Source of the DNA: Lachnospiraceae bacterium
Lineage (GTDB): Bacteria; Bacillota; Clostridia; Lachnospirales; Lachnospiraceae
Assembly: GCA_017521605.1 (NCBI GenBank)
Contig: JAFXCD010000004.1
Coordinates: forward strand, 1-64,000
Reading direction: 5' to 3'
Length of the DNA stretch: 64,000 bases
Made by a program: the position numbers and the translations under genes. Under the pieces are notes generated by a model that made no database searches, had not been told where the DNA came from, and saw nothing but the letters and a program-made list of their open reading frames with translations. Positions within the stretch are counted from its first letter, which is position 1; each line of letters begins with the position of its first letter. Of this stretch, positions 1 to 64,000 are shown in pieces.

Positions 1-1442
1 AACAGAACCATATCAGCATCAGTAATCTGCTCAGGTACTACCATAACTCGAACTTCACGACCTGCCTGAATAGCAAAAGATTTGTCTACACCTTTGAAAT
101 TGTTTGTTATTTCTTCTAATTGTTTTAATCTGCTAGTATAGGTTTCCAATGTTTCCCTTCTAGCTCCCGGTCTTGCAGCAGAAATTGTATCAGCAGCTTG
201 TACAATACATGCAATAAGGGAAGTTGCTTCCACATCACCATGATGGGATTCCACAGCATTAATAACTGTAGCATTTTCTTTGTATTTCTTACAAAGTTCA
301 ACACCAAGCTGAATATGAGAACCTTCCATCTCGTGGTCTACAGCTTTACCGATATCATGCAATAAACCGGCACGCTTAGCCAATCTCACATCCAGACCAA
401 GCTCTGCAGCCAAAAGACCTGACAACTGAGCCACCTCGATAGAATGCTTTAATGCATTCTGACCATAACTGGTTCTGAACTTCATCTTACCAAGCAATCT
501 TACAAGTTCAGGATGAATACCATGTACTCCTACTTCCAGAGTCGCAGCTTCACCTTCTTCTTTTATCATTACTTCTACTTCTTTTTGTGCCTTTTCCACC
601 ATCTCTTCAATACGAGCAGGGTGAATACGACCATCAATAATTAATTTTTCGAGGGCAATTCTTGCAACCTCTCGGCGAATCGGATCAAAACCTGATAAAA
701 TGACTGCTTCGGGAGTATCATCAATAATCAAATCAACACCAGTCATAGTTTCCAAGGTACGAATATTTCTACCTTCACGACCAATGATTCTACCCTTCAT
801 TTCATCATTAGGAAGCTGAACAACGGAAATTGTGGTTTCTGAGACATGATCTGCTGCACATCTCTGAATAGATGATACCACATACTCCTTCGCCTTCTTG
901 TCTGCTTCTTCCTTTGCACGGCTCTCATATTCTTTAATCATAACAGCCGTTTCATGTTTCACTTCATCTTCAACAATTTTCAATAAGTAGTCTTTTGCTT
1001 GTTCAGAGGTTAATCCTGAAATTCTTTCCAGTTCCTGTAATCTTTGTTCATTCAGCTTGGAAATCTCTTCTTTCATTTTATTGATGTTTTCTTCCTTCGC
1101 TGCTAAACTAGCTTCCTTCTTCTCGATTGCATCTGCTTTCTTATCGATGTTTTCTTCCTTTTGCTGAATTCTGCGTTCGTAACGCTGAGTCTCTGCTCTA
1201 CGTTCTTTGATTTCTTTGTCAAGCTCATTCTTAGTCTTAATAGACTCTTCCTTAACCTCCAACAAAGCTTCACGCTTCTTTGTTTCAGCAGTCTTCAAAG
1301 CTTCATCAATAATCTCTCTTGCCTTTTCTTCTGCATTACCAATCTTAGAGTCAGCATTCTTCTTCATCAGATTAATGGTTACCACATAGGTAATCATGGC
1401 AGAAATAGCAATAGCAACCAAGGCGGTGATAGCATACCACAT
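1..1442 (-). CDS. rny: Ribonuclease Y (3' end outside window)
   Basis: RNase Y is a membrane-anchored endoribonuclease that starts mRNA decay in Bacillota. The frame opens at ATG 1440-1442 behind a strong AAGGAGGTG and runs off the window start, giving about 480 of the usual ~520 codons. The N-terminus ([14 protein letters not shown]) is one hydrophobic membrane segment; a long charged coiled coil follows (about residues 25-200), then a KH domain ([12 protein letters not shown]) and an HD domain with HDIGKA and SHHGD. It follows recX but has its own consensus promoter. Only the extreme C-terminus is missing. Family assignment is secure. Confidence 0.96.
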
Positions 1443-1537
1443 ACAGGACACCTCCTTATTAAATTATCATTGTACAAATATCTAATATAGAACAATACAA
1501 TATGTAAATGTTCTAACAAGCAATTTACAACACTTAA

Positions 1538-1566
1538 ATTTTAAACTCTATTTTGTGTTATGTCAA
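1538..1566 (-). promoter_or_regulatory. Sigma-A promoter of rny
   Basis: On the minus strand a perfect TTGACA (1561-1566) stands 17 bp from TAAAAT (1538-1543). This explains why rny has a roughly 200-bp gap after recX. The leader also holds a 7-bp inverted repeat (TAGAACA 1488-1494, TGTTCTA 1509-1515) of unknown role. Confidence 0.75.
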
Positions 1567-1646
1567 GTAAAATTGACCATAACTTCCAAAAAATCTTTGT
1601 TATTTTTCGCCAAACATCAACAGATTCAACAAACCTATTTACCAAT

Positions 1647-2258
1647 TTATTCCGAAATCCTCATGGCCTCATGCACCTTATCTACCGGAAATCCCCTTCT
1701 TAACAAAAAACTACAAATTCTATTTTTTTCTTTCAATCCACATTCCGGACTATAATGTTTTTTCTCCAAAAGTTTCTGTATCATAGCTACTTCATTCTGG
1801 GTTCCGCCCCGATTCTCCCATTCTCGAAAAGCATCTTCAATTACCATCTTAGATACACCCTTCGTTATCAGTTCCATTTCCAACTTTTTGCATGATTTCC
1901 TGGTTTCATAACTCGTTATATAATCTATTGCATACTGATAATCATCCACATAGTGAAAGGACTTCACATATGTTATAGCCTCATCCATGATTTCTTCCGG
2001 ATAAAATCCTTCTGCTAATTTATTCCTCAATTGCTTTTCTGTATAAGCACGCTTTTGTAACAGATTCATAGCACGTAGCTTTGCTCTTTTCGGCAATACT
2101 ACATTCATTAACTCATCATAAACCTTCTGTGTGATTTCTTTTCCCTCTGCCACCTTGTATAGATACAATTCGCCTTTGTATAATACAAAGGCGAATTCCT
2201 GGTCTATATAAACTTTACATCGGCTATTGGATATTTCACTTATTTGTGTGACTAGCAT
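1647..2258 (-). CDS. recX: Regulatory protein RecX
   Basis: RecX binds RecA filaments and modulates recombinase activity. This 203-aa protein has the family's three-helix repeat character, with the motif RAMNLLQKRAYTEKQLRNKL near the middle and a C-terminal repeat containing RRGFPVDKVHEAM. The start ATG at 2256-2258 has GGAG six bases upstream and lies one base after the recA stop; a longer frame to 2270 would put the Shine-Dalgarno inside the gene. Position directly behind recA is the classic arrangement and implies co-transcription and SOS control. Confidence 0.9.
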   Translation of the reverse strand: MLVTQISEISNSRCKVYIDQEFAFVLYKGELYLYKVAEGKEITQKVYDELMNVVLPKRAKLRAMNLLQKRAYTEKQLRNKLAEGFYPEEIMDEAITYVKSFHYVDDYQYAIDYITSYETRKSCKKLEMELITKGVSKMVIEDAFREWENRGGTQNEVAMIQKLLEKKHYSPECGLKEKNRICSFLLRRGFPVDKVHEAMRISE

Positions 2259-2259
2259 C

Positions 2260-3261
2260 CTACTCTCCATTCAAACCATAATACTCTCTGATTTTGTTTT
2301 CAATCTCAGCACAAATCACCGGATTTTCTTTCAGGTACAGTTTAGCGTTTTCTCTGCCCTGTCCAATCTTATTACCCATATAGGCATACCAAGCACCGGA
2401 TTTATTTATTACATCAATACTTGCAGCCAAATCTAAAATATCTCCCACTGCAGAAATACCTTCTCCAAACATAATATCGAACTCAGCCTCCTTAAATGGT
2501 GGAGCAATCTTGTTCTTTACAACCTTTACTCTGGTTCGATTACCAATCACTTCTCCTCCCTGCTTCAAGGATTCAATACGACGAACGTCCAAACGTACGG
2601 AAGAATAAAACTTCAATGCACGACCACCAGTGGTTGTCTCCGGGTTACCGAACATAATTCCCACCTTTTCACGTAACTGATTAATAAATACTACTGTACA
2701 GTTGGACTTGCTGATTACCGCGGTCAGCTTTCTTAATGCTTGGGACATAAGTCTTGCCTGCAGGCCCACATGGGAATCTCCCATATCGCCATCAATTTCC
2801 GCTTTCGGAACTAATGCTGCCACTGAGTCAACCACTACAATATCAATAGCACCGGAACGTACCATGGTTTCTGTAATCTCCAATGCCTGCTCACCATTAT
2901 CCGGCTGGGAAATATACAAATTATCAATGTCTACACCAATATTCTTGGCATACACTGGGTCCAGCGCATGCTCTGCATCAATAAAGCCTGCAATACCACC
3001 ACGCTTCTGTACTTCTGCAATCATATGTAAAGTAACAGTCGTCTTACCACTGGACTCCGGTCCGTAAATTTCGATAATTCTTCCCTTAGGAATGCCACCT
3101 AGTCCTAAAGCAATATCCAAACTTAGGGAGCCGGTGGGAATGGTTTCTACATTCATCTGTGCAGAAGGGTCACCCAACTTCATAACAGCACCCTTACCAT
3201 ACTGCTTCTCTATCTGACTAATAGCAGCGTCTAATGCTTTTAACTTTTCATCTCTTTCCAT
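2260..3261 (-). CDS. recA: Recombinase RecA
   Basis: RecA forms ATP-dependent filaments on single-stranded DNA, drives strand exchange and triggers LexA self-cleavage. The 333-aa product has Walker A GPESSGKT at residues 67-74, the [11 protein letters not shown]2-type segment and the conserved [15 protein letters not shown]. The start is ATG 3259-3261 with AAGGAG 7 bases upstream; an upstream in-frame TTG would overlap that ribosome binding site. It is slightly shorter than typical (340-350 aa) because the acidic C-terminal tail is brief. recX follows after one base. The promoter carries two SOS boxes. Confidence 0.98.
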
Positions 3262-3281
3262 GATTCTCTCCTTTTTCAAAG

Positions 3282-3334
3282 GAACAAATGTTCTTGATTG
3301 ATTACAGAATAAAACATTTGTTCGGCTTTGTCAA
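3282..3334 (-). promoter_or_regulatory. recA promoter with two SOS (LexA) boxes
   Basis: Minus strand: TTGACA (3329-3334), 17-bp spacer, TATTCT (3306-3311). A near-consensus Gram-positive SOS box GAACAAATGTTT fills the spacer (3312-3323) and a perfect GAACATTTGTTC lies at 3282-3293, around +6 to +17. The boxes start exactly 30 bp apart, so LexA dimers would sit on nearly the same helix face. LexA binding is inferred from the known Bacillota consensus GAAC-N4-GTTC. Confidence 0.85.
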
Positions 3335-3504
3335 CACTTATTTTTATTTACATGCTTATTTTACTTGTTTTTATGTCCCATTAACCACCCTCAATAGCCT
3401 CCACCTCCTTCTTTTTCTCTTTTTCTGAATTCTGTGGCGAAGTGCCTTGAAAGTATGAACTGATACCATACCTGAGAATTCAAGATAATAACAGATAAAC
3501 AAAA
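3335..3504. other. Gene-free stretch between pgsA terminator and recA promoter
   Basis: No convincing gene is present. It contains an 8-bp inverted repeat (TGAATTCT 3426-3433, AGAATTCA 3475-3482) with an inner GTAT/ATAC pairing, and on the minus strand an orphan AAGGAGGTG (3402-3410) followed by only a seven-codon frame starting at TTG 3394. In many relatives cinA occupies the pgsA-recA interval; nothing here resembles it. Confidence 0.4.
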
Positions 3505-3540
3505 AGAAAAAAGTACTGTAAAAGATACTTCTACAGTACT
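3505..3540 (-). terminator. Rho-independent terminator after pgsA
   Basis: A 9-bp perfect stem (AGTACTGTA 3512-3520 with TACAGTACT 3532-3540) is followed on the minus strand by a run of six T. It closes the yicC-to-pgsA gene run and isolates recA. Confidence 0.85.
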
Positions 3541-3615
3541 CTTTTATATGATATTTATAACACAGTTCTCACAATAATACAAGTCCGTATCCGGTAGAAT
3601 CCCGAGATTTTACTA

Positions 3616-4212
3616 CTATTTTGTATCCTTCATAACATCCTTGTTTTTCCACAAATAATCAACCAGTGAAACCACTGTTAACACCAGTGAAATCCACATA
3701 ACAATAGATGTCACTACTGTAAGTGCTTCAATATTTGCAATCATAAGACATACCATTATCATCTGGAAGGTAGTTTTAAACTTTCCCCAATAGCTGGCAG
3801 CAATCACCACACCATTATCGGAAGCAATGGTTCTAAATCCACTAATAATAAATTCTCTGCTGATAATAATAATAACCACCCAGGATGGGATTCTACCCAT
3901 CTCAACCAATGCAACCATAGCTGCACTAACCAGCAATTTATCTGCCAAAGGATCCATAAATTTACCAAAATTAGTTACCAGATTATACTTACGGGCAATT
4001 TTACCGTCAATTAAATCTGTCAGACTGGCAATAATAAAAATACCTAAGGCAATATAATCCACATATTCGCTAATACCACTAAAAATTGCAGTAAACCACC
4101 CCCATTGTTGGAAGTTACCCAATAGTAAAATTACAAAGGGCACAATTAAAATCATTCTGAAAATCGTTAATTTATTGGGCAAATTCATTTTCTGTTTTTT
4201 TGCTTTACTCAT
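3616..4212 (-). CDS. pgsA: CDP-diacylglycerol-glycerol-3-phosphate 3-phosphatidyltransferase
   Basis: PgsA is the integral membrane enzyme that makes phosphatidylglycerol phosphate from CDP-diacylglycerol and glycerol-3-phosphate. The 198-aa protein shows the CDP-alcohol phosphotransferase signature, beginning DGKIARKY and ending MDPLAD, with multiple hydrophobic segments. The start ATG 4210-4212 has GGAG nine bases upstream and overlaps the rimO stop by 8 bp, so translation is probably coupled. A longer TTG start (4227) would include the Shine-Dalgarno and is rejected. Confidence 0.93.
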   Translation of the reverse strand: MSKAKKQKMNLPNKLTIFRMILIVPFVILLLGNFQQWGWFTAIFSGISEYVDYIALGIFIIASLTDLIDGKIARKYNLVTNFGKFMDPLADKLLVSAAMVALVEMGRIPSWVVIIIISREFIISGFRTIASDNGVVIAASYWGKFKTTFQMIMVCLMIANIEALTVVTSIVMWISLVLTVVSLVDYLWKNKDVMKDTK

Positions 4213-5533
4213 GATACAGTTCTCCAATCAAATCATATTCATTACAATCTGTCACCAAAACCTTTACCAAATCACCGGTCATCAGATTAGCACCGGTCTT
4301 AATAAACAAGTAACCATCTACATTGGGCGCATCCCGATAGGTTCTGGCCACATACACATCATCCTCTGCAATCTTACCTTCCACCATTACAACCAACACG
4401 CGGCCAATCATCTCTTCTGCCTTTTCAAAAACAATGAACTGTTGTAATTCCATAAGCTGCTTTTGACGCTCCGATTTAATCTCTTCCTCAATCTGGCCGG
4501 ACATTAAAGCTGCCGGCGTATCCTCTTCCTGAGAATAAGTAAATACACCCAGTCTGTCAAACTCACAATCATCCACAAAATCTATCAGTTCTTCCTGATC
4601 TTCCTGTGTTTCTCCCGGAAAACCGGTAATCAAGGTAGTTCGCAGACAAATATCCGGAATTTCTTCTCGCAAATGTGCAATCATAGCTCTCAGCTGTTCC
4701 TGATTGGTTCTGCGTCCCATGCGTTTCAATATGGCATTGGAAGCATGTTGAATAGGAATATCCAAATAATGACAAACCTTCGGCTCTGCCTTAATAGTCT
4801 GTATTAACTCCTCTGTAATTTCCTCAGGATAGCAGTACAAAATACGAATCCAGAAAATACCGGTAATTTCAGCCAGCTTATGTAGCAGCTCCGGCAATGT
4901 CTTCTTACCATACAAATCCATCCCATAAAGGGTGGTCTCCTGTGCTACCAGAATCAGTTCTTTTACCCCCTTTTCTGCCAGCTCTTTTGCTTCCTGTACC
5001 AAGCTTTCCATAGGAACACTACGATAATCTCCACGTACTTTGGGAATTATACAATAAGTACAATGCTTATTACAGCCTTCTGCAATTTTCAGATAAGCAA
5101 AATGCCCCCCGGTGGTTACCACTCTCTTTACTCCGGTAAGAGGTTTCTCATTTAAATCTGCGTAAAAATTCTTACAATTTCCCTGTAGAGCATTATCTAT
5201 GGCTTCCACAATACCTTTAATGGCTGTGGTACCTATAATCACATCCACCTCCGGTATTTCTTCCTGTATTTCTTCCTTATATCTTTGAGCCAGACACCCC
5301 GCTGCTACCAACAGCTTAATCTGACCTGCTTTTTTCAGTTCTGCCATTTCCAAAAGGGTATTAATGCTTTCTTCCTTGGCGTCTCCGATAAAACAACAGG
5401 TATTCACAACAACGATGTCTGCCTCTGCTTCATCATCCGTAAATTCATAGCCCTTCTGCAACAATTCTCCCAGCATCATTTCCGTATCTACCAGGTTTTT
5501 ATCACAACCAAGGGAAACAAAAAGTATTCTCAT
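4205..5533 (-). CDS. rimO: Ribosomal protein S12 methylthiotransferase RimO
   Basis: RimO is a radical SAM methylthiotransferase that adds a methylthio group to an aspartate of ribosomal protein S12. The 442-aa protein has the N-terminal methylthiotransferase domain with cluster cysteines C10, C46 and C80, then the radical SAM motif CNKHCTYC (C154, C158, C161) and a C-terminal TRAM domain. Those features and its size distinguish RimO from MiaB, which modifies tRNA. The ribosome binding site is weak. Two terminator-like hairpins lie between rpoZ and rimO, so rimO-pgsA may be expressed below the upstream genes. Confidence 0.94.
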   Translation of the reverse strand: MRILFVSLGCDKNLVDTEMMLGELLQKGYEFTDDEAEADIVVVNTCCFIGDAKEESINTLLEMAELKKAGQIKLLVAAGCLAQRYKEEIQEEIPEVDVIIGTTAIKGIVEAIDNALQGNCKNFYADLNEKPLTGVKRVVTTGGHFAYLKIAEGCNKHCTYCIIPKVRGDYRSVPMESLVQEAKELAEKGVKELILVAQETTLYGMDLYGKKTLPELLHKLAEITGIFWIRILYCYPEEITEELIQTIKAEPKVCHYLDIPIQHASNAILKRMGRRTNQEQLRAMIAHLREEIPDICLRTTLITGFPGETQEDQEELIDFVDDCEFDRLGVFTYSQEEDTPAALMSGQIEEEIKSERQKQLMELQQFIVFEKAEEMIGRVLVVMVEGKIAEDDVYVARTYRDAPNVDGYLFIKTGANLMTGDLVKVLVTDCNEYDLIGELYHE

Positions 5534-5560
5534 CTCTTATACAAATCCCTTTCCTATTGA

Positions 5561-5589
5561 AAAAGAGGTTATCCGGCGATGTCCTCTTG
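5561..5589 (-). terminator. Terminator-like hairpin upstream of rimO
   Basis: AAGAGG (5584-5589 on the minus strand) pairs with CCTCTT (5564-5569), with an inner ATC/GAT pairing, followed by TTT on the minus strand. Together with the hairpin at 5625-5661 it would reduce read-through from rpoZ into rimO. Confidence 0.5.
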
Positions 5590-5624
5590 TACACACACTG
5601 CATTCGCTCACTTTCCAATAACAT

Positions 5625-5661
5625 GAAAAGAAAGGGAGAAATCCGCCTACGGTTCCTCCCT
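5625..5661 (-). terminator. Terminator after rpoZ
   Basis: GGGAG/CTCCC arms (5635-5639, 5657-5661) with an inner CCG/CGG stem are followed on the minus strand by a T-rich run. It begins 8 bases after the rpoZ stop. Confidence 0.6.
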
Positions 5662-5669
5662 GCATCTTC

Positions 5670-5909
5670 CTATTCGTTCTCTTCGTCAGATAAAATCTTA
5701 ATTTTACCTTGATTTAATTCTTCTACTGCAATGGAAAGAGGCTTATCACACTTACCGGCAACCAATGCTTCTTTACCGGAAATCAGCTGCCTTGCTCTTT
5801 TTGCTGTAGCCATAACGATGGAGTAGCGGCTGTTTACAACAGGTGCTTCTCCCTGCTCTACTTCACTATTTACGACATTCATTAAGTCTGAATAAGATGG
5901 ATGTAACAT
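5670..5909 (-). CDS. rpoZ: DNA-directed RNA polymerase omega subunit
   Basis: Omega stabilises RNA polymerase by clamping the beta-prime subunit. This 79-aa protein starts MLHPSYSDLM and carries the family core RYSIVMATAKRARQL, the region that contacts beta-prime. The ATG overlaps the gmk stop by one base (TAATG), with AAAGGAG seven bases upstream, so coupling to gmk is likely. The order yicC-gmk-rpoZ is standard in Bacillota. Size is typical for Gram-positive omega. Confidence 0.95.
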   Translation of the reverse strand: MLHPSYSDLMNVVNSEVEQGEAPVVNSRYSIVMATAKRARQLISGKEALVAGKCDKPLSIAVEELNQGKIKILSDEENE

Positions 5910-6544
5910 TAATTTGCTCCTTTCGAGAACTCTTTCAGTTCTTCCCTAATTTGATTTATAAATTCTGCGCAACGATTAGGCGCGTAATGTGCATTGATAA
6001 CAATACTATGAAGCTGCTTTACACACTCCTCCAAATCGTCATTTACCACAATATAATCATAGGCTTCTATGCCTTCTGACTCTTCTGATGCCCGAGATAA
6101 TCTCTTAGCAATCACTTCTGGTGTTTCTGTTCCTCTGCCCACCAGTCTGCGCTCCAGTTCCTTAGCATTAGGCGGGGTCACAAATAACAATAGACTGTCC
6201 GGAAACCTTTCCTTTATTTTCAATGCTCCCTGTATCTCGATTTCCAGAATCACATCCTTACCTGCTTCCAATTGCTCTTCCACATACTCACGGGGAGTAC
6301 CATAATAATTGTCACAATAGCAGGCATATTCGATCAGTTTATCTTCTGCAATCTTTTTCTCAAACTCCTCTTTGCTGGCAAAGAAGTATTCTACACCATG
6401 TCTTTCACCCTCTCTGGGTTTTCTGGTCGTCATGGATACTGACAATGCATAATTATCATAGGTTTCCAGCAGCTTCCGCATTAAGGTTCCTTTTCCTGCT
6501 CCGGAAAAGCCGGAAACTACAATTAAAATTCCTTTATCGGTCAT
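5909..6544 (-). CDS. gmk: Guanylate kinase
   Basis: Gmk phosphorylates GMP to GDP with ATP, an essential step in GTP supply. The 211-aa protein has the P-loop SGFSGAGKGT at residues 11-20 and the GMP-binding segment with TTRKPREGE and GVEYFF. Two adjacent ATGs follow GGAGG; the second (6542-6544) has the better spacing of five bases. The frame could extend to 6589 but would overlap yicC. It sits 19 bp after yicC and overlaps rpoZ by one base, forming a compact operon. The remA gene often found between yicC and gmk is absent. Confidence 0.96.
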   Translation of the reverse strand: MTDKGILIVVSGFSGAGKGTLMRKLLETYDNYALSVSMTTRKPREGERHGVEYFFASKEEFEKKIAEDKLIEYACYCDNYYGTPREYVEEQLEAGKDVILEIEIQGALKIKERFPDSLLLFVTPPNAKELERRLVGRGTETPEVIAKRLSRASEESEGIEAYDYIVVNDDLEECVKQLHSIVINAHYAPNRCAEFINQIREELKEFSKGAN

Positions 6545-6563
6545 CATTTCCTCCAACAGTACC

Positions 6564-7442
6564 TTACTCAATATTTTGAATCTGTTCACGTACCTTTTCG
6601 ATTTCCGTCTTCAACTCAATAGCACAATTAGAAATCTCTAAATCATTGGATTTGGACAATGTTGTATTAGCTTCACGGTTCATCTCCTGTGCTATGAAAT
6701 CCAGCTTTCTACCAATACTACCACCCTCCTGCAGAGTTTTCTTAGTGGTTTCAATATGACTGCGCAAACGCACAATTTCTTCATCCACACAAGCCTTATC
6801 TGCAAAGATGGTAACTTCTGTTAACAGACGATTTTCATCCACCTGTACATCACCCAGCATATCCTGAATTTTAGCAAGTAACTTATCATGGTATTCCTTT
6901 ATAATTTGAGGTGAACGCTCAGAAATAAAATCTACCAGTGAAAGCATGTTATCCAGCTTAGCAATCAAATCATCTCTAAGATTTTCACCTTCGGTAATTC
7001 TGGTCTGTACAAAGCCTTCCGCTGCACCTTTTATGGTTTTCTGCAAGGTCTTCCACAGTTCTTCCTCATCCATGGTCTGCTCTTCCATGGTAAATACTTC
7101 CGGATATCTGGACAGTGTTGACACTCTGATATCATTATCCAGCTGAAAATCCTCAGCCATTTCCTTCAAGTATTTCAAATATTCTGTTGCAATTTCTTTA
7201 TTGTATCGAATGGTTGTGTTATTTTCCGTAAAATCTTCATAAGTAATGAAAACATCCACCTTCCCACGTGAAATATAATTCTTCAACTCACCACGAATGG
7301 CTGATTCAAAGAAATTTAATTTCTTGGGCATCTTAATATTTACATCGAGATACCTATGATTTACGGACTTCATCTCCACCGTAAATTTACGGTTATTTTC
7401 GGTAATTTCACACCTACCGAAGCCTGTCATACTTTTAATCAT
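6564..7442 (-). CDS. yicC: YicC/YloC family endoribonuclease
   Basis: Members of this family are metal-dependent endoribonucleases implicated in mRNA/sRNA turnover. The 292-aa protein starts with the signature MIKSMTGFGR and contains MKSVNHRYLD in its N-terminal YicC domain. The C-terminal DUF1732 part has GRKLDFIAQEMNREANT and ends in a helical segment. It heads a minus-strand operon with gmk and rpoZ behind a near-consensus promoter that is divergent from rqcH. Function in Clostridia is inferred from family members elsewhere. Confidence 0.92.
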   Translation of the reverse strand: MIKSMTGFGRCEITENNRKFTVEMKSVNHRYLDVNIKMPKKLNFFESAIRGELKNYISRGKVDVFITYEDFTENNTTIRYNKEIATEYLKYLKEMAEDFQLDNDIRVSTLSRYPEVFTMEEQTMDEEELWKTLQKTIKGAAEGFVQTRITEGENLRDDLIAKLDNMLSLVDFISERSPQIIKEYHDKLLAKIQDMLGDVQVDENRLLTEVTIFADKACVDEEIVRLRSHIETTKKTLQEGGSIGRKLDFIAQEMNREANTTLSKSNDLEISNCAIELKTEIEKVREQIQNIE

Positions 7443-7503
7443 TTACTTATCCTCTCCAGGTGCGACTTTTTCTCTTTCCTTACTTAGTCGCACACTTCAT
7501 TAT

Positions 7504-7532
7504 ATTATAAGTTATATTTTCTCTAGCGTCAA
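7504..7532 (-). promoter_or_regulatory. Sigma-A promoter of yicC-gmk-rpoZ
   Basis: Minus strand TTGACG (7527-7532), 17 bp, TATAAT (7504-7509). It lies back to back with the plus-strand rqcH promoter; the two start regions are less than 60 bp apart. Confidence 0.75.
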
Positions 7533-7543
7533 GAAGGTAATTG

Positions 7544-7590
7544 TGTTATACTCTAAACAGTTCGGACATTCTATACTTATCCGAACTGTT
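7544..7590 (+). promoter_or_regulatory. rqcH extended -10 promoter and 11-bp leader hairpin
   Basis: An extended -10 TGTTATACT (7544-7552) has no good -35. A perfect 11-bp inverted repeat (AACAGTTCGGA 7556-7566, TCCGAACTGTT 7580-7590) follows at once, ending directly at the GGAGG of rqcH (7591). A transcript starting near 7559 would carry a hairpin at its 5' end abutting the ribosome binding site, or the repeat may be an operator. Confidence 0.55.
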
Positions 7591-7604
7591 GGAGGTACTA
7601 AACT

Positions 7605-9347
7605 ATGGCATTTGACGGTATAACCATTGCAAATCTAATAAAAGAAATGAACGATACTATTATTGGCTGTCGCATTTACAAAATAGCACAGCCGGAAGCA
7701 GATGAGCTGATTTTAACCATAAAAGGCAGTTGCGGACAAAAGCGCCTTTTTCTGTCTGCCAGTGCTTCTCTTCCGCTGATTTATTTCACAGAAACCAATA
7801 AACCCAGTCCTCTGACTGCACCTGGCTTTTGTATGCTGCTTCGCAAGCATTTACAAAACGGCCGAATTATTTCCGTAATCCAACCGGGACTGGATCGTAT
7901 TATCCACATTAATATTGAACATTTGGATGAAATGGGAGATTTATGTCAAAAGACTCTGATTATAGAAATCATGGGTAAACACAGTAATATTATCTTCTGC
8001 CATGCAGACGGCACCATTATTGACAGTATTAAGCATGTATCCGGTTTGGTCAGCAGTGTCCGCGAAGTTTTACCGGGCAAGCATTACTTTGTTCCACAGA
8101 CCCAGGAAAAGCTGAATCCTTTTGACTTGGATGAAGAACTTTGGAAAACCACTGTACTCAATAAGCCTACTTCTGTGTATAAAGCTATCTATGGCAGTTA
8201 TACAGGTATCTCTCCCATCATCGCACAAGAAATATGTTTCCGTGCCGGTGTGGATGGTGAAGCTTCTACCGCTTCTCTCTCAGATACCGAAAGCCACAAG
8301 CTGTATGAAACCTTGGCCGGGCTGATGGAAGATGTACAGAATGGTGCCTTTTCTCCACATATTGCCTATACCGGCAAACAACCTGTGGAATTTGCTGCTC
8401 TGCCACTTACATTATATAGTGCAGGCAATGACAAATTAGTGCCATATGATACCATGTCACTTCTTTTAGAACAGTATTATGCTGAGAAAAGCACCCTTAC
8501 ACGTATCCGTCAGAAATCAGCCGATTTACGCAAAATTGTACAGACTGCCTTAGAACGTAATATCAAAAAATATGACCTGCAGCTTCGTCAAATGAAAGAT
8601 ACTGAAAAGCGGGATACCTATCGTATTTATGGTGAACTTCTTAATACCTACGGCTATGGCATAGCCTCACAGTCCAAATCTATGGAAGCACTCAACTACT
8701 ATACTAATGAAATGATTACCATTCCTTTGGATCCGGATTTGACCCCTCAGGAAAATGCCAAGAAATATTTTGATAAATACAGCAAAATGAAACGTACCTA
8801 TGAGGCCCTTGCGGAACTTACCACTCAAGTCAAGGAAGAAATCCAACATTTGGAATCCATTTCCACTGCCTTGGATATTGCTCTGCAGGAAGAAGATTTG
8901 GTTCAAATCAAAGAAGAATTAACAGAAAGCGGCTACATTCGCCGCAAAGGCGGTAATAAAAAAGAAAAAATTACCAGCAAACCCTTCCACTACATCAGTA
9001 GTGACGGTTTTCACATGTATGTAGGAAAAAATAACTACCAGAACGACGAACTTACCTTTAAATTTGCCAATGGTAACGACTGGTGGTTCCATGCAAAGAA
9101 TACCCCCGGTTCTCACGTTATTGTAAAAACCGACGGTGCAGATGAACTTCCTGACAGAACCTTTGAAGAAGCCGGTCGCCTTGCCGCCTACTATTCTAAA
9201 GGACGTGACCAGGACAAAGTGGAAATCGACTACATCCAGAAAAAACACGTAAAGAAGCCTGCCGGTTCCAAACCCGGTTTCGTAGTATATTACACCAATT
9301 ATTCCCTGATGATTGATTCTGATATTTCCGGAATACAGCAGGTATAA
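7605..9347 (+). CDS. rqcH: Ribosome quality-control protein RqcH (NFACT family)
   Basis: RqcH, the bacterial Rqc2/NEMF homologue, binds stalled 50S-peptidyl-tRNA complexes and directs alanine tailing of the nascent chain; older annotation calls the family fibronectin-binding proteins. The 580-aa protein has an N-terminal NFACT-N domain starting MAFDGITIANLIKEM, a coiled-coil middle (about 290-430) and a C-terminal NFACT-R domain containing FHMYVGKNNYQND and DWWFHAKNTPGSHV. Length and order match the family. GGAGG lies nine bases before the ATG. It is the first plus-strand gene after the divergent yicC promoter. Confidence 0.95.
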   Translation: MAFDGITIANLIKEMNDTIIGCRIYKIAQPEADELILTIKGSCGQKRLFLSASASLPLIYFTETNKPSPLTAPGFCMLLRKHLQNGRIISVIQPGLDRIIHINIEHLDEMGDLCQKTLIIEIMGKHSNIIFCHADGTIIDSIKHVSGLVSSVREVLPGKHYFVPQTQEKLNPFDLDEELWKTTVLNKPTSVYKAIYGSYTGISPIIAQEICFRAGVDGEASTASLSDTESHKLYETLAGLMEDVQNGAFSPHIAYTGKQPVEFAALPLTLYSAGNDKLVPYDTMSLLLEQYYAEKSTLTRIRQKSADLRKIVQTALERNIKKYDLQLRQMKDTEKRDTYRIYGELLNTYGYGIASQSKSMEALNYYTNEMITIPLDPDLTPQENAKKYFDKYSKMKRTYEALAELTTQVKEEIQHLESISTALDIALQEEDLVQIKEELTESGYIRRKGGNKKEKITSKPFHYISSDGFHMYVGKNNYQNDELTFKFANGNDWWFHAKNTPGSHVIVKTDGADELPDRTFEEAGRLAAYYSKGRDQDKVEIDYIQKKHVKKPAGSKPGFVVYYTNYSLMIDSDISGIQQV

Positions 9348-9386
9348 TTGTTTACAAAAAACCTTTTCTTTTTTAGAAAACCATAC

Positions 9387-9415
9387 TTGTATTTACCGCT
9401 TCTTTGTTCTATGAT
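9387..9415 (+). promoter_or_regulatory. Putative promoter of the GH5 gene
   Basis: TTGTAT (9387-9392), 17-bp spacer, TATGAT (9410-9415), about 75 bp before the start codon. No terminator was seen between rqcH and this site, so read-through is also possible. Confidence 0.45.
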
Positions 9416-9490
9416 AAAAGAGAACACTACTGTAGTCGCACAATTCTTATAACATAAAAATCGCAAAACTATATAAGGAGAGGTATTATT

Positions 9491-10438
9491 ATGATTACAA
9501 CAGAAAGAAATGGTATGGCAACCCCCTTTGGAATCCATGGCAAACTTCATGTAGAAGGTGCCAAATTAATGGACGAACATCAGAACATCTGTCAGTTAAA
9601 GGGTATCAGTACACACAACATTTCCCTTTATCCGGAGTATGTGAATGAAGCCTGTGTAAGTCAGTTGACCGACAAATTCGGAATGAGTGCTTTTCGTATT
9701 GCTATGTACTCTGCAGAAGCAGATGATGTAAAGGGCTATGCTGATGGTGATGATACCCAGCGTGCCGAACTGGAGAAACTGGTAATCGCGTCTGCTGAAA
9801 TTTGTGCCAAATTAGGTATTTATCTGCTTGTTGACTGGCATATTCTTTTGGATTATGACCCCAATATACATACAGATATGGCCATTCAGTTTTTCAAAAA
9901 CGTGTGTCCTTCACTGAAAAAGTATGACAATGTGATTTATGAAATCTGTAACGAGCCCAATATGGACACTACCTGGGCACAGATTACCAATTATGCCAAT
10001 CAGGTCATTCCCTCAATCCGTGAAATTGACCCTGATAAAATAATTATTGTTGGTACTCCTGTATGGTCCCAGCGTGTGGATGAAGCCGCCAAGGCACCAT
10101 TGAACTATCCCAACTTAGTTTATACCCTACATTTTTATGCTGATACACATAAAGAGGATTTGCGCAATCTCATGGTAAATGCTATCAATGACGGACTTCC
10201 TGTATTTGTTTCTGAATTCGGTATTTGTGATGCTTCCGGTAATGGTCCCATCAATGATGAGGAAACCAATAAGTGGATTGACCTTATGAATAAATATGAT
10301 GTAAGCTATGTGCTTTGGAACCTTTCTAACAAGGCAGAAACCTCTGCTATCCTGGCACCCACCTGTACTGTAACCACGGATTTCTCTGAAGATGATTTCT
10401 CTGAATGCGGCAAGCGCGTAGCCGGATACTTGAAATAA
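9491..10438 (+). CDS. Glycoside hydrolase family 5 (cellulase-like), no signal peptide
   Basis: A GH5 (alpha/beta)8-barrel hydrolase, closest in appearance to the endoglucanase-type subfamily. In the 315-aa protein the acid/base is E155 in YEICNEPN and the nucleophile E242 in FVSEFG; FRIAMY (about residue 70), VDWHI (116-117) and LHFYADTH (214-220) are further active-site strands. The barrel begins almost at once and there is no signal peptide, dockerin or binding module, so the enzyme should act in the cytoplasm, probably on imported oligosaccharides. AAGGAGAGG lies seven bases upstream. A bidirectional terminator follows. Substrate is not determinable from sequence alone. Confidence 0.9.
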   Translation: MITTERNGMATPFGIHGKLHVEGAKLMDEHQNICQLKGISTHNISLYPEYVNEACVSQLTDKFGMSAFRIAMYSAEADDVKGYADGDDTQRAELEKLVIASAEICAKLGIYLLVDWHILLDYDPNIHTDMAIQFFKNVCPSLKKYDNVIYEICNEPNMDTTWAQITNYANQVIPSIREIDPDKIIIVGTPVWSQRVDEAAKAPLNYPNLVYTLHFYADTHKEDLRNLMVNAINDGLPVFVSEFGICDASGNGPINDEETNKWIDLMNKYDVSYVLWNLSNKAETSAILAPTCTVTTDFSEDDFSECGKRVAGYLK

Positions 10439-10455
10439 TAAGAACTGAATTCATT

Positions 10456-10512
10456 AAAAACTCCCATTCGGATACAAGCATGCATACCTTGTTACCAAAT
10501 GGGAGTTTTAAT
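10456..10512. terminator. Bidirectional terminator between convergent units
   Basis: The arms AACTCCCATT and AATGGGAGTT enclose a long loop; T runs flank both sides (TTTT on plus, TTTTT on minus). It ends both the GH5 transcript and the long minus-strand glgA-to-NlpC transcript. Confidence 0.75.
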
Positions 10513-10520
10513 TTCATCAC

Positions 10521-11231
10521 TTACATTTCAAAGGAATTATAAATCTTTTTTACATCCTCTTCATAATAATTTATCATTCTGTAATTGAATTTTTTTGTTG
10601 TTCTGTAAAGCACGGTTCTGCAAATAGACTCTCTAATGGAATAGAGGGATTTTCTCACTCCTGATGATAATTTTATCCTCTTTAAAAATATATTATCTTC
10701 TGTTTCAAAGTCTTCCGAACAGATATCTCTTTTCAGATTTTCAAAAGGTCTTAAAACCTCATATAAATCCTTTGGATGCATTTTATATGACTCCTTAGGT
10801 ATCTCTATTCCCTTAATAAAGGATAAAAGCACACAAATAAATTCTACACAATGATAGGATTTATAAGCTTTCACTCCACCAATGATAAACATTACCAGAG
10901 CTGATACATAATTAAAAGTATATTCCTTATCATTTTTTACATTTTCAACAAAACTATATATTTTTGTATACTCACTTTCACTTACAGGTACTTTAAACAC
11001 CATTTCTTTTAGGTATATATTTTCTTTTCCATGAAAATAGAACCCCTGAGTTTCTTCCACAAGTCCTCCTACAAATGGTATCTTGTCATTCTTAACCTGA
11101 AAAGAATACAGCCTTTCTAAATCTTCATCAAATGCTATAGAAAAATGAGTATATTCAAATTTAGTTATGAATGTAACATATTTATTGATAATTGTCGGAA
11201 GCTGCACCATTGTTATGTAAATATATTTCAT
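10521..11231 (-). CDS. Permuted NlpC/P60-like (YiiX/LRAT-like) protein
   Basis: This 236-aa protein resembles circularly permuted papain-fold proteins, in which the catalytic His precedes the Cys: H29 in YTHFSIAFD and C128 in YHCVEFIC, where the CxEF pattern is typical. Such proteins act as amidases or acyltransferases, some on lipids (LRAT type). The C-terminal ~100 residues are basic and helical with no recognised domain. Its ATG overlaps the stop of the radical SAM gene (TGATG), so it is coupled to it and is the last gene of the run. No signal peptide was seen. Fold assignment is moderately sure; the substrate is unknown. Confidence 0.6.
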   Translation of the reverse strand: MKYIYITMVQLPTIINKYVTFITKFEYTHFSIAFDEDLERLYSFQVKNDKIPFVGGLVEETQGFYFHGKENIYLKEMVFKVPVSESEYTKIYSFVENVKNDKEYTFNYVSALVMFIIGGVKAYKSYHCVEFICVLLSFIKGIEIPKESYKMHPKDLYEVLRPFENLKRDICSEDFETEDNIFLKRIKLSSGVRKSLYSIRESICRTVLYRTTKKFNYRMINYYEEDVKKIYNSFEM

Positions 11232-12568
11232 CAGATAATAATCGGCGCTATATTATGCTTAATATGATATCTGTAAAACATATTTACTCCGAAGTTGAAT
11301 AAGGAACGCATAGGATGCTTTAAAAAGGATTTGGTAAAGATTACTCTTTTAAATATGTTCTTAATAGAATAAACCTCATTATAAGTCCACCAATATAATC
11401 TATCTATATCCTCTGCAGATAATTGTTTATTTCTTTTAACTGCTTTTGATGGACTATACTCATAAATATTGTCGTTTATCAATTCCCCACTATCTTTTAC
11501 CTCATCAAAAAACGGAGTGCCCGGAATAGGTGTAATGATATAAAATTTAGGTGCAGTAATTTTATTATCAATTACAAATTGCGCTGTTTTCTTTATACTT
11601 TCTTCTGTATCATCATCAAGTCCAATCATCATCTCGGTAGCCACATCAATACCTGCATCAATGATGGTTTTCACTAATCTTCCATACTCTTTCGGATCTT
11701 CCCATGATTTATTCATTTTATGTAAATTGGTTTCTGTAATGGATTCCAGTCCAAAACTTAAGCAGATACAACCGCTGTCTGCAACGCATTTTAGCAATTC
11801 CGGATCTTCTGCAAGCTTTATGGAACACTGGCTATACCACTTCATATTCAGCTTCTTAATCTCTGCGCACAAATCCATTGTATATTTTCTATCCGATAAT
11901 ATATTGTCATCAATAAGCAAAAACTTTTTAAAGCCAAGCTCTTTTACTTTCTTGATATCTCTTATCACTTCCGGAATTTCACGTCTTAAATATTTTCCTT
12001 TATAGAGACACGCAATGGAGCAAAATGCGCAGCTGTTGGGGCATCCCCGTCCGGCCTGCACCGGTAAGAAGTCTCCGATTTTCTTAGAGGTTATAAGCTC
12101 ATACCTTGGCAATGGTGTGGATAAGGTTTCTATCTTCTTACTGTAAAACTCCTTCAGATTATCATTTAAATAATCATTCAACATATCCTGCCAGTAACCT
12201 TCCGCATCCCCAATTAATATAGCATCACAATATTGTTTTACTTCATCTGAAACCAGGCTGGCCATATAGCCACCCATCACAACTGTGTGACCCAGTTCTT
12301 TGAATTTCTTGGCTATTTCTATACCTCGAATAATGGAGTGCCCCATGCTGCCAATACCTATTAAGTCAATATCCGTATCCCATGGAATATCTTCAATTGT
12401 TTCAATACAGATTTCAACATCCCAGTCATCACCACACTCCGCTGCAAGTAATGGCATGGTAAGCCCAACAAAATATAGCATGTTCTTTTTTACAAGCAAG
12501 TGATTATTGTCATAAATTGTTGGCTGTATTAATAGCATCCTCTTTTCTTTCTTAAATTTATTTTCCAT
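11231..12568 (-). CDS. B12-binding-type radical SAM protein A
   Basis: A 445-aa radical SAM enzyme with an N-terminal Rossmann-like cobalamin-binding-type domain (about 1-140) and the cluster motif CPNSCAFC (C176, C180, C183), followed by the core barrel with LSFGLES and TPIPGTPFF. Such enzymes carry out methylations or C-C bond formation on unactivated carbons in lipids, peptides and cofactors. The start ATG (12566-12568) has AAAGG nine bases upstream; a TTG at 12577 is less likely. It overlaps radical SAM B by 11 bp and the NlpC-like gene by one base. The exact reaction is unknown. Confidence 0.8.
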   Translation of the reverse strand: MENKFKKEKRMLLIQPTIYDNNHLLVKKNMLYFVGLTMPLLAAECGDDWDVEICIETIEDIPWDTDIDLIGIGSMGHSIIRGIEIAKKFKELGHTVVMGGYMASLVSDEVKQYCDAILIGDAEGYWQDMLNDYLNDNLKEFYSKKIETLSTPLPRYELITSKKIGDFLPVQAGRGCPNSCAFCSIACLYKGKYLRREIPEVIRDIKKVKELGFKKFLLIDDNILSDRKYTMDLCAEIKKLNMKWYSQCSIKLAEDPELLKCVADSGCICLSFGLESITETNLHKMNKSWEDPKEYGRLVKTIIDAGIDVATEMMIGLDDDTEESIKKTAQFVIDNKITAPKFYIITPIPGTPFFDEVKDSGELINDNIYEYSPSKAVKRNKQLSAEDIDRLYWWTYNEVYSIKNIFKRVIFTKSFLKHPMRSLFNFGVNMFYRYHIKHNIAPIII

Positions 12569-13916
12569 AACGGCCAACCTTTCTGTATTCTACTATCATT
12601 CTTATGTAATGCCAAAGCATCCTCATTGCTCCAATAAAACATTTTGCAGTAATTTTAAATCCGCATTTTTGATACATGTAATAAAGTGAGGATAATGATG
12701 ATGTAGTACCAAAATACCCCTTTATAATCTGAATATAATACTGTGTAGGAGTTAATTTTGTAGGCATAATGGCCAAATGTGTCAAATCCCACTTTTCATA
12801 TTCTTCTCTTTTAATCAATAACCGATTTTTATATTTATCATAAATTTCTGTTCCCGGAAGCGGTACTAATGGTTGCAGATTTACAAATCTTATATGCATA
12901 CTTCTAATCCATCTGATAAAATTCTTAAAATCTTTTTTATCCCAGTCTGGTCCCACAATGGCTCCTGCATACAAATCCACACCATTTTCGTATAAAATAT
13001 CAGAAGCTTTCTTAGACGTTTCCACATCCGTTCTTTTATTAAAATCATTTAATTCATCCTGCTTAAAACTCTCAATTCCAACAAATACTGCATCTAAGCC
13101 ATGCTTACTTAACAGAGTAATCATATCCGGATTTTCTACTATAAAATCTGCACGCCCAAAAATAATAAATGTTTTATGTATATTGTTCTCATCCAACAAT
13201 TTGCAGAATTCAATAATCCTTTCCCTGCTTACCAAAAAATTATCATCTACAATAAAAACATTGGGCTCTTGTATATCCTTTAACTCTTCAATTACCGGCA
13301 TAAGCTCTCTTGTCCAGTAAGAATGGTCTGTAATGGATACACAAAAACAAAACTTACAGCTATATGGACAACCAAATGAAGTTTTTAACAAAGCACAGGG
13401 GGCATGATATGCATAATCATACCTCTTACGATATCTTTTGGTACTTTGCCTGTCCGGTTTGGGAAGTTTATAGCTCTTATCAATTGCATCATGCTTAAAT
13501 ACAGGTTTTTCATTCTTTGCAATGGCATTTAACAAAATTTCTGTATTTTGCATTCCGTTAATACCAAGCACATAATCTATATTTTTATATTTAAAATCAC
13601 CGGGAATTACTTCTGAATGCACACCACCAACAGCAGTAATGATCTTCCTACTTACACTCTTTACCACATCAGCATAACCCTTTATAACATTTACATGCGT
13701 TATATAGGACGTAAACATAACAACTCTCGGATTATATTTTCTTACAATTGCTTCCAGAGAGTTTCTTTCTAAAATCATATCTGCAATTTTCACTCTATGT
13801 CCCATCTTTTTCACTATAGAATATACATACTCAAGTTCCAATGGTTCACAGGTCATTAAATCCGTTAACCCCAGTGAATTTTTGTGTGGTTTTGGTCTGA
13901 CTAACAGTACTTTCAT
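12558..13916 (-). CDS. B12-binding-type radical SAM protein B
   Basis: A second 452-aa enzyme of the same architecture but divergent in sequence: B12-binding-type domain (about 1-140, with GGVHSEVIPG), cluster motif CPYSCKFC (C183, C187, C190) and a radical SAM barrel with PLPGTEIYDKY. The C-terminal ~70 residues are hydrophobic and basic (FIGAMRMLWHYIRM), suggesting membrane association, as in some lipid-modifying members. AAAGGTGA precedes the ATG. Two different enzymes side by side suggests successive or paired reactions on one substrate. Family secure, reaction unknown. Confidence 0.8.
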   Translation of the reverse strand: MKVLLVRPKPHKNSLGLTDLMTCEPLELEYVYSIVKKMGHRVKIADMILERNSLEAIVRKYNPRVVMFTSYITHVNVIKGYADVVKSVSRKIITAVGGVHSEVIPGDFKYKNIDYVLGINGMQNTEILLNAIAKNEKPVFKHDAIDKSYKLPKPDRQSTKRYRKRYDYAYHAPCALLKTSFGCPYSCKFCFCVSITDHSYWTRELMPVIEELKDIQEPNVFIVDDNFLVSRERIIEFCKLLDENNIHKTFIIFGRADFIVENPDMITLLSKHGLDAVFVGIESFKQDELNDFNKRTDVETSKKASDILYENGVDLYAGAIVGPDWDKKDFKNFIRWIRSMHIRFVNLQPLVPLPGTEIYDKYKNRLLIKREEYEKWDLTHLAIMPTKLTPTQYYIQIIKGYFGTTSSLSSLYYMYQKCGFKITAKCFIGAMRMLWHYIRMIVEYRKVGRYGK

Positions 13917-13934
13917 GATTCACCTTTCGTAAAT

Positions 13935-14924
13935 TTAATTAAATACATTAAAATCATATTCCTGAACTTTATATTCAAGCCAATGTACCTTTTTCTTAAT
14001 AATCCAGTTTATTAATCTGTTACTATGAGCCAACAAAAAATAATTATTATAGATATTAGCTCCGAATTTCAATTTTGCGTCATATGCAGTTTGTCCTAAC
14101 TGGATGTACTTAAAATTGTGTTCTATTGCATATTGTGTAATTCTGATAAGCATGTTGTGATATATATCGTATGTATGTGCTATTTCATAATTATAGCCGC
14201 AAAATTCAAATATCAACATATCATTTTTTATATCTTCAATGATTTGAATAAATGCTTCTGTCTTTCCATTAATCTTTAACAGCAGTGTTTTTGAAATATC
14301 ATTCCTAAAAAAATCCGCTGTCAGCTTTTCAAGAGAATACTGAGAATGATTAAATACCTGTTCGTAAAGCTGATACATTTCATCTGTAAAATCCTTATTC
14401 GATTCTAAGAACTCATATTCTATATCATTACCCTTTTTAAGTGCCTGATTAATTCTTCTTCTGTATCCCGAACGCATACTTTTCAGATATTCATCAAATG
14501 TCTTCCACTTATTTTCAATAACACAAATAGGGAGATAATGTCCCTTAACAAAACTGTCTAACTCTTCCTCTCCTATATTGATTAATATCTTGATGCCTTT
14601 CATTTTTTTCAACACCTGATTTAACTCTTTTGTATCTTCGTGGAATACGACACTTGAGTGTGATACAGAAAGCGGCAGATAAATAAACTTCATGTGACAA
14701 TTTATTTTATATTTATCTGTAAAAATAAATAAATTAAACCTTCTTTCAAACATCATAAAACCGGTATAGAGTTCTCCGTTTTTATAAAACAAATGGTAGG
14801 ATTGGTTACAGTAATTTACCCTCTCCATAAACGCCATAAACGCCTTGGACATATAAATATTCTTCTCACAAAGCTTATCCCATTCCTCCGGTAAATCTTT
14901 TGCAAATTGTATTTTCTTATACAT
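13935..14924 (-). CDS. FemAB/GNAT-like acyltransferase
   Basis: A 329-aa protein resembling the GNAT-fold BioF2/FemAB group that transfers acyl or aminoacyl groups to amines. The segment MRSGYRRRINQALKKG (mid-protein) resembles the basic helix of FemX/CelD-like members, and the C-terminal half has TEAFIQIIED and YIQLGQTAYDAKLKFGA, consistent with the second GNAT-like lobe. The start at ATG 14922-14924 is favoured by AGGAG five bases upstream; two further in-frame ATGs lie upstream, and the gene overlaps its neighbour by 8 bp. Donor and acceptor are unknown; an aminoacyl-tRNA or acyl-CoA/adenylate donor is possible. Confidence 0.6.
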   Translation of the reverse strand: MYKKIQFAKDLPEEWDKLCEKNIYMSKAFMAFMERVNYCNQSYHLFYKNGELYTGFMMFERRFNLFIFTDKYKINCHMKFIYLPLSVSHSSVVFHEDTKELNQVLKKMKGIKILINIGEEELDSFVKGHYLPICVIENKWKTFDEYLKSMRSGYRRRINQALKKGNDIEYEFLESNKDFTDEMYQLYEQVFNHSQYSLEKLTADFFRNDISKTLLLKINGKTEAFIQIIEDIKNDMLIFEFCGYNYEIAHTYDIYHNMLIRITQYAIEHNFKYIQLGQTAYDAKLKFGANIYNNYFLLAHSNRLINWIIKKKVHWLEYKVQEYDFNVFN

Positions 14925-15996
14925 CATTTCTCCTAAGAATTTCATATAAGTGAAATTCTTTATTTATTCCTGTGGCCATTTTTCTGCAAAGACTGGTTGA
15001 TTCTTTATTATCTTCTAAAATAAATGATGATGATCCATATGTAAAATCTTTTCTTCTAAGCTTTAATGAAAAATCAATCAAATTCATTGCAAGACCACTT
15101 CTTTGGTAATCCGGTAATACACCAATCACATTGTATATTATACGTTTGGGTTTAGTTGTTAGTAATTTAGTCAAAAATGTAATGTAGTTAAGACGACCAT
15201 TGTTAAAAAGCTCTGCATAATCCGGATGGGTATATATAAAGCCAACCTCTTTGCCATCCTTCATGGCAAATATGATATCTTCATCCTTAAAGAATAGTTT
15301 TGTCTGCCTCATCAATTCATACATTTCATAAGGAGTTTTTTCAGAATAATATGGTGTCTGCTTAAGTGATTCATGACAAAGCCTACCAAAAATCAGCATT
15401 TCTTCTTTAAAACGCTTTTTCTCAAAAAACCTAAATTGGTACTCTCTATAATTCTTATCCAATAAATTATTATCAAAAAATTTTACACTGTTATTCACAT
15501 CATATTTGTAGGAAAATGCCCGTTTCATTACCGGGAATACTTTGTCCATTTCATTCGTGTAATAATCTTTATTATAGTTTGAATTGAATTCAAACTTTTG
15601 ATTATATTCACTGGTTAAAATCCCCAGTCCGTAACTTATTTGACCATTAATACCAACAATGGTTTTGCTTTTTTCATATTTACTCATAAGCTTATTTGAA
15701 ATATCAATTATCTTTTTCAAATATTTTTCAGCCTTGGGCAGAAACTCTACAAAAGCTAGCTTGATTTCACTGGTTTCATCTATGACAAAAATGCATTCCA
15801 GCTTTGGTTCCTTATTATCATAAATAATAATAGGTAAAATCTTATGTCTTTTTGCATAACTATCTTTTTTATATAAAAAGTTTCTTACAAAAATCACATT
15901 CATATCGCAATAATTTTTGTCATTTTCATATATCTTATATAAAAAATCCAGATAATCCTTCTTTTGTTTCTTCGTTTTTACTCTAACGATTTCCAT
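14917..15996 (-). CDS. GNAT-family N-acyltransferase
   Basis: A 359-aa protein with a C-terminal GNAT domain: FAMKDGKEVGFIY is the central strand pair and VLPDYQRSGLAMNLIDF is the acyl-CoA pyrophosphate-binding motif A (Q/RxxGxG/A type). The N-terminal ~200 residues appear to be a second, poorly conserved GNAT-like lobe with KTIVGINGQISYGLG. It starts inside the 3' end of the AMP-ligase gene (14-bp overlap), with AAGGG eight bases upstream, so the ligase and this transferase are translationally coupled. The ligase probably supplies its acyl donor, which is inference. Confidence 0.65.
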   Translation of the reverse strand: MEIVRVKTKKQKKDYLDFLYKIYENDKNYCDMNVIFVRNFLYKKDSYAKRHKILPIIIYDNKEPKLECIFVIDETSEIKLAFVEFLPKAEKYLKKIIDISNKLMSKYEKSKTIVGINGQISYGLGILTSEYNQKFEFNSNYNKDYYTNEMDKVFPVMKRAFSYKYDVNNSVKFFDNNLLDKNYREYQFRFFEKKRFKEEMLIFGRLCHESLKQTPYYSEKTPYEMYELMRQTKLFFKDEDIIFAMKDGKEVGFIYTHPDYAELFNNGRLNYITFLTKLLTTKPKRIIYNVIGVLPDYQRSGLAMNLIDFSLKLRRKDFTYGSSSFILEDNKESTSLCRKMATGINKEFHLYEILRRNDV

Positions 15997-17443
15997 CTCT
16001 TAATCCCTTACTGATTATTCGAAATTCGGAGATCTTTTTATAGTCCGGTAAATTGCTGTTTATTTGGGAAATATATACTTTCAGCTTATCTTCAGAAAGT
16101 CCTGTATCCAAAATTGCAATTATTTTGTTATCTTCCATTTTTATAACACAATCACAGATCTCTTTATTTTCTTTTATGATTTTTGATAACTCTATGGCTG
16201 AAACATTTTTCCCATTATCACCTATTAATATTTCTTTTTTCCGACCTGTAATATATAGGAAACCACCTTTAACATATCCCAGATCACCGGTCTTAAAATA
16301 GTCACCAATAAAACAATCGTTTTTTTCCTCATTAACATACTTCTTGATAATATTTTTACCACTGACACAAATCTCACCAATTCCATCTTTATCTGCATCC
16401 ATAATCACAATATCATTGTTGAGGATTCTACCTACCGAATCATATCTGTTATTCTTTTCATAACTGATTGCTATAGGCCCCGAAGTTTCTGTCATTCCAT
16501 ATCCACTATATAAGGGAAGGCCAATATCATCAAAAAATTTGTTTGTATCAGGATTGGCCATACTTCCACCGGATACAGAAAAATAATAATTACTGCCAAA
16601 ATAGTTATGGATTTCTTTAAAAAGCTTTTTCCGAATATCCACCTTGAAAAAAAGCAATACTTTAGACAACCCGATGCTAAATTTTAGCTTTGCTCCACCC
16701 TTTTCATAAGCTTTATCCCTTATTTTATTAAAGATAAGCGGAACTCCCAGAAAAATACTTGGATTTGTCTTTTTCAGTACATCCTCCAATCTGGAATAAT
16801 CCCACTCAAGAATATTTGTAATCCCTGCATAAATACCATGAAAAAGTGAGGTTAATGCATAAATATGATAAAGAGGAATAACAAATAAACAGGAATGCTT
16901 ATTCATTACCTTCCAACTCTCATTTAAATCTTTTATTATGTATAAATACATTTCTTCCGTTAGTGAAATACATTTGGGATTGCCTGTTGTTCCGGATGTA
17001 TGTAAAGTCAGATTACCTGCAAAGGATTGTTCTGTCTCAAATTCATAATTTGCCTTCATTATTTCATGAATCCGGCTAAATTTCAAAATGTCTGTTTCCT
17101 CATACTCTATGCTTATCTCATCATCCACAATAAGCATGTCCGGACGCATTTCATTGAATAATTTATCTAATTCTCCTTTTTTAAATTCTTTATCCACTAC
17201 AAATACAGAACCAATATTACACAATATTGCCAAAAGGGATACTAAATATTCCAATTTATTGTTTCCGATTATAGCAATCGTTTTATTTTTATATTCAGAA
17301 AGATAACCTGATACTGAAATAATATAATCATATAACTCATTATAAGTTATACTCTGATAGGTATCTGTCCCGGCAGTTCTGTAGACAACTGCGGCCCCAT
17401 CTTTTTCTCTATTTTTGTTTATCCATTCCAATACTTTACTCAT
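15983..17443 (-). CDS. AMP-dependent acyl/aryl ligase, atypical C-terminus
   Basis: An ANL-superfamily adenylating enzyme (486 aa). Visible core motifs: A3 TSGTTGNPK (149-157), A5 YGMTE (315-319), A7 KTGDLG (384-389) and A8 GRKKE (400-404). These activate carboxylic acids as acyl-AMP. The protein ends SKGLRDGNR where relatives have the A10 motif PKTxxGK; the catalytic lysine seems replaced by Asn485 or lost by truncation, because the end of the gene overlaps the next start. Loss of A10 Lys usually impairs adenylation but not always thioesterification. It is 22 bp after the flippase gene, so it is probably in the same transcript. Confidence 0.85.
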   Translation of the reverse strand: MSKVLEWINKNREKDGAAVVYRTAGTDTYQSITYNELYDYIISVSGYLSEYKNKTIAIIGNNKLEYLVSLLAILCNIGSVFVVDKEFKKGELDKLFNEMRPDMLIVDDEISIEYEETDILKFSRIHEIMKANYEFETEQSFAGNLTLHTSGTTGNPKCISLTEEMYLYIIKDLNESWKVMNKHSCLFVIPLYHIYALTSLFHGIYAGITNILEWDYSRLEDVLKKTNPSIFLGVPLIFNKIRDKAYEKGGAKLKFSIGLSKVLLFFKVDIRKKLFKEIHNYFGSNYYFSVSGGSMANPDTNKFFDDIGLPLYSGYGMTETSGPIAISYEKNNRYDSVGRILNNDIVIMDADKDGIGEICVSGKNIIKKYVNEEKNDCFIGDYFKTGDLGYVKGGFLYITGRKKEILIGDNGKNVSAIELSKIIKENKEICDCVIKMEDNKIIAILDTGLSEDKLKVYISQINSNLPDYKKISEFRIISKGLRDGNR

Positions 17444-17465
17444 TATCTACCTCAATATATAGTGT

Positions 17466-19106
17466 TTAGTGCATCAATCGCATCTTCTTTGCCAGTCTTA
17501 CTAATAAATACCCCTTAGGCATTCCTCGTAATTCCTCTTCACTTACCCCCTTAAAAAGTACCAAAAGCACAAAATATAACACTACCGCTATCAATATAGC
17601 AGGAATTACGGATATAATATTAGACTCTGTTATCATATAAAGACCTTCATAAACAACCCATGCACAAGCCCCCATAAAGATAGCTGCCAACGTCGGAATC
17701 ATAAAGGTTGTAAACACTTCCTGACGATATCCCAATACTTTTCTCACTGCCATCTGATTCAACACACATATCACACCGGAATATACCGTACTTGCAATTG
17801 CTAATGCATATAAATCCAAATCCGTCCATAGAAGCAATGGCACCAATACCGTTGTTTGCGCCACCAAAGCGATAACTGCATGATTGATAGGTGTATTCAC
17901 CTTTCCTATTCCCTGCAATATAGAATTGCTCAAGGTAGATAGGGCATAAAGCACCACTGAAAGAGCCAATGTCATCAAAATATGAGAAGCATGTTCCAGA
18001 TTCTCATTGGGGAATAATAACCATACTACTGGCTTTGCCAGCACTAAAAGTCCTATTGCTGAAGGAATGGACAAAATCATAATAGTCTTTACTGCACTAA
18101 AAATCTTATCCTTTGCATCTTCATACTTTCTGGCTGTTACTGCCTGTGCAATAGTTGGAATAATAGCTGCTGCCATAGCTGAAGCAAAAGCAATGGGGAT
18201 ATTGGAAATCTTTACAGCCTCTCCGTTAAAGATACCATATCTTTCGCTGACAAGCGTTGATTCTACATTTTTATATCCTATCATAATACTGGTATAAATC
18301 TTAGTATTCAATGCTGTGCTTAAATTATATGCCGCTGTACTCAATATAAATGGTAAAACCACACCTGCAATCAATCCACTAATTTCGCGATAAGAATCCA
18401 ACTTCCCGCTCTTATCCCTATACATACGTTTCTGGAAATAATCTCTGTTCAGCAAATAAATACTGAACATAAATAGAAGCGCTACTAATACACCGGCACC
18501 GGTACCGAGAGCACTACCCATAGCACCATACACGGCCGTATTATCTGCACCACCTTCTGCCACTGCTTTTTGCGCAATTTTCACAAAAGCATAAGCTGCA
18601 ACGATACTGACAATGGCATTTACAATCTGCTCCAATATCTGAGAAACAGAGGTTTGAATCATACTTTTATGAGCCTGAAAATAACCACGCAGCACTCCCA
18701 ATATACCATACAGGGAAATCGTAGGGGCAAACACCCTTAAAACCGGAATAGCCGCGGGATCATCCATAAAAAATCCTGCACCAAAGTACAAAAACAGACT
18801 GGCAATTAACCCAACCGCCAGTACATAGTAAAGAGAGCACATAAAAATTTTATGTGCATTTCTATATTCTTTTAAGGACAGCTTCTGTGCAATCACCTTT
18901 GAAATAGCAGAAGGAATACTATAAGATGAGATTAACAATATAATCGTATAATAACTGTAGGCTGAGGAATAATACCCCAGCCCTACTCCGCCTATAATGA
19001 TTGTCACCGGACTCACATACAAAAGTCCTATGATTCTGCTGATAAATCCCGCACCGGCTAATAATCCGGCCTGCCGGATAAAACCATTTTGTTTTTGGTT
19101 ACTCAT
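17466..19106 (-). CDS. MurJ/SpoVB-like MOP-family flippase
   Basis: A 546-aa polytopic membrane protein of the MOP/MATE fold, SpoVB/MurJ group, which flips lipid-linked precursors across the membrane. The N-terminus (FIRQAGLLAGAGFISRIIGLLY) shows the family's first helix, and about 14 hydrophobic segments follow. In SpoVB-type members the cargo is lipid II or a lipid-linked polysaccharide. Here the gene lies 12 bp after glgA and 22 bp before the ligase/acyltransferase genes, so it could export the product of that cluster, or be a housekeeping flippase that acquired new neighbours. AAGGAAG overlaps the glgA stop. Confidence 0.88.
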   Translation of the reverse strand: MSNQKQNGFIRQAGLLAGAGFISRIIGLLYVSPVTIIIGGVGLGYYSSAYSYYTIILLISSYSIPSAISKVIAQKLSLKEYRNAHKIFMCSLYYVLAVGLIASLFLYFGAGFFMDDPAAIPVLRVFAPTISLYGILGVLRGYFQAHKSMIQTSVSQILEQIVNAIVSIVAAYAFVKIAQKAVAEGGADNTAVYGAMGSALGTGAGVLVALLFMFSIYLLNRDYFQKRMYRDKSGKLDSYREISGLIAGVVLPFILSTAAYNLSTALNTKIYTSIMIGYKNVESTLVSERYGIFNGEAVKISNIPIAFASAMAAAIIPTIAQAVTARKYEDAKDKIFSAVKTIMILSIPSAIGLLVLAKPVVWLLFPNENLEHASHILMTLALSVVLYALSTLSNSILQGIGKVNTPINHAVIALVAQTTVLVPLLLWTDLDLYALAIASTVYSGVICVLNQMAVRKVLGYRQEVFTTFMIPTLAAIFMGACAWVVYEGLYMITESNIISVIPAILIAVVLYFVLLVLFKGVSEEELRGMPKGYLLVRLAKKMRLMH

Positions 19107-19118
19107 ATCAAAACTTCC

Positions 19119-20564
19119 TTATCCAATGAGCCAGTCATACATTTCCTGATATTTTCTCGCTGAAACATTCCAAGAAAAATCAGCGGCCATTGCACGATCT
19201 ATAATCTTATTCCATTCACGCTTTTTATCATAATAAATTTGTTCGGCATAACGAATAGTCGCCAGCATCTCATGTGCGTTATAGTTGGTGAAGCTAAATC
19301 CGGTACCGGTACTCTCATATTGATTATACGGCTCTACCGTATCCTTCAGTCCACCGGTTTCACGTACAATCGGAACCGTACCATAACGAAGCGCCATAAG
19401 CTGACTTAGACCACAGGGTTCAAATAAGGATGGCATCAGGAAAGCATCACAGGAAGCATAAATCTTATGAGAAAGCTCCTCTGAATAATAAATATTAGCA
19501 GATACCTTGTCACTATATTTCCAGTCAAAATGACGGAACATATTCTCATACTGTTCCTCACCGGTACCTAATACTACCAGTTGAATATCATCCTGGCATA
19601 ACTCATCCATCATATGTGCAATCAGGTCAAAACCTTTCTGGTCAGTAAGACGGGAAACAATACCAATCATCATCTTCTTATCATCTACAGTTAATCCCAA
19701 CTGTTCCTGAAGAGCTCTCTTATTTTTCACCTTTTCCTTACGGAAATTCACAGCATTATACTGTTTTACTATATAAGGGTCTGTTTCCGGATTAAAATCT
19801 TCATAATCGATACCATTTACAATACCTCTTAAATCTCCAGAGCGGGCACGAAGCAATCCGTCCAGACCTTCTCCATAGAAGCCTGTCTTAATCTCCTCAG
19901 CATAGGTATCACTAACAGTAGTCACTGCATCAGCAAAAACAATACCACCCTTTAACAGATTGGCATCATCATATGCCTCCAACTTATCCGGAGTAAAATA
20001 GTATTCCGGCAATCCTGTAATGCTCTGCACTGTCTTAGGATCCCACTTACCCTGGAACTTCAAGTTATGAATTGTAATAACGGACTTGATACCACGGAAG
20101 AAATCACTTCCTTGGAAACGTTCCTTCAAATATACAGGCACCAATCCGGTCTGCCAGTCATGGCAATGAATTAAATCCGGTCTGAAATCAATCAATGGCA
20201 ATGCGGAAAGTAAAGCCTTGGAGAAGAATGCATACTTTTCAATCTCAAATAAAGCATTATCACCATAGGGCTTAAAACCATTAAAGTAAAACTCATTATC
20301 AATAAAATAATACTGAATACCGTCTACATTGGCTCCAAGCACACCAACATAAACATCCTTCCAGTTATAATCCATATAAAAATGTGTAATGTATTCCATC
20401 TTATCCTTTACTTCCTGTTTCATACAGGCATATTTAGGCATAATCACTCTCACATCAAAATACTGCTTATCAATACATTTCGGTAAAGAACCAACAACAT
20501 CAGCAAGTCCACCGGTTTTAATAAAAGGAACACCTTCGGATGCTGCAAAAAGTATCTTCTTCAT
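19119..20564 (-). CDS. glgA: Glycogen synthase (ADP-glucose)
   Basis: GlgA (GT5) elongates alpha-1,4-glucan from ADP-glucose. The 481-aa protein has the ADP-glucose-binding KTGGLADV near residue 15, HCHDWQTG and ITIHNLKFQG in the N-lobe, and FEPCGLSQLMALRYG with ETGGLKDTV in the C-lobe. Start ATG 20562-20564 follows GGAGG by seven bases; 13 codons of open frame upstream lack support. No glgC, glgB or glgP adjoins it. It is the first gene of a possible eight-gene transcript that ends at the terminator near 10456. Confidence 0.95.
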   Translation of the reverse strand: MKKILFAASEGVPFIKTGGLADVVGSLPKCIDKQYFDVRVIMPKYACMKQEVKDKMEYITHFYMDYNWKDVYVGVLGANVDGIQYYFIDNEFYFNGFKPYGDNALFEIEKYAFFSKALLSALPLIDFRPDLIHCHDWQTGLVPVYLKERFQGSDFFRGIKSVITIHNLKFQGKWDPKTVQSITGLPEYYFTPDKLEAYDDANLLKGGIVFADAVTTVSDTYAEEIKTGFYGEGLDGLLRARSGDLRGIVNGIDYEDFNPETDPYIVKQYNAVNFRKEKVKNKRALQEQLGLTVDDKKMMIGIVSRLTDQKGFDLIAHMMDELCQDDIQLVVLGTGEEQYENMFRHFDWKYSDKVSANIYYSEELSHKIYASCDAFLMPSLFEPCGLSQLMALRYGTVPIVRETGGLKDTVEPYNQYESTGTGFSFTNYNAHEMLATIRYAEQIYYDKKREWNKIIDRAMAADFSWNVSARKYQEMYDWLIG

Positions 20565-20603
20565 TTCTATTCCTCCATAAATTGAAAAACTATAGTTATT
20601 CAA

Positions 20604-20609
20604 ATTATA
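20604..20609 (-). promoter_or_regulatory. -10 element for the glgA-to-NlpC transcript
   Basis: TATAAT on the minus strand, about 40 bp upstream of the glgA start. The region 17-18 bp further upstream is a poor -35 (TTTCCT), so the promoter is weak or activator dependent. It lies just after the terminator of the Spo0A-like gene. Confidence 0.4.
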
Positions 20610-20670
20610 CTACAATCTTCCATTTAAGGAAAGAGTTTTTATACAATTTCGCAGAACATCTTTAATAGCT

Positions 20671-20705
20671 AAAAAAAACACAACGGTCTCTATCGAAACC
20701 GTTGT
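20671..20705 (-). terminator. Terminator after the Spo0A-like gene
   Basis: An 8-bp stem (ACAACGGT / ACCGTTGT) extended by a few further pairs is followed on the minus strand by a run of eight T (20671-20678). It begins 8 bases after the stop codon. Confidence 0.85.
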
Positions 20706-20712
20706 TACACAA

Positions 20713-21228
20713 TTAAGCACTCCTATATTTTAATCGTATTTTATCCGCTATCAATGCGATAAACTCGGAATTGGTAGGTTTTCCCTTGCCTGTATTGATA
20801 GTATATCCAAACAATCCATCTAAAGTCTCCATCCGCCCTCTGGACCATGCAACCTCAATAGCATGTCTGATTGCCCGCTCCACTCTGCTGGGTGTGGTTT
20901 GAAACTGCTTGGCAATTGTAGGGTACAAAACCTTGGTAATAGAACTAATCATGGCCGTATCCTTTACTGACATCATTATGGCTTCCCTTAAGTACTGATA
21001 TCCTTTTATATGTGCCGGGACTCCAATATCATGAATCATCTCTGTAACATCCTGCTCTAAATCATGTGTAATGGGCTGAGGAATCCTTTGAACTTCCTCG
21101 CGCTTTGGTTTTGGGGCGGAAGGAACGGTAATCATAATCTGGAACTCTTTATCCTGATTCATCAAATCACTTAATATTCTGTACACCTCTTTGTTGTCCT
21201 TTGTAGAAACAAGATTCACTTTTTCCAT
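20713..21228 (-). CDS. Spo0A-type DNA-binding protein lacking a receiver domain
   Basis: Spo0A is the sporulation master regulator; normally a phosphorylated receiver domain controls its DNA-binding domain. Here residues ~61-170 match the Spo0A effector domain, including the recognition segment [18 protein letters not shown], which as I recall is the same in Bacillus subtilis, and [19 protein letters not shown] near the C-terminus. The N-terminus is only ~60 residues, with [20 protein letters not shown] and a Pro/Lys linker, and lacks the Asp pocket of a receiver. Total 171 aa against ~265. The start ATG 21226-21228 has GGAGG seven bases upstream, so the short form is not a mis-start. It has its own promoter and terminator. 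It should bind 0A boxes without phosphorelay control. Confidence 0.88.
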
Positions 21229-21280
21229 GGTTTTTCCTCCAATTATACCTTTTATTTTCTTGTTTACTCTACAGATAGTC

Positions 21281-21309
21281 ATTATAAAATGCTTTTTTCG
21301 TGAATACAA
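21281..21309 (-). promoter_or_regulatory. Promoter of the Spo0A-like gene
   Basis: Minus strand TTGTAT (21304-21309), 17 bp, TATAAT (21281-21286), about 53 bp before the start codon. No sigma-H-like element was noticed. Confidence 0.55.
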
Positions 21310-21403
21310 GTTAAACGCATCGCAATGTTTTATAATTCCCTACAAATATTGTCCTATTCTCTTAACAAACATACTCCCTTCTACAATTCCCACCAAAAAC
21401 TGA

Positions 21404-21455
21404 TTGCCATATATCCCCTAAATAAGCTATACTATTATTAGCTTTTTCGTCGACA
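21404..21455 (+). promoter_or_regulatory. Promoter of DUF4317 gene with a 0A-box-like site
   Basis: TTGCCA (21404-21409), 18-bp spacer, TATACT (21428-21433). At 21449-21455, near +10, GTCGACA differs by one base from the 0A box TTCGACA. The gene is divergent from the Spo0A-like gene, so repression by its product is conceivable. One mismatch in a 7-mer is weak evidence. Confidence 0.4.
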
Positions 21456-21482
21456 AAGATACGAAAATGTATGGAGGTCCCA

Positions 21483-22631
21483 ATGATAAAACAGGAAATA
21501 GCAGAAATCAAGAAATTATTTACACAAAACAATTGCTCTATTACTCGTATTTGCGGTTGTTATGTAGATGGTGAAAAAAACAAAAAAACTGACTTTAAGC
21601 AGGCTTTTCTGGCATTGCCGGAAGAAGAAATGTTTAAATACTTCGAAATTTTGAGAAAAACTTTGTCCGGAAGTATTGGTAAAAATTTATTAAACTTAGA
21701 ATTCCCTTTAAAAGCAGAGGAATCCGGCGGAACCCAGGAATTTCTTTTAAAATTACGTGATAGTAAGTTAAAAGATGATGCACTGTTAAATGATTTTTAT
21801 GATCGAATTATCAATGCTTATGACTATGTAGGCAATTATCTCATTTTAGTGATTCACGATGTATATGATGTGCCCGGTCGTGCTTCCGATGGTCTGGATA
21901 TGGACGATGCTTCTGATGAAGTTTATGAGTATATTCTGGTAAGTATCTGTCCCGTAAATCTATCCAAGCCGGGTCTTAGCTATAATGCAGAGGAAAATCT
22001 ATTCCAAAATCGTATCCGTGACTGGGTGGTGGCTCCTCCGGAAACAGGCTTTTTATTCCCGGCATTTAATGACCGTAGCTCCGATATTCATGGTATCCTT
22101 TATTATTCTAAGAATTCCGAGGAACTAAAGGAAGATTTTGTGAATTTAATTCTGGACTGTCCTCTCCCCTTATCAGCCGGCGGGCAGAAAGAATCCTTCC
22201 AGCTTTTGATTGAGGAAACACTGCAGGAAACCTGTAGCATTGAAGCTGTAATTCAGATTCACGAAAAACTGAACGAAATGATTGAAGAACATAAAGAAGA
22301 CCCGGCTCCGCTCATCTTGGATAAGGATGAGGTAAAAACCGTTTTTGCAAGCAGTGGTGTCTCCAACGAGAAAATGGAACTCTTTGACCGTTGCTATGAT
22401 GCTACTGCCGGCGAAAAAACCGAGCTTGTAGTAAATAATGTAGTAAATACACGCAATTTTGAAGTAAAAACTCCTAATGTGGTAATCAAGGTTAATCCGG
22501 AGCGTATGGACCTGGTAGAAACTAAAACTATTGATGGCAGAGAATGCCTGGTTATTGATTTGGGTTCAGATGTAGTGGTAAACGGTATTACTGTACGTCG
22601 TTCCTTCCACGAAGACAGTTATGATGAATAG
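21483..22631 (+). CDS. DUF4317 family protein
   Basis: A 382-aa soluble protein of the DUF4317 family, function unknown, found in Clostridia. It has no signal peptide or membrane segment. Recognisable parts are CGCYVDGEKNKKTDFKQAFL near the N-terminus and VGNYLILVIHDVYDVPG in the centre; the C-terminus (about 310-382) with VNPERMDLVETKTIDGRECL may be a separate small beta domain. Start ATG 21483 follows GGAGG by five bases; an ATG at 21471 overlaps that site. It is monocistronic, flanked by its own promoter and terminator, and divergent from the Spo0A-like regulator. Confidence 0.75.
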   Translation: MIKQEIAEIKKLFTQNNCSITRICGCYVDGEKNKKTDFKQAFLALPEEEMFKYFEILRKTLSGSIGKNLLNLEFPLKAEESGGTQEFLLKLRDSKLKDDALLNDFYDRIINAYDYVGNYLILVIHDVYDVPGRASDGLDMDDASDEVYEYILVSICPVNLSKPGLSYNAEENLFQNRIRDWVVAPPETGFLFPAFNDRSSDIHGILYYSKNSEELKEDFVNLILDCPLPLSAGGQKESFQLLIEETLQETCSIEAVIQIHEKLNEMIEEHKEDPAPLILDKDEVKTVFASSGVSNEKMELFDRCYDATAGEKTELVVNNVVNTRNFEVKTPNVVIKVNPERMDLVETKTIDGRECLVIDLGSDVVVNGITVRRSFHEDSYDE

Positions 22632-22649
22632 AATGAATCTTATATAAAC

Positions 22650-22685
22650 AAAAAGCCCCATACACAATGGTGTTTTGGGGCTTTT
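22650..22685 (+). terminator. Terminator of the DUF4317 gene
   Basis: AAAAAGCCCCA pairs with TGGGGCTTTT around a short loop, followed by T residues on the plus strand; the arms have an A tract on the left and so may act in both directions for the convergent DUF4428 gene. Confidence 0.8.
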
Positions 22686-22727
22686 GTATGTAACAAATAA
22701 TTATTTCAAAGCCGGATGGTCAGCTTC

Positions 22728-23534
22728 TTACTTTATATAAAATCCACAATTCTTACAATATTTTCCATCATCATTCTTTTCACCACAATTAGGACAATAG
22801 ATTGGTTGAGCAGAAGCATTCATATTTCCCATACCGGAAGATGCTTTTCCTCGATTTACCATATACTCTATATCATCATACATTCTTTTGTATTTCCTCC
22901 ATTCCCTGTCATAAGCAGGATCTGAAAGTATATTATTCAGCACTGCAGCCATCATACCAACACCGACTCTCTGGGGTGTCCGTTCTGTTTCCACTCTGAC
23001 AGTATGCTTATTCAGTTTAAATCGTATCTCATCAAAGTAAGGATTATTCATAATACCCAGAACCACATAAAAATTATATCTATATTCATAACGAGGTGGG
23101 TTATAGCTTACTCTCTCCTTTTGTTGATTGGTATATTTTAATTCAGAATGTGTTTCGTCCAAATCCAACATACAGGAGGATATGTCAGCAAAAGATATAA
23201 TATCCGCATTTTCACTTCTATAATCCTTGGTTTTTGCTACTACAAATCGATATGGCATACCCATTCTGTCTTCCACATACATTACATCATCTTCACCATA
23301 ACTCTTACCAGGGTTAAAATTAGCTAACTCCTTATAATTATCCAGACGATAAACTAATTGCTCATTTATTTGCGCTACTGTGGCATGACGACGTTCCTCA
23401 AACCAGGGAGACAGCTTTTTGGCACATTCCTTACACATATTACCATCCTCTAACTTACGATTTCCTAACAAACCGATTTCTCCCTGACAGATAGAACATT
23501 CCTTCTTTTCAAACATTCTCTTAAAAAAATCCAT
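22728..23534 (-). CDS. DUF4428 domain protein with C-terminal zinc ribbon
   Basis: A 268-aa protein of unknown function. Residues ~12-40 form a DUF4428 zinc-binding module (CSICQGEIGLLGNRKL, then MCKEC), the middle (about 60-210) looks like a beta-rich domain, and the C-terminus is a zinc ribbon (CPNCGEKNDDGKYCKNCG). It has no membrane segment. Such proteins may sense or bind ligands, but no role can be assigned. Start ATG 23534 follows GGAGG by ten bases; a GTG at 23552 would overlap it. It is convergent with DUF4317 and not obviously part of an operon. Confidence 0.75.
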   Translation of the reverse strand: MDFFKRMFEKKECSICQGEIGLLGNRKLEDGNMCKECAKKLSPWFEERRHATVAQINEQLVYRLDNYKELANFNPGKSYGEDDVMYVEDRMGMPYRFVVAKTKDYRSENADIISFADISSCMLDLDETHSELKYTNQQKERVSYNPPRYEYRYNFYVVLGIMNNPYFDEIRFKLNKHTVRVETERTPQRVGVGMMAAVLNNILSDPAYDREWRKYKRMYDDIEYMVNRGKASSGMGNMNASAQPIYCPNCGEKNDDGKYCKNCGFYIK

Positions 23535-23682
23535 TACAAGCTTACCTCCCACACTCTTTTGTAGTCACAGCCGACATACCTTATATATTTTTGCTTATAC
23601 TATCACTCTAGCAAATCAGAGCACAAATGTAAATAAAAAAGAGAATACTGCTTTTTACTTATATCATTTCTTATAACACAAA

Positions 23683-23718
23683 AATACCACTATGAAAATC
23701 ATTTCCATAGTGGTATCT
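23683..23718 (-). terminator. Terminator after pnp
   Basis: An 11-bp stem (ATACCACTATG / CATAGTGGTAT) with a 10-14 base loop, followed by TTTTTG on the minus strand, lies 11 bases after the pnp stop. Confidence 0.88.
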
Positions 23719-23729
23719 AAAATCATTAT

Positions 23730-25820
23730 TTAAGCTTGAGCTACATCCTTCATAGAGAAACTGATCCTGCCCATTTTGTCCTTGCCTAAGCATACAACAG
23801 TTACCTTGTCGCCTAAAGTAAGTACATCTTCTACATGGTTGATTCTTTCCTTAGCAATCTTGGAAATATGAACCATACCTTCCTTTCCGGGTGCAAATTC
23901 AATAAATGCACCGAATTCCTTGATACTTACAACAGTACCCTTGAAAATCTGGCCTTCTTCGAACTCGGTAGTAATGATCTTAATCATTTCTACTGCCTTG
24001 TCCATCATATCCTTATCGGTACCGCATACTGATACTTTACCATCATCAGTAATGTCAATCTTAACGCCGGTACGTGCAATAATCTCATTAATGGTCTTAC
24101 CACGCTGTCCAACTACTTCACCAATCTTCTCAGGATCAATCTGGATAGAGATAATCTTAGGAGCGTAAGGTCCAACTTCAGGACGAGGAGCTGCAATAGC
24201 AGGCTTCATACAAGTATCCATGATGAAGATTCTTGCTTCACGACATCTTGCAATGGCACCTTCTACGATTTCTCTGGTCAAACCATGAATCTTAATATCC
24301 ATCTGAATAGCTGTAATACCATCAGTAGTACCGGTTACCTTGAAGTCCATATCACCGAAGAAGTCTTCCAGACCCTGAATATCGGTTAATAATACGAAAT
24401 CATCATCAGTCTCACCGGTTACCAAACCACAGGAGATACCTGCAACCATCTTCTTAATCGGCACACCAGCAGCCATTAATGACATACAAGAAGAACAGGT
24501 AGATGCCATAGAGGTAGAACCGTTTGATTCAAAGGTTTCAGATACGGTACGAATTGCATAAGGGAATTCCTCTTCGCTGGGAAGTACCGGAACCAATGCC
24601 TTTTCTGCCAATGCACCATGTCCGATTTCACGACGTCCGGGTCCTCTGGAAACCTTGGTTTCACCTACAGAGTAGCTGGGGAAGTTGTAGTGATGCATAT
24701 ATCTCTTAGCAACTTCGTTTTCATCCAAACCATCCAACTTCTGCTGCTCTGACAAAGGAGCCAAAGTGGTAATGTTACAAATCTGAGTCTGACCACGGGT
24801 GAACATAGCAGAACCATGTACACGAGGGATAATATCTACTTCTGCAGATAACTTACGAATCTGGTCAATCTTACGGCCGTCAGGACGCTTGTGATCCTTT
24901 AAAATCATCTTACGTACGGTCTTCTTCTGATACTGATATACTGCTTCGCCAAGGATTGCTAACCACTCTTCGTTGTCAGCAAATGCCTCTTCCATCTTAG
25001 CGGTCACTTCACGAATGTTTGCTTCACGAACCTGCTTCTCATCAGTGAAAACTGCTTCTTCCATTTCTTCGGGAGTAACAATTTTCTTCATTGCTTCAAA
25101 CATTTCAGCAGGAATTGCACAGCTGGTGTACTCATGCTTAGGCTTACCAACTTCTGCAACAATCTTATCAATAAACTCGATAATAGTCTGGTTTACATCA
25201 TGTGCAAGATAGATTGCTTCAATCATCTTTGCTTCAGGAACTTCGTTCGCACCTGCTTCGATCATAATAACCTTTTCCTTGGTAGATGCAACGGTTAAGT
25301 TCAAATCACCATTCTTCCACTGTTCCTGGCTGGGGTTGATAATAAATTCGCCATCAACCATACCTACCTGTGTCATAGCACAAGGACCATCGAAAGGAAT
25401 GTCTGAAATACTGGTTGCAATAGCAGCACCAAGCATAGCAACGATTTCAGGACGACATGCAGGGTCAACACTCATTACCATGTTATTCAAGGTAACGTCG
25501 TTACGATAATCCTTAGGGAATAAAGGACGCATGGGTCTGTCAATTACACGGCTGGTAAGAATTGCATTCTCGCTAGCCTTTCCTTCTCTCTTATTAAATC
25601 CTCCGGGGATTTTACCTACAGAATACAACTTCTCTTCGTATTCTACGCTCAAAGGGAAAAAGTCAATTCCGTCTCTGGGCTTTTCTGATGCGGTTGCTGT
25701 TGAAAGCACGGTAGTCTCACCATACTGCATAAGCGCACAACCATTTGCCTGCTTACCTACACGGTTAATGTCTACACGTAAGGTACGGCCTGCTAATTCC
25801 ATAGTAAAAGTATTATACAT
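23730..25820 (-). CDS. pnp: Polynucleotide phosphorylase
   Basis: PNPase degrades RNA 3'-5' phosphorolytically and is a core degradosome enzyme with RNase Y. The 696-aa protein shows two RNase PH domains (the first with GGFNKREGKASENAIL; the second with FTRGQTQ and GPGRREIGHGALAEKAL), an alpha linker, a KH domain (GQRGKTINEIIARTG, about 560-615) and an S1 domain (about 625-692). GGAG lies five bases before the ATG. It follows rpsO with a 200-bp structured spacer, the usual gene order. Confidence 0.97.
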   Translation of the reverse strand: MYNTFTMELAGRTLRVDINRVGKQANGCALMQYGETTVLSTATASEKPRDGIDFFPLSVEYEEKLYSVGKIPGGFNKREGKASENAILTSRVIDRPMRPLFPKDYRNDVTLNNMVMSVDPACRPEIVAMLGAAIATSISDIPFDGPCAMTQVGMVDGEFIINPSQEQWKNGDLNLTVASTKEKVIMIEAGANEVPEAKMIEAIYLAHDVNQTIIEFIDKIVAEVGKPKHEYTSCAIPAEMFEAMKKIVTPEEMEEAVFTDEKQVREANIREVTAKMEEAFADNEEWLAILGEAVYQYQKKTVRKMILKDHKRPDGRKIDQIRKLSAEVDIIPRVHGSAMFTRGQTQICNITTLAPLSEQQKLDGLDENEVAKRYMHHYNFPSYSVGETKVSRGPGRREIGHGALAEKALVPVLPSEEEFPYAIRTVSETFESNGSTSMASTCSSCMSLMAAGVPIKKMVAGISCGLVTGETDDDFVLLTDIQGLEDFFGDMDFKVTGTTDGITAIQMDIKIHGLTREIVEGAIARCREARIFIMDTCMKPAIAAPRPEVGPYAPKIISIQIDPEKIGEVVGQRGKTINEIIARTGVKIDITDDGKVSVCGTDKDMMDKAVEMIKIITTEFEEGQIFKGTVVSIKEFGAFIEFAPGKEGMVHISKIAKERINHVEDVLTLGDKVTVVCLGKDKMGRISFSMKDVAQA

Positions 25821-25879
25821 AGCTTCTCCATTCTGCCATTCCAGGCTACTTGTTTATTCCAATCGAACAGGGAGCTACC

Positions 25880-25953
25880 GAAACTACTGAAAAAAGCATG
25901 TTTTTCATACCCTTTTCAGCGGTCTCGGGGGCACCGCCCCATTCGAAAGTTTC
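25880..25953 (-). ncRNA. Structured 5' leader of pnp (multi-branched)
   Basis: On the minus strand an outer GAAACT/AGTTTC pair (25948-25953, 25880-25885) encloses two hairpins: GGGGC/GCCCC with a 3-base loop (25928-25940) and CTGAAAA/TTTTCAG (25887-25919). This predicts a three-way junction ahead of the pnp ribosome binding site. In E. coli, pnp is autoregulated through leader structure; whether this element does the same is inference. Confidence 0.4.
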
Positions 25954-26019
25954 ATAATTACACACAGAAAGACGGGGAAGCCGATTTTATCGGACATTCC
26001 GCCGCCTTCATCATTTTAA

Positions 26020-26286
26020 TTACTTTCTGATACCTAACTTCTCGATTAATTCACGATACTTGTTCAGGTCTTTTCTCTTTAAATAGTCAAGAAGACCACG
26101 TCTCTGACCAACCATCATATACATACCACGACGTGAATGATGATCCTTAGGGTTGCTCTTCAAATGCTCAGTAAGCTCAGCGATTCTTGCAGTTAAAACT
26201 GCGATCTGAACTTCAGGTGAACCAGTGTCACCGGGGCATCTGCCATACTCGTTAATAATTGCCTGTTTCTTTTCCTTAGAAATCAT
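26020..26286 (-). CDS. rpsO: 30S ribosomal protein S15
   Basis: S15 binds the central domain of 16S rRNA early in 30S assembly. The 88-aa protein has the normal length and the conserved block [28 protein letters not shown] lies eight bases before the ATG. The transcript starts about 85 nt upstream from a good promoter and has a folded leader. A weak hairpin (CCGAT/ATCGG) at 25981-25993 separates it from pnp, allowing read-through. Confidence 0.97.
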
Positions 26287-26310
26287 TTTTGTTTCCTCCT
26301 AAAATTTAAA

Positions 26311-26353
26311 CTCACCTGACACTAAGACCGGGTCGGAGTGTCCCAAACCTGAG
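26311..26353 (-). ncRNA. Possible S15 autoregulatory leader
   Basis: In the rpsO leader an outer CTCA/TGAG pairing (26350-26353, 26311-26314) encloses GACACT/AGTGTC (26337-26342, 26318-26323) with an inner CCG/CGG stem. Gram-positive rpsO leaders are known to bind S15 through junctions or GU/GC motifs. I have not matched this to a named class. Confidence 0.4.
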
Positions 26354-26376
26354 CGTCGGCTAAACCATACTTGGCT

Positions 26377-26405
26377 ATATTATCACACTTTCCCCAAAAT
26401 GTAAA
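26377..26405 (-). promoter_or_regulatory. Promoter of rpsO-pnp
   Basis: Minus strand TTTACA (26400-26405), 17 bp, TAATAT (26377-26382). Confidence 0.65.
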
Positions 26406-26468
26406 CACCTTTATTTGATTTTATTTGTTTAAACTGCTTTATCTGCTTTCTGACAACCTCTTTTACTA

Positions 26469-27527
26469 CTAATCCTGTAGAATCCTTACATACTTTACCG
26501 GTGTACGATAGTTGTATTTACTAATCTTAATACCACTCTTAGGGTTACTTGCATGAACTACCTGATTACCTCCAATATAAATTGCTACATGATTAATAGT
26601 TCCTGAACTGTTGGCATAGAAAATCAAATCTCCCGCCTGCAGCTCATCACGACTAATCTTGGTACCGCTCTTTGCCTGGGAGCCGGAATGATGGGGCAGA
26701 CTCACACCATATTTCTTAAATACACTCAATACAAAACCGGAACAATCCGCACCTTTGGTAAGACTTGTTCCTCCCCATACATAAGGATTACCTACAAACT
26801 GTTTTGCATATTCACAAAGCTCCACACGCACGTCAGATACACCCATACCATATAAAAGTTCAGTCATAGTCACTGCAGTATCCAGATTCTCTTCCACATG
26901 TGCATATTCTGCTGAAACATAACCTTCTTCACTATCTACATATACCTTATACCAGCCATCCAGGGTTTCTATATATTCTAACTCTTCCCCTTTCAGAATC
27001 TGGGTCATCACTGCACTGTTCACATCCGCTTCATCACGAACTCTCAGTCCATCCGTATCTGCAATAACCACCTTATGCGCCAGCTCATTTGCACGTAGCT
27101 TTGCATCCGGACCCACCAACAAAAATTCAGTACTTACATAACCTTCTACTTCACCTGACTTAATATGTGCCCAACCAGTCTCTTTATCAATATCCAGTAC
27201 TTCACAAGCTGCATTCTTAGGCATCTTTCCTACCAGCTTTCCTTTCGTAGAAGCTTCTGAACGAACATTCAGATTGCCGGATTCCACATTGGCAATACCG
27301 ATATTGGTATAGCCCCAGGAAGCCCCTTCTGCTTCTTTCGCCATAGTCAAATACTCTTCCTGTGTCAAATTCATATCAAAATAGGATGCTATTCCAGCCT
27401 GTTGTAATACATTCTTAATACTTTGCGTTTCTGTTGCATACACATTCATTGGCTGTATTAACATACATGTAACCAATCCAAATCCTGCTAACTGTATAAC
27501 CCCTCTTCTGTCACTTCTCTTTATCAT
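26469..27527 (-). CDS. Secreted SH3-NlpC/P60 peptidoglycan hydrolase
   Basis: A 352-aa exported cell-wall endopeptidase. Residues 1-31 form a signal peptide (basic start, hydrophobic core, VYA-T cleavage region). Two bacterial SH3 domains follow (about 78-137 with LNVRSEAS, and 152-210 with LRVRDEAD), then NlpC/P60 (about 235-350) with the catalytic Cys in GADCSGFV and His residues in INHVAIYIG and VVHASN. SH3 domains bind the peptide stems, NlpC/P60 cuts the gamma-D-Glu-diamino acid bond. GAGG precedes the ATG. Its promoter overlaps a long palindrome next to the ribF stop, suggesting separate regulation. Confidence 0.93.
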   Translation of the reverse strand: MIKRSDRRGVIQLAGFGLVTCMLIQPMNVYATETQSIKNVLQQAGIASYFDMNLTQEEYLTMAKEAEGASWGYTNIGIANVESGNLNVRSEASTKGKLVGKMPKNAACEVLDIDKETGWAHIKSGEVEGYVSTEFLLVGPDAKLRANELAHKVVIADTDGLRVRDEADVNSAVMTQILKGEELEYIETLDGWYKVYVDSEEGYVSAEYAHVEENLDTAVTMTELLYGMGVSDVRVELCEYAKQFVGNPYVWGGTSLTKGADCSGFVLSVFKKYGVSLPHHSGSQAKSGTKISRDELQAGDLIFYANSSGTINHVAIYIGGNQVVHASNPKSGIKISKYNYRTPVKYVRILQD

Positions 27528-27571
27528 AGAAATACCTCTTGTTAAATTCTTTACAATTTTATTACAAAAAT

Positions 27572-27617
27572 ATTACACCATGTTTGCATTATACCAACAT
27601 GGTGTAATATGTGTCAA
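27572..27617 (-). promoter_or_regulatory. NlpC/P60 promoter embedded in a 13-bp palindrome
   Basis: Minus strand TTGACA (27612-27617), 18 bp, TATAAT (27588-27593). A perfect 13-bp inverted repeat, ATTACACCATGTT / AACATGGTGTAAT (27572-27584, 27596-27608), straddles the -10, which lies in the loop. The same repeat, followed by T5 on the minus strand, would also be the terminator for the ribF operon. It may thus be both terminator and operator. Confidence 0.7.
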
Positions 27618-27619
27618 CC

Positions 27620-28543
27620 TTATTTCGAAAAATGGTATTCTTTTCCATCTAAAATATCCCGTTCCATTTGTTCTTTTAATTCCTTCACGGATTCAAAACG
27701 CATTTCCGGTCTTTTAAAGGCTAGCAGACTTACAGAAATATCTTCTCCGTAAATCTCCTTATCAAAATCATAAAGATAGGTTTCTACCCCTAAAACCTTC
27801 TCCTGTGATACTGTCGGCTTATACCCCACATTACTAATAGCAGGATATAAATTTCCTTCATAGCTTACCTGTGAATAATAAACCCCTAAAGGAGGTAACA
27901 ATTTTTCATTAGGAGGTAATAAATTCATGGTCGGCATACCTAATTTTCGCCCAAGTGCCCTGCCATGTTTCACCTCACCGGACACTGTATAAGGTTCTCC
28001 CAGAAGATTTGTTACATACTCCATATTACCTGCTTCTACCTGTTTTCTTACCAGGGATGAACTAATTTCCGTACCTTCCAGCATTACCTTATCAATCAAT
28101 TTCAGCTCATATCCCAATTCTTTGGAACATTCCTCCAACAACTGAGCATTTCCGGAACCTTTGTCTCCAAAGCTTACATCCCTACCGGCTGCGATAAACT
28201 TCACATGTAACCCTTCTGCCAGCAATTCCTTCACAAAGTTGTAGGGAGATACCGCTGCGTTTTTTACATTCATAGGATACTCCACCAGCACATCCACTCC
28301 CATGTCACATAAGGCTTTTCGTTTCTCTTCTTTGGTCATCAACTCCTTATCATCTGCCAATCCGAAAAACACTGCCGGAGAAGGGTCAAAGGTAAATACA
28401 CAGGCCTTTAATCCATCTTTCTTTTTATACAGAATTTCCTGTAACAGCCTTCGATGTCCTTTATGTAAACCATCAAACTTACCAATAGCCACAGCAGTTT
28501 CCATATGTAATTCACATTTACTCAAATCTGTTATAATTTCCAA
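27620..28543 (-). CDS. ribF: Bifunctional riboflavin kinase/FMN adenylyltransferase
   Basis: RibF converts riboflavin to FMN and FAD. The 307-aa protein has an N-terminal adenylyltransferase with GKFDGLHKGHRRLL (nucleotidyltransferase HxGH) and SSSLVRKQ, and a C-terminal riboflavin kinase domain with GRALGRKLGMPTMNL. The start is TTG (28541-28543) with GAGGAA about seven bases upstream; no ATG is available in frame nearby. It is the last gene of the nusA-infB operon, next to truB, a common pairing. Confidence 0.95.
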   Translation of the reverse strand: MEIITDLSKCELHMETAVAIGKFDGLHKGHRRLLQEILYKKKDGLKACVFTFDPSPAVFFGLADDKELMTKEEKRKALCDMGVDVLVEYPMNVKNAAVSPYNFVKELLAEGLHVKFIAAGRDVSFGDKGSGNAQLLEECSKELGYELKLIDKVMLEGTEISSSLVRKQVEAGNMEYVTNLLGEPYTVSGEVKHGRALGRKLGMPTMNLLPPNEKLLPPLGVYYSQVSYEGNLYPAISNVGYKPTVSQEKVLGVETYLYDFDKEIYGEDISVSLLAFKRPEMRFESVKELKEQMERDILDGKEYHFSK

Positions 28544-28590
28544 TACTGCTTCCTCGGTTTGAATCTAAACCTAACCTTCCTCCGCTTATT

Positions 28591-29487
28591 TTATGACAAA
28601 AACATCTTTACCGGTTTGTATCGATGCTTTTCCTGTTCATAAGCGTATATTCCATAAAACTTATTCTTTCCATAAACCTTTACCCACTCACCATCCGGAT
28701 ATTTTTCCTTTTCTTCTGTTTGATTGGCATAAAAAGGATTTCCATTATCCAATAGCTTGCAAAACTCCTCTTGCACATGTAAGACAGCACATCCTTCAAA
28801 TACACTATCTACTGCATAAAGTTTGGATTCAATACCTACCGTATCCCTAATCTCCTCAAGCTGTGTCAACGTAATGGCATCTTCTGCTCTAAAAATCCCC
28901 ACCTTAGTACGTAACAGGCTTTTCATGGTACCGCCACATCCCAGCTTTTCACCAATGTCGGCACACAAGGTACGTATGTAAGTTCCTTTGGAGCATGCCA
29001 CACGGATTTTTACTACAGGCAGATTCATTTCCAGAATTTCCAGTTTGTGAATTGTTACCGGTCTGGCCTGACGTTCCACTTCCTTACCGGCTCTTGCTAA
29101 TTCATACAGTTTTTTACCATTGACCTTTAATGCCGAATACATGGGAGGTACCTGCATATAATGGCCTTGAAAGCTCATAACCGTTTCCCGTACCTGCCGT
29201 TCATCCATAACAGGATTACTCTCACGAATCACCTGCCCGGAAATATCCTGGGTGTCTGTTTCTACCCCCAAAAGCAGTTCTGCTACATATTCTTTATCTT
29301 TGTCTGCCAACATATCACATAATTTGGTTCCACTTCCTAAGCATACCGGCAAAACACCGATAGCATCCGGATCCAAAGTTCCTGTGTGACCGATTTTCTT
29401 TTGTTTACAGATGCCTCTCATTTTAGCTACCACATCATGGGAGGTAAAGCCTTTTTCTTTATATATATTAATAATACCGTTGTACAT
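28591..29487 (-). CDS. truB: tRNA pseudouridine(55) synthase
   Basis: TruB makes pseudouridine 55 in the T-loop of tRNAs. The 298-aa protein begins MYNGIINIYKEKGFTSHD and contains KIGHTGTLDPDAIGVLPVC with the catalytic Asp in TLDPDA, and KGTYIRTLCADIG. The start ATG 29487 directly follows the nrnA stop (TAAAATG) with GGAG nine bases upstream, so the two are coupled; the 48-codon upstream extension overlaps nrnA in another frame and is rejected. Confidence 0.95.
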   Translation of the reverse strand: MYNGIINIYKEKGFTSHDVVAKMRGICKQKKIGHTGTLDPDAIGVLPVCLGSGTKLCDMLADKDKEYVAELLLGVETDTQDISGQVIRESNPVMDERQVRETVMSFQGHYMQVPPMYSALKVNGKKLYELARAGKEVERQARPVTIHKLEILEMNLPVVKIRVACSKGTYIRTLCADIGEKLGCGGTMKSLLRTKVGIFRAEDAITLTQLEEIRDTVGIESKLYAVDSVFEGCAVLHVQEEFCKLLDNGNPFYANQTEEKEKYPDGEWVKVYGKNKFYGIYAYEQEKHRYKPVKMFLS

Positions 29488-29488
29488 T

Positions 29489-30463
29489 TTAAATTGCTCC
29501 ATTCTGCAGGAGTTGTTCTTCAATATGCTTTGACAGGTTGTTGACACAGTCATGGAAGGTTCCCTGCATGGTACAGCCTGCTGCGCGCATATGTCCGCCA
29601 CCACCAAAATATCCTGCCACCTCAGCCACATTCACAATTTCATCGGAACGCATACTGACCTTGTACTCCAGATTGCCAATCTCATACATAAATATAGCAC
29701 AATGAACTCCCTTTATATTACGCAATTGATTGACAATACCGTCTAAATCCTGACTAGTGGCTCCATAGAAATCCATATGCTTCTTCTCCATACAACTAAC
29801 AATACAAGTACCATTCATAAAGCGGATACTTTCCATCAAAGCTCTGCCTAACACCTGAGTCTGCAAATAGGTTCGCTGATAAAAGGTTTCTTCAATTAGT
29901 CTGGGAAAATCAAAACCATAAGCTACCAGTTTTCCTCCGGTTTCCATGGTTTTCTGATTGGTATTAGAGTACTGAAATACTCCAGTGTCATGTATCATAC
30001 CTGTATAAATAATCTTTGCCAATTCTTTATCCAGAGCCTCTTCTCCGCCATCTGTCACAATTAGATCATATACCAGCTCACTGGCGGAACCCACCTGCGG
30101 TTTTACATAATTCACGTCGCCTGTACCAGAATTACTGATATGGTGGTCGATATTGATACGCTTTTTCGCAGTCTGAGCATACTTCTGTGCTTCACCGATT
30201 CTTTCTATACTACAGTCCATAATAAAGAACACATCAAAGCTTTCTTCCTCCGGAAAATCTGTCACTATATCTTCAAACCCCTTCAATTCGCTAAACACAG
30301 CTGCCGGCTTTTCCAAATACACTTTAATATAAGAATTCTTTGGCATATATTTTTTTAAATATCCATAAATTGCCAGACAGGAGCTGATACAATCCCCATC
30401 CGGTCTGATATGACCACTAATACCGATTCTGGTAGCTCCTTTACACTCATGTAAAAGTTTCAT
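29489..30463 (-). CDS. nrnA: DHH-family nanoRNase/pAp phosphatase
   Basis: NrnA-type DHH-DHHA1 phosphoesterases degrade 2-5-nt RNAs and dephosphorylate pAp. The 324-aa protein carries the metal-binding motifs GHIRPDGDC (with DGD), MDCS, IDHH and the C-terminal GGGGHMRAAG substrate-binding loop. It lies between rbfA and truB as in many Bacillota, which supports a role in RNA turnover next to translation-factor genes. A c-di-AMP/pApA activity cannot be excluded by sequence. Confidence 0.9.
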   Translation of the reverse strand: MKLLHECKGATRIGISGHIRPDGDCISSCLAIYGYLKKYMPKNSYIKVYLEKPAAVFSELKGFEDIVTDFPEEESFDVFFIMDCSIERIGEAQKYAQTAKKRINIDHHISNSGTGDVNYVKPQVGSASELVYDLIVTDGGEEALDKELAKIIYTGMIHDTGVFQYSNTNQKTMETGGKLVAYGFDFPRLIEETFYQRTYLQTQVLGRALMESIRFMNGTCIVSCMEKKHMDFYGATSQDLDGIVNQLRNIKGVHCAIFMYEIGNLEYKVSMRSDEIVNVAEVAGYFGGGGHMRAAGCTMQGTFHDCVNNLSKHIEEQLLQNGAI

Positions 30464-30499
30464 CTGCCATCACCTTTCTTTACATAATACACACAGACA

Positions 30500-30518
30500 G
30501 CCCCGCATAAGGCGGGGC
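30500..30518 (-). repeat. GC-rich hairpin between rbfA and nrnA
   Basis: GCCCCGC pairs with GCGGGGC (7 bp, 5-base loop). No T run follows on the minus strand, so this is a stability or processing element rather than a classic terminator. Confidence 0.45.
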
Positions 30519-30527
30519 CAGTCACAC

Positions 30528-30905
30528 TTACTCTTCTTCCTCCCCGGATTTCTCCAAGGACATTACATCATCAATCTTTTTTGACATATTTACACCGTAC
30601 TCAATGGACTGATCCATAATAAACGTAATAGACGGTGTATTACGCAGATTGATTTCCTTTGCCAGTTTGGACTTAATAAAGCCCTCTGCACTTCTCAACC
30701 CCTGATAGGTTGCATTTCTGGCTTCCTCATCACCCAGTACACTAATCCATGCCTTACAGCTCTTTAAATCAGGAGCCACTTCCACAGCTACAACACTGGT
30801 AAGAGGATGGATGCGTGGATCTTTTATTTCTCCACGGATAATCTCCGCAAGGACCCTCTGCACCTCCCCGTTAATACGGGTATTTTTAATGCTGTTTTTT
30901 CTCAT
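30528..30905 (-). CDS. rbfA: Ribosome-binding factor A
   Basis: RbfA assists late 30S maturation near the 5' helix of 16S rRNA. The 125-aa KH-fold protein starts MRKNSIKNTRINGEVQRVLA and has IKDPRIHPLTSV and PSITFIMDQSIEYG. Start ATG 30905 has GAGG six bases upstream; ten upstream codons in the open frame lack support. It follows infB after a 227-bp spacer that holds a large hairpin. Family assignment secure. Confidence 0.95.
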   Translation of the reverse strand: MRKNSIKNTRINGEVQRVLAEIIRGEIKDPRIHPLTSVVAVEVAPDLKSCKAWISVLGDEEARNATYQGLRSAEGFIKSKLAKEINLRNTPSITFIMDQSIEYGVNMSKKIDDVMSLEKSGEEEE

Positions 30906-30988
30906 ATAAAACCTCACTAACAGGACAACTCTCACTGGTTAGGCAGCCTTGTCATTAAAATATTCCACTTAAGCACGCTTTCGCTTCG

Positions 30989-31045
30989 TGAAAAACGTAA
31001 CGGCACTAGGTTCGATAAAACCTCACCAAGGGCCGACGTTTTTCA
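30989..31045 (-). ncRNA. Large hairpin in the infB-rbfA spacer
   Basis: The arms TGAAAAACGT and ACGTTTTTCA (10 bp) enclose CGGC/GCCG and AGGTT/AACCT pairings on the same axis, giving a ~57-nt near-continuous stem. A small GNRA-type hairpin (GCGAAAGC) follows downstream. There is no T run, so it is not a terminator. Its apical arm (GTGAGGTTTTAT) duplicates 12 bases of the rbfA ribosome-binding region. Confidence 0.5.
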
Positions 31046-31132
31046 AGAGCCTTGCGTTGGAACGTTATAATACCAAGTCTGCCTTCCCAACTATACTTTA
31101 CTAAAAACATTCCTTTCACTGTCGCTTCGCAA

Positions 31133-34060
31133 TTATCGTGGAACTTCTACCATAATATATGCTTCTACAATATCCAGTTCCTGCATCTGGTCGAAGCTGT
31201 CAAATACAAGACCACATTCGAAACCTGCCTTTACTTCCTTAACATCGTCTTTAAATCTCTTCAGGGATGCCAATTCGCCTTCGTAAATCTGTTTGCCTTC
31301 ACGGCTGATACGAATCTTACAGCCTCTCTGGAAGATACCGTCTAATACGTAAGAACCAGCAATATTACCAACTGCAGATGCCTTGAATATCTGACGAACC
31401 TCTGCATGACCGATAATCTTTTCTTCATAAACAGGATCCAGCATACCCTTCATAGCAGCCTGAATATCTTCGATTGCCTGATAAATAACCTTATATAACC
31501 TTACATCCACGCCTTCGCGCTCTGCAGTTGCTTTTGCAGTTGCATCAGTACGTACATTGAAACCAATAATAATAGCATTAGATGCTCCTGCCAGTGTAAC
31601 GTCAGATTCGTTAATAGCACCAACACCACCGTGGATACATTTAACCACTACTTCTTCGTTGGACAGTTTCATCAGGGACTGCTTCACCGCTTCCACACTA
31701 CCCTGTACATCCGCCTTTACAATTAAATTCAATTCCTTCAAATTACCTTCCTTAATTTGAGAGAACAAATCATCAAGAGACATTCTGGACTTGGTTTCCT
31801 CCAGCATCTTCTCCTTGTTCTGTGCCAGATAGGTTTCTGCATAAGTTTTTGCCAGCTTGTCGGTTGCATGGGAAAGGAAAACTTCACCTGCTGCAGGCAC
31901 ATCAGAAAGACCTAAAATCTCAACCGGTGTAGAAGGAGTAGCTTCTTTCACTCTTCTGCCCTTATCATCAATCATGGCTCTTACCTTACCGTAGCATGCA
32001 CCTGCGGAAATAAAGTCACCCACATGTAAAGTACCCTTCTGTACCAACACAGTAGCTACCGGACCACGTCCCTTATCCAACTCTGCTTCGATAACCAGAC
32101 CTCTTGCCTGACGGTTCGGATTTGCCTTTAACTCCAGAATATCTGCTGTTAACAGAATCATATCCAACAACTCCTGGATACCTTCGCCTGTTTTTGCAGA
32201 AACAGGTGCAAAAATAGTGCTTCCACCCCAATCTTCTGCAATCAATTCATATTCCGTCAACTCCTGCTTCACTCTTTCAATGTTTGCAGAAGGCTTATCA
32301 ATCTTATTTACAGCAACAATAATTTCGATACCCGCTGCCTTTGCATGGTTAATCGCTTCTACGGTCTGAGGCATTACACCATCATCCGCTGCTACTACCA
32401 GGATAGCGATATCTGTAGCGGTTGCACCACGCATACGCATTGCAGTAAACGCTTCGTGACCGGGAGTATCCAAGAAGGTAATCTTTCTGCCGTTTGTATT
32501 TACGGTATATGCACCGATATGCTGGGTAATACCGCCAGCTTCCTTGTCTGTTACATTAGTCTTACGGATAGCATCCAAAAGGGAAGTCTTACCATGGTCA
32601 ACGTGTCCCATTACACAGATAACGGGAGGTCTTTCCATCAAATCTTCCTCTGCTTCTTCCTCTTCTTTCAAAAGTTCTTCGATGACGTCAACCTTTACTT
32701 CCTTTTCACAAAGAATATCGTATTCCATTGCAATATTCTCTGCATCCTCATAGGAAATCTCCTGATTTACGGTTACAATCTTTCCTTCCATAAACAGCTT
32801 CTTGACAATCACTGAAGGCTGTAGCTTCATCTTTTCAGCCAAGTCCTTAATGGTAATGGTTTCCGGTAATACGATAACCTTAATTACCTCTTCCACCACT
32901 TCTTCTTTCTTCTTTTCCGGCTTGATGAAGCGTCCCGGTTTGTTCTTCAGTGCTTCCTCTTCCTCATAGAAGTGGTCCTTCTTATTTCTCTTATCCTTTT
33001 CCTGACTGATACGTCTCTTTTCTTCTTCTCTATGCTTTTCGGTATCCTTTATAGGTGCTGCATCGCCACCAAAATTATTCTTGCTACGATTGTCCCTACT
33101 GAACTTATCTCCCTGGCGTCCATCGCTTCTGCCGCCACGGCTGTCTCTGTCCTTACCCCCAAAATCCTTACCGCCAAAGTCTTTACCACCAAAGTCCTTA
33201 CTTCCATTATTTCTACGATCGCCCTGATTAAAGCTCGGTCTTCCTTGCATACCACCTTCCGGTCTGTTAAAACCACCTTGTCGATTGCCTTGACCACGAT
33301 TATCTTTTGAATCACGGTTATACTGACCGTTTCTATCCTGTCCCTGACGATTATCCTGACGATTGCCACGATCATTATTACGTTCAAAACCACCCTGGCG
33401 CTGATTATTTCTATCACCCTGAGGTCTGTTATTCGTATTCTGTGGTCTTTCCGATCTGTTTTCTTTCACAGGAGTTGTCACTTCCGGCTTAGCTACCACT
33501 TCCGGAGTCTGTACCGGAGTTTCCACCTTTTCAGCCACCACTTCCTTCTTAGGCTGAGGCTGTGACTTCACCATCTGTACACTTGGAGTAGGTGACGGTG
33601 GTGTCAAAGGCTTAATGGCAGGACGTGTTACAGGTGCCTGCGCCGGTTTGTTTCCTGTATTATTATACCCAACAGGTCTGTTTTGATTCTGTGTTGGTCT
33701 ATTCTGTCCCTGCTGTGATGCCTTAGGTTTCTGACCGGTGGGAATCTTGGAATTCTGCGGATTACTTACAAAAATAATATTTTTCTTTTTCTTCTTGGGT
33801 GCCTCCTCGGTAGCTGAAGGCTTTTGTGTTGCTTCTTCAACCATGGTCTCTTCTTTCTTTACTTCTTCTGTTACTTTATTGTCCGCCAAATGGTTCTCTC
33901 CTTTTTTGTCAAATGCTTTTCGCACGATTTCTACTGTACTCTCCTCCACGGAGCTCTGTGCAGCCTTTGCTTCTATACCTTTTTCCTGTAAAAAAGCAAG
34001 AACATCTTTACTTGTTATATCAAGCTCTTTTGCTAATTCATGTACCTTCATTTTTGCCAT
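31133..34060 (-). CDS. infB: Translation initiation factor IF-2
   Basis: IF-2 delivers initiator tRNA to the 30S subunit and promotes subunit joining. The 975-aa protein begins with an IF2-N domain ([20 protein letters not shown]), then a ~330-residue disordered linker: a Pro/Gln part, an Arg/Gly/Asn/Gln-rich part and four GGKD units. A second IF2-N domain (about 395-450) leads to the GTPase with [13 protein letters not shown] and NKID, and domains II-IV. AGGAGG stands seven bases before the ATG. Length above 900 reflects the linker. Confidence 0.97.
33150..33205. repeat. 15-bp tandem repeat within infB
   Basis: About four copies of a 15-bp unit encode [10 protein letters not shown] in the IF-2 linker. 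The copies differ by single bases, mostly at third positions, consistent with slippage followed by drift. Confidence 0.7.
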
Positions 34061-34078
34061 GCATTTTACCTCCTATCC

Positions 34079-34396
34079 TCACGAACCGGCCTCTGCCTCG
34101 ATAGCCTTTACTATTGCCTGAGCCAGACCGGCATCACATACTGCCAGAGAAGACCTTAAGCCTTTGCCCATAGCCCATCCCAACTGTTCCTTGGTACCAT
34201 ATTCCAGTACCGGCACCTCATAAAATGAACATTTGTCGGTAAACAGCTTTTTGGTATTCGCTGACGCATCTACCGCTACGATAACTAACATGGCAGAACC
34301 GTCCTTTACAGCCGTTTCTGTCTGATATTCACCACTCACCAGATTGCGTCCTCTGGTTGCCAGTCCTAATAATGATAATGCTTTATTTTGCTTCAA
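34079..34396 (-). CDS. ylxQ: L7Ae-family RNA-binding protein YlxQ
   Basis: A 105-aa kink-turn RNA-binding protein of the L7Ae/L30e fold, encoded between rnpM and infB as in most Bacillota. It shows the family core ALSLLGLATRGRNLVSGE and VIVAVDASANT. The most plausible start is TTG 34394-34396 (protein MKQNKALSLL) with AAGGAG ten bases upstream; a TTG at 34405 sits one base from that site. It overlaps rnpM by 14 bp. Role in RNA binding is inferred from the family. Confidence 0.88.
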   Translation of the reverse strand: MKQNKALSLLGLATRGRNLVSGEYQTETAVKDGSAMLVIVAVDASANTKKLFTDKCSFYEVPVLEYGTKEQLGWAMGKGLRSSLAVCDAGLAQAIVKAIEAEAGS

Positions 34397-34652
34397 TCGA
34401 TTCAAACTCCTTATCTAAGGTGTCATATATTTCTTCCGGAATACTCATCTTAAAAGAACGCTCCAGCCCTTTATTCTTACGAGCCTTCTGTAAGCACTCC
34501 TTACTCACACACAAATAAGCACCTCTTCCGTTTTTTTTACCTGTAACATCTAAACATATGTCATCCTCTGCGGTTTTAATGACACGCATCATTTCTTTTT
34601 TGCCCTTCATTTCACCACATCCGATGCACTGCCTCATAGGAATCTTCTTCAT
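34383..34652 (-). CDS. rnpM: RNase P modulator RnpM (YlxR)
   Basis: An 89-aa YlxR-family protein; the B. subtilis homologue binds RNase P RNA and modulates its activity. The start has the diagnostic KKIPMRQCIGCGEMKGKKEM, and the rest contains GRGAYLCVSKECLQKA with two further cysteines. It starts six bases after the nusA stop behind AAGGG, and overlaps ylxQ at its end. Order nusA-rnpM-ylxQ-infB is canonical. Confidence 0.93.
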   Translation of the reverse strand: MKKIPMRQCIGCGEMKGKKEMMRVIKTAEDDICLDVTGKKNGRGAYLCVSKECLQKARKNKGLERSFKMSIPEEIYDTLDKEFESIEAK

Positions 34653-34658
34653 GAACCC

Positions 34659-35798
34659 TTATTCCTCTACTTCCTCGTCATACTCTTCGTATTCTTCATA
34701 CTCTTCGTACTCTTCATCCATATCCATGTAATCTTCATAACGGAAGCCGGGAGCATCCTTTGCCTGAGTTTCGGACTTAATGTCAATCTTATATCCTGTC
34801 AGTCTGGCTGCCAATCTTGCATTCTGACCTTCCTTACCGATTGCCAGAGACAACTGATAATCAGGAACAACTACCTTCGCAGTCTTCTCATCAGGGTCTG
34901 CAAATACTGCTACTATCTTTGCAGGGGATAATGCATTCTGAATCAGGTTACCGGGGTTCTCATCCCAGTTAACAATATCGATTTTCTCTCCGCGTAGCTC
35001 TTCTACAATGGCATTTACTCTGGCACCGTTCATACCTACACATGCACCAACTGCATCTACATTAGGATTGTTGGACCAAACGGCAATCTTGGTTCTGCTA
35101 CCTGCTTCACGGGCAATACTCATAATTTCTACAGTACCATCCTTGATTTCAGTCACTTCTGCTTCAAACAATCTCTTAACCAATTCCGGATGCGTACGGC
35201 TTACATTGATACGAGGTCCCTTGGGAGTGTTCTTTACTTCCAGGATATACACCTTAATACGTTCGGTAGGTCTGAACACCTCGGTCTTAACCATTTCAGA
35301 TTCACACAGCATAGCATCTGCTTTACCTAAGTTGATACTGATGTTTCTGCCCACATAACGCTGTACCACACCGGTTACAACATCCTTTTCCTTCTCGAAA
35401 TACTGGTTATAAATAACACTTCTTTCTTCTTCACGAATCTTCTGTAAAATCACATTCTTCGCATTCTGGGTAGCAATACGTCCAAATTCCTTAGACTTAA
35501 TTTCCACATTCAGAACGTCACCAACCTTTGCCTTCTTGGAAACCTGCTTAGCATCCTCTAAGCTAATCTGCAACAGCTTATCTTCCACTTCTTCCTCGGT
35601 TTCTACTACTTCTTTCTCTGCATAGCAAAGGAAGTCACAGGTATCTCTGTCGATTTCCACCTTAATATTGTCTGCCTTGCCGAAATGGTTCTTACATGCG
35701 GTCAGCAATGAATTCTCAATTGCCTCAAAAAGAGTTTCCTTGCTAATCTCTTTTTCTTTCTCCAGAATATTCAATGCTTCCATTAATTCTTTGTTCAT
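34659..35798 (-). CDS. nusA: Transcription termination/antitermination protein NusA
   Basis: NusA binds RNA polymerase and controls pausing, termination and antitermination. The 379-aa protein has the N-terminal polymerase-binding domain (MNKELMEALNILEKEKEISK), an S1 domain (about 135-200) and two KH domains (with GACVGMNGARVNAIVEEL and AIGKEGQNARLAARLTG). It lacks the C-terminal acidic repeats of Proteobacteria but ends in an EEYEEY-type tail. AAAGGG precedes the ATG. It is second in the rimP operon. Confidence 0.96.
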   Translation of the reverse strand: MNKELMEALNILEKEKEISKETLFEAIENSLLTACKNHFGKADNIKVEIDRDTCDFLCYAEKEVVETEEEVEDKLLQISLEDAKQVSKKAKVGDVLNVEIKSKEFGRIATQNAKNVILQKIREEERSVIYNQYFEKEKDVVTGVVQRYVGRNISINLGKADAMLCESEMVKTEVFRPTERIKVYILEVKNTPKGPRINVSRTHPELVKRLFEAEVTEIKDGTVEIMSIAREAGSRTKIAVWSNNPNVDAVGACVGMNGARVNAIVEELRGEKIDIVNWDENPGNLIQNALSPAKIVAVFADPDEKTAKVVVPDYQLSLAIGKEGQNARLAARLTGYKIDIKSETQAKDAPGFRYEDYMDMDEEYEEYEEYEEYDEEVEE

Positions 35799-35838
35799 TT
35801 TTTCCCTTTTCCTCCATTCTGCCCTAACGGGCGGTTCA

Positions 35839-36303
35839 TTAAAAATCTAATGCCAATCTGATAATTGCAATATCACTTCTTATAAACTTCTTCTCTGTAC
35901 CGTCTACTAATACTGTAATGCTTTCACTATCAAATCCTACCAGTTCACCTTCAAACTCCTTGCTTCCATCCATAGGCTTAAACAGCTTGATTTCCACATC
36001 TTCACCAATGCTTTTTTCCAAATGTCTGTCCTTTTTCAGCGTTCTTCCCAGCCCCGGACTGCTCACCTCTAAAATATAGGCATCCGGTATAAAATCCGCC
36101 TGGTCCAACGCATCTGACAGGGCACGGCTTACTGCTTCGCAGTCATTGATATTCACACCTTCTTCTTTGTCAATATAGGCTCTTAAGAAGTAATCACTAC
36201 CTTCCTTCACATACTCTACATCGTAGATTTCTACACCATTCTTCTCTGCGATAGGAAGCAGCAATTCCTCTGTTCTTGCCTCATAAGATTCTTTCTTGGA
36301 CAT
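35839..36303 (-). CDS. rimP: Ribosome maturation factor RimP
   Basis: RimP assists 30S assembly. The 154-aa protein contains VYDVEYVKEGSDYFLRAYID-type N-domain features (around residues 25-45) and EVSSPGLGRTLKK, the family signature, followed by the C-terminal Sm-like domain. Start ATG 36303 is preferred, with AAAGG nine bases upstream; the longer TTG frame to 36327 would run into the leader hairpin. It heads the nusA-infB operon. Confidence 0.93.
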   Translation of the reverse strand: MSKKESYEARTEELLLPIAEKNGVEIYDVEYVKEGSDYFLRAYIDKEEGVNINDCEAVSRALSDALDQADFIPDAYILEVSSPGLGRTLKKDRHLEKSIGEDVEIKLFKPMDGSKEFEGELVGFDSESITVLVDGTEKKFIRSDIAIIRLALDF

Positions 36304-36325
36304 TTCTTCCATCCTTTCTTTAAGC

Positions 36326-36355
36326 AAGAAGAAAGAGTGGATTGCGGTCCACTCT
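36326..36355 (-). terminator. Attenuator-like hairpin in the rimP-nusA leader
   Basis: AGAGTGGA/TCCACTCT (36334-36341, 36348-36355; 8 bp, 6-base loop) is followed on the minus strand by TTTCTTCTT. It lies between the promoter and the rimP start, so it could attenuate the operon, possibly as NusA feedback (inference). Confidence 0.6.
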
Positions 36356-36384
36356 TATCTAGTAACTATCTTTAATTCTTCCTT

Positions 36385-36413
36385 AGTATATCCCTAAATA
36401 AAGGAAATGTCAA
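36385..36413 (-). promoter_or_regulatory. Promoter of the rimP-nusA-infB operon
   Basis: Minus strand TTGACA (36408-36413), 17 bp, TATACT (36385-36390); predicted start about 75 nt before rimP. Confidence 0.8.
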
Positions 36414-36484
36414 CAAGGTTTTGAAATATTTTCTAAGCCCTTCGCTTAGTGCTTTCTCCTCAAAAACATTTTACACAGATACTT

Positions 36485-36880
36485 TTACTCTCTTATAATT
36501 GTATTATTCTGCGGATTGAGTATATAAAATCTTTTTGCCTTTATTTGATACTCCAAACCGGTAGAAACTACATTATCGGACACATTGCAGCCATATACAA
36601 CAAATGTATAAATTTCATCTTTCTTCTCTAACACTTTTACTTCATAGATTTCATCATTAAATTCCAAATCACTACTTCTTTTAAATTCTGAGACTTCTTC
36701 AAAAACCAGACACCCATGCAAAATATCTTCATCTGAATAATAATTCCATTCCATAATTCCTTTTTGTACCCTGGAAATCAAATTCACCTGAAATACAATT
36801 CTATCTTCCCCTACTTCCATACATTCACACCATCTGTCACCCAAATATAATGAACGCAAAAATTGATTCATTTGTTCCAT
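36485..36880 (-). CDS. Small conserved-looking hypothetical protein
   Basis: I do not recognise this 131-aa protein. It is soluble, has two Cys near the start (DRWCECMEVGEDRIVFQVNL) and a beta-rich C-terminus (DEIYEVKVLEKKDEIYTFVV). The start at ATG 36878-36880 is uncertain: AAGAGG is 13 bases away, and an open frame continues upstream inside the transporter gene. It begins 18 bases after the transporter stop and is the last gene before the rimP promoter, so it likely belongs to the upstream minus-strand run. Confidence 0.6.
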   Translation of the reverse strand: MEQMNQFLRSLYLGDRWCECMEVGEDRIVFQVNLISRVQKGIMEWNYYSDEDILHGCLVFEEVSEFKRSSDLEFNDEIYEVKVLEKKDEIYTFVVYGCNVSDNVVSTGLEYQIKAKRFYILNPQNNTIIRE

Positions 36881-36897
36881 TTCGTCTAAAGCACCTC

Positions 36898-38244
36898 TTA
36901 ATACCCGACTACAGTTCCCAGAAGCAATATTGAGCAACAACATACCACTATCAATACCTGTAGCTTTAAACTGAAACGAATCCACTTTCCATAGCTTACA
37001 CCTACCACACTCAAGGCAATCAGCAAACAGGGATTGGTAAAGTACACAATATTGGAAAAGCCGTCACCATAGTTAAAGGCCAGTACCGTTAATTGTCTAC
37101 TGATACCACACACATCCGCCAAGGGCCCAATCAAAGGCATCAAAAGCACCGCCTCCGCACTTCCGGAGGACACAAAGAAATTCACCACCATGGTAAACAG
37201 TAAGATACAAAGTATGCCTGCATAAGAAGACATTGGAGATATGACATCAATAGCAAACTGCAGGATGGTATCCATAATCCCAGCCTCGTTCATGGTATAT
37301 TGGATACTTCCTGCCATGAGAATTAACAGCATGGAGGGCATAATATTCAACACACCATAGGCAAAATAGGAAACTGATTTGTGACTGTCTATTTTACTGC
37401 AAATACAGCAGCCGATACCGATAATCAGGAAAAAAGCTGCCACTATAATCATCAGATAATCGGAAATGCCAGGTACAAATACAGAAAGTAAAATCACCAT
37501 GAAGCAAACCACCAAGGTTCCAACAAAGAATCTTACAGATGCTTCTAAATGGGGCTTTTTTACAAATACCTCAGATGCATTAAAGCCAGTGACATTTGCC
37601 TTTCCGGCATTTTTCTTCTCACACTTCTTTGCATAAGGAATCAACACCAGCAATAAGCATCCGTATATCACCACAAAGGTAAGCAATCGCAGGGATATCC
37701 CGCTAAACATGGGTAGTCCCATAATACTTTGGGCCACACCTGTAGTGAAGGGATTCAACACACCGGTGGAAAAGCCGCAAGCCACTGCCGCCATGGACAT
37801 GCCTAAACCTACCATCTCATCCCAGCCCATAGCCAGTGCCAGTGCCACTGCCAGGGGAACCATGGGGATACATTCCTCAAAGCTTCCGATAAAGGCTCCC
37901 ATACTTAAGAAAAACAGAGTTACCACTGCTAAAAGCAAATACTTCTTATCACCTGCAAAATGTACGATTTTGCGAAGCATATAATCCATGGTACCACTTC
38001 TGTCCAATGCATTAAAGGTACCTCCAATTACCAACAAAAATATGATAACTGCAAACAAAGTCACACCTTGGTCAGAACCCAGCACTAAAACCGGAGACAA
38101 CAACCACTTCCAGAAGGGAATAGTTCCACCCGGTATTAGCAACGTTAAAATATATGTCATAATCATCAGCACAGCAAGTATGCTTATGGCACTGATAAAG
38201 CTGCCCACACTAATTCCCTGTCCTTTTTTCTTCCTTTTACTCAT
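36898..38244 (-). CDS. YfcC-family membrane carrier
   Basis: A 448-aa polytopic protein (about 11-12 hydrophobic segments) of the YfcC/DcuC-like ion transporter superfamily group, often annotated as a C4-dicarboxylate or basic amino-acid carrier. Features include LIPGGTIPFW after the first helix, GAFIGSFEECIPMVPL, STGVLNPFTTGVAQ and SSGSAEAVLLMPL, the last resembling a re-entrant substrate loop. AAGGAG lies seven bases before the ATG. Substrate cannot be named from sequence. Confidence 0.78.
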   Translation of the reverse strand: MSKRKKKGQGISVGSFISAISILAVLMIMTYILTLLIPGGTIPFWKWLLSPVLVLGSDQGVTLFAVIIFLLVIGGTFNALDRSGTMDYMLRKIVHFAGDKKYLLLAVVTLFFLSMGAFIGSFEECIPMVPLAVALALAMGWDEMVGLGMSMAAVACGFSTGVLNPFTTGVAQSIMGLPMFSGISLRLLTFVVIYGCLLLVLIPYAKKCEKKNAGKANVTGFNASEVFVKKPHLEASVRFFVGTLVVCFMVILLSVFVPGISDYLMIIVAAFFLIIGIGCCICSKIDSHKSVSYFAYGVLNIMPSMLLILMAGSIQYTMNEAGIMDTILQFAIDVISPMSSYAGILCILLFTMVVNFFVSSGSAEAVLLMPLIGPLADVCGISRQLTVLAFNYGDGFSNIVYFTNPCLLIALSVVGVSYGKWIRFSLKLQVLIVVCCCSILLLGTVVGY

Positions 38245-38296
38245 TGGATTGCTCCTTCCGTCTGTTCGTTTCTGCCATACAGGCGCTCAGCGCAGC

Positions 38297-38323
38297 ATAA
38301 GCCGAGGATAATCCCCGGCTTAT
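38297..38323. repeat. Inverted repeat between the small leader-like gene and the carrier
   Basis: ATAAGCCG and CGGCTTAT flank an inner GAGGAT/ATCCCC near-pairing, giving a 12-13-bp stem with small loop. On the minus strand there is no T run, so termination is doubtful; it may separate expression of the two genes by stabilising RNA. Confidence 0.5.
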
Positions 38324-38333
38324 AAAACTTTTC

Positions 38334-38552
38334 TTAGAATAAACCTTTTAACTTACTTGCTACATCTGAGATGGAATCTACTGCCACCTTAGCCTTTACC
38401 CCATCTACAATCTTTTCTACTGTGTCATCAGGCAAATCCACGCCCAGCACCTCTTCAATTGCCTTCACCGGATTCTTATCAAACTTTTCTTTCAAATCCT
38501 TATCTGAAGTAACTTTCTCAACTACTTCATTGATTTTTTCCTTAATATCCAT
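38334..38552 (-). CDS. NHLP/Nif11 leader-like small protein
   Basis: A 72-aa acidic, mostly helical protein. Residues ~16-45 (SDKDLKEKFDKNPVKAIEEV, then LGVDLPDDT) resemble the leader part of nitrile-hydratase-like or Nif11-type peptides, which are leaders for ribosomal natural products. However no Cys/Ser/Thr-rich core follows; the C-terminus is a helix (ISDVASKLKGLF), and no maturase adjoins. It may instead be a stand-alone small protein common in Lachnospiraceae. Start ATG 38552 has GAGGG seven bases upstream. Confidence 0.6.
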   Translation of the reverse strand: MDIKEKINEVVEKVTSDKDLKEKFDKNPVKAIEEVLGVDLPDDTVEKIVDGVKAKVAVDSISDVASKLKGLF

Positions 38553-38570
38553 TTTCATTCCCTCTTTTCT

Positions 38571-38852
38571 TTATTGATAAAGAGCTTCATATGCCTCTAC
38601 TGCCTTAGCATATTCCTCTTTGTCTTCAATCTCCTCTACAATGAAGTCCTCACCCTGACTCTCTGTACGGAACAAATACACGCCCTCGGTAATTTCATCA
38701 CCCTTGACCTCAGAAACCAGCACATAATGCTTTTCTTCGTAATCAAATTCTTCTACGATAGCAAATTCGTGTTTCTTCTTATCAGACATCTCCAGAATGA
38801 AAGTGGTGTATTCTTCAAACTCTGCAGATTGTGCATTTACATCATTACTCAT
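38571..38852 (-). CDS. DUF1292 family protein
   Basis: A 93-aa acidic protein of the DUF1292 (YrzB-type) family, function unknown, conserved in Bacillota. The family pattern is visible as FEEYTTFILEMSDKKKHEFAI near the start, HYVLVSE in the middle and EDKEEYAKAVEAYEALY at the end. Start ATG 38852 has GAGG six bases upstream and directly follows the HAD gene stop. Confidence 0.85.
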   Translation of the reverse strand: MSNDVNAQSAEFEEYTTFILEMSDKKKHEFAIVEEFDYEEKHYVLVSEVKGDEITEGVYLFRTESQGEDFIVEEIEDKEEYAKAVEAYEALYQ

Positions 38853-38865
38853 ATTTTTCCTCTTT

Positions 38866-39528
38866 CTATTGCAATATTTCCAACAGTTCCATAGGCTTAT
38901 CAATCAACATGCCGGCGCCATGGAACATCAAAAACTCTCTGTCACGAAAACCCCATGTTACGGACACACAGGGAAGTTCAGCATTCATGGCTGTCATCAG
39001 GTCCACATCGGAATCCCCTACATAAATAGCCTCTTCTTTATTAACCTGTAACTCTTCCAGTGCTTTAAATACCAAATCCGGTGCCGGCTTACGATTATAA
39101 CCTTCCATATCGCCAATAGCCACTTGAAAACATCCGGGAAAATACTTTTCAGCCAGTACCTTTACAGCCGCATCCGGCTTATTGGATACTACAGCCATTT
39201 TGTAACTGCACCTCTTCAGCTCCTGCATAAGCTCCCATATGCCTTTATAGGGTTTGGTTTCTTCCTCACAGTGCAGCGCATAATAAGCCTTATAATATTC
39301 AAATATAGCTTCAAATTCGGGATGGTTCTCTCCCTCCTGCACCACACCCTTTATCAGATTCTTGGCGCCATTGCCTACTACTTTACATACTTCAGCTACT
39401 GTTTTTTCAGGTAAACCATACTTATTCAATGCTACATTAACCGCATTAGTTAAATCCTGCAAAGTATCCAGCAGGGTACCATCCATATCAAACACGATAG
39501 CTTTTATAGTCTTCTTTTTCAGATTCAT
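38866..39528 (-). CDS. HAD-superfamily hydrolase, Gph/PGP type
   Basis: A 220-aa haloacid dehalogenase hydrolase with subfamily I cap. Motif I is FDMDGTLLD (catalytic Asp), motif II VVSNKP, motif III lysine in NRKPAPD, and motif IV GDSDVDL. Such enzymes are annotated phosphoglycolate phosphatase, but they act on various phosphate monoesters. It lies 4 bp after the rhomboid gene and ahead of DUF1292. Confidence 0.9.
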   Translation of the reverse strand: MNLKKKTIKAIVFDMDGTLLDTLQDLTNAVNVALNKYGLPEKTVAEVCKVVGNGAKNLIKGVVQEGENHPEFEAIFEYYKAYYALHCEEETKPYKGIWELMQELKRCSYKMAVVSNKPDAAVKVLAEKYFPGCFQVAIGDMEGYNRKPAPDLVFKALEELQVNKEEAIYVGDSDVDLMTAMNAELPCVSVTWGFRDREFLMFHGAGMLIDKPMELLEILQ

Positions 39529-39531
39529 TCT

Positions 39532-40113
39532 TTAATACCGTTTCTTCTTCATATTTAGGAAATAACCACAAATAGCACCCACAATACCACCAATGATGTG
39601 GGACAGATTGGACACATTATCTCTGACCGCTATTCCTTCAAATACCTGCTGTCCCAAATAAATCACTGCTACCAAAATAAAGGTCAACGGTATCTCTCCC
39701 TGCTTAAAATTAGTAAAGGAAGTCAGCAGAATAAAGGCAAATACCACACCACTGGCACCACATAATGCCACTCTTGGAAAAAACAGGCAATTAATTAAAC
39801 CTGTCACTAAAGCAGTCACCAGAATTATTTCCACTAATCTGGATGATCCATGCTTTTCTTCAAGCATAGGTCCCAACAAGAGAATATAGGACATATTTCC
39901 AATAAAATGTGTCCAGTCTGCGTGTCCAAACACATGGGTAAATAAACGTAAATAAAACATTGGATTTAATAAAGAATCCCTATAAGTTTTAAAAAGCATG
40001 GTAGTACTCCCACCGCGGGTAATCATTCCCAACAGCAATGCTATCAGACAAATACAGGAAAAGCCCAAAACTGCCGGGGAATTAAAGGTAATTTTAGTGT
40101 TTTTGATTTTCAT
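39532..40113 (-). CDS. Rhomboid-family intramembrane serine protease
   Basis: A 193-aa six-helix membrane protein. The catalytic Ser is in CGASGVVF and the His in LSHIIGG; HADWTHFIGNM matches the rhomboid HxxxN segment. It cleaves transmembrane segments, with unknown substrates. AGGAGG precedes the ATG by eight bases. It is between metA and the HAD gene in a long minus-strand run. Confidence 0.9.
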   Translation of the reverse strand: MKIKNTKITFNSPAVLGFSCICLIALLLGMITRGGSTTMLFKTYRDSLLNPMFYLRLFTHVFGHADWTHFIGNMSYILLLGPMLEEKHGSSRLVEIILVTALVTGLINCLFFPRVALCGASGVVFAFILLTSFTNFKQGEIPLTFILVAVIYLGQQVFEGIAVRDNVSNLSHIIGGIVGAICGYFLNMKKKRY

Positions 40114-40141
40114 TTTTATTTCCTCCTTAGTTAATTATACT

Positions 40142-41047
40142 CTACAACTCATACGGCGTTATCTGGTATACGTAATAATTCAACCAGTTACTATATAAAT
40201 TATTACTGTGAGAACGCCACTGTAATAACGGTTTCTGATTAGGATCATCCTCAGGATAATAATTATATGGTACCTGTATGGGAAGACCTTTATTCAAATC
40301 TCTAAAGTATTCATTCTGCAAGGTATATCTGTCGTACTCCGGATGTCCGTTTACAAATATTTTCTTTCCATCCTCTGCAATGGCCAGAAACACTCCTGCT
40401 TCATCGCTCTCTGCCAATACGGTCAGCTCTTGGCAGGCATGTATGGCCTCTCTTGGAGATTCTGTATGTCGGCTGTGAGGTGCCAAAAACACATCATCAA
40501 ACCCTCTTACCAAGGGAATCTTACGGTTTGCCACCTTATGTTCATAAATACCGAACAGCTTCTGTGGCAACTTCTGCTTATCAATACCATAATAATGATA
40601 AAGACCGGCCTGCGCTCCCCAGCAAATATGCAATGTTGATGTCACATGGCTTTCTGCCCAATCCATGATTTCACACATTTCCTCCCAATAGTCCACCTCT
40701 TCAAAGGTAATATCCTCTACCGGAGCACCGGTGATAATCATACCATCAAACTTCTGATTCCGTACATCATCAATGGTATAATAAAACTTATTCAAATGAT
40801 CTGCAGGTGTGTTTTTAGAAATATGATTCTTCACATTTAAGAAGGTCACATCCACCTGCAATGGCGTATTGGACAGTGCTCTTAACAGCTGCAATTCTGT
40901 ATCCTGTTTCACTGGCATAATATTGAGTATGGCAATCTGCAAAGGACGGATATCCTGATGCATGGCACGATTTTCATCCATCACAAATATATTTTCATTT
41001 TCCAGGATTTCCTTTGCCGGCAAATCACTTTGTATCTTAATAGGCAT
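40142..41047 (-). CDS. metA: Homoserine O-acetyltransferase MetA(A)
   Basis: MetA acylates homoserine in methionine synthesis. The 301-aa protein shows the catalytic Cys in HICWGAQAG and the His/Glu relay in NGHPEYD. At position 111 (GAPVE) it has Glu; Gly there specifies succinyl-CoA in E. coli, Glu acetyl-CoA, so this is predicted to be an acetyltransferase. No S-box leader precedes it: it is only 16 bp after ligA, so it depends on upstream transcription. Confidence 0.93.
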
Positions 41048-41063
41048 TTACTTTCTGTCTCCT

Positions 41064-43034
41064 TTAAACTTCTATAGATAAATATTTTATCATAAATTCC
41101 TCTTCTGTCAAAATAGGAATCTGTAATTCCTTAGCTTTTTTGTTTTTACCGGAATTAGATGTAATATCATTATTAATCAGGCAATGGGTTTTAGAGGTTA
41201 CACTTCCTGTTACCTTCCCTCCCTTTTGCTCAATAATTTCCTTTAATTCATCTCTGTTGTTATAATGCTTCAAACTACCCGTAATACAAAAACTCATAGC
41301 ACTTAAACTTTGTTCTGCTTCATTCACCACCACATCCTGCAGTCTTAGTTCCTTCATCAGATTCTGTATTTTGATAATATTCTCTTCCCTTTGCATATGC
41401 TTCACAAAAGCAGAGGCAATTACTTCGCCGATTCCCTCCACCGTGCTTAAGTCTTCTTCGTTAGCATTCATCAACTTTTCTAAACTATAATCAAACTGTT
41501 TACACAGTACCTTGGCAGTGGCCACACCAATCCCTGCAATCCCCAACGCATAAATAATTCTGGGTAATGTAGTTTCTCGGGAATCTTCAATACTGTTTAT
41601 CAGCTTCTTGTAAGACTTCTCGCCAAACCCTTCCATATTTACAATTTCTTCTTCATATCTATCCAGATGATACAAATCCGCAAACTCCTGTAAGAATCCG
41701 CTATCAATAAACTTCTCCAGTGTCGCCTCTGACATACCCTCAATATTCATGGCATCTCTGCTGACAAAGAGCGTAAAAGCCTTTACACTCTTGGCTTCAC
41801 AAGCTTCATTGGTACAGTACAAAAACTGTGCTTCATTGACACTGCGAATTTCCGTTACACCTCCACATACCGGACACTCCTTAGGAATTTCCAATGTATC
41901 ACTACCTGTAAGATTTTCTGCAATCTGAGGAATAATCATATTGGCTTTATATACTGTAATCTTATCCCCAAGTCCCAGTTTCAGAGCCTTACACATGCTG
42001 ACATTATGAACAGAGGCACGACTTACTGTAGTACCCTCCAGCTCCACCGGTTCAAAGATTGCCACCGGATTAATCAAACCGGTACGACTGGCACTCCACT
42101 CTATTTCCTTCAAATAGGTTTCCTTAATTTCGTCTCTCCACTTGAAAGCAATACTATGTCTGGGGAACTTAGCGGTACGCCCCAGTGCTTCTCCATATGC
42201 AATATCCTCAAAGGTCATAACCAAACCATCCGAAGGAATATCATAGTCCACAATTCTCTTCTCAAATGTATCAATAGCCTCCAAAATAGTATTCTGCGTC
42301 ACCTTCATGTAGTCCACCACATCAAAGCCCTGTTCCTTCAAAAACAAAAACTGCTTCTCCCTGCTGTTTTCAAAATCCACACCCTCTGCATAAACCAAAG
42401 TAAATGCATAAAGCTTTACATTTCTTTCTGCTGTAATTTGATTATTCAGCTGTCTTACGGAACCACTGCATAAATTTCTGGGATTCTTATATTTTGATGC
42501 TTCATCTGCAATTTGGGCATTGATTTTCTCAAAATCACTATAGGCAATCACTGCCTCTCCACGCAGAATCAGTTCTCCTCTATGGGCAATGCTTAAAGGC
42601 AGGTTCTTAAATGTTCTGGCATTGTTGGTGATGACTTCTCCCACCTCCCCATTTCCACGGGTTACCGCCTTTTCCAGCTGTCCGTTTCGATAAGTCAGTA
42701 CAATAGTCAGACCATCCAGTTTCCAGCTAAGCAATCCTTCCTTCCCCTGTAACCACTCCCTCAGTTCCTCTCTATCCTTGGTCTTCCCTAACGACAACAT
42801 AGGATACTCATGAGTTTCCTTAGGCAATTCCTCCACTGCTTCATATCCTACATTTACAGTCGGACTGTTGGCCAAAGTAATTCCTGTTTCCTCTTCCAAA
42901 GCCAATAGTTCATCATACATTTTATCGTACTCATAATTGCTCATAATTTCCTTATCCTGAGCATAATAAGCTCTTGATGCTTCATTCAAAAGCTCTACCA
43001 AATCTTTTATTCTTTCCAGCTTCTTATCTGCCAT
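41064..43034 (-). CDS. ligA: NAD-dependent DNA ligase
   Basis: LigA seals nicks in DNA using NAD. The 656-aa protein has the adenylation motif SWKLDGLTIVL (KxDG lysine), an OB domain, a four-Cys zinc site (CPVCGG, CTNEAC), helix-hairpin-helix repeats (IAGIGVATAKVL) and a C-terminal BRCT domain (about 580-655). Length is slightly below the usual ~670. It is 3 bp after the pseudouridine synthase gene, in a DNA/RNA-metabolism run. Confidence 0.96.
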   Translation of the reverse strand: MADKKLERIKDLVELLNEASRAYYAQDKEIMSNYEYDKMYDELLALEEETGITLANSPTVNVGYEAVEELPKETHEYPMLSLGKTKDREELREWLQGKEGLLSWKLDGLTIVLTYRNGQLEKAVTRGNGEVGEVITNNARTFKNLPLSIAHRGELILRGEAVIAYSDFEKINAQIADEASKYKNPRNLCSGSVRQLNNQITAERNVKLYAFTLVYAEGVDFENSREKQFLFLKEQGFDVVDYMKVTQNTILEAIDTFEKRIVDYDIPSDGLVMTFEDIAYGEALGRTAKFPRHSIAFKWRDEIKETYLKEIEWSASRTGLINPVAIFEPVELEGTTVSRASVHNVSMCKALKLGLGDKITVYKANMIIPQIAENLTGSDTLEIPKECPVCGGVTEIRSVNEAQFLYCTNEACEAKSVKAFTLFVSRDAMNIEGMSEATLEKFIDSGFLQEFADLYHLDRYEEEIVNMEGFGEKSYKKLINSIEDSRETTLPRIIYALGIAGIGVATAKVLCKQFDYSLEKLMNANEEDLSTVEGIGEVIASAFVKHMQREENIIKIQNLMKELRLQDVVVNEAEQSLSAMSFCITGSLKHYNNRDELKEIIEQKGGKVTGSVTSKTHCLINNDITSNSGKNKKAKELQIPILTEEEFMIKYLSIEV

Positions 43035-43037
43035 TTC

Positions 43038-43745
43038 TTAATCTTCCTTCGCCAATTGATATAGTTTTTCTAATTCTTCACCGGTCACCTTTCTATAACA
43101 ACCAGGTGTCAATTTCCCCAACTTAATATTCATTACCCGCTCTCTCTTTAATTGTACTACACCATAGCCTAACTCCTTACACATACGACGTATTTGACGA
43201 TTTAAACCTTGGGTCAATATAATACGAAAGGTATACTTCCCTATTCTTTCAATTTTACAGGGACGGGTTTTTACAGACAGCTCTCTTAAATAAACACCGG
43301 CTCCCATCTTTTTCAAGAACTCTCCTGTAATCTCCTTATTCACCTTTACCACATATTCTTTCTCATGGCCGTTAGCCCCCCGCATCATGGCATCAATCAA
43401 CTTACCATCATTGGTCAGCAAAAGGAGTCCTTCTGATTCTTTATCCAAACGTCCTGCATAGGTTACTCTTACCGGATACTTAATATAATCATTTACAATT
43501 TTTTCCGCATGCTTGTCCTTTTCTGTACAGGTCACACCCACTGGTTTATAAAAAGCCAAAACCACAGGAGTGTTCTTTCCGGCTAAGTTTTTTCCGTCAA
43601 CAGTCACCTTGTCTGTTTCTGTCACTCGACATCCCATATCGGCCAGATTACCATTTACCTGGACACGGCCATCTCCTATCAATCTATCTGCTTCCCTTCT
43701 GGAACATACACCACAATCTGCCAGATATTTATTCAGTCTTATCAC
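43038..43745 (-). CDS. RluF/RluB-type 23S rRNA pseudouridine synthase
   Basis: A 235-aa RsuA-family pseudouridine synthase with an N-terminal S4 domain (MIRLNKYLADCGVCSRREAD) and the catalytic block AGRLDKESEGLLLLTNDG (Asp), plus RQIRRMCKELGYGVVQLKR. It starts at GTG (43743-43745) with GGAGG eight bases upstream, inside the end of the RNase H gene. The family resemblance is to RluF (U2604) but RluB cannot be excluded. Confidence 0.88.
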   Translation of the reverse strand: MIRLNKYLADCGVCSRREADRLIGDGRVQVNGNLADMGCRVTETDKVTVDGKNLAGKNTPVVLAFYKPVGVTCTEKDKHAEKIVNDYIKYPVRVTYAGRLDKESEGLLLLTNDGKLIDAMMRGANGHEKEYVVKVNKEITGEFLKKMGAGVYLRELSVKTRPCKIERIGKYTFRIILTQGLNRQIRRMCKELGYGVVQLKRERVMNIKLGKLTPGCYRKVTGEELEKLYQLAKED

Positions 43746-44414
43746 TTAAATAGCCTCCATTTCATCTGCCAGTCTGGTCACCGGTATTCCTTCGGGCTGT
43801 AATAGTGCCTCTTTTGCCAATTGGTCTGCCATTTCGTTATAATATACATTGGTATGAGCGGCCACCTTGGTAAAGGAAATCCCTATCTTACTGCTCCAGC
43901 TTCTCATGGCTTCTGCATATTTCTGTGTAAGCTCGGTTTTACTCTTCCAAGCTCCGGTCACCCATTTCTCCACACCTTCATAATCATAACGAATCTCAAT
44001 CCTCGAAAAGCCATTTTTCATAGCCCACTTTACTGCAAACATGGCTCCCAACATTTCACCGGTCACATTACGAAGCTTGGCTGATTCCGGATTATTACCG
44101 CTTCCCTTCTCTATAAAAATCCTTCTGTCCGGAAGCAAAAAAACACAACCAAAGGCATACTTAAGCAAAGAATGCTCATAACTGCCATCCACATAAGCAA
44201 CTAACAGTTCCGGTTCTTTAGGGAACTCATCCTGCAATTTCTCTTTACTACCAGAACATTCTACTCCCAGATATGCACAGGCTTCCTCTTTTGTTTTGAA
44301 GCTCTTATACTCTGCACCGGAAAAGCCATCCACCGCACCTTTACACTCCTCCCAAGTCTCAAATATGCCTGTTATTAATCCTTTTTTTACTGCATAAAAC
44401 TTTTTTGTCGCCAT
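43746..44414 (-). CDS. Viroplasmin domain-RNase H fusion
   Basis: A 222-aa RNase H type I with an N-terminal caulimovirus viroplasmin (hybrid-binding) domain, residues ~1-45 (KKFYAVKKG, then GIFETWEECK and YKSFKTKEEACAYL). The RNase H domain has the DEDD set: Asp in AYVDGSYE, Glu in TGEMLGAM, Asp in IRYDYEGV and Asp in NEMADQLAK. It cleaves RNA in RNA-DNA hybrids. Start ATG 44414 has AAAGGA; it is 10 bp after the DHH gene. Confidence 0.9.
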   Translation of the reverse strand: MATKKFYAVKKGLITGIFETWEECKGAVDGFSGAEYKSFKTKEEACAYLGVECSGSKEKLQDEFPKEPELLVAYVDGSYEHSLLKYAFGCVFLLPDRRIFIEKGSGNNPESAKLRNVTGEMLGAMFAVKWAMKNGFSRIEIRYDYEGVEKWVTGAWKSKTELTQKYAEAMRSWSSKIGISFTKVAAHTNVYYNEMADQLAKEALLQPEGIPVTRLADEMEAI

Positions 44415-44424
44415 GTTATATCCT

Positions 44425-45990
44425 TTATTTTGCCACATAATAGCTTTCAAACAATTCTTTTTTTATAATATTCATGTCCTTAGGATTGTCCGGACGTAAT
44501 ACCAGATAATCTCCGACATTACCTACCAAATAATCATCTTCACTATTCTTTGTGAAAAGCTTGGTTTTTTGCTCCAATATCTTAGCTTTTACTATCTCTT
44601 CTTTTCGACTGATACAGGCCTTCACTACACTAAGCAGGTGTATAATATGATTATCCTTATTATTTTTAATGGTTGGAGAATATTCCACTGTATCTATATG
44701 AAAGAATTCTTCCAAACGTAAATACTGTTCTTCAAAAGTCTCACCGGACAAACTAGTAATCTCTCCTTCCACATCAATCAATAATATTTTGCCCTGTTCT
44801 ACCTGCAAATCCATATCCCCTTTCATGGTACGCACCACTAATTGAGTACCAATTTCATACATGGTATCCAATTGTACATATCCTAATTCCTGAGGTTTCT
44901 GGGCATAAGTACGAATTTGTTTTTCATCTATATGATATTTATCATAATAAATAATCTCTGAATGATCAAAATACTCACGAATTCTGGTTTCCAAGAAAAA
45001 CTTAATTGCCGAAATTGTAGGTCTGTTGATACTGCCATCATCCAACATCTCCATGCGGGGAACCAAGTTTAACTCATTACAATATTTTACGTATTCTCTA
45101 GTCAGTAAATCCAGATTGATACGCCCACCTGCTTTTATAAAATGTCCGCCACCTGAACCAATCCCCTCACAAATAGCCTGTGCCAACTCACTGGCTTTTA
45201 CTTCTCTAATACAGCTTCTGACAGATATCTTTACTCCCACCTCTGTCACACAGAAAACCAAACAAGTATCCACAGAATCCACTGCCAGTACCAAATCACT
45301 TATAATACCCAATATATTGGGGTCACATGCATTTGCCTTTACTACTGCAAATCGATAATCTTCATTATAATCGCTACGTAATAATGCCGCTCCGGCAATA
45401 TCCAGTTCCTCCAATGAGAGATTTGCATTGCGAAATCTGGTTATAATAGCCGTATTAAACTCAGCCTCATCACGCAAGTCTTTGTCTAAAGGATGGGAAA
45501 TTTCTGTCAATTCATTGGTATCGGTATATAATCCATAATACATAGCTGTTGCCAAATCTTTATTGGCATTCACATCGTACCCTTCCTTCTTCAGCATATA
45601 CCACAACAATGTTGCACAGGAGCCCAAATTGCTTCTTACTTCTGAAAGCTTAGGTAAATCCCCCGTAACCCTATGATGATCAATTACCGCAATATTTCTT
45701 GCAGGAAAATGAGTTACATTTCCCTCTCCATATCTACAATCTACCGTAACTAGCAATTCCGGTGTTTCCAATGAATCACAATACTTTATGGGAATATTTA
45801 ATGTTTGTATCATCAACATTAAATTACTTTTTCGAATTCTACTTGTTCCACCATATATTAAAGATACCTGTTTTCCATGGTCTTTTAAATAACAATACAA
45901 TGCATAACCACTACTGATTGCATCCGCATCCGGATTATCATGGCATTGTACAATAATCTCATCAAATGCTAATAACTCACTTAATTTCAT
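44425..45990 (-). CDS. DHH-family phosphoesterase, long form
   Basis: A 521-aa protein of the DHH-DHHA1 superfamily. Metal motifs are CHDNPDADAIS, VTVDC and VIDHH; the DHHA1 motif is GSGGGHFIKAGG (about 280-295). The C-terminal ~170 residues add a PGDYL-type domain, visible as NVGDYLVLRPDN. It is longer than NrnA, with additional helical segments; nucleic acid, oligonucleotide or cyclic-nucleotide substrates are possible. It is the first gene of a long minus-strand run; only a TATAAT (46024-46029) was seen upstream. Confidence 0.8.
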   Translation of the reverse strand: MKLSELLAFDEIIVQCHDNPDADAISSGYALYCYLKDHGKQVSLIYGGTSRIRKSNLMLMIQTLNIPIKYCDSLETPELLVTVDCRYGEGNVTHFPARNIAVIDHHRVTGDLPKLSEVRSNLGSCATLLWYMLKKEGYDVNANKDLATAMYYGLYTDTNELTEISHPLDKDLRDEAEFNTAIITRFRNANLSLEELDIAGAALLRSDYNEDYRFAVVKANACDPNILGIISDLVLAVDSVDTCLVFCVTEVGVKISVRSCIREVKASELAQAICEGIGSGGGHFIKAGGRINLDLLTREYVKYCNELNLVPRMEMLDDGSINRPTISAIKFFLETRIREYFDHSEIIYYDKYHIDEKQIRTYAQKPQELGYVQLDTMYEIGTQLVVRTMKGDMDLQVEQGKILLIDVEGEITSLSGETFEEQYLRLEEFFHIDTVEYSPTIKNNKDNHIIHLLSVVKACISRKEEIVKAKILEQKTKLFTKNSEDDYLVGNVGDYLVLRPDNPKDMNIIKKELFESYYVAK

Positions 45991-46066
45991 AGTCTCTCAC
46001 CTTTCGTCGGAGATGATTACACAATTATACAGTGTAATATTATCACAAAATTTAAATAATAACAAC

Positions 46067-46104
46067 AAAAAAGCGTTGTTCCCACTTGGAAACAACGCTT
46101 TTTT
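46067..46104 (-). terminator. Terminator after the dynamin-like gene
   Basis: AAAAAAGCGTTGTT and AACAACGCTTTTTT form a 14-bp perfect stem with a 10-base loop, adjacent to the stop codon; T6 follows on the minus strand. Confidence 0.92.
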
Positions 46105-48618
46105 CTAAATACTACCCCAAATCTTCTGATTCAGCTCTTCATCACGTTTTTCAACCAAATCCAACACAGCCTTTGCTTTTGCTTGCTTGGTAATTGCTTC
46201 TTTTTCATCATTGATTAGGTATTCCAAATTACTTGAAATCATATCAATATTTTCCTTAAATTCACGAATCAACTCGGTTGTCTTTGCTTTTGCCACTTCC
46301 ATGATTTCAGCAATATAAGACTCATACTGCATCTTGGTAGTGTTTTCAAACATCTCGCAAATATCATTCTTATAAGACTTCTTATCATTTGTAGAGAAGA
46401 TAAAGATTGCTTTCTGTTTATTGATATACTCGTCCATCTTCAACGCCTTTAAGGTAGACGGGGGAACCTGTGTATCTGCCACGTTGGCAATTCTCTTTAC
46501 CAGACCTTCATCAATACCCTTATATCCGGTAATCTTCTTAACCAGCATTGCACGCAACTCTTCAATCTGCTTTCTTAAAATCTTTTCACGATTATCCTTG
46601 TAATAATCATCGATTTCTAACAAGTAACGATTTAACTCACTACAAATAATATTATTCTTCTCTTCAAACACTTCCGGTCTGATTGCAATCCACTTCATCT
46701 TGTCCGCAATCTTTTCAGCCTGCTCTTTTCTGCTTTGAATAATAGAGTTCAAAGTTGCTATTTCTTCAAATTTAGCAGGTAATTCTTCCGGACCACAAGT
46801 AAACATATATCCTGCATATGTAGCATCAATATCCTTTACCATAGTGGTTTTCATAGTCTGAATATTTTCTGATATCTGCTGTTTTGACAGTCTTGCCTGT
46901 GCTTCAATGGCTTCATAATCATCTCGAATAAAGTTAACCACACTGGAAATACCATCATATAAGCCTTTAGCTTTAACTGCAAGTGCATACTTCTTAGCAT
47001 ATTTTACAATTTCGCGTTCCACAGCATACATACCGGAATTCACAAAGATACGCTGTAAAATGGGCGATAAGCTCTTATCATCCGCTTCATCACATATCTT
47101 CAATTCAGCCATACAATCTGCAATCATCTGCTTTGTTTCATTATCAGCATCTGCCATCTTGTTCAGCTTAAAGAACATACCTGTATCAATTTCTGCATCT
47201 TCATTCTTAATCAACAAAGGATCTGAAATATGTACATTATTAATCTCATTTCTGTGATTTGCAAGCCATAAACGTTCATCTTCTGTATCTACATTATTCT
47301 TAATTGCCTTTGAAATATATGCTGCCTTTGCTGATACAAAGAACAATCTTTCATTTGCCAAATCAATACATTCATTCTTTTCATTGTAAATCTTATCAGT
47401 TTCTTTTAAAGAAATCTCTACCTTTTTGTCTCGCAAATTGCTCAAATCTGCAATACTTCTGGTATCTGCCTGATTGATTACATGCAATGATCGACTCAAA
47501 TCAATATGTACTTTATCTTTTGTCTCTGCACTTTCTCTGGATGAATTAATCAGTTTGTACAGAACCGAATTACCGGTACCTTCCATCTTAGTAGGTTCAT
47601 AAAGAATTACCAAAATAGAGTTTGTTTGTTGCTGAAGTGCTTTTCTAAGCACCATCAAATGTTCATTGGAATTACTGTCTGTACCTGGTGTGTCATAAAA
47701 GGTAAAGTTGATGTTCGGATCCAGTAAAATCGGAAAATGTACCTCAATAATACCATCAATATATTCTTCACAATCATCCATGGGAGTATTAGGAATATTA
47801 TTTAAACACTTTAATATCTGACATAACTGTTCATGTTGCATCAGATGAAATACTACAGCGGAGTTGATTTCATTCTGTACCAGTTTCTGTGTATATTCAC
47901 ATTCCCCTTCTGCCGAAAAAGCAAAACACTGTTTGTCTTCCACCCAAGTGATAGAAACATTAATACCCTCATTCTTGTCACGTTTCTTTACATTAAAGAG
48001 AACTGAAGGGTTATCGTCACTTTGAATACGGAACATTTTTGCAGTTTCAGAGTTAATACTTTCCGGTAAGATTCTTTTACCTATTAAGGTATTAATAAAT
48101 GTAGATTTACCGGAACTGTATGTACCTACCAGGCACAGATTAATATCACTTTCATTCAGTTTTCTACGTTTATTCTCGAAAACTTCCTTTCGAGACTGAA
48201 AATGAACCTGTATATCCGAATCTTTCAATTCTGTTTCAAATAAAGAAATCGTTTCATCACAGAAATCATTAATCTGATTAAAAATCACCTCAACTGCCGG
48301 CAATTCAATAAAATCTTTAATGAAAACTCTGTCCTCGCCTACCGTCTTATTGTATTCAGCAATTTTTTCAACAAAATCTTCATAATCTACTTTTGTTCCT
48401 TTAAATACCAAATTGATTTTATCATGAGAAAACTGCTCCCATATATCATCAAAAAATTGATTTCCTTGATTCTGAAGTAAGAACTCACCATTTTCCGGTG
48501 CATACTGACTCAAATTTGGACACATTTTATAAGGAATATCCAAAAACTCGCCCTTAACCTTAGCCAAAAAGCGAATTTCCTTTTTTACAGGATGATACAT
48601 TATCATCAATTCTTTCAT
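46105..48618 (-). CDS. Dynamin-like GTPase
   Basis: An 837-aa bacterial dynamin-superfamily protein. GTPase motifs: G1 GTYSSGKST (165-173), G3 FYDTPGTDSN and G4 NQAD. The ~130 N-terminal residues are an extra domain; a long helical stalk (about 430-837) with coiled-coil stretches follows. No obvious transmembrane pair or paddle was seen, so membrane attachment would need a partner. Start ATG 48618 follows GGAGGT by seven bases; the TTG at 48633 is rejected. It is 30 bp after a SHOCT-repeat protein gene and ends at a strong terminator, so the two form an operon. Cellular role is unknown; membrane remodelling or stress/phage defence are known for relatives. Confidence 0.82.
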   Translation of the reverse strand: MKELMIMYHPVKKEIRFLAKVKGEFLDIPYKMCPNLSQYAPENGEFLLQNQGNQFFDDIWEQFSHDKINLVFKGTKVDYEDFVEKIAEYNKTVGEDRVFIKDFIELPAVEVIFNQINDFCDETISLFETELKDSDIQVHFQSRKEVFENKRRKLNESDINLCLVGTYSSGKSTFINTLIGKRILPESINSETAKMFRIQSDDNPSVLFNVKKRDKNEGINVSITWVEDKQCFAFSAEGECEYTQKLVQNEINSAVVFHLMQHEQLCQILKCLNNIPNTPMDDCEEYIDGIIEVHFPILLDPNINFTFYDTPGTDSNSNEHLMVLRKALQQQTNSILVILYEPTKMEGTGNSVLYKLINSSRESAETKDKVHIDLSRSLHVINQADTRSIADLSNLRDKKVEISLKETDKIYNEKNECIDLANERLFFVSAKAAYISKAIKNNVDTEDERLWLANHRNEINNVHISDPLLIKNEDAEIDTGMFFKLNKMADADNETKQMIADCMAELKICDEADDKSLSPILQRIFVNSGMYAVEREIVKYAKKYALAVKAKGLYDGISSVVNFIRDDYEAIEAQARLSKQQISENIQTMKTTMVKDIDATYAGYMFTCGPEELPAKFEEIATLNSIIQSRKEQAEKIADKMKWIAIRPEVFEEKNNIICSELNRYLLEIDDYYKDNREKILRKQIEELRAMLVKKITGYKGIDEGLVKRIANVADTQVPPSTLKALKMDEYINKQKAIFIFSTNDKKSYKNDICEMFENTTKMQYESYIAEIMEVAKAKTTELIREFKENIDMISSNLEYLINDEKEAITKQAKAKAVLDLVEKRDEELNQKIWGSI

Positions 48619-48648
48619 GCTACCTACCTCCAATAGTCATTCTGGAAA

Positions 48649-50331
48649 TTATAATTCGCTCATTAACTTGGTCTTATATGCTACAAATTCATCTTCGGAA
48701 AGCATACCAACCCTCTGTAGTTCTACCAGATTATTCGCTCTTACCTTAAACTCTTCTACAGAGTGACTAGATACAAAAATATCATCAATACACTTCTGTT
48801 TCAAAGCTCCATATTCCTCCTCAGTAATAAAGCCTACCTGGGGAAGCATCCTATACATTGCAACTCGAGTTGTATATTCCTCTATGCCATCAACGTCAGC
48901 CAATAATTTTGTGCGACGTTCCTGGTATTCAACTTCACCCAAGCATTCGCCTTCTTTCAATGAAGCCATTCTGCTAATAATAGCTTTTAACTCATCAACA
49001 GTTTTCCATGGCATATCCAGAGAAGAAGAAATCAATTCGTTCTGCATATTAGAAAGCTCTGTTTCAGAAATATACTTCTCCTGTGCTAAAACAGGCCATT
49101 TCTTTAACTTGCTAACCAAAGATTCTTTAGAATCATTCTTGGTAACCTTAATATCCTCCAGAAGCTTTTTAACTTTCTCTTCATAACTACTATCTTCAAG
49201 AAGTTTGCACTCCTTTAATACAGGCAATCTCTGAAGTTTACGTACAAAGCTTTCCTTAGAATCTTCCAAATTAAACTCTACGTCCTCAACCAAAGAAACT
49301 TTACTCTTGTTGTATTCTTCTTCGGTAATCACTTCGCCAATCTGCAGGAAGGATAATTTTTGTACATTTTTACGATATTCATTAATATCGTTAACATCCA
49401 AATCGCAACATTCCTTGATAACGTCAATTCTATTTGCTTCAAATTCCTTATCAGAAAGCAAACCACAATCCTTTAATGCAATCAGCTTCTGAATCTTATC
49501 ATTAAATTCCTTCAAATCACAGAATTCACTTACCAATTCCAGTCTCTTGGATATATATTCTTTTTCACCCAACAAACCACAATCCTTTAAAACTCCAAGC
49601 TTATCCATTCTCTTCTGGAACTCTTCTTCAGAAATTTCAGATTTCTTGGGTTGTACCGGTTCAGCCGGCACAGGTGCAGGTGTCGGTTCAGCAGGCTTTT
49701 CCTCCACTGGTGGCTTTTCTTCTTTTACCGGTTCAACCTTAGGTTGTTCCATAGGAGCCGGCTTTCCGGGTATAGGATTCTCAACAGGTCTGGGCTGATT
49801 TGCAGGTCTGGGCTGTTCAACCGGCTTAGCTTCTTCCACAGGCTTAGGTTGTGAGGGAAGAGGCTTCTCAACAGGTTTCGGCTGATTTGCAGGTCTGGGT
49901 TGCTCAACCGGCCTTGGTTGCACAGGTGTTTCCTTCTTCTCACTCGGACCGGATACTGTTGCTGCAATTGCTTCTGCAGTTGTTACCTTAGGTCCCTGTT
50001 TCAGTTCCAGCAATAAATTTCTAACCTCATTCAATTGTTTCAGCTGAGGAAGGAATATCTTAAACTTCTTAGTACCATATAAGCCCTTTTCCTGTGCAGT
50101 AAAAGACAATGCAGAAAATCCCATATAATCCTCTTCTTTAATATCTGCTATATCCTGAAGGGTATAATTAAAATCTCCTGTATATCCATTCTTACCATCC
50201 ACATTACAAATCTCAGCTTTGCCGGACACCTTTGTTCCGTCAATTTTGATAAACATGGCTTCTTCTTTTTTAAATAGTCTGTTCCTTACAGAATTACTGG
50301 TCCCACATGTATAAACGCGAGCTTCTTCCAT
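48649..50331 (-). CDS. PH-like domain, Pro-rich linker and eight SHOCT-like repeats
   Basis: A 560-aa protein with three parts. Residues ~26-112 look like a beta-rich PH/GRAM-type domain (MFIKIDGTKVSGKAEI, then KKFKIFLPQLKQLNEVRNLL). Residues ~134-230 are a Pro/Lys/Glu linker in which PVEQPRPANQP occurs twice. Residues ~245-560 are eight short helical repeats starting near 245, 283, 326, 369, 412, 455, 493 and 535, period 38-43 aa, each with L-x-x-L-K-D-C/G-G-L-L-S/T-x-x-E-F/Y, the SHOCT pattern. SHOCT motifs usually occur singly at C-termini and mediate oligomerisation. AGGAGG precedes the ATG; two tandem promoters lie upstream. Function is unknown but probably linked to the dynamin-like GTPase. 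Confidence 0.72.
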   Translation of the reverse strand: MEEARVYTCGTSNSVRNRLFKKEEAMFIKIDGTKVSGKAEICNVDGKNGYTGDFNYTLQDIADIKEEDYMGFSALSFTAQEKGLYGTKKFKIFLPQLKQLNEVRNLLLELKQGPKVTTAEAIAATVSGPSEKKETPVQPRPVEQPRPANQPKPVEKPLPSQPKPVEEAKPVEQPRPANQPRPVENPIPGKPAPMEQPKVEPVKEEKPPVEEKPAEPTPAPVPAEPVQPKKSEISEEEFQKRMDKLGVLKDCGLLGEKEYISKRLELVSEFCDLKEFNDKIQKLIALKDCGLLSDKEFEANRIDVIKECCDLDVNDINEYRKNVQKLSFLQIGEVITEEEYNKSKVSLVEDVEFNLEDSKESFVRKLQRLPVLKECKLLEDSSYEEKVKKLLEDIKVTKNDSKESLVSKLKKWPVLAQEKYISETELSNMQNELISSSLDMPWKTVDELKAIISRMASLKEGECLGEVEYQERRTKLLADVDGIEEYTTRVAMYRMLPQVGFITEEEYGALKQKCIDDIFVSSHSVEEFKVRANNLVELQRVGMLSEDEFVAYKTKLMSEL

Positions 50332-50434
50332 AAAGTTAGCCTCCTCTCACACTCAAACTCCCCTTAAAAACCGGCTGTCTGAGTCTCATCTTATTATTCT
50401 AAACAGTGTTTTCTAAAAACACAAAAACCACACA

Positions 50435-50466
50435 TTCGACAATATCCCCTAAACAATCATCGAATG
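50435..50466. promoter_or_regulatory. 0A-box match inside an inverted repeat
   Basis: CATTCGA (50433-50439) and TCGAATG (50460-50466) are a 7-bp inverted repeat in the SHOCT-gene leader; the left arm overlaps TTCGACAA (50435-50442), a perfect Spo0A box. Such an octamer is expected about twice by chance in this window, so this is only suggestive. Confidence 0.3.
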
Positions 50467-50485
50467 CTACTTATTTCTTACTACT

Positions 50486-50560
50486 ATGATAGCAAATTTT
50501 TTCTCTTTTATCAAGAGAAGAATACAAGATAATGATAGCAATAACTTCCAAACTTTTCAA
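50486..50560 (-). promoter_or_regulatory. Two tandem promoters of the SHOCT-dynamin operon
   Basis: P1: TTGATA (50509-50514), 17 bp, TATCAT (50486-50491). P2: TTGAAA (50555-50560), 17 bp, TATCAT (50532-50537). Both -10s sit in the identical context TTGCTATCAT, 46 bp apart. Confidence 0.65.
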
Positions 50561-50788
50561 GTTTTTTTTGGCATGTTGCCAATTTATTTTTTTAATTTTT
50601 GAAGCAACTATCACAACTAATAAATGCTTTGATTTCAAAGGATTTTTAACCCCTTATGAACCATCATCCACATATAGTGTTGTATCAATTTCAAACACAA
50701 TACTTTGTGTTTTTCTTATGTTTTAGTTAAATTTTCACCAACTTTTTGTATTGTTTATAATTTTGCAATTTTCATTTTTATGCAAAAA
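50561..50788. other. AT-rich non-coding stretch upstream of SHOCT promoters
   Basis: No gene is supported. A 6-bp hairpin (TTGGCA/TGCCAA, 50568-50582) is followed by T runs on the plus strand, but no plus-strand gene lies before it. No clear terminator for the coiled-coil gene was found. Confidence 0.35.
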
Positions 50789-51391
50789 TTATATTTCGAC
50801 ACATTCCGCTTCCTTTATGAAAGCCATACTCTCTGACACTTCCACTACCTTGGGTCCACCAACCAATATTTCAGTATTATCAGCTACTTCCACCGGATCT
50901 TTCACCTCGTCTGTTTCCTTTTTCTCTTCCCAAAGGGAGTCATATTCTTCTTTTTCCTTTTGTTTTACCATAGCTCCTATATTTTTGGCAGCCTGATAAA
51001 ACTCCATACTGTACTCCATCAACTTCTTTTCGTCAGTAGCAGGTACAACAGCTCCCTTCATTAATCGTCTGGCCACCTCCAATATCTTCCCCATGTTAGC
51101 AGCATACTCTTCCATAGCTTCTCCCTGCTGGTTTGCTACTTCCATATTCGCCACAGCCGTCCATTGTTCTGTCAGTTTCTCCATATAATCACGATATTCA
51201 TTCTGTTTTTCGTCCACTGCCTGAATAGTAAGTTCCAACACTGCCGCTTCATTGGCATACACATTTTTTCCATCCGGAGTTGTATTAATCTTTCTCTCCA
51301 GTTTCGCTTTTTGCTCATTCAAAGCAATCTGTTGTTCATGATAGGATCTGATTTGTGCACCATAAACCTGCCTGGCCTCTTTAATAATCAT
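50789..51391 (-). CDS. Coiled-coil protein of unknown function
   Basis: A 200-aa soluble, strongly charged protein that I cannot place. Residues ~1-90 are an amphipathic helix/coiled coil (QIALNEQKAKLERKINTT, then EKQNEYRDYMEKLTEQW); ~95-150 are helical (NMGKILEVARRLMKGA), and the tail is acidic. It has a single C-terminal Cys (ECVEI) and no membrane segment. AAGGA lies nine bases before the ATG. It lies between a terminator and the SHOCT operon, so it may be monocistronic; its link to the dynamin pair is only by position. Confidence 0.6.
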   Translation of the reverse strand: MIIKEARQVYGAQIRSYHEQQIALNEQKAKLERKINTTPDGKNVYANEAAVLELTIQAVDEKQNEYRDYMEKLTEQWTAVANMEVANQQGEAMEEYAANMGKILEVARRLMKGAVVPATDEKKLMEYSMEFYQAAKNIGAMVKQKEKEEYDSLWEEKKETDEVKDPVEVADNTEILVGGPKVVEVSESMAFIKEAECVEI

Positions 51392-51450
51392 TCATTCACT
51401 TCCTTATCCTATTTTGCCTGTACTTCCTTGTATCAATACAGATATCGGCA

Positions 51451-51482
51451 AAAAGACCCGAAAGCATAAGCCTTCAGGTCTT
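51451..51482 (-). terminator. Terminator of the thyX-PRTase-HIT operon
   Basis: AAGACC/GGTCTT arms with inner GAA/TTC and GC pairs, followed by TTTTT on the minus strand, 11 bases after the HIT gene stop. Confidence 0.82.
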
Positions 51483-51492
51483 AAGTTTATTT

Positions 51493-52218
51493 TCACTCAT
51501 TTAGTTTCTGCACCAGTTCTGCCTTCTCTTCTATTAATTGAGCTTCATTAAATTCCTTTTTCATTTTATGAATCATTGCCACTATTTCTGTACACCCAAA
51601 ATTAGTTTTCCAATTTCCCTTTTCCGGTGCTTGCAAAACATTAGCCATCAAAATCCGCATATATTGTGATTCTTGAATAGTATCATCCATTATAAATGAA
51701 TCTAATGTATTATCACTATAATAAAAATAAGGAGCTCCTCGCTTCAATTGTTCTTTTAATTCACTCAGTTTCCCAACTCTACGTAGCTGCAAACCATCTT
51801 TTTCTAAAAAGGGAATTATTGATTTATCACACGAAACAACGTGCATATGTGCATGATTACAGGAAGCACTACTGTGCATTTTCTCATTTAATGTGCCATG
51901 TTCAAAAACAACACTACTTCCGTATACTTTATTTACTATATTACATATTCTTTTAATCAATCGCTCTGCTTTAATCAGCTGTTCCTCACTTAGTAAAGCA
52001 AAAGAATAGGTATGCGCCTTGGGTAATATCAATAAATGACACTCTGAAACAGGACCTAAAGACGGAATTACCCAAAAAAGTTCATCTTCATATAATATCC
52101 TGCTTTTTACATTACATGCTTCATATATTTCTTTCATTTGAAGCGAATATAAATCATCTATCTTTTTTTTATTAAACTCATTACAAATAGAACATTGCTC
52201 AAATTGTTTCCCACTCAT
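51493..52218 (-). CDS. HIT-domain nucleotide hydrolase/transferase
   Basis: A 241-aa histidine-triad protein. The catalytic motif is HAHMHVV (H122, H124, H126), preceded by SLGPVSECHLLILPKAH, the HIT substrate-binding strand. An N-terminal CSIC (C9, C12), with C120 and C130 near the triad, could bind zinc as in some HIT proteins. HIT enzymes hydrolyse or transfer nucleotide monophosphates. The last ~95 residues are an extra helical tail. The start ATG 52216-52218 follows GAGGG by five bases and overlaps the PRTase gene end by 20 bp. It is the last gene in the operon. Confidence 0.82.
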   Translation of the reverse strand: MSGKQFEQCSICNEFNKKKIDDLYSLQMKEIYEACNVKSRILYEDELFWVIPSLGPVSECHLLILPKAHTYSFALLSEEQLIKAERLIKRICNIVNKVYGSSVVFEHGTLNEKMHSSASCNHAHMHVVSCDKSIIPFLEKDGLQLRRVGKLSELKEQLKRGAPYFYYSDNTLDSFIMDDTIQESQYMRILMANVLQAPEKGNWKTNFGCTEIVAMIHKMKKEFNEAQLIEEKAELVQKLNE

Positions 52219-53278
52219 ATGTTCCCTCATATACACTTTTCAATACATCTTCATTCACTTCCAACAACCATTTCACTTTTTTTTCTTCTATTCCGCACGC
52301 CATCTCCTCTTCCTTTATATCACTAAAAGGATCAAAATCTTTGTTATTATATCTAAAAAGATTGTATATCCCCACTAGATTGTAGCTATCTTTAGGTAAT
52401 TTTTTAATACTATCATATAATCTCTTACCCGTCACCAATACATCATGCAGCACAATAATGTTATTACATTTACTTTCATTATAAATGCCATCCCAATAAA
52501 CACCTTTATAAATACGCTCCTTATCCAACATTGATATGACCGGTTTATGCAACCGCTTACCAACTTCCAATCCCAGCAAAAAATTCCCTCCATGAGGTAT
52601 AATTATATAATCTATATTTGTTATTCTTTCTTCCAAATCCAACACCAAATATCGTGCCATTATATCCGCAACCATTTTACACATTTCATCATCATATAAT
52701 GCTGTATACATATTAATAAAATAATCAACTTTATCATACATTCTTTGTGAGGCTTTTGTCTTAGATTGATCAACAATAAATTCTTTGTGAAAAAGAGCTT
52801 TTTGAGCTTTGCACTTCAAGCCATAAATACATTTATCAGACATGGTTCGTGCCTTAATAATTTCATAATTTATATGTCTATACTGCTTTTCTTCTATCCC
52901 AAGTGCCTGTATTAAAAACTGTGCTCTTTCTTTCTCATACTCTTGTATATATCGTATATCTCTTTCATAATACACCTCCATCATTTTTTCTACCTGTTTC
53001 AACTCATTTTTCTGTTTAAAATTTTTATATGAAGGAGGAACTATGAAATCTATTCCATTTAAATATGCATATTCATACATTCCAACAACACCAAATAAAA
53101 TAAATGCAATTGCTCCAATGAAAGTAAAAATCTCATTTATTCCTATCTTTGAACACATAGCAAAAAAGTCATCCATTGTTTTTATTTGTGCTACAGCCCT
53201 AAATACTAATACCCCCAACCCACATAACAACACAAGGTGTACACCATTTATTACAAACCTAATTATTTTTTTCAACAT
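52199..53278 (-). CDS. Membrane-anchored phosphoribosyltransferase-like protein
   Basis: A 359-aa protein with two N-terminal transmembrane segments (about 5-29 and 48-68), then a charged helical region (about 90-205) and a C-terminal type I phosphoribosyltransferase fold (about 215-330). The PRPP-binding loop is VLHDVLVTGKRL (277-288), with His-Asp in place of the usual Asp-Asp or Glu-Asp, and the upstream strand is IDYIIIPHGGNFLLG. Membrane anchoring of a PRTase is rare. It is 24 bp after the ThyX gene. The substrate base, or whether it is catalytic, is unknown. Confidence 0.72.
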   Translation of the reverse strand: MLKKIIRFVINGVHLVLLCGLGVLVFRAVAQIKTMDDFFAMCSKIGINEIFTFIGAIAFILFGVVGMYEYAYLNGIDFIVPPSYKNFKQKNELKQVEKMMEVYYERDIRYIQEYEKERAQFLIQALGIEEKQYRHINYEIIKARTMSDKCIYGLKCKAQKALFHKEFIVDQSKTKASQRMYDKVDYFINMYTALYDDEMCKMVADIMARYLVLDLEERITNIDYIIIPHGGNFLLGLEVGKRLHKPVISMLDKERIYKGVYWDGIYNESKCNNIIVLHDVLVTGKRLYDSIKKLPKDSYNLVGIYNLFRYNNKDFDPFSDIKEEEMACGIEEKKVKWLLEVNEDVLKSVYEGTYEWETI

Positions 53279-53302
53279 ATCAGTTATCCATTTCCATTCT
53301 CT

Positions 53303-54691
53303 TTAGCTATTATATTTCCTAACCATATCCGGCATTAAACCACAAGTCATTTTACCTTCCGGACATTTTCCTGTCACATAGCATGAAGGTCCGTATAACG
53401 AAAATAATATAGGATTTTTTTCACGCAAAATACGCAGTAGTTCATCTGCACATTCTTTAATCTCCCATTGAGCCCTATTGCATGTTCTCAATTTAAAAAA
53501 GATATACAACTCGTTAGCATTCATGGTTGTCATTACAGGAATAGTCAATCCACTCAAAAGCAAATATATCTGATTTCGACGATCCATCCCCAGTTTTTCC
53601 AACATATCTGCAACCTCTTTACTTTTTGCAAATATTTCTCTGTATCGTTCTTCTAATCCTGCCTTTACTACACTTTCCGGCAATACATATCTATCAAACT
53701 CACAAGCTTCTATGTAGTCAGGAATTAAAATCGACTGCATTCTATGTCGAACTAAATGTGTCACCCCTGCCAAAGAAATTTTATTAAAAAGAATAGTGAA
53801 ATTCACCTGTTCCAGTTCTCTTTTCCTTCCTCCGTTTAATAATTCCTTTATGATCTCTCTTTGTTTTTCTCCATCCTGAACTTCTATACCTAAACAATCT
53901 CCCACCCCATAATTTAGTGCTGCAGCTTTGCATATAATCTGCTCCGGTGTTTCAGTTGCATTTACCAATGTAACCAAATCCACAGAAGGTACATTATCCG
54001 ACTTATCTAATGCAGCGGACATAAAATAAGACTTAATCTTATCCTTTATATTGTTTTGTTCTTTAACAATCTTCAAATATGGAAGTTTATCCTCGCATTG
54101 TGCAAATAAGGACTGCCCCAGTTCTACTATCTCCAAAAACTCTTTGCCTCTTCCATATACCATCTCATTCATAATTTTAACTAATTCTCGTGCATTTACA
54201 GTACAATAAAAATTGCTCTTAAAAGAATAAGGTAAAACAAATCGGGCATCTTCCTTAGGTACACCTTTTTCCACAAAATAATTGTATTCATCAAATAAGT
54301 ATTCCATATGGTTTTGATATATATTTTTTATTTCTTCTATATTTGACACAGCACTTCCGGAAAAATCAGGCATAATATATCCCATCTTCCCAAAATCAAC
54401 ATACCTGCGCGATTTTACAGTAAATGAAGCCAGCCTGAATTCTATCATAAACTGTTCAACAAATACCGAGACATTATCAAAAGACAAATTAACATAAACA
54501 TGTTCCAATACTGATTCATGACCTGAAGATAAAATTTTATTTATTAATTTGATATTCTTTTCATCTTCATTATTACATGATTTTTCATATATTTCATCTG
54601 CACTTCCTTCTGTAGTAGAAATTCTTCCTGCTGCTGAAACAACTTCATGTGCTTTGTTATTAAAATTAATAATTGTAACTCTTCCGTTCAT
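53303..54691 (-). CDS. Tandem-duplicated ThyX-like flavin-dependent thymidylate synthase
   Basis: ThyX methylates dUMP with FAD, NADPH and methylene-tetrahydrofolate. Canonical ThyX is ~220-250 aa with motif RHR-x6-7-S-x-R-Y. This 462-aa protein has two copies: half 1 (about 1-215) has HESVLEH (58-64) and EFRLASFTVKSRRY (84-97), i.e. the Ser/Arg/Tyr part intact but RHR changed to EFR; half 2 (about 225-462) has RHRMQS (315-320) intact but no SRRY, and retains NANELYIFFKLRTCNRAQWE near the C-terminus. The tail CPEGKMTCG with C437 and C443 could bind metal. AGAGGA precedes the ATG. It leads an operon with PRTase and HIT genes. It may be active as a pseudo-dimer or have a new function. Confidence 0.8.
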   Translation of the reverse strand: MNGRVTIINFNNKAHEVVSAAGRISTTEGSADEIYEKSCNNEDEKNIKLINKILSSGHESVLEHVYVNLSFDNVSVFVEQFMIEFRLASFTVKSRRYVDFGKMGYIMPDFSGSAVSNIEEIKNIYQNHMEYLFDEYNYFVEKGVPKEDARFVLPYSFKSNFYCTVNARELVKIMNEMVYGRGKEFLEIVELGQSLFAQCEDKLPYLKIVKEQNNIKDKIKSYFMSAALDKSDNVPSVDLVTLVNATETPEQIICKAAALNYGVGDCLGIEVQDGEKQREIIKELLNGGRKRELEQVNFTILFNKISLAGVTHLVRHRMQSILIPDYIEACEFDRYVLPESVVKAGLEERYREIFAKSKEVADMLEKLGMDRRNQIYLLLSGLTIPVMTTMNANELYIFFKLRTCNRAQWEIKECADELLRILREKNPILFSLYGPSCYVTGKCPEGKMTCGLMPDMVRKYNS

Positions 54692-54744
54692 TTTTATTAT
54701 CCTCTCTTATGCTTTTCGCTTATCTCTATTCTACCAACAAGACA

Positions 54745-54773
54745 ATTATATCTCACAACCTTTTTTTCATCAA
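54745..54773 (-). promoter_or_regulatory. Promoter of the thyX-PRTase-HIT operon
   Basis: Minus strand TTGATG (54768-54773), 17 bp, TATAAT (54745-54750), about 50 bp before the start codon. Confidence 0.65.
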
Positions 54774-54882
54774 GTATAGATAGAGAAACTTTTCTCAAAC
54801 CTTTCATCTACTTAATTAAGCCTTTACATCTTTGTTTCCAATACTCAGAATTTCTTTCCTCCATTTTCATCTTATATCAAAG

Positions 54883-54919
54883 AAAAAGTCCCATAAACGC
54901 CATGTTTATAGGACTTTTC
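54883..54919 (-). terminator. Terminator after gdhA
   Basis: AAAAGTCCTATAAAC pairs with GTTTATGGGACTTTTT apart from one mismatch, followed by a T run on the minus strand. Confidence 0.88.
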
Positions 54920-54950
54920 ATTTTTAACTTCTATCTTAGAATTTAACTTC

Positions 54951-56330
<1,380 letters not shown>

Positions 56331-56335
56331 TTACA

Positions 56336-56395
56336 TTGTATACAAGTATGCTTTTTTACAAAGAATATTATAATATGTCTTGCGCAAATACACAA
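56336..56395 (-). promoter_or_regulatory. gdhA promoter and a TTGTATACAA palindrome
   Basis: Minus strand TTGTGT (56390-56395), 17 bp, TATAAT (56367-56372). A 10-bp palindrome TTGTATACAA (56336-56345) lies about 15-25 bp past the predicted start, a usual position for a repressor; its form is like GntR-type operators. Confidence 0.55.
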
Positions 56396-56464
56396 CTGAC
56401 TTTATCCCACTAAATCATAAAAGTTTTTTTTACTTTTTTATGCAATTTGCACAACTATTTCTCC

Positions 56465-56896
56465 TTATAAATATTTGGTAAGCTGAGCAATGTTCTTACC
56501 TTCAAATTCAATCAGCTTATTGGCCAGAGACAATGCCTGCTCATCGGCCCTTCCATTATGATTTAGAACCTTATTCATTTCCAACACACTTGAATTGCAT
56601 CCCTTAATCATAACTTCTGCAATCCGACTGGTACTGGTATTAAAAAGAGTATTATACTGAATTCCTCCTGCCAGTCTCAGATTTTCTACATAGCTTCCCC
56701 GATAAGGTTCTGCTTTAGCTTCCAAAAGTTTATCATATGCCTGATTCCTGATTTCAGCATATTTTAGAGATTGTTTAGATATCTGCAATGCCAGTTTTTC
56801 ATCAAACACCTTGTCTGAAATAGTATCAATGGCTCTCATAGCCTTCTCCGTGGTTCGTTGAATTTCTTTATAAATATTTACTTCCTGTTTCTGCAT
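56465..56896 (-). CDS. Helical hypothetical protein
   Basis: I do not recognise this 143-aa protein. It is almost wholly helical and soluble: MQKQEVNIYKEIQRTTEKAM, KLALQISKQSLKYAEIRN, a less charged middle with NLRLAGGIQYNTLFNTSTS, and a C-terminal helix. GGAGG lies five bases before the ATG, which supports translation. It is 167 bp from gdhA and preceded by a terminator, so it is probably expressed alone. Confidence 0.65.
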   Translation of the reverse strand: MQKQEVNIYKEIQRTTEKAMRAIDTISDKVFDEKLALQISKQSLKYAEIRNQAYDKLLEAKAEPYRGSYVENLRLAGGIQYNTLFNTSTSRIAEVMIKGCNSSVLEMNKVLNHNGRADEQALSLANKLIEFEGKNIAQLTKYL

Positions 56897-56950
56897 AGCA
56901 ACCTCCCATCCGTCTGCTATATGATGTATCCGCTTCTCCCTTCATGCACA

Positions 56951-56980
56951 ACAAAAGGATGCTATTCTCATAGCATCCTT
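56951..56980 (-). terminator. Terminator after the SH3-domain gene
   Basis: AAGGATGCTA/TAGCATCCTT (10-bp stem, 6-base loop), followed by TTTT on the minus strand. Confidence 0.85.
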
Positions 56981-57011
56981 AGTATCTTTCTTTTCTTGTT
57001 TTTTATACAGA

Positions 57012-58238
57012 CTATTGAACAAAATCTTCCTTCACATAACCAATTTGTCCGTTATAATTGATTTTACACCAGCCATTTTCACGTCCCAAAAGATCTACAA
57101 CTTCTCCGCCAGACAAAACTCCCAGTCTGTCTGCACTCTCGCTGGCACTCACACGAACATTTACATTGGAACTGGCCGCTACTGTACCAATCACTTCCAT
57201 TCCGGTAGCTGTATTTATAAGCTGCAAAAACTCAGATTTGATATATCCCTCCGTTTTACCAACCTTTACTTTCGACCAGCCATTTACCTTCTGCTCCAAC
57301 ACCTCAACCTTAGTACCACCGCTTACTTTATCCACTTTATCTGACTGCTCACTATCGGACACACGAACATTTACAGTAGTGGTCGCTTTTGCATAAACAG
57401 GCTCCGCATTTTGTATGGGTTCAGCAGGTTCTGCTGCCTCTCCGTCAGCGTTTTCTGTTCCATCCCCCTGTGGCTCTGTCATTTCAGTCCCTTCAGTACT
57501 TGATGTATTCTGTATTTGTTCAGCCAATGCTTCTCCGGTAGATTTCTGTACTTCCTTTACTACTTCCTGAATATAGTAAAACAATTCTTCATTTTCTTTT
57601 AAAGTGTCACTGCATTCAACATTTACACGATTATACAGTTCTACCACATCTTCTTGCGAAGCAACTTTTTCAATAAATTCAAGCTCTTCATCGGATACTT
57701 CACCCTCATTCAGATAATAGCTTCCATCCGAACTCATGCAGACATAAAAAGTCTCCATACCCGATACTGTATCTTCGTAATTCTTCACCTTCATCTTGTA
57801 GTGTACATAAGTCAAATATGAATTCTGCAACGGACCGGGCTTCGTATATATGGTTTTCACAGGATATGCTTCCACATATTCACTCATAGCCTGAATACGT
57901 AACCCTTCTGTTTCATCCAATTGATTACTGATACTCTTTATGACTTCAATATCACCATCGGCATATGCACTATAGTATGTGTCAATCAACTGTTGAATCT
58001 CAGGAATGGTATTCTCTGCAAGCAACACTTCTGTAGAAGGCACTGCTGTAGGTTCCGCAACCCCTATACTTTCCTGAGTCGTCGACTCCTTCGCCAGTTC
58101 TTCCTGCCTTTTGCTATCCTTGGCATTCAATGCAACCAAAACTGTTATAGCCACTGCCAAAACAAGAACTATGGGAAAAACCATTTTACTGTTTTTCACC
58201 AGCAAGCCCCCCATCAGCTTCATTTTTTCTTTTAACAT
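57012..58238 (-). CDS. Membrane-anchored protein with two SH3 domains
   Basis: A 408-aa extracytoplasmic protein. Residues ~20-40 (MVFPIVLVLAVAITVLVAL) form an N-terminal anchor without a clear cleavage site. Residues ~75-210 are a globular domain (IPEIQQLIDTYYSAYADGDI, SYLTYVHYKMKVKNYED) resembling NTF2-like exported domains; an acidic Thr/Glu linker (245-285) follows, then two bacterial SH3 domains (about 288-345 with VNVRVSDSEQ and 350-408 with VNVRVSASES). It likely binds peptidoglycan but has no catalytic domain. AAAGG precedes the ATG. Confidence 0.85.
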   Translation of the reverse strand: MLKEKMKLMGGLLVKNSKMVFPIVLVLAVAITVLVALNAKDSKRQEELAKESTTQESIGVAEPTAVPSTEVLLAENTIPEIQQLIDTYYSAYADGDIEVIKSISNQLDETEGLRIQAMSEYVEAYPVKTIYTKPGPLQNSYLTYVHYKMKVKNYEDTVSGMETFYVCMSSDGSYYLNEGEVSDEELEFIEKVASQEDVVELYNRVNVECSDTLKENEELFYYIQEVVKEVQKSTGEALAEQIQNTSSTEGTEMTEPQGDGTENADGEAAEPAEPIQNAEPVYAKATTTVNVRVSDSEQSDKVDKVSGGTKVEVLEQKVNGWSKVKVGKTEGYIKSEFLQLINTATGMEVIGTVAASSNVNVRVSASESADRLGVLSGGEVVDLLGRENGWCKINYNGQIGYVKEDFVQ

Positions 58239-58286
58239 AAGTCAACCTTTCTATAAACCCATGCACTACAGTCGGGTGATGTAAAA

Positions 58287-58358
58287 TGCATCCGACAGGA
58301 ATCGAACCTGCATTAAAGGCGTCGGAGGCCTCCGTTCTATCCATTAGACTACGGATGC
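58287..58358 (-). tRNA. trnR-CCG: tRNA-Arg (anticodon CCG)
   Basis: A 72-nt cloverleaf: 7-bp acceptor (GCATCCG/CGGATGC), a short D arm (TCT/AGA), anticodon stem GAGGC/GCCTT with loop CTCCGAC (anticodon CCG at 58323-58325, reading CGG) and T arm GCAGG/CCTGT with TTCGATT loop. The 3' CCA is not encoded; a TTTT follows the discriminator base. Canonical numbering places the anticodon at 34-36. Confidence 0.95.
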
Positions 58359-58390
58359 AATTATTACAAATTTGTTACATCACCTCGACC

Positions 58391-58419
58391 ATAATATCAC
58401 AAATTAATAAATATGTCTA
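58391..58419 (-). promoter_or_regulatory. Promoter of tRNA-Arg
   Basis: Minus strand TAGACA (58414-58419), 17 bp, TATTAT (58391-58396), about 32 bp before the mature 5' end. Confidence 0.6.
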
Positions 58420-58459
58420 CTTGCTTTTTGATGAAAAATTTATAAATTTATGTTTTCCC

Positions 58460-59350
58460 TTATTGTAAGCCAGAATTACCCCTAATAATTGTCAACTTTT
58501 TCTTTTGAGCATCATAATAATAAGGATAATCTGATAAAACCTCTTCCGTAGCAACCTGAGTATTATTGGCTTCTCGAATCATATCCTTTAAACTATCTGC
58601 ATTTTCACCTCCTCGTTCCTTCAGTAAAATCACTTCATGTATGGAGCTTGGCAACACATAAAAATTACCTCCCAATCGCTCTGCAGCTTCTTCCAATATA
58701 TGCGGATATAAAAGCACCGCTGCCCCCTGACACTTCTTCTCATTAGTCAGCACATACAATCCGGGATCTGCACTTTCCTCAAACAATTCCCGCAACAATG
58801 TTTTCATACTTACAATATTGGGTGGCAACATGCGTCCGGTATTTTTCTCCGCCAGCTTCATTAATTCTTTATGATTCGTCCCCCACATTTCCATATGTGT
58901 ATTATGAATCAGAATCATACCTTCCCCCAACTCTTCCTGATAAAAAGCATAATAAAAACAAATTGCCAAATCCATAAATAATATATGTGGAATCTGCTCC
59001 AAGAGTTCTTTATTTCTTTCCGCATTAATAAGCCTATATGCTATTTTATCTTTCACCTCTTCAAAGCGGCAGAAAAAGTCCATATCAATAGATTCTTTTA
59101 CTTCTCCCTTCTTATATATATCCATAATACATTTAACAACTTCCTCCATTTCCATACCGCTTCTATACATATCATAAAATGCATTCAAATATATGGTGGG
59201 TGCAATATTATGCTCCGGCCTCTGAATAATAAGACCATAATATATCACATTATTATTCTTTCTAACCTCTTGTACCTTTATCTTTATATCTGTATTCATT
59301 TTTCCTTTTAGATTGTTTTGTACTTCTGTCAAAAATTTATTAATATCCAT
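58460..59350 (-). CDS. DUF5688-type protein
   Basis: A 296-aa soluble protein of a family (DUF5688, by recollection) known from Lachnospiraceae, function unknown. The C-terminal block EEVLSDYPYYYDAQKKKL resembles that family, preceded by LPSSIHEVILLKE, and the N-terminus has VIYYGLIIQRPEHNIAPTIY. It lacks signal peptide or membrane segments. AAAGGA precedes the ATG. It lies between the tRNA promoter and the efp terminator and seems monocistronic. Confidence 0.65.
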   Translation of the reverse strand: MDINKFLTEVQNNLKGKMNTDIKIKVQEVRKNNNVIYYGLIIQRPEHNIAPTIYLNAFYDMYRSGMEMEEVVKCIMDIYKKGEVKESIDMDFFCRFEEVKDKIAYRLINAERNKELLEQIPHILFMDLAICFYYAFYQEELGEGMILIHNTHMEMWGTNHKELMKLAEKNTGRMLPPNIVSMKTLLRELFEESADPGLYVLTNEKKCQGAAVLLYPHILEEAAERLGGNFYVLPSSIHEVILLKERGGENADSLKDMIREANNTQVATEEVLSDYPYYYDAQKKKLTIIRGNSGLQ

Positions 59351-59377
59351 ATTTTTCCTTTCTGTTCTTATAATTGT

Positions 59378-59415
59378 AAAAAAAATAAGACAATGAACAA
59401 TCGCTCATTGTCTTA
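59378..59415 (-). terminator. Terminator after efp
   Basis: TAAGACAATGA/TCATTGTCTTA (11-bp perfect stem, 8-base loop), followed by eight T on the minus strand. Confidence 0.92.
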
Positions 59416-59437
59416 CATAGCTTTCATACAGTTAATA

Positions 59438-59995
59438 TTATACTCTGGATAAGTATTCACCGGTTCTGGTATCAATCTTAATCTTGTTACCAATTTCTAC
59501 GAACAAAGGTACAGATACGGTAGCTCCGGTTTCAACAGTAGCAGGCTTTGAAGCACCGGTAGCGGTATCTCCCTTAAAGCCGGGCTCTGTCTCGGTAACC
59601 TCAAGCTCTACAAACAGAGGAGGTTCAATAGCAAATACATTGCCATTGTGTGAACAAACCTTGCACATATCATTTTCCTTAACGAACTTTAATGCATCAC
59701 CAACAGTTTCTTCGTTGAGAGCAATCTGATCATAACTTTCCACATCCATGAAGTGAAACAAATCACCATCTGAATATAAATACTGCATATCTTTTCTATC
59801 AATACGCGCCTGTGGGAACTTCTCCTGAGGTCTGAAACTCTTTTCGATAACACCACCGTTAACGATATTTTTCAGCTTAGTTCTAACGAAAGCAGCTCCC
59901 TTTCCCGGTTTAACATGCTGGAATTCAATAATCTGATAGATACCATTATCCATTTCAATGGTAATACCATTTCTGAAATCGCCTGCAGTAATCAT
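59438..59995 (-). CDS. efp: Elongation factor P
   Basis: EF-P rescues ribosomes stalled at polyproline. The 185-aa three-domain protein starts [20 protein letters not shown] and has the loop with [13 protein letters not shown]: the modifiable Lys of domain I is in this loop. The C-terminus [14 protein letters not shown] matches the family. AGGAGG precedes the ATG by eight bases, and a good promoter lies just upstream. Neighbourhood with aro genes is common in Bacillota. Confidence 0.97.
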
Positions 59996-60038
59996 AGTAT
60001 ATTCCTCCTAAACATTTATCACGTTATAATTCTTTTCT

Positions 60039-60067
60039 AGTTTATACTAAAAGCAATCATATTTCAA
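60039..60067 (-). promoter_or_regulatory. Promoter of efp
   Basis: Minus strand TTGAAA (60062-60067), 17 bp, TAAACT (60039-60044), in the 89-bp gap after the aroK-aroQ fusion gene. Confidence 0.55.
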
Positions 60068-60084
60068 CTATTTTTTTCAAAAAC

Positions 60085-61047
60085 TTAAGACAAATTCTGA
60101 ATAAAGTCAATTGCCTGTATATAACCATCCAAACCTTGACCAAATATCTGCTTATCGCAAACAGGTGCTGTAACGGATATTTTACGAAATTCTTCTCGTT
60201 CCTGTATATTGGATATATGTACCTCAACCTTAGGTACAGTAATGCTGGCCAAAGCGTCTCTAATAGCATAAGAATAATGGGTATAGGCACCGGGATTAAT
60301 TACAATCCCTGACGTACCATCAAAATATGACTGCTGAATTCTATCAATAATAGCTCCCTCATAATTGCTCTGAAAGGTTTCAATCTCACAATCCGACTCT
60401 CTCGCTTTTTTCTGTATCAGTTTAAGCAAGTACTCATAATCCTGTGTTCCATAAACACTCTTTTCCCTTATCCCCAGAAAATTTAAATTGGGACCATTTA
60501 TCACCAGTAGTTTCATAGCTTTTTCCTTCTTCCCAGCCTTCAATTTATCAAGAACCTTCTCCACCACCTGCTGCATATTTAACTCATCCACATCAAGTAT
60601 AATATCCGCACAGGCTTCGTAAGCTTCTTCCCTCTGCTCTAATAGCTTTGTTATTCTCTCCAATGGATTTGCGCATTGAAGCAATGGTCTGGTTGTATCA
60701 TTCTTCAATCGCTCACACACTGTTTCCGGCTTTACCCTAAAATAAACTACGGTCCCTAACTGTTTTAGTAATGCTCTGTTTTCTTCTTTTATGGGTGTCC
60801 CACCTCCCACCGAAACTATCTGATTTTTCATTTTTAAAACAGCTTCTCGAAGAAGCTCTGTTTCCAATTCTCTAAAGCTATCTTCTCCATCCTGCTCGAA
60901 AATCTCACGAATGGTACGCTTCTGCCTTCTCTCTATCAGCTTATCTGTATCCTCTATGGACTTGCGCAAACGATAAGACAGGCGGATACCAACTGTTGTC
61001 TTTCCGCTTCCCATAAATCCTATCAGTACAATATTATTCTTTTTCAT
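60085..61047 (-). CDS. aroKQ: Shikimate kinase-type II 3-dehydroquinate dehydratase fusion
   Basis: A 320-aa bifunctional protein. Residues 1-172 are shikimate kinase: Walker A GFMGSGKTT (10-18), DTDKLIE, GGGTP and the lid TRPLL. Residues 178-320 are type II dehydroquinase: INGPNLNFLGIREKSVYG (catalytic R194 and Y199), QSNYEG, NPGAYTHYS and VEVHISN (H277). These are steps 3 and 5 of the shikimate pathway; step 4 (aroE) is the gene just upstream, overlapping by 4 bp (ATGA). Met178 is preceded by AAGGA seven bases upstream, so AroQ may also be made alone. The sequence has SNYEG where SNHEG is usual. Confidence 0.92.
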   Translation of the reverse strand: MKKNNIVLIGFMGSGKTTVGIRLSYRLRKSIEDTDKLIERRQKRTIREIFEQDGEDSFRELETELLREAVLKMKNQIVSVGGGTPIKEENRALLKQLGTVVYFRVKPETVCERLKNDTTRPLLQCANPLERITKLLEQREEAYEACADIILDVDELNMQQVVEKVLDKLKAGKKEKAMKLLVINGPNLNFLGIREKSVYGTQDYEYLLKLIQKKARESDCEIETFQSNYEGAIIDRIQQSYFDGTSGIVINPGAYTHYSYAIRDALASITVPKVEVHISNIQEREEFRKISVTAPVCDKQIFGQGLDGYIQAIDFIQNLS

Positions 61048-61913
61048 TTCTTTAATGCCTCTGCTACTAATTGATTAACCACCTCTGCTGTTTTTTGTGA
61101 AATAGTAATCCCATTCCACAATTCAAAGGCTATTATGCCCTGATACACCAGCATCTTGGCTCCATTATATGCTTTTCCTCCGCCTCTACTGGTCATTTGC
61201 ATAAAACGAGTATCTCCGGGATTAAAAATCAGGTCATACCCCACTTCTACCCTTTCATAAAAGGCCTCTTCTTCAATTACCACTTCTTCTATATGTGGAT
61301 GCATACCTACATTTGTGGCCTGAATCACCAAAAACTTTTGATCTCCTGGCAGTTTATCATATTCCTTTAATGTATAAGCCTTAACAAATTCACTTCCTGC
61401 CATCTGATTTACCTCTTCGGCTATTGCTTGAGCTCTCTCCAAAGTACGATTCAAAATATAGACATGGGAAGCTTTCTTTTCCAACAACAGCACCGCTACA
61501 GCCCTTGCCACACCTCCGGCTCCCAGAATAACACATTCTCTCCCTTCCGGATCCACACCATCATTCAACATGGCTCTATATAATCCCAACATATCCGTAT
61601 TGTAACCTTTAAAACCATGTTCATTTCTTACCAATGTATTTACAGCACCAATTCTTGCCGCCATATCATCCAACTCTGTTACATATTTTACCACATCGGT
61701 TTTATATGGTACAGTCACATTACATCCCAGCAAATTTAAGGCATGAGCACCTTTTACTGCCTCTTCCAAGCGTCCCTTTTCTACATGAAAAGGAACATAA
61801 ACCATATTGGTTCCGGTTTCCTCTGCAAGATAATTCTGTAACAACGGAGACAAGGTATGCTCAACCGGATTCCCAATTAACCCACAGGTTCGTGTTTCTC
61901 CATTATATATCAT
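61044..61913 (-). CDS. aroE: Shikimate dehydrogenase
   Basis: AroE reduces 3-dehydroshikimate with NADPH. The 289-aa protein has the substrate-binding NPVEHTLSPLLQN, NVTVPYK (catalytic Lys) and NTDMLG, the Rossmann glycine-rich loop ILGAGGVARAV and NRTLERA, whose Arg binds the NADP phosphate. Start ATG 61913 has GAGG eight bases upstream; the 15 extra codons to 61958 overlap yqeG. It is coupled to yqeG (11-bp overlap) and the aroK-aroQ fusion (ATGA). Confidence 0.95.
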   Translation of the reverse strand: MIYNGETRTCGLIGNPVEHTLSPLLQNYLAEETGTNMVYVPFHVEKGRLEEAVKGAHALNLLGCNVTVPYKTDVVKYVTELDDMAARIGAVNTLVRNEHGFKGYNTDMLGLYRAMLNDGVDPEGRECVILGAGGVARAVAVLLLEKKASHVYILNRTLERAQAIAEEVNQMAGSEFVKAYTLKEYDKLPGDQKFLVIQATNVGMHPHIEEVVIEEEAFYERVEVGYDLIFNPGDTRFMQMTSRGGGKAYNGAKMLVYQGIIAFELWNGITISQKTAEVVNQLVAEALKK

Positions 61914-62421
61914 GATTTTTTCCTCTGCTCTTTTTCTTCCTATAAAAATACAGTACAATCCATTCCAATCTTCGTTTCAGCACAATCTGTATTTCTTCTT
62001 TAGGATGAATAGGTTTCACTAAATAAGAATAAATTCCGGTTCTTTTAGCCCCCCATACATCCGTAAATAGTTGATCTCCCACAAACACTGTATTTTCTTT
62101 GGTGGTTCCCATCTGCTCCATAGCTTTTATGTAACCGGTTTTTGAAGGTTTATTGGCTTTATAAATATAGGCAGAACCTACAGAATCCGCAAAACCTTTT
62201 ACCCGTGGCTCCTTATTATTGGACAGAAGCATAGTCTGATAGCCCATGCTTCTCAACCTCTCAAAAAATTCAATAGCCCGTATATCCGCCGGTTCACCAT
62301 GAGGAACCAGTGTATTATCTATATCAAAGATCACACCACGATACCCTTTCGCATACAATGCGCCAAAATCAATTTCATAGGTTGCTTCCACATCCATGTC
62401 CGGGTAAAATTTCGCAAACAT
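61903..62421 (-). CDS. yqeG: YqeG-family HAD IIIA phosphatase
   Basis: A 172-aa HAD superfamily IIIA phosphatase with the motif FDIDNTLVPHGEP (catalytic Asp residues), LLSNNK (motif II) and VGDQLFTDVWGAKR (motif IV). A Lys in KANKPSK acts as motif III. B. subtilis YqeG lies in the yqeG-yqeH-aroE order; the physiological substrate is debated. GAGGGG precedes the ATG by five bases. Its end overlaps aroE. Confidence 0.9.
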   Translation of the reverse strand: MFAKFYPDMDVEATYEIDFGALYAKGYRGVIFDIDNTLVPHGEPADIRAIEFFERLRSMGYQTMLLSNNKEPRVKGFADSVGSAYIYKANKPSKTGYIKAMEQMGTTKENTVFVGDQLFTDVWGAKRTGIYSYLVKPIHPKEEIQIVLKRRLEWIVLYFYRKKKSRGKNHDI

Positions 62422-62455
62422 CCTTTCCCCTCATCTTTCTTAGTATTCATGTAAC

Positions 62456-62487
62456 GAAAAATATGGCAGGACCACCGACCCTGCCAT
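62456..62487 (-). terminator. Terminator after nrdR
   Basis: ATGGCAGG/CCTGCCAT (8-bp stem) followed by TTTTT on the minus strand, 6 bases after the nrdR stop. Confidence 0.85.
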
Positions 62488-62493
62488 GTATAA

Positions 62494-62943
62494 CTATTGC
62501 AATACTTTTTTCAATTCATCCATAAATGTATTCACATCTTTAAATTCTCTGTATACAGAAGCAAAACGAACATATGCAACAGCATCCAAATCCTTCAACT
62601 TATTCATTACCAATTCACCAATCACCTGACTGGCGATTTCTTTTTCTTCCATATTGAAAATCTCATTTTCCACTTCATCAACCAAACTGGTAATTGCCTG
62701 TGCACTAACAGGTCTCTTATGACAAGCTCTTAAAACACCTGCTTCTATCTTTGCCCTATCATAAGTCTCACGATTATCATCCTTCTTAATAATAATCAAG
62801 GGAATTGTCTCTATCTTTTCATATGTGGTGAATCGCTTTCCACATTCATCACAAACACGACGTCTTCTGATAGAATTATTATCCTCCGCCGGTCTGGAGT
62901 CAATTACTCGGGTATTCTCATGATTACAAAACGGACATTTCAT
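62494..62943 (-). CDS. nrdR: Transcriptional repressor NrdR
   Basis: NrdR is a zinc-ribbon/ATP-cone repressor of ribonucleotide reductase genes. The 149-aa protein has the zinc ribbon MKCPFCNHENTRVIDSR and CDECGKRF, then the ATP-cone (about 47-137, IIIKKDDNRETYDRAKIEAG). Start ATG 62943 has GGAG five bases upstream; the upstream frame to 62964 runs over a 6-bp hairpin (GCGTCA/TGACGC, 62958-62973). It has a consensus promoter whose -35 lies within ylmC. Confidence 0.96.
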   Translation of the reverse strand: MKCPFCNHENTRVIDSRPAEDNNSIRRRRVCDECGKRFTTYEKIETIPLIIIKKDDNRETYDRAKIEAGVLRACHKRPVSAQAITSLVDEVENEIFNMEEKEIASQVIGELVMNKLKDLDAVAYVRFASVYREFKDVNTFMDELKKVLQ

Positions 62944-62998
62944 ACGTGCTCCTATCTGCGTCATTCATGACGCTTCCAAGTATTCTCTGAATAGGTAT

Positions 62999-63027
62999 AT
63001 TATAAATTATTTAGCAGTTTATGTCAA
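62999..63027 (-). promoter_or_regulatory. Consensus promoter of nrdR
   Basis: Minus strand TTGACA (63022-63027), 17 bp, TATAAT (62999-63004), a perfect sigma-A match. The -35 lies in the last codons of ylmC and the -10 just past its stop. Confidence 0.85.
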
Positions 63028-63244
63028 CCAATATGATATCCGGTCCGATTTGTCTTATGTCCTTAAAATGAATTTCTAATTCATTCTCAGCCTTAAACAG
63101 ATAAAACCATTTACCATACTCACATACAATTATTTTACAAATACATCCATTACATTCATCAAACACAAAGTCGCATACTTTTCCCAGACATTTGCAATCT
63201 CTGATATTAATAACCTCTTTGTTCTTAAATTCCGAATATAACAT
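63011..63244 (-). CDS. ylmC: YlmC/YmxH family PRC-barrel sporulation protein
   Basis: A 77-aa PRC-barrel protein of the YlmC/YmxH family, which is found in spore formers and usually near sigma-G or cell-division genes. The start MLYSEFKNKEVINIRD fits the family pattern; the remainder has CKCLGKVCDFVFDECNG and DIRQIGPDIILVD. It has five or more cysteines, more than usual. Start ATG 63244 is preceded by a G-rich GGTGGGGAG with short spacing. It is divergent from sigG. Confidence 0.82.
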   Translation of the reverse strand: MLYSEFKNKEVINIRDCKCLGKVCDFVFDECNGCICKIIVCEYGKWFYLFKAENELEIHFKDIRQIGPDIILVDINC

Positions 63245-63280
63245 CTCCCCACCCCACAAAACCCATATATAATATTATAT

Positions 63281-63310
63281 GAATAATTTTCTGAAATGTG
63301 GCTCATAATA
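63281..63310 (+). promoter_or_regulatory. Sigma-F/G-type promoter before sigG
   Basis: GAATA (63281-63285), 18-bp spacer, CATAATA (63304-63310) fits the known forespore consensus (GHATR, CATnHTA), about 59 bp before the sigG ATG. It would give forespore-specific, autoregulated expression. Confidence 0.6.
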
Positions 63311-63368
63311 TTCCTATACTTACCAAGGATAAGGCATAACGTAACTAACAGTTTCAGGAGGTCATCAC

Positions 63369-64000
63369 ATGTCATTGGGTAAGGTAGAAATCTGTGGGGT
63401 TAACACTGCAAAGCTCCCACTTCTTAAGCAGGAAGAAAAGGATCGTCTGTTTACAAAAATAGAAGAAGGGGACATGTTAGCCCGCGAAAAATACATTGAA
63501 GGAAATCTTCGTCTTGTTTTAAGTATTATCAAACGCTTCTCATCCAGTAATGAAAACGTGGACGATTTATTCCAAATTGGTTGCATCGGTCTTATTAAAG
63601 CCATTGATAATTTTGATTCCAAGCTAAATGTAAAATTTTCAACTTATGCTGTTCCCATGATTATCGGTGAAATACGACGTTATCTTAGAGACAATAGTGC
63701 TATTCGAGTTTCCCGTTCATTAAAAGATACTGCATACAAAGCAATTTATACCAGGGACATTTTAACAAGACGTAACCTTAAAGAACCTTCCATAGAGGAA
63801 ATTGCTTTAGAAATCGGCATTCCCAAGGAAGATATCGTTTACGCCATGGACGCCTTGCAAAATCCTATGAGTTTATACGAACCTATTTTTACTGATGCTG
63901 GAGATACCCTCTATGTAATGGACCAAATCAGCGACAAAAAGAACAAGGAAGAAAACTGGGTAGAAAAACTCTCTTTAAATGATGCCATGAATCGCCTTGC
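63369..64000 (+). CDS. sigG: RNA polymerase sporulation sigma factor G (3' end outside window)
   Basis: Sigma-G directs late forespore transcription. The visible 210 codons of the usual ~257 start MSLGKVEICGVNTAKLPLLK, a diagnostic start for SigG, and show region 2 (NLRLVLSIIKRF, DDLFQIGCIGLIKAIDNFD, VKFSTYAVPMIIGEIRRYLRD), region 3 (REPS-like KEPSIEEIALEIG) and a C-terminal part that leaves the window within region 4. AGGAGG lies seven bases before ATG 63369. It stands apart from spoIIGA-sigE, its usual upstream partners, which are absent from this window. Confidence 0.95.
   Translation, partial: MSLGKVEICGVNTAKLPLLKQEEKDRLFTKIEEGDMLAREKYIEGNLRLVLSIIKRFSSSNENVDDLFQIGCIGLIKAIDNFDSKLNVKFSTYAVPMIIGEIRRYLRDNSAIRVSRSLKDTAYKAIYTRDILTRRNLKEPSIEEIALEIGIPKEDIVYAMDALQNPMSLYEPIFTDAGDTLYVMDQISDKKNKEENWVEKLSLNDAMNRL

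What the first reader, a model, noticed from the sequence alone, without database searches (positions are those of the whole stretch)
10521..19106. Flippase + ligase + two acyltransferases + two B12 radical SAM enzymes + permuted NlpC: a likely undescribed acylated-molecule pathway
Seven genes lie head to tail with overlaps of 1-14 bp or gaps of at most 22 bp. The set contains an acid-activating ligase, two acyl/aminoacyl transferases, two distinct radical SAM enzymes suited to modifying unactivated carbons, an LRAT/NlpC-like enzyme and a MurJ-type exporter. Together they could build and flip an unusual lipid or lipopeptide, such as a membrane-spanning or methylated lipid. I know no named pathway with this combination.
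Basis: partly seen in the sequence, partly recalled or inferred. Interest (0 to 1): 0.8.

Follow-up and report, generated by a model that had tools for sequence, protein, structure and literature searches.

The report
Conserved B12 radical-SAM and aminoacyltransferase operon
Five of the seven genes form an apparently undescribed biosynthetic operon, found in many anaerobic gut and sediment bacteria, that probably builds an amino-acid-containing acylated small molecule edited by vitamin-B12 radical enzymes; the flippase is an ordinary housekeeping neighbour.

Summary
All seven genes are there, head to tail, but only P2-P6 form a conserved pathway. The flippase (P7) is host core: 58 of 61 genus genomes carry it, beside glgA in 11 of 11 relatives examined. 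The NlpC/LRAT-like P1 was labelled in none of 57 other loci. P2 orthologs are 51-84% identical across Lachnospiraceae, Clostridium, Acetoanaerobium and a Fibrobacter contig. They sit with P3 and the same two GNAT-fold transferases in 40 of 56 loci; 10 of the 16 exceptions are cut by the end of held DNA. Other versions add 1-3 B12 radical SAM genes and a methyltransferase. P4 folds like aminoacyl-tRNA-dependent transferases, P5 like mycothiol synthase. The window-type ligase ends 2-6 residues before the A10 lysine position and lacks the adjacent carrier-protein gene; 23 of 24 lysine-bearing ligases keep that gene, so 'acid-activating' is doubtful here. Best reading: a non-NRPS, non-PKS route to an acylated aminoacyl compound, C-modified by cobalamin radical SAM enzymes. 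Product unknown.

The parts
10521..11231 (-). P1: permuted NlpC/P60 (LRAT/YiiX-like) protein, 236 aa; optional local passenger
   Evidence: No Pfam hit; H29 and C128 conserved in 4 of 4 aligned sequences; labelled in none of the 57 other loci; 28.3% GC, like the island; homolog at G000:C38 in a PlsC/ligase/B12-rSAM/CDP-alcohol transferase operon
11231..12577 (-). P2: radical SAM protein of a family with B12-binding N-terminal domain; most conserved member (family B)
   Evidence: Radical_SAM 57.8 bits; 20 of 22 family members hit Pfam B12-binding, P2 itself not; orthologs 52-84% identical; CxxxCxxC in 22 of 22; nearest solved chains AprD4 (6fd2) and 9ccb
12558..13916 (-). P3: B12-binding radical SAM protein, HpnR-like (family C)
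   Evidence: B12-binding and Radical_SAM; HpnR model 172.7 bits against cut-off 650; family profile hits AprD4, OxsB, TokK, CysS; CxxxCxxC in 23 of 23
13935..14945 (-). P4: double-GNAT FemX-like transferase, predicted aminoacyl-tRNA dependent
14917..15996 (-). P5: tandem GNAT, mycothiol-synthase-like, predicted CoA/ACP-dependent N-acyltransferase
15983..17443 (-). P6: AMP-binding (ANL) protein ending before the A10 lysine
   Evidence: AMP-binding 143.8 bits; A3, A5, A7 motifs present; A10 motif absent in 6 of 6 members of this clade, the protein ending 2-6 residues before that position, and no room for an ACP ORF before the GNAT gene
17466..19106 (-). P7: MurJ/SpoVB-like flippase; adjacent but not part of the pathway
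   Evidence: Present in 58 of 61 genus genomes; beside glgA in the 11 best-matching relatives, 11 of 11; 39.4% GC, as the host
10457..10509 (.). Inverted repeat just after P1, possible end of the transcription unit
   Evidence: 22-nt arms, 86% complementary, 9 nt between; not listed by the terminator scan; function not tested

Best explanation
P2-P6 are the minimal form of a biosynthetic operon that appears to move horizontally. SHOWN: the quartet P5 (tandem GNAT), P4 (FemX-fold GNAT), P3 and P2 (cobalamin-type radical SAM) is a conserved unit; a MenE/FadD-like ligase plus carrier protein is a frequent add-on; further B12 radical SAM genes and a methyltransferase occur in other lineages; the flippase is a core neighbour. 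INFERRED: P5 acylates an amine using acyl-CoA or acyl-ACP; P4 adds an amino acid taken from aminoacyl-tRNA; P3 and P2 make C-methyl groups or new C-C bonds at unreactive carbons, P2 acting on the invariant core of the molecule. The product would be a small, probably lipid-like acylated aminoacyl compound made without NRPS, PKS or RiPP machinery. In the window's clade the ligase has lost its A10 lysine motif and the neighbouring ACP gene together, so acyl groups probably come from the cell's own acyl-CoA or acyl-ACP pool, or P6 works in a non-standard way.
For: Quartet present in 40 of 56 P2-selected loci; the other 16 are 10 truncated, 2 frame-broken, 2 not orthologs, 1 whose contig ends before P2, 1 lacking FemX. 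Also in 6 of 7 P4-selected loci, 2 of the 3 independent of the P2 set, and in Acetoanaerobium noterae. P4 fold: aminoacyl-tRNA-dependent peptide synthases, FemX and MprF on top, K291 invariant. P5 fold: MshD-type tandem GNAT with the acyl-CoA loop. P2/P3 families: radical SAM plus B12-binding, nearest OxsB/TokK/CysS/AprD4. Ligase nearer MenE (152 bits) and fatty-acid ligase (138) than amino-acid adenylation (71.5). FeeM N-acyl-amino-acid synthase genes in L077, L080 and L074, beside a PS-decarboxylase family gene (L077, L080) or an Orn/Arg-decarboxylase family gene (L074). The genome has a cobalamin riboswitch and 6 B12-binding domains over the cut-off. A10 and ACP vanish together: absent in 6 of 6 window-clade loci, while 23 of 24 A10-bearing ligases have the ACP next door.
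Confidence: 0.5

Rival explanations
1. A membrane-lipid tailoring pathway: the radical SAM enzymes methylate or couple fatty acyl chains of phospholipids or glycolipids, and the GNATs modify the head group.
For: P3's best NCBIfam model is the hopanoid C-3 methylase HpnR. A second operon of the same genome joins a P1 homolog, an HpnR-like B12 radical SAM, a fatty-acid ligase, PlsC and a CDP-alcohol phosphatidyltransferase. P1 homologs in two other genomes lie between a family 2 glycosyltransferase and an LPG_synthase_TM protein. PS-decarboxylase family genes beside the operon in L077 and L080. P4 resembles MprF, which aminoacylates phosphatidylglycerol (its role recalled).
Against: The constant quartet holds no recognised glycerolipid enzyme. 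Bacterial membrane-spanning lipids are ascribed to Mss and Ger (PMC13274423, passages); no chain named as tetraether synthase is among the PDB hits of P2 or P3. HpnR cut-off not met.
Confidence: 0.25
2. A small non-lipid aminoacyl or peptidyl metabolite (metallophore, signal or antibiotic-like), P5 transferring a short acyl group and P4 an amino acid.
For: Best fold matches of P4 are aminoacyl-tRNA-dependent peptide synthases solved with streptothrisamine; P5 matches mycothiol synthase and glucosamine N-acetyltransferase, which use acetyl-CoA.
Against: No exporter or resistance gene recurs within the operons in the clustering; single cases exist (an ABC ATPase without permease in three loci; an EamA transporter upstream in A. 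noterae). The ligase is nearest MenE and fatty-acid ligases.
Confidence: 0.2
3. All seven genes, flippase and NlpC-like protein included, are one pathway that builds and flips an unusual lipid.
For: Head-to-tail packing; P1 shares the low GC of P2-P6; a P1 homolog lies in another ligase/B12 radical SAM operon of the genome.
Against: P7 is genus core beside glgA in relatives that lack the cassette and on another contig than the cassette in G316; P7 and P1 were labelled in none of the 57 other loci.
Confidence: 0.06
4. A ladderane-like or polyunsaturated hydrocarbon pathway.
For: B12 radical SAM plus ligase plus ACP recalls the anammox and Desulfotalea clusters (PMC2649909, passages); weak rSAM_ladder_B12 hits. 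Near misses in single loci: a divergently transcribed Amino_oxidase family gene beside the operon in L077/L135 and an enoyl-ACP-reductase family gene about 1 kb upstream in L072.
Against: No ketosynthase was seen by eye in the operons listed, and neither near miss recurs. rSAM_ladder_B12 63.4 and 55.9 bits against cut-off 360.
Confidence: 0.03

Closest known systems
Aminoacyl-tRNA-dependent GNAT-fold transferases (FemX, MprF C-domain, Sba18/Sbb17; natural-product members VlmA, DhpH-C, PacB in the review PMC12945691, passages read)
   Same: P4 has the double-GNAT fold and a conserved lysine near the C-terminus
   Different: About 7-15% identity; set beside a second GNAT and radical SAM genes
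Mycothiol synthase MshD and other tandem GNATs
   Same: P5 tandem GNAT fold, C-terminal acyl-CoA loop kept
   Different: About 7-13% identity for the top rows; paired with a FemX-like partner; substrate unknown
HpnR (hopanoid C-3 methylase) and cobalamin radical SAM enzymes TokK, CysS, OxsB
   Same: B12-binding plus radical SAM architecture; P3 aligns to HpnR model positions 1-408 of 490
   Different: 172.7 bits against cut-off 650; no hopanoid gene noticed in the operons (by eye)
Ladderane/PUFA clusters of Kuenenia and Desulfotalea (PMC2649909, passages)
   Same: Radical SAM with B12 domain and a ligase in an anaerobe
   Different: Those clusters are built round FASII genes and phytoene-dehydrogenase-like enzymes; such genes are not part of the conserved set here
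Mss/Ger bacterial membrane-spanning lipid genes (PMC13274423, passages)
   Same: Radical chemistry, Bacillota hosts
   Different: Mss is described there as sharing the catalytic architecture of Tes; no such hit for P2 or P3; no PlsA/Ger-like gene noticed in the operons (by eye)

Membership tests
Cobalamin-dependent radical SAM superfamily | Radical SAM domain with CxxxCxxC and a B12-binding domain | tested here: met
   P3 both domains over cut-off; P2 family CxxxCxxC in 22 of 22 and B12-binding at E<=0.01 in 20 of 22, P2 itself being one of the two without a hit; cobalamin binding not assayed
HpnR hopanoid C-3 methylase | Score over NCBIfam TIGR04367 cut-off (650 bits) | tested here: not met
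   P3 172.7 bits
FemX/MprF-type aminoacyl-tRNA transferase | Double-GNAT fold | tested here: met
FemX/MprF-type aminoacyl-tRNA transferase | Use of aminoacyl-tRNA as donor | not testable with these tools
   Needs an assay; invariant K291 is suggestive only
ANL acyl-CoA/ACP ligase | AMP-binding core with A3, A5, A7 motifs | tested here: met
   143.8 bits, motifs
ANL acyl-CoA/ACP ligase | C-terminal A10 catalytic lysine (role recalled, not from a call) | tested here: not met
   Motif absent in 6 of 6 of the window clade; in the alignment 5 of 5 clade rows end 2-6 residues before it and 17 of 17 other rows have the lysine
Ladderane cluster | rSAM_ladder_B12 equivalog TIGR04072 (360 bits) | tested here: not met
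   63.4 (P2) and 55.9 (P3) bits
Ladderane cluster | FASII paralogues and phytoene-dehydrogenase-like genes in the cluster | tested here: inconclusive
   None among the window genes scanned; in relatives judged by eye, with single near misses in L072 and L077/L135
Membrane-spanning lipid synthase Mss/Tes | Homology to Tes/Mss | tested here: inconclusive
   No chain named tetraether synthase among P2/P3 PDB hits; no Mss sequence was compared directly
SpoVB | Score over TIGR02900 cut-off (372.3 bits) | tested here: not met
   P7 163.2 bits; Pfam MurJ 61.1 against 27.4 is met
Permuted NlpC/P60 (LRAT/YiiX) | Catalytic His before Cys (recalled definition) | tested here: met
   H29 and C128 conserved in 4 of 4; but no Pfam family hit

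The most novel reading that the evidence does not exclude
A new class of bacterial lipoamino or aminoacyl-lipid compounds, assembled with no NRPS, PKS or RiPP core by a tRNA-dependent FemX-fold transferase plus a tandem GNAT and then remodelled by two to five cobalamin radical SAM enzymes. The cassette has moved between phyla (Lachnospiraceae and Fibrobacter). In the window's clade the activating ligase has been stripped of its catalytic lysine motif and its carrier protein, a natural rewiring from a dedicated ligase/ACP supply to the host acyl pool.
Probability: 0.35. Interest if true: 0.85.

Novelty: new variant of a known kind. Interest (0 to 1): 0.66.

Why it matters
If true, rumen and sediment anaerobes carry a patchy but far-spread, unnamed pathway that performs several B12 radical steps on one acylated scaffold. 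The quartet is a ready genome-mining signature, the five-gene window form is a small target for expression, and the P2 family is a conserved radical SAM subgroup whose reaction could be tested. The paired loss of the ligase's lysine motif and of the ACP is a natural experiment on how such pathways change their acyl supply.

Tried and rejected
Flippase as exporter: rejected. An ACP hidden in the window cluster: the genome has two PF00550 carriers, both on other contigs, and the ligase-to-GNAT spacing in the clade is -14 to 8 nt. HpnR, ladderane and Tes/Mss membership: see the membership table. Amino-acid adenylation by P6: weaker (71.5 against 152 bits). Phage carriage of P4: no match in 50,697 phage records at E<=1e-5. 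Plasmid carriage of P2: of 12 matching records the best was a 2.6-Mb replicon labelled a plasmid of Acetoanaerobium noterae, without gene annotation. Repeats and Rfam gave nothing specific (one tRNA); promoter-like sites were at the shuffle level (59 against 58.3), terminator-like sites somewhat above it (11 against 5.8). Paper searches returned nothing; others returned lists in which I saw no such pathway; the library is open-access PMC only.

Limits of my counts. The scan used two short peptide patterns and is a lower bound: L137 and L138 hold P2 orthologs it did not return. My first ORF selection hid the ACP in L041, L082 and L084 behind antisense ORFs; searches corrected this. L064 is the same contig as L006 and was left out of the tree; L086 and L090 are not orthologs and were left out of it too. 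The 40 of 56 is the 39 scored plus L064, whose quartet is seen. The motif test missed A10 in L060, L070 and L071 (K-T-S-S instead of N-S-S); L060 and L070 are confirmed in the alignment and L071 was read by eye. L080's ligase is a distinct one with A10 and no ACP beside it; it is the one exception in 23 of 24. Nothing in this check required a change of odds.
Full report
WHAT IS THERE. Seven ORFs run head to tail on the - strand, 10521-19106. Pfam and NCBIfam give MurJ/SpoVB-like P7, AMP-binding P6, GNAT P5, Acetyltransf_6 (weakly FemAB-like) P4, B12-binding radical SAM P3, radical SAM P2, and an unlisted P1. P1 keeps the His and Cys of a permuted NlpC/LRAT enzyme in 4 of 4 aligned sequences. 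P1-P6 are at 28-36% GC; P7 and glgA at 38-39%.

WHICH GENES BELONG TOGETHER. A first look in 299 family genomes found P4 in 4; besides the window only one (G112) was a good match, and it had the same gene order: ligase, a 75-aa acyl carrier protein, GNAT, FemX-like, three B12 radical SAM genes and the P2 ortholog, with no flippase and no P1. A pattern scan of a collection of 84,980 species genomes with P2 and its G112 ortholog returned 56 loci: 53 at 52-84% identity and 3 at 20-25%. I labelled genes in all 56 by BLAST against the window proteins and the ACP and split the radical SAM proteins into families A-F on a tree. GNAT, FemX, C (=P3) and B (=P2) are all present in 40 of 56 loci: 39 plus L064, which is the G112 contig. 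Of the other 16, ten are cut by the end of the held DNA, two are frame-broken (L072, L078), two are not orthologs (L086, L090), one contig ends before B (L089) and one lacks FemX (L066). Because P2 was the bait, I repeated the search with the P4 profile in 398 phylum genomes: 8 hits including the window. Of the 7 other neighbourhoods, 6 hold the quartet and L139 lacks B. Four of the 7 repeat loci of the first set or a near-identical one; of the three independent ones (L137, L138, L139) two hold the quartet. Acetoanaerobium noterae also has it. A form without ligase or ACP nearby, GNAT-FemX-D-MT-C-E-B or a shuffled order of these, recurs in Clostridium, Formimonas, Acetoanaerobium and others; MT matches BioC below its cut-off (62.7 against 184.95 bits).

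The five closest loci (L035-L039) contain ligase-GNAT-FemX-C-B, and four different kinds of neighbourhood surround them. One lies in a contig recorded as Fibrobacter, which carries a Fib_succ_major protein 7 kb away. In the window's own genus only 4 of 138 genomes have P4, the window's included. The cassette therefore looks laterally acquired.

The flippase is present in 58 of 61 genus genomes, and glgA lies beside it in the 11 best-matching relatives, 11 of 11. In G316 the flippase is on contig 24 and the cassette on contig 80. P1 and P7 were labelled in none of the 57 other loci. P1 homologs reach 8 of 138 genus genomes, the window's included; a second copy in this genome lies in an operon PlsC - fatty-acid ligase - HpnR-like B12 radical SAM - CDP-alcohol phosphatidyltransferase - P1-like. 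P1 may thus be a lipid-related passenger, but it is not part of the conserved pathway.

THE LIGASE. In 23 ACP-linked loci, 23 of 23, the ligase ends in a K/R-N/T-S/G-S/T-x-K-I motif (the A10 lysine, whose role in adenylation I recall from general knowledge). In the window and L035-L039, 6 of 6, the motif is missing, the protein stops 2 (window) to 6 residues before that lysine in the 5 rows aligned, and no ACP fits between ligase and GNAT. L080's distinct ligase has the lysine and no ACP beside it. Other ANL motifs remain. Against a simple 'dead ligase': five of the six end in a lysine that might substitute; the window's ends in arginine.

WHAT IS KNOWN. No curated equivalog cut-off is met by P2 or P3. 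Ten searches of the held open-access library showed no such pathway; papers under subscription were not searchable. Ladderane clusters (PMC2649909, passages) and Mss/Ger lipids (PMC13274423, passages) differ in defining parts, although single relatives have an Amino_oxidase family gene (L077/L135) or an enoyl-ACP-reductase family gene (L072) nearby.

VERDICT. The parts are of known kinds; the combination and its far-spread, patchy distribution are new to me and to the searches made.

Noticed in passing
L120:10608-15658 (G000:C38, about 132.6-137.7 kb): Second operon in the same genome: PlsC-like acyltransferase, long-chain fatty-acid ligase, HpnR-like B12 radical SAM, CDP-alcohol phosphatidyltransferase and a P1 homolog; at E<=1e-60 its radical SAM gene has no other match in 138 genus genomes except the P3-type gene of G316.
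   Followed up: partly
L122:418-3068 and L123:7007-9844: P1-like permuted NlpC gene between a family 2 glycosyltransferase and an LPG_synthase_TM membrane protein, a possible glycolipid operon.
   Followed up: partly
L025:6980-12164 and L026:6465-14265: Other Lachnospiraceae carry arrays of 3 or 5 radical SAM genes plus one GNAT-like gene (GNAT by eye); a different, also unnamed set.
   Followed up: no
L040:7305-9435, L055:6697-8791, L085:2460-4597: Three genes inserted within the operon: an ABC ATPase, a CobW/HypB-like GTPase and an Fe-S protein, possibly metal or cofactor supply.
   Followed up: partly
L077:11336-12624, L080:11360-12594, L074:10825-12541: FeeM-type N-acyl-amino-acid synthase next to a PS-decarboxylase family or Orn/Arg-decarboxylase family gene inside or beside the operon.
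   Followed up: partly
L037:5125-6577: The Fibrobacter copy has its ligase split into two ORFs while the other four genes stay open.
   Followed up: no
L138:18573-19499 and L139:16300-17559: Serpin genes (Pfam PF00079) lie near the operon in two genomes of different families; perhaps chance.
   Followed up: partly
L135:12464-13951 and L072:1351-2160: An Amino_oxidase family gene diverging from the operon, and an enoyl-ACP-reductase family gene about 1 kb upstream of it; each seen once.
   Followed up: partly
window:9491-10438: GH5 cellulase-family gene, convergent with P1 across an inverted repeat.
   Followed up: no
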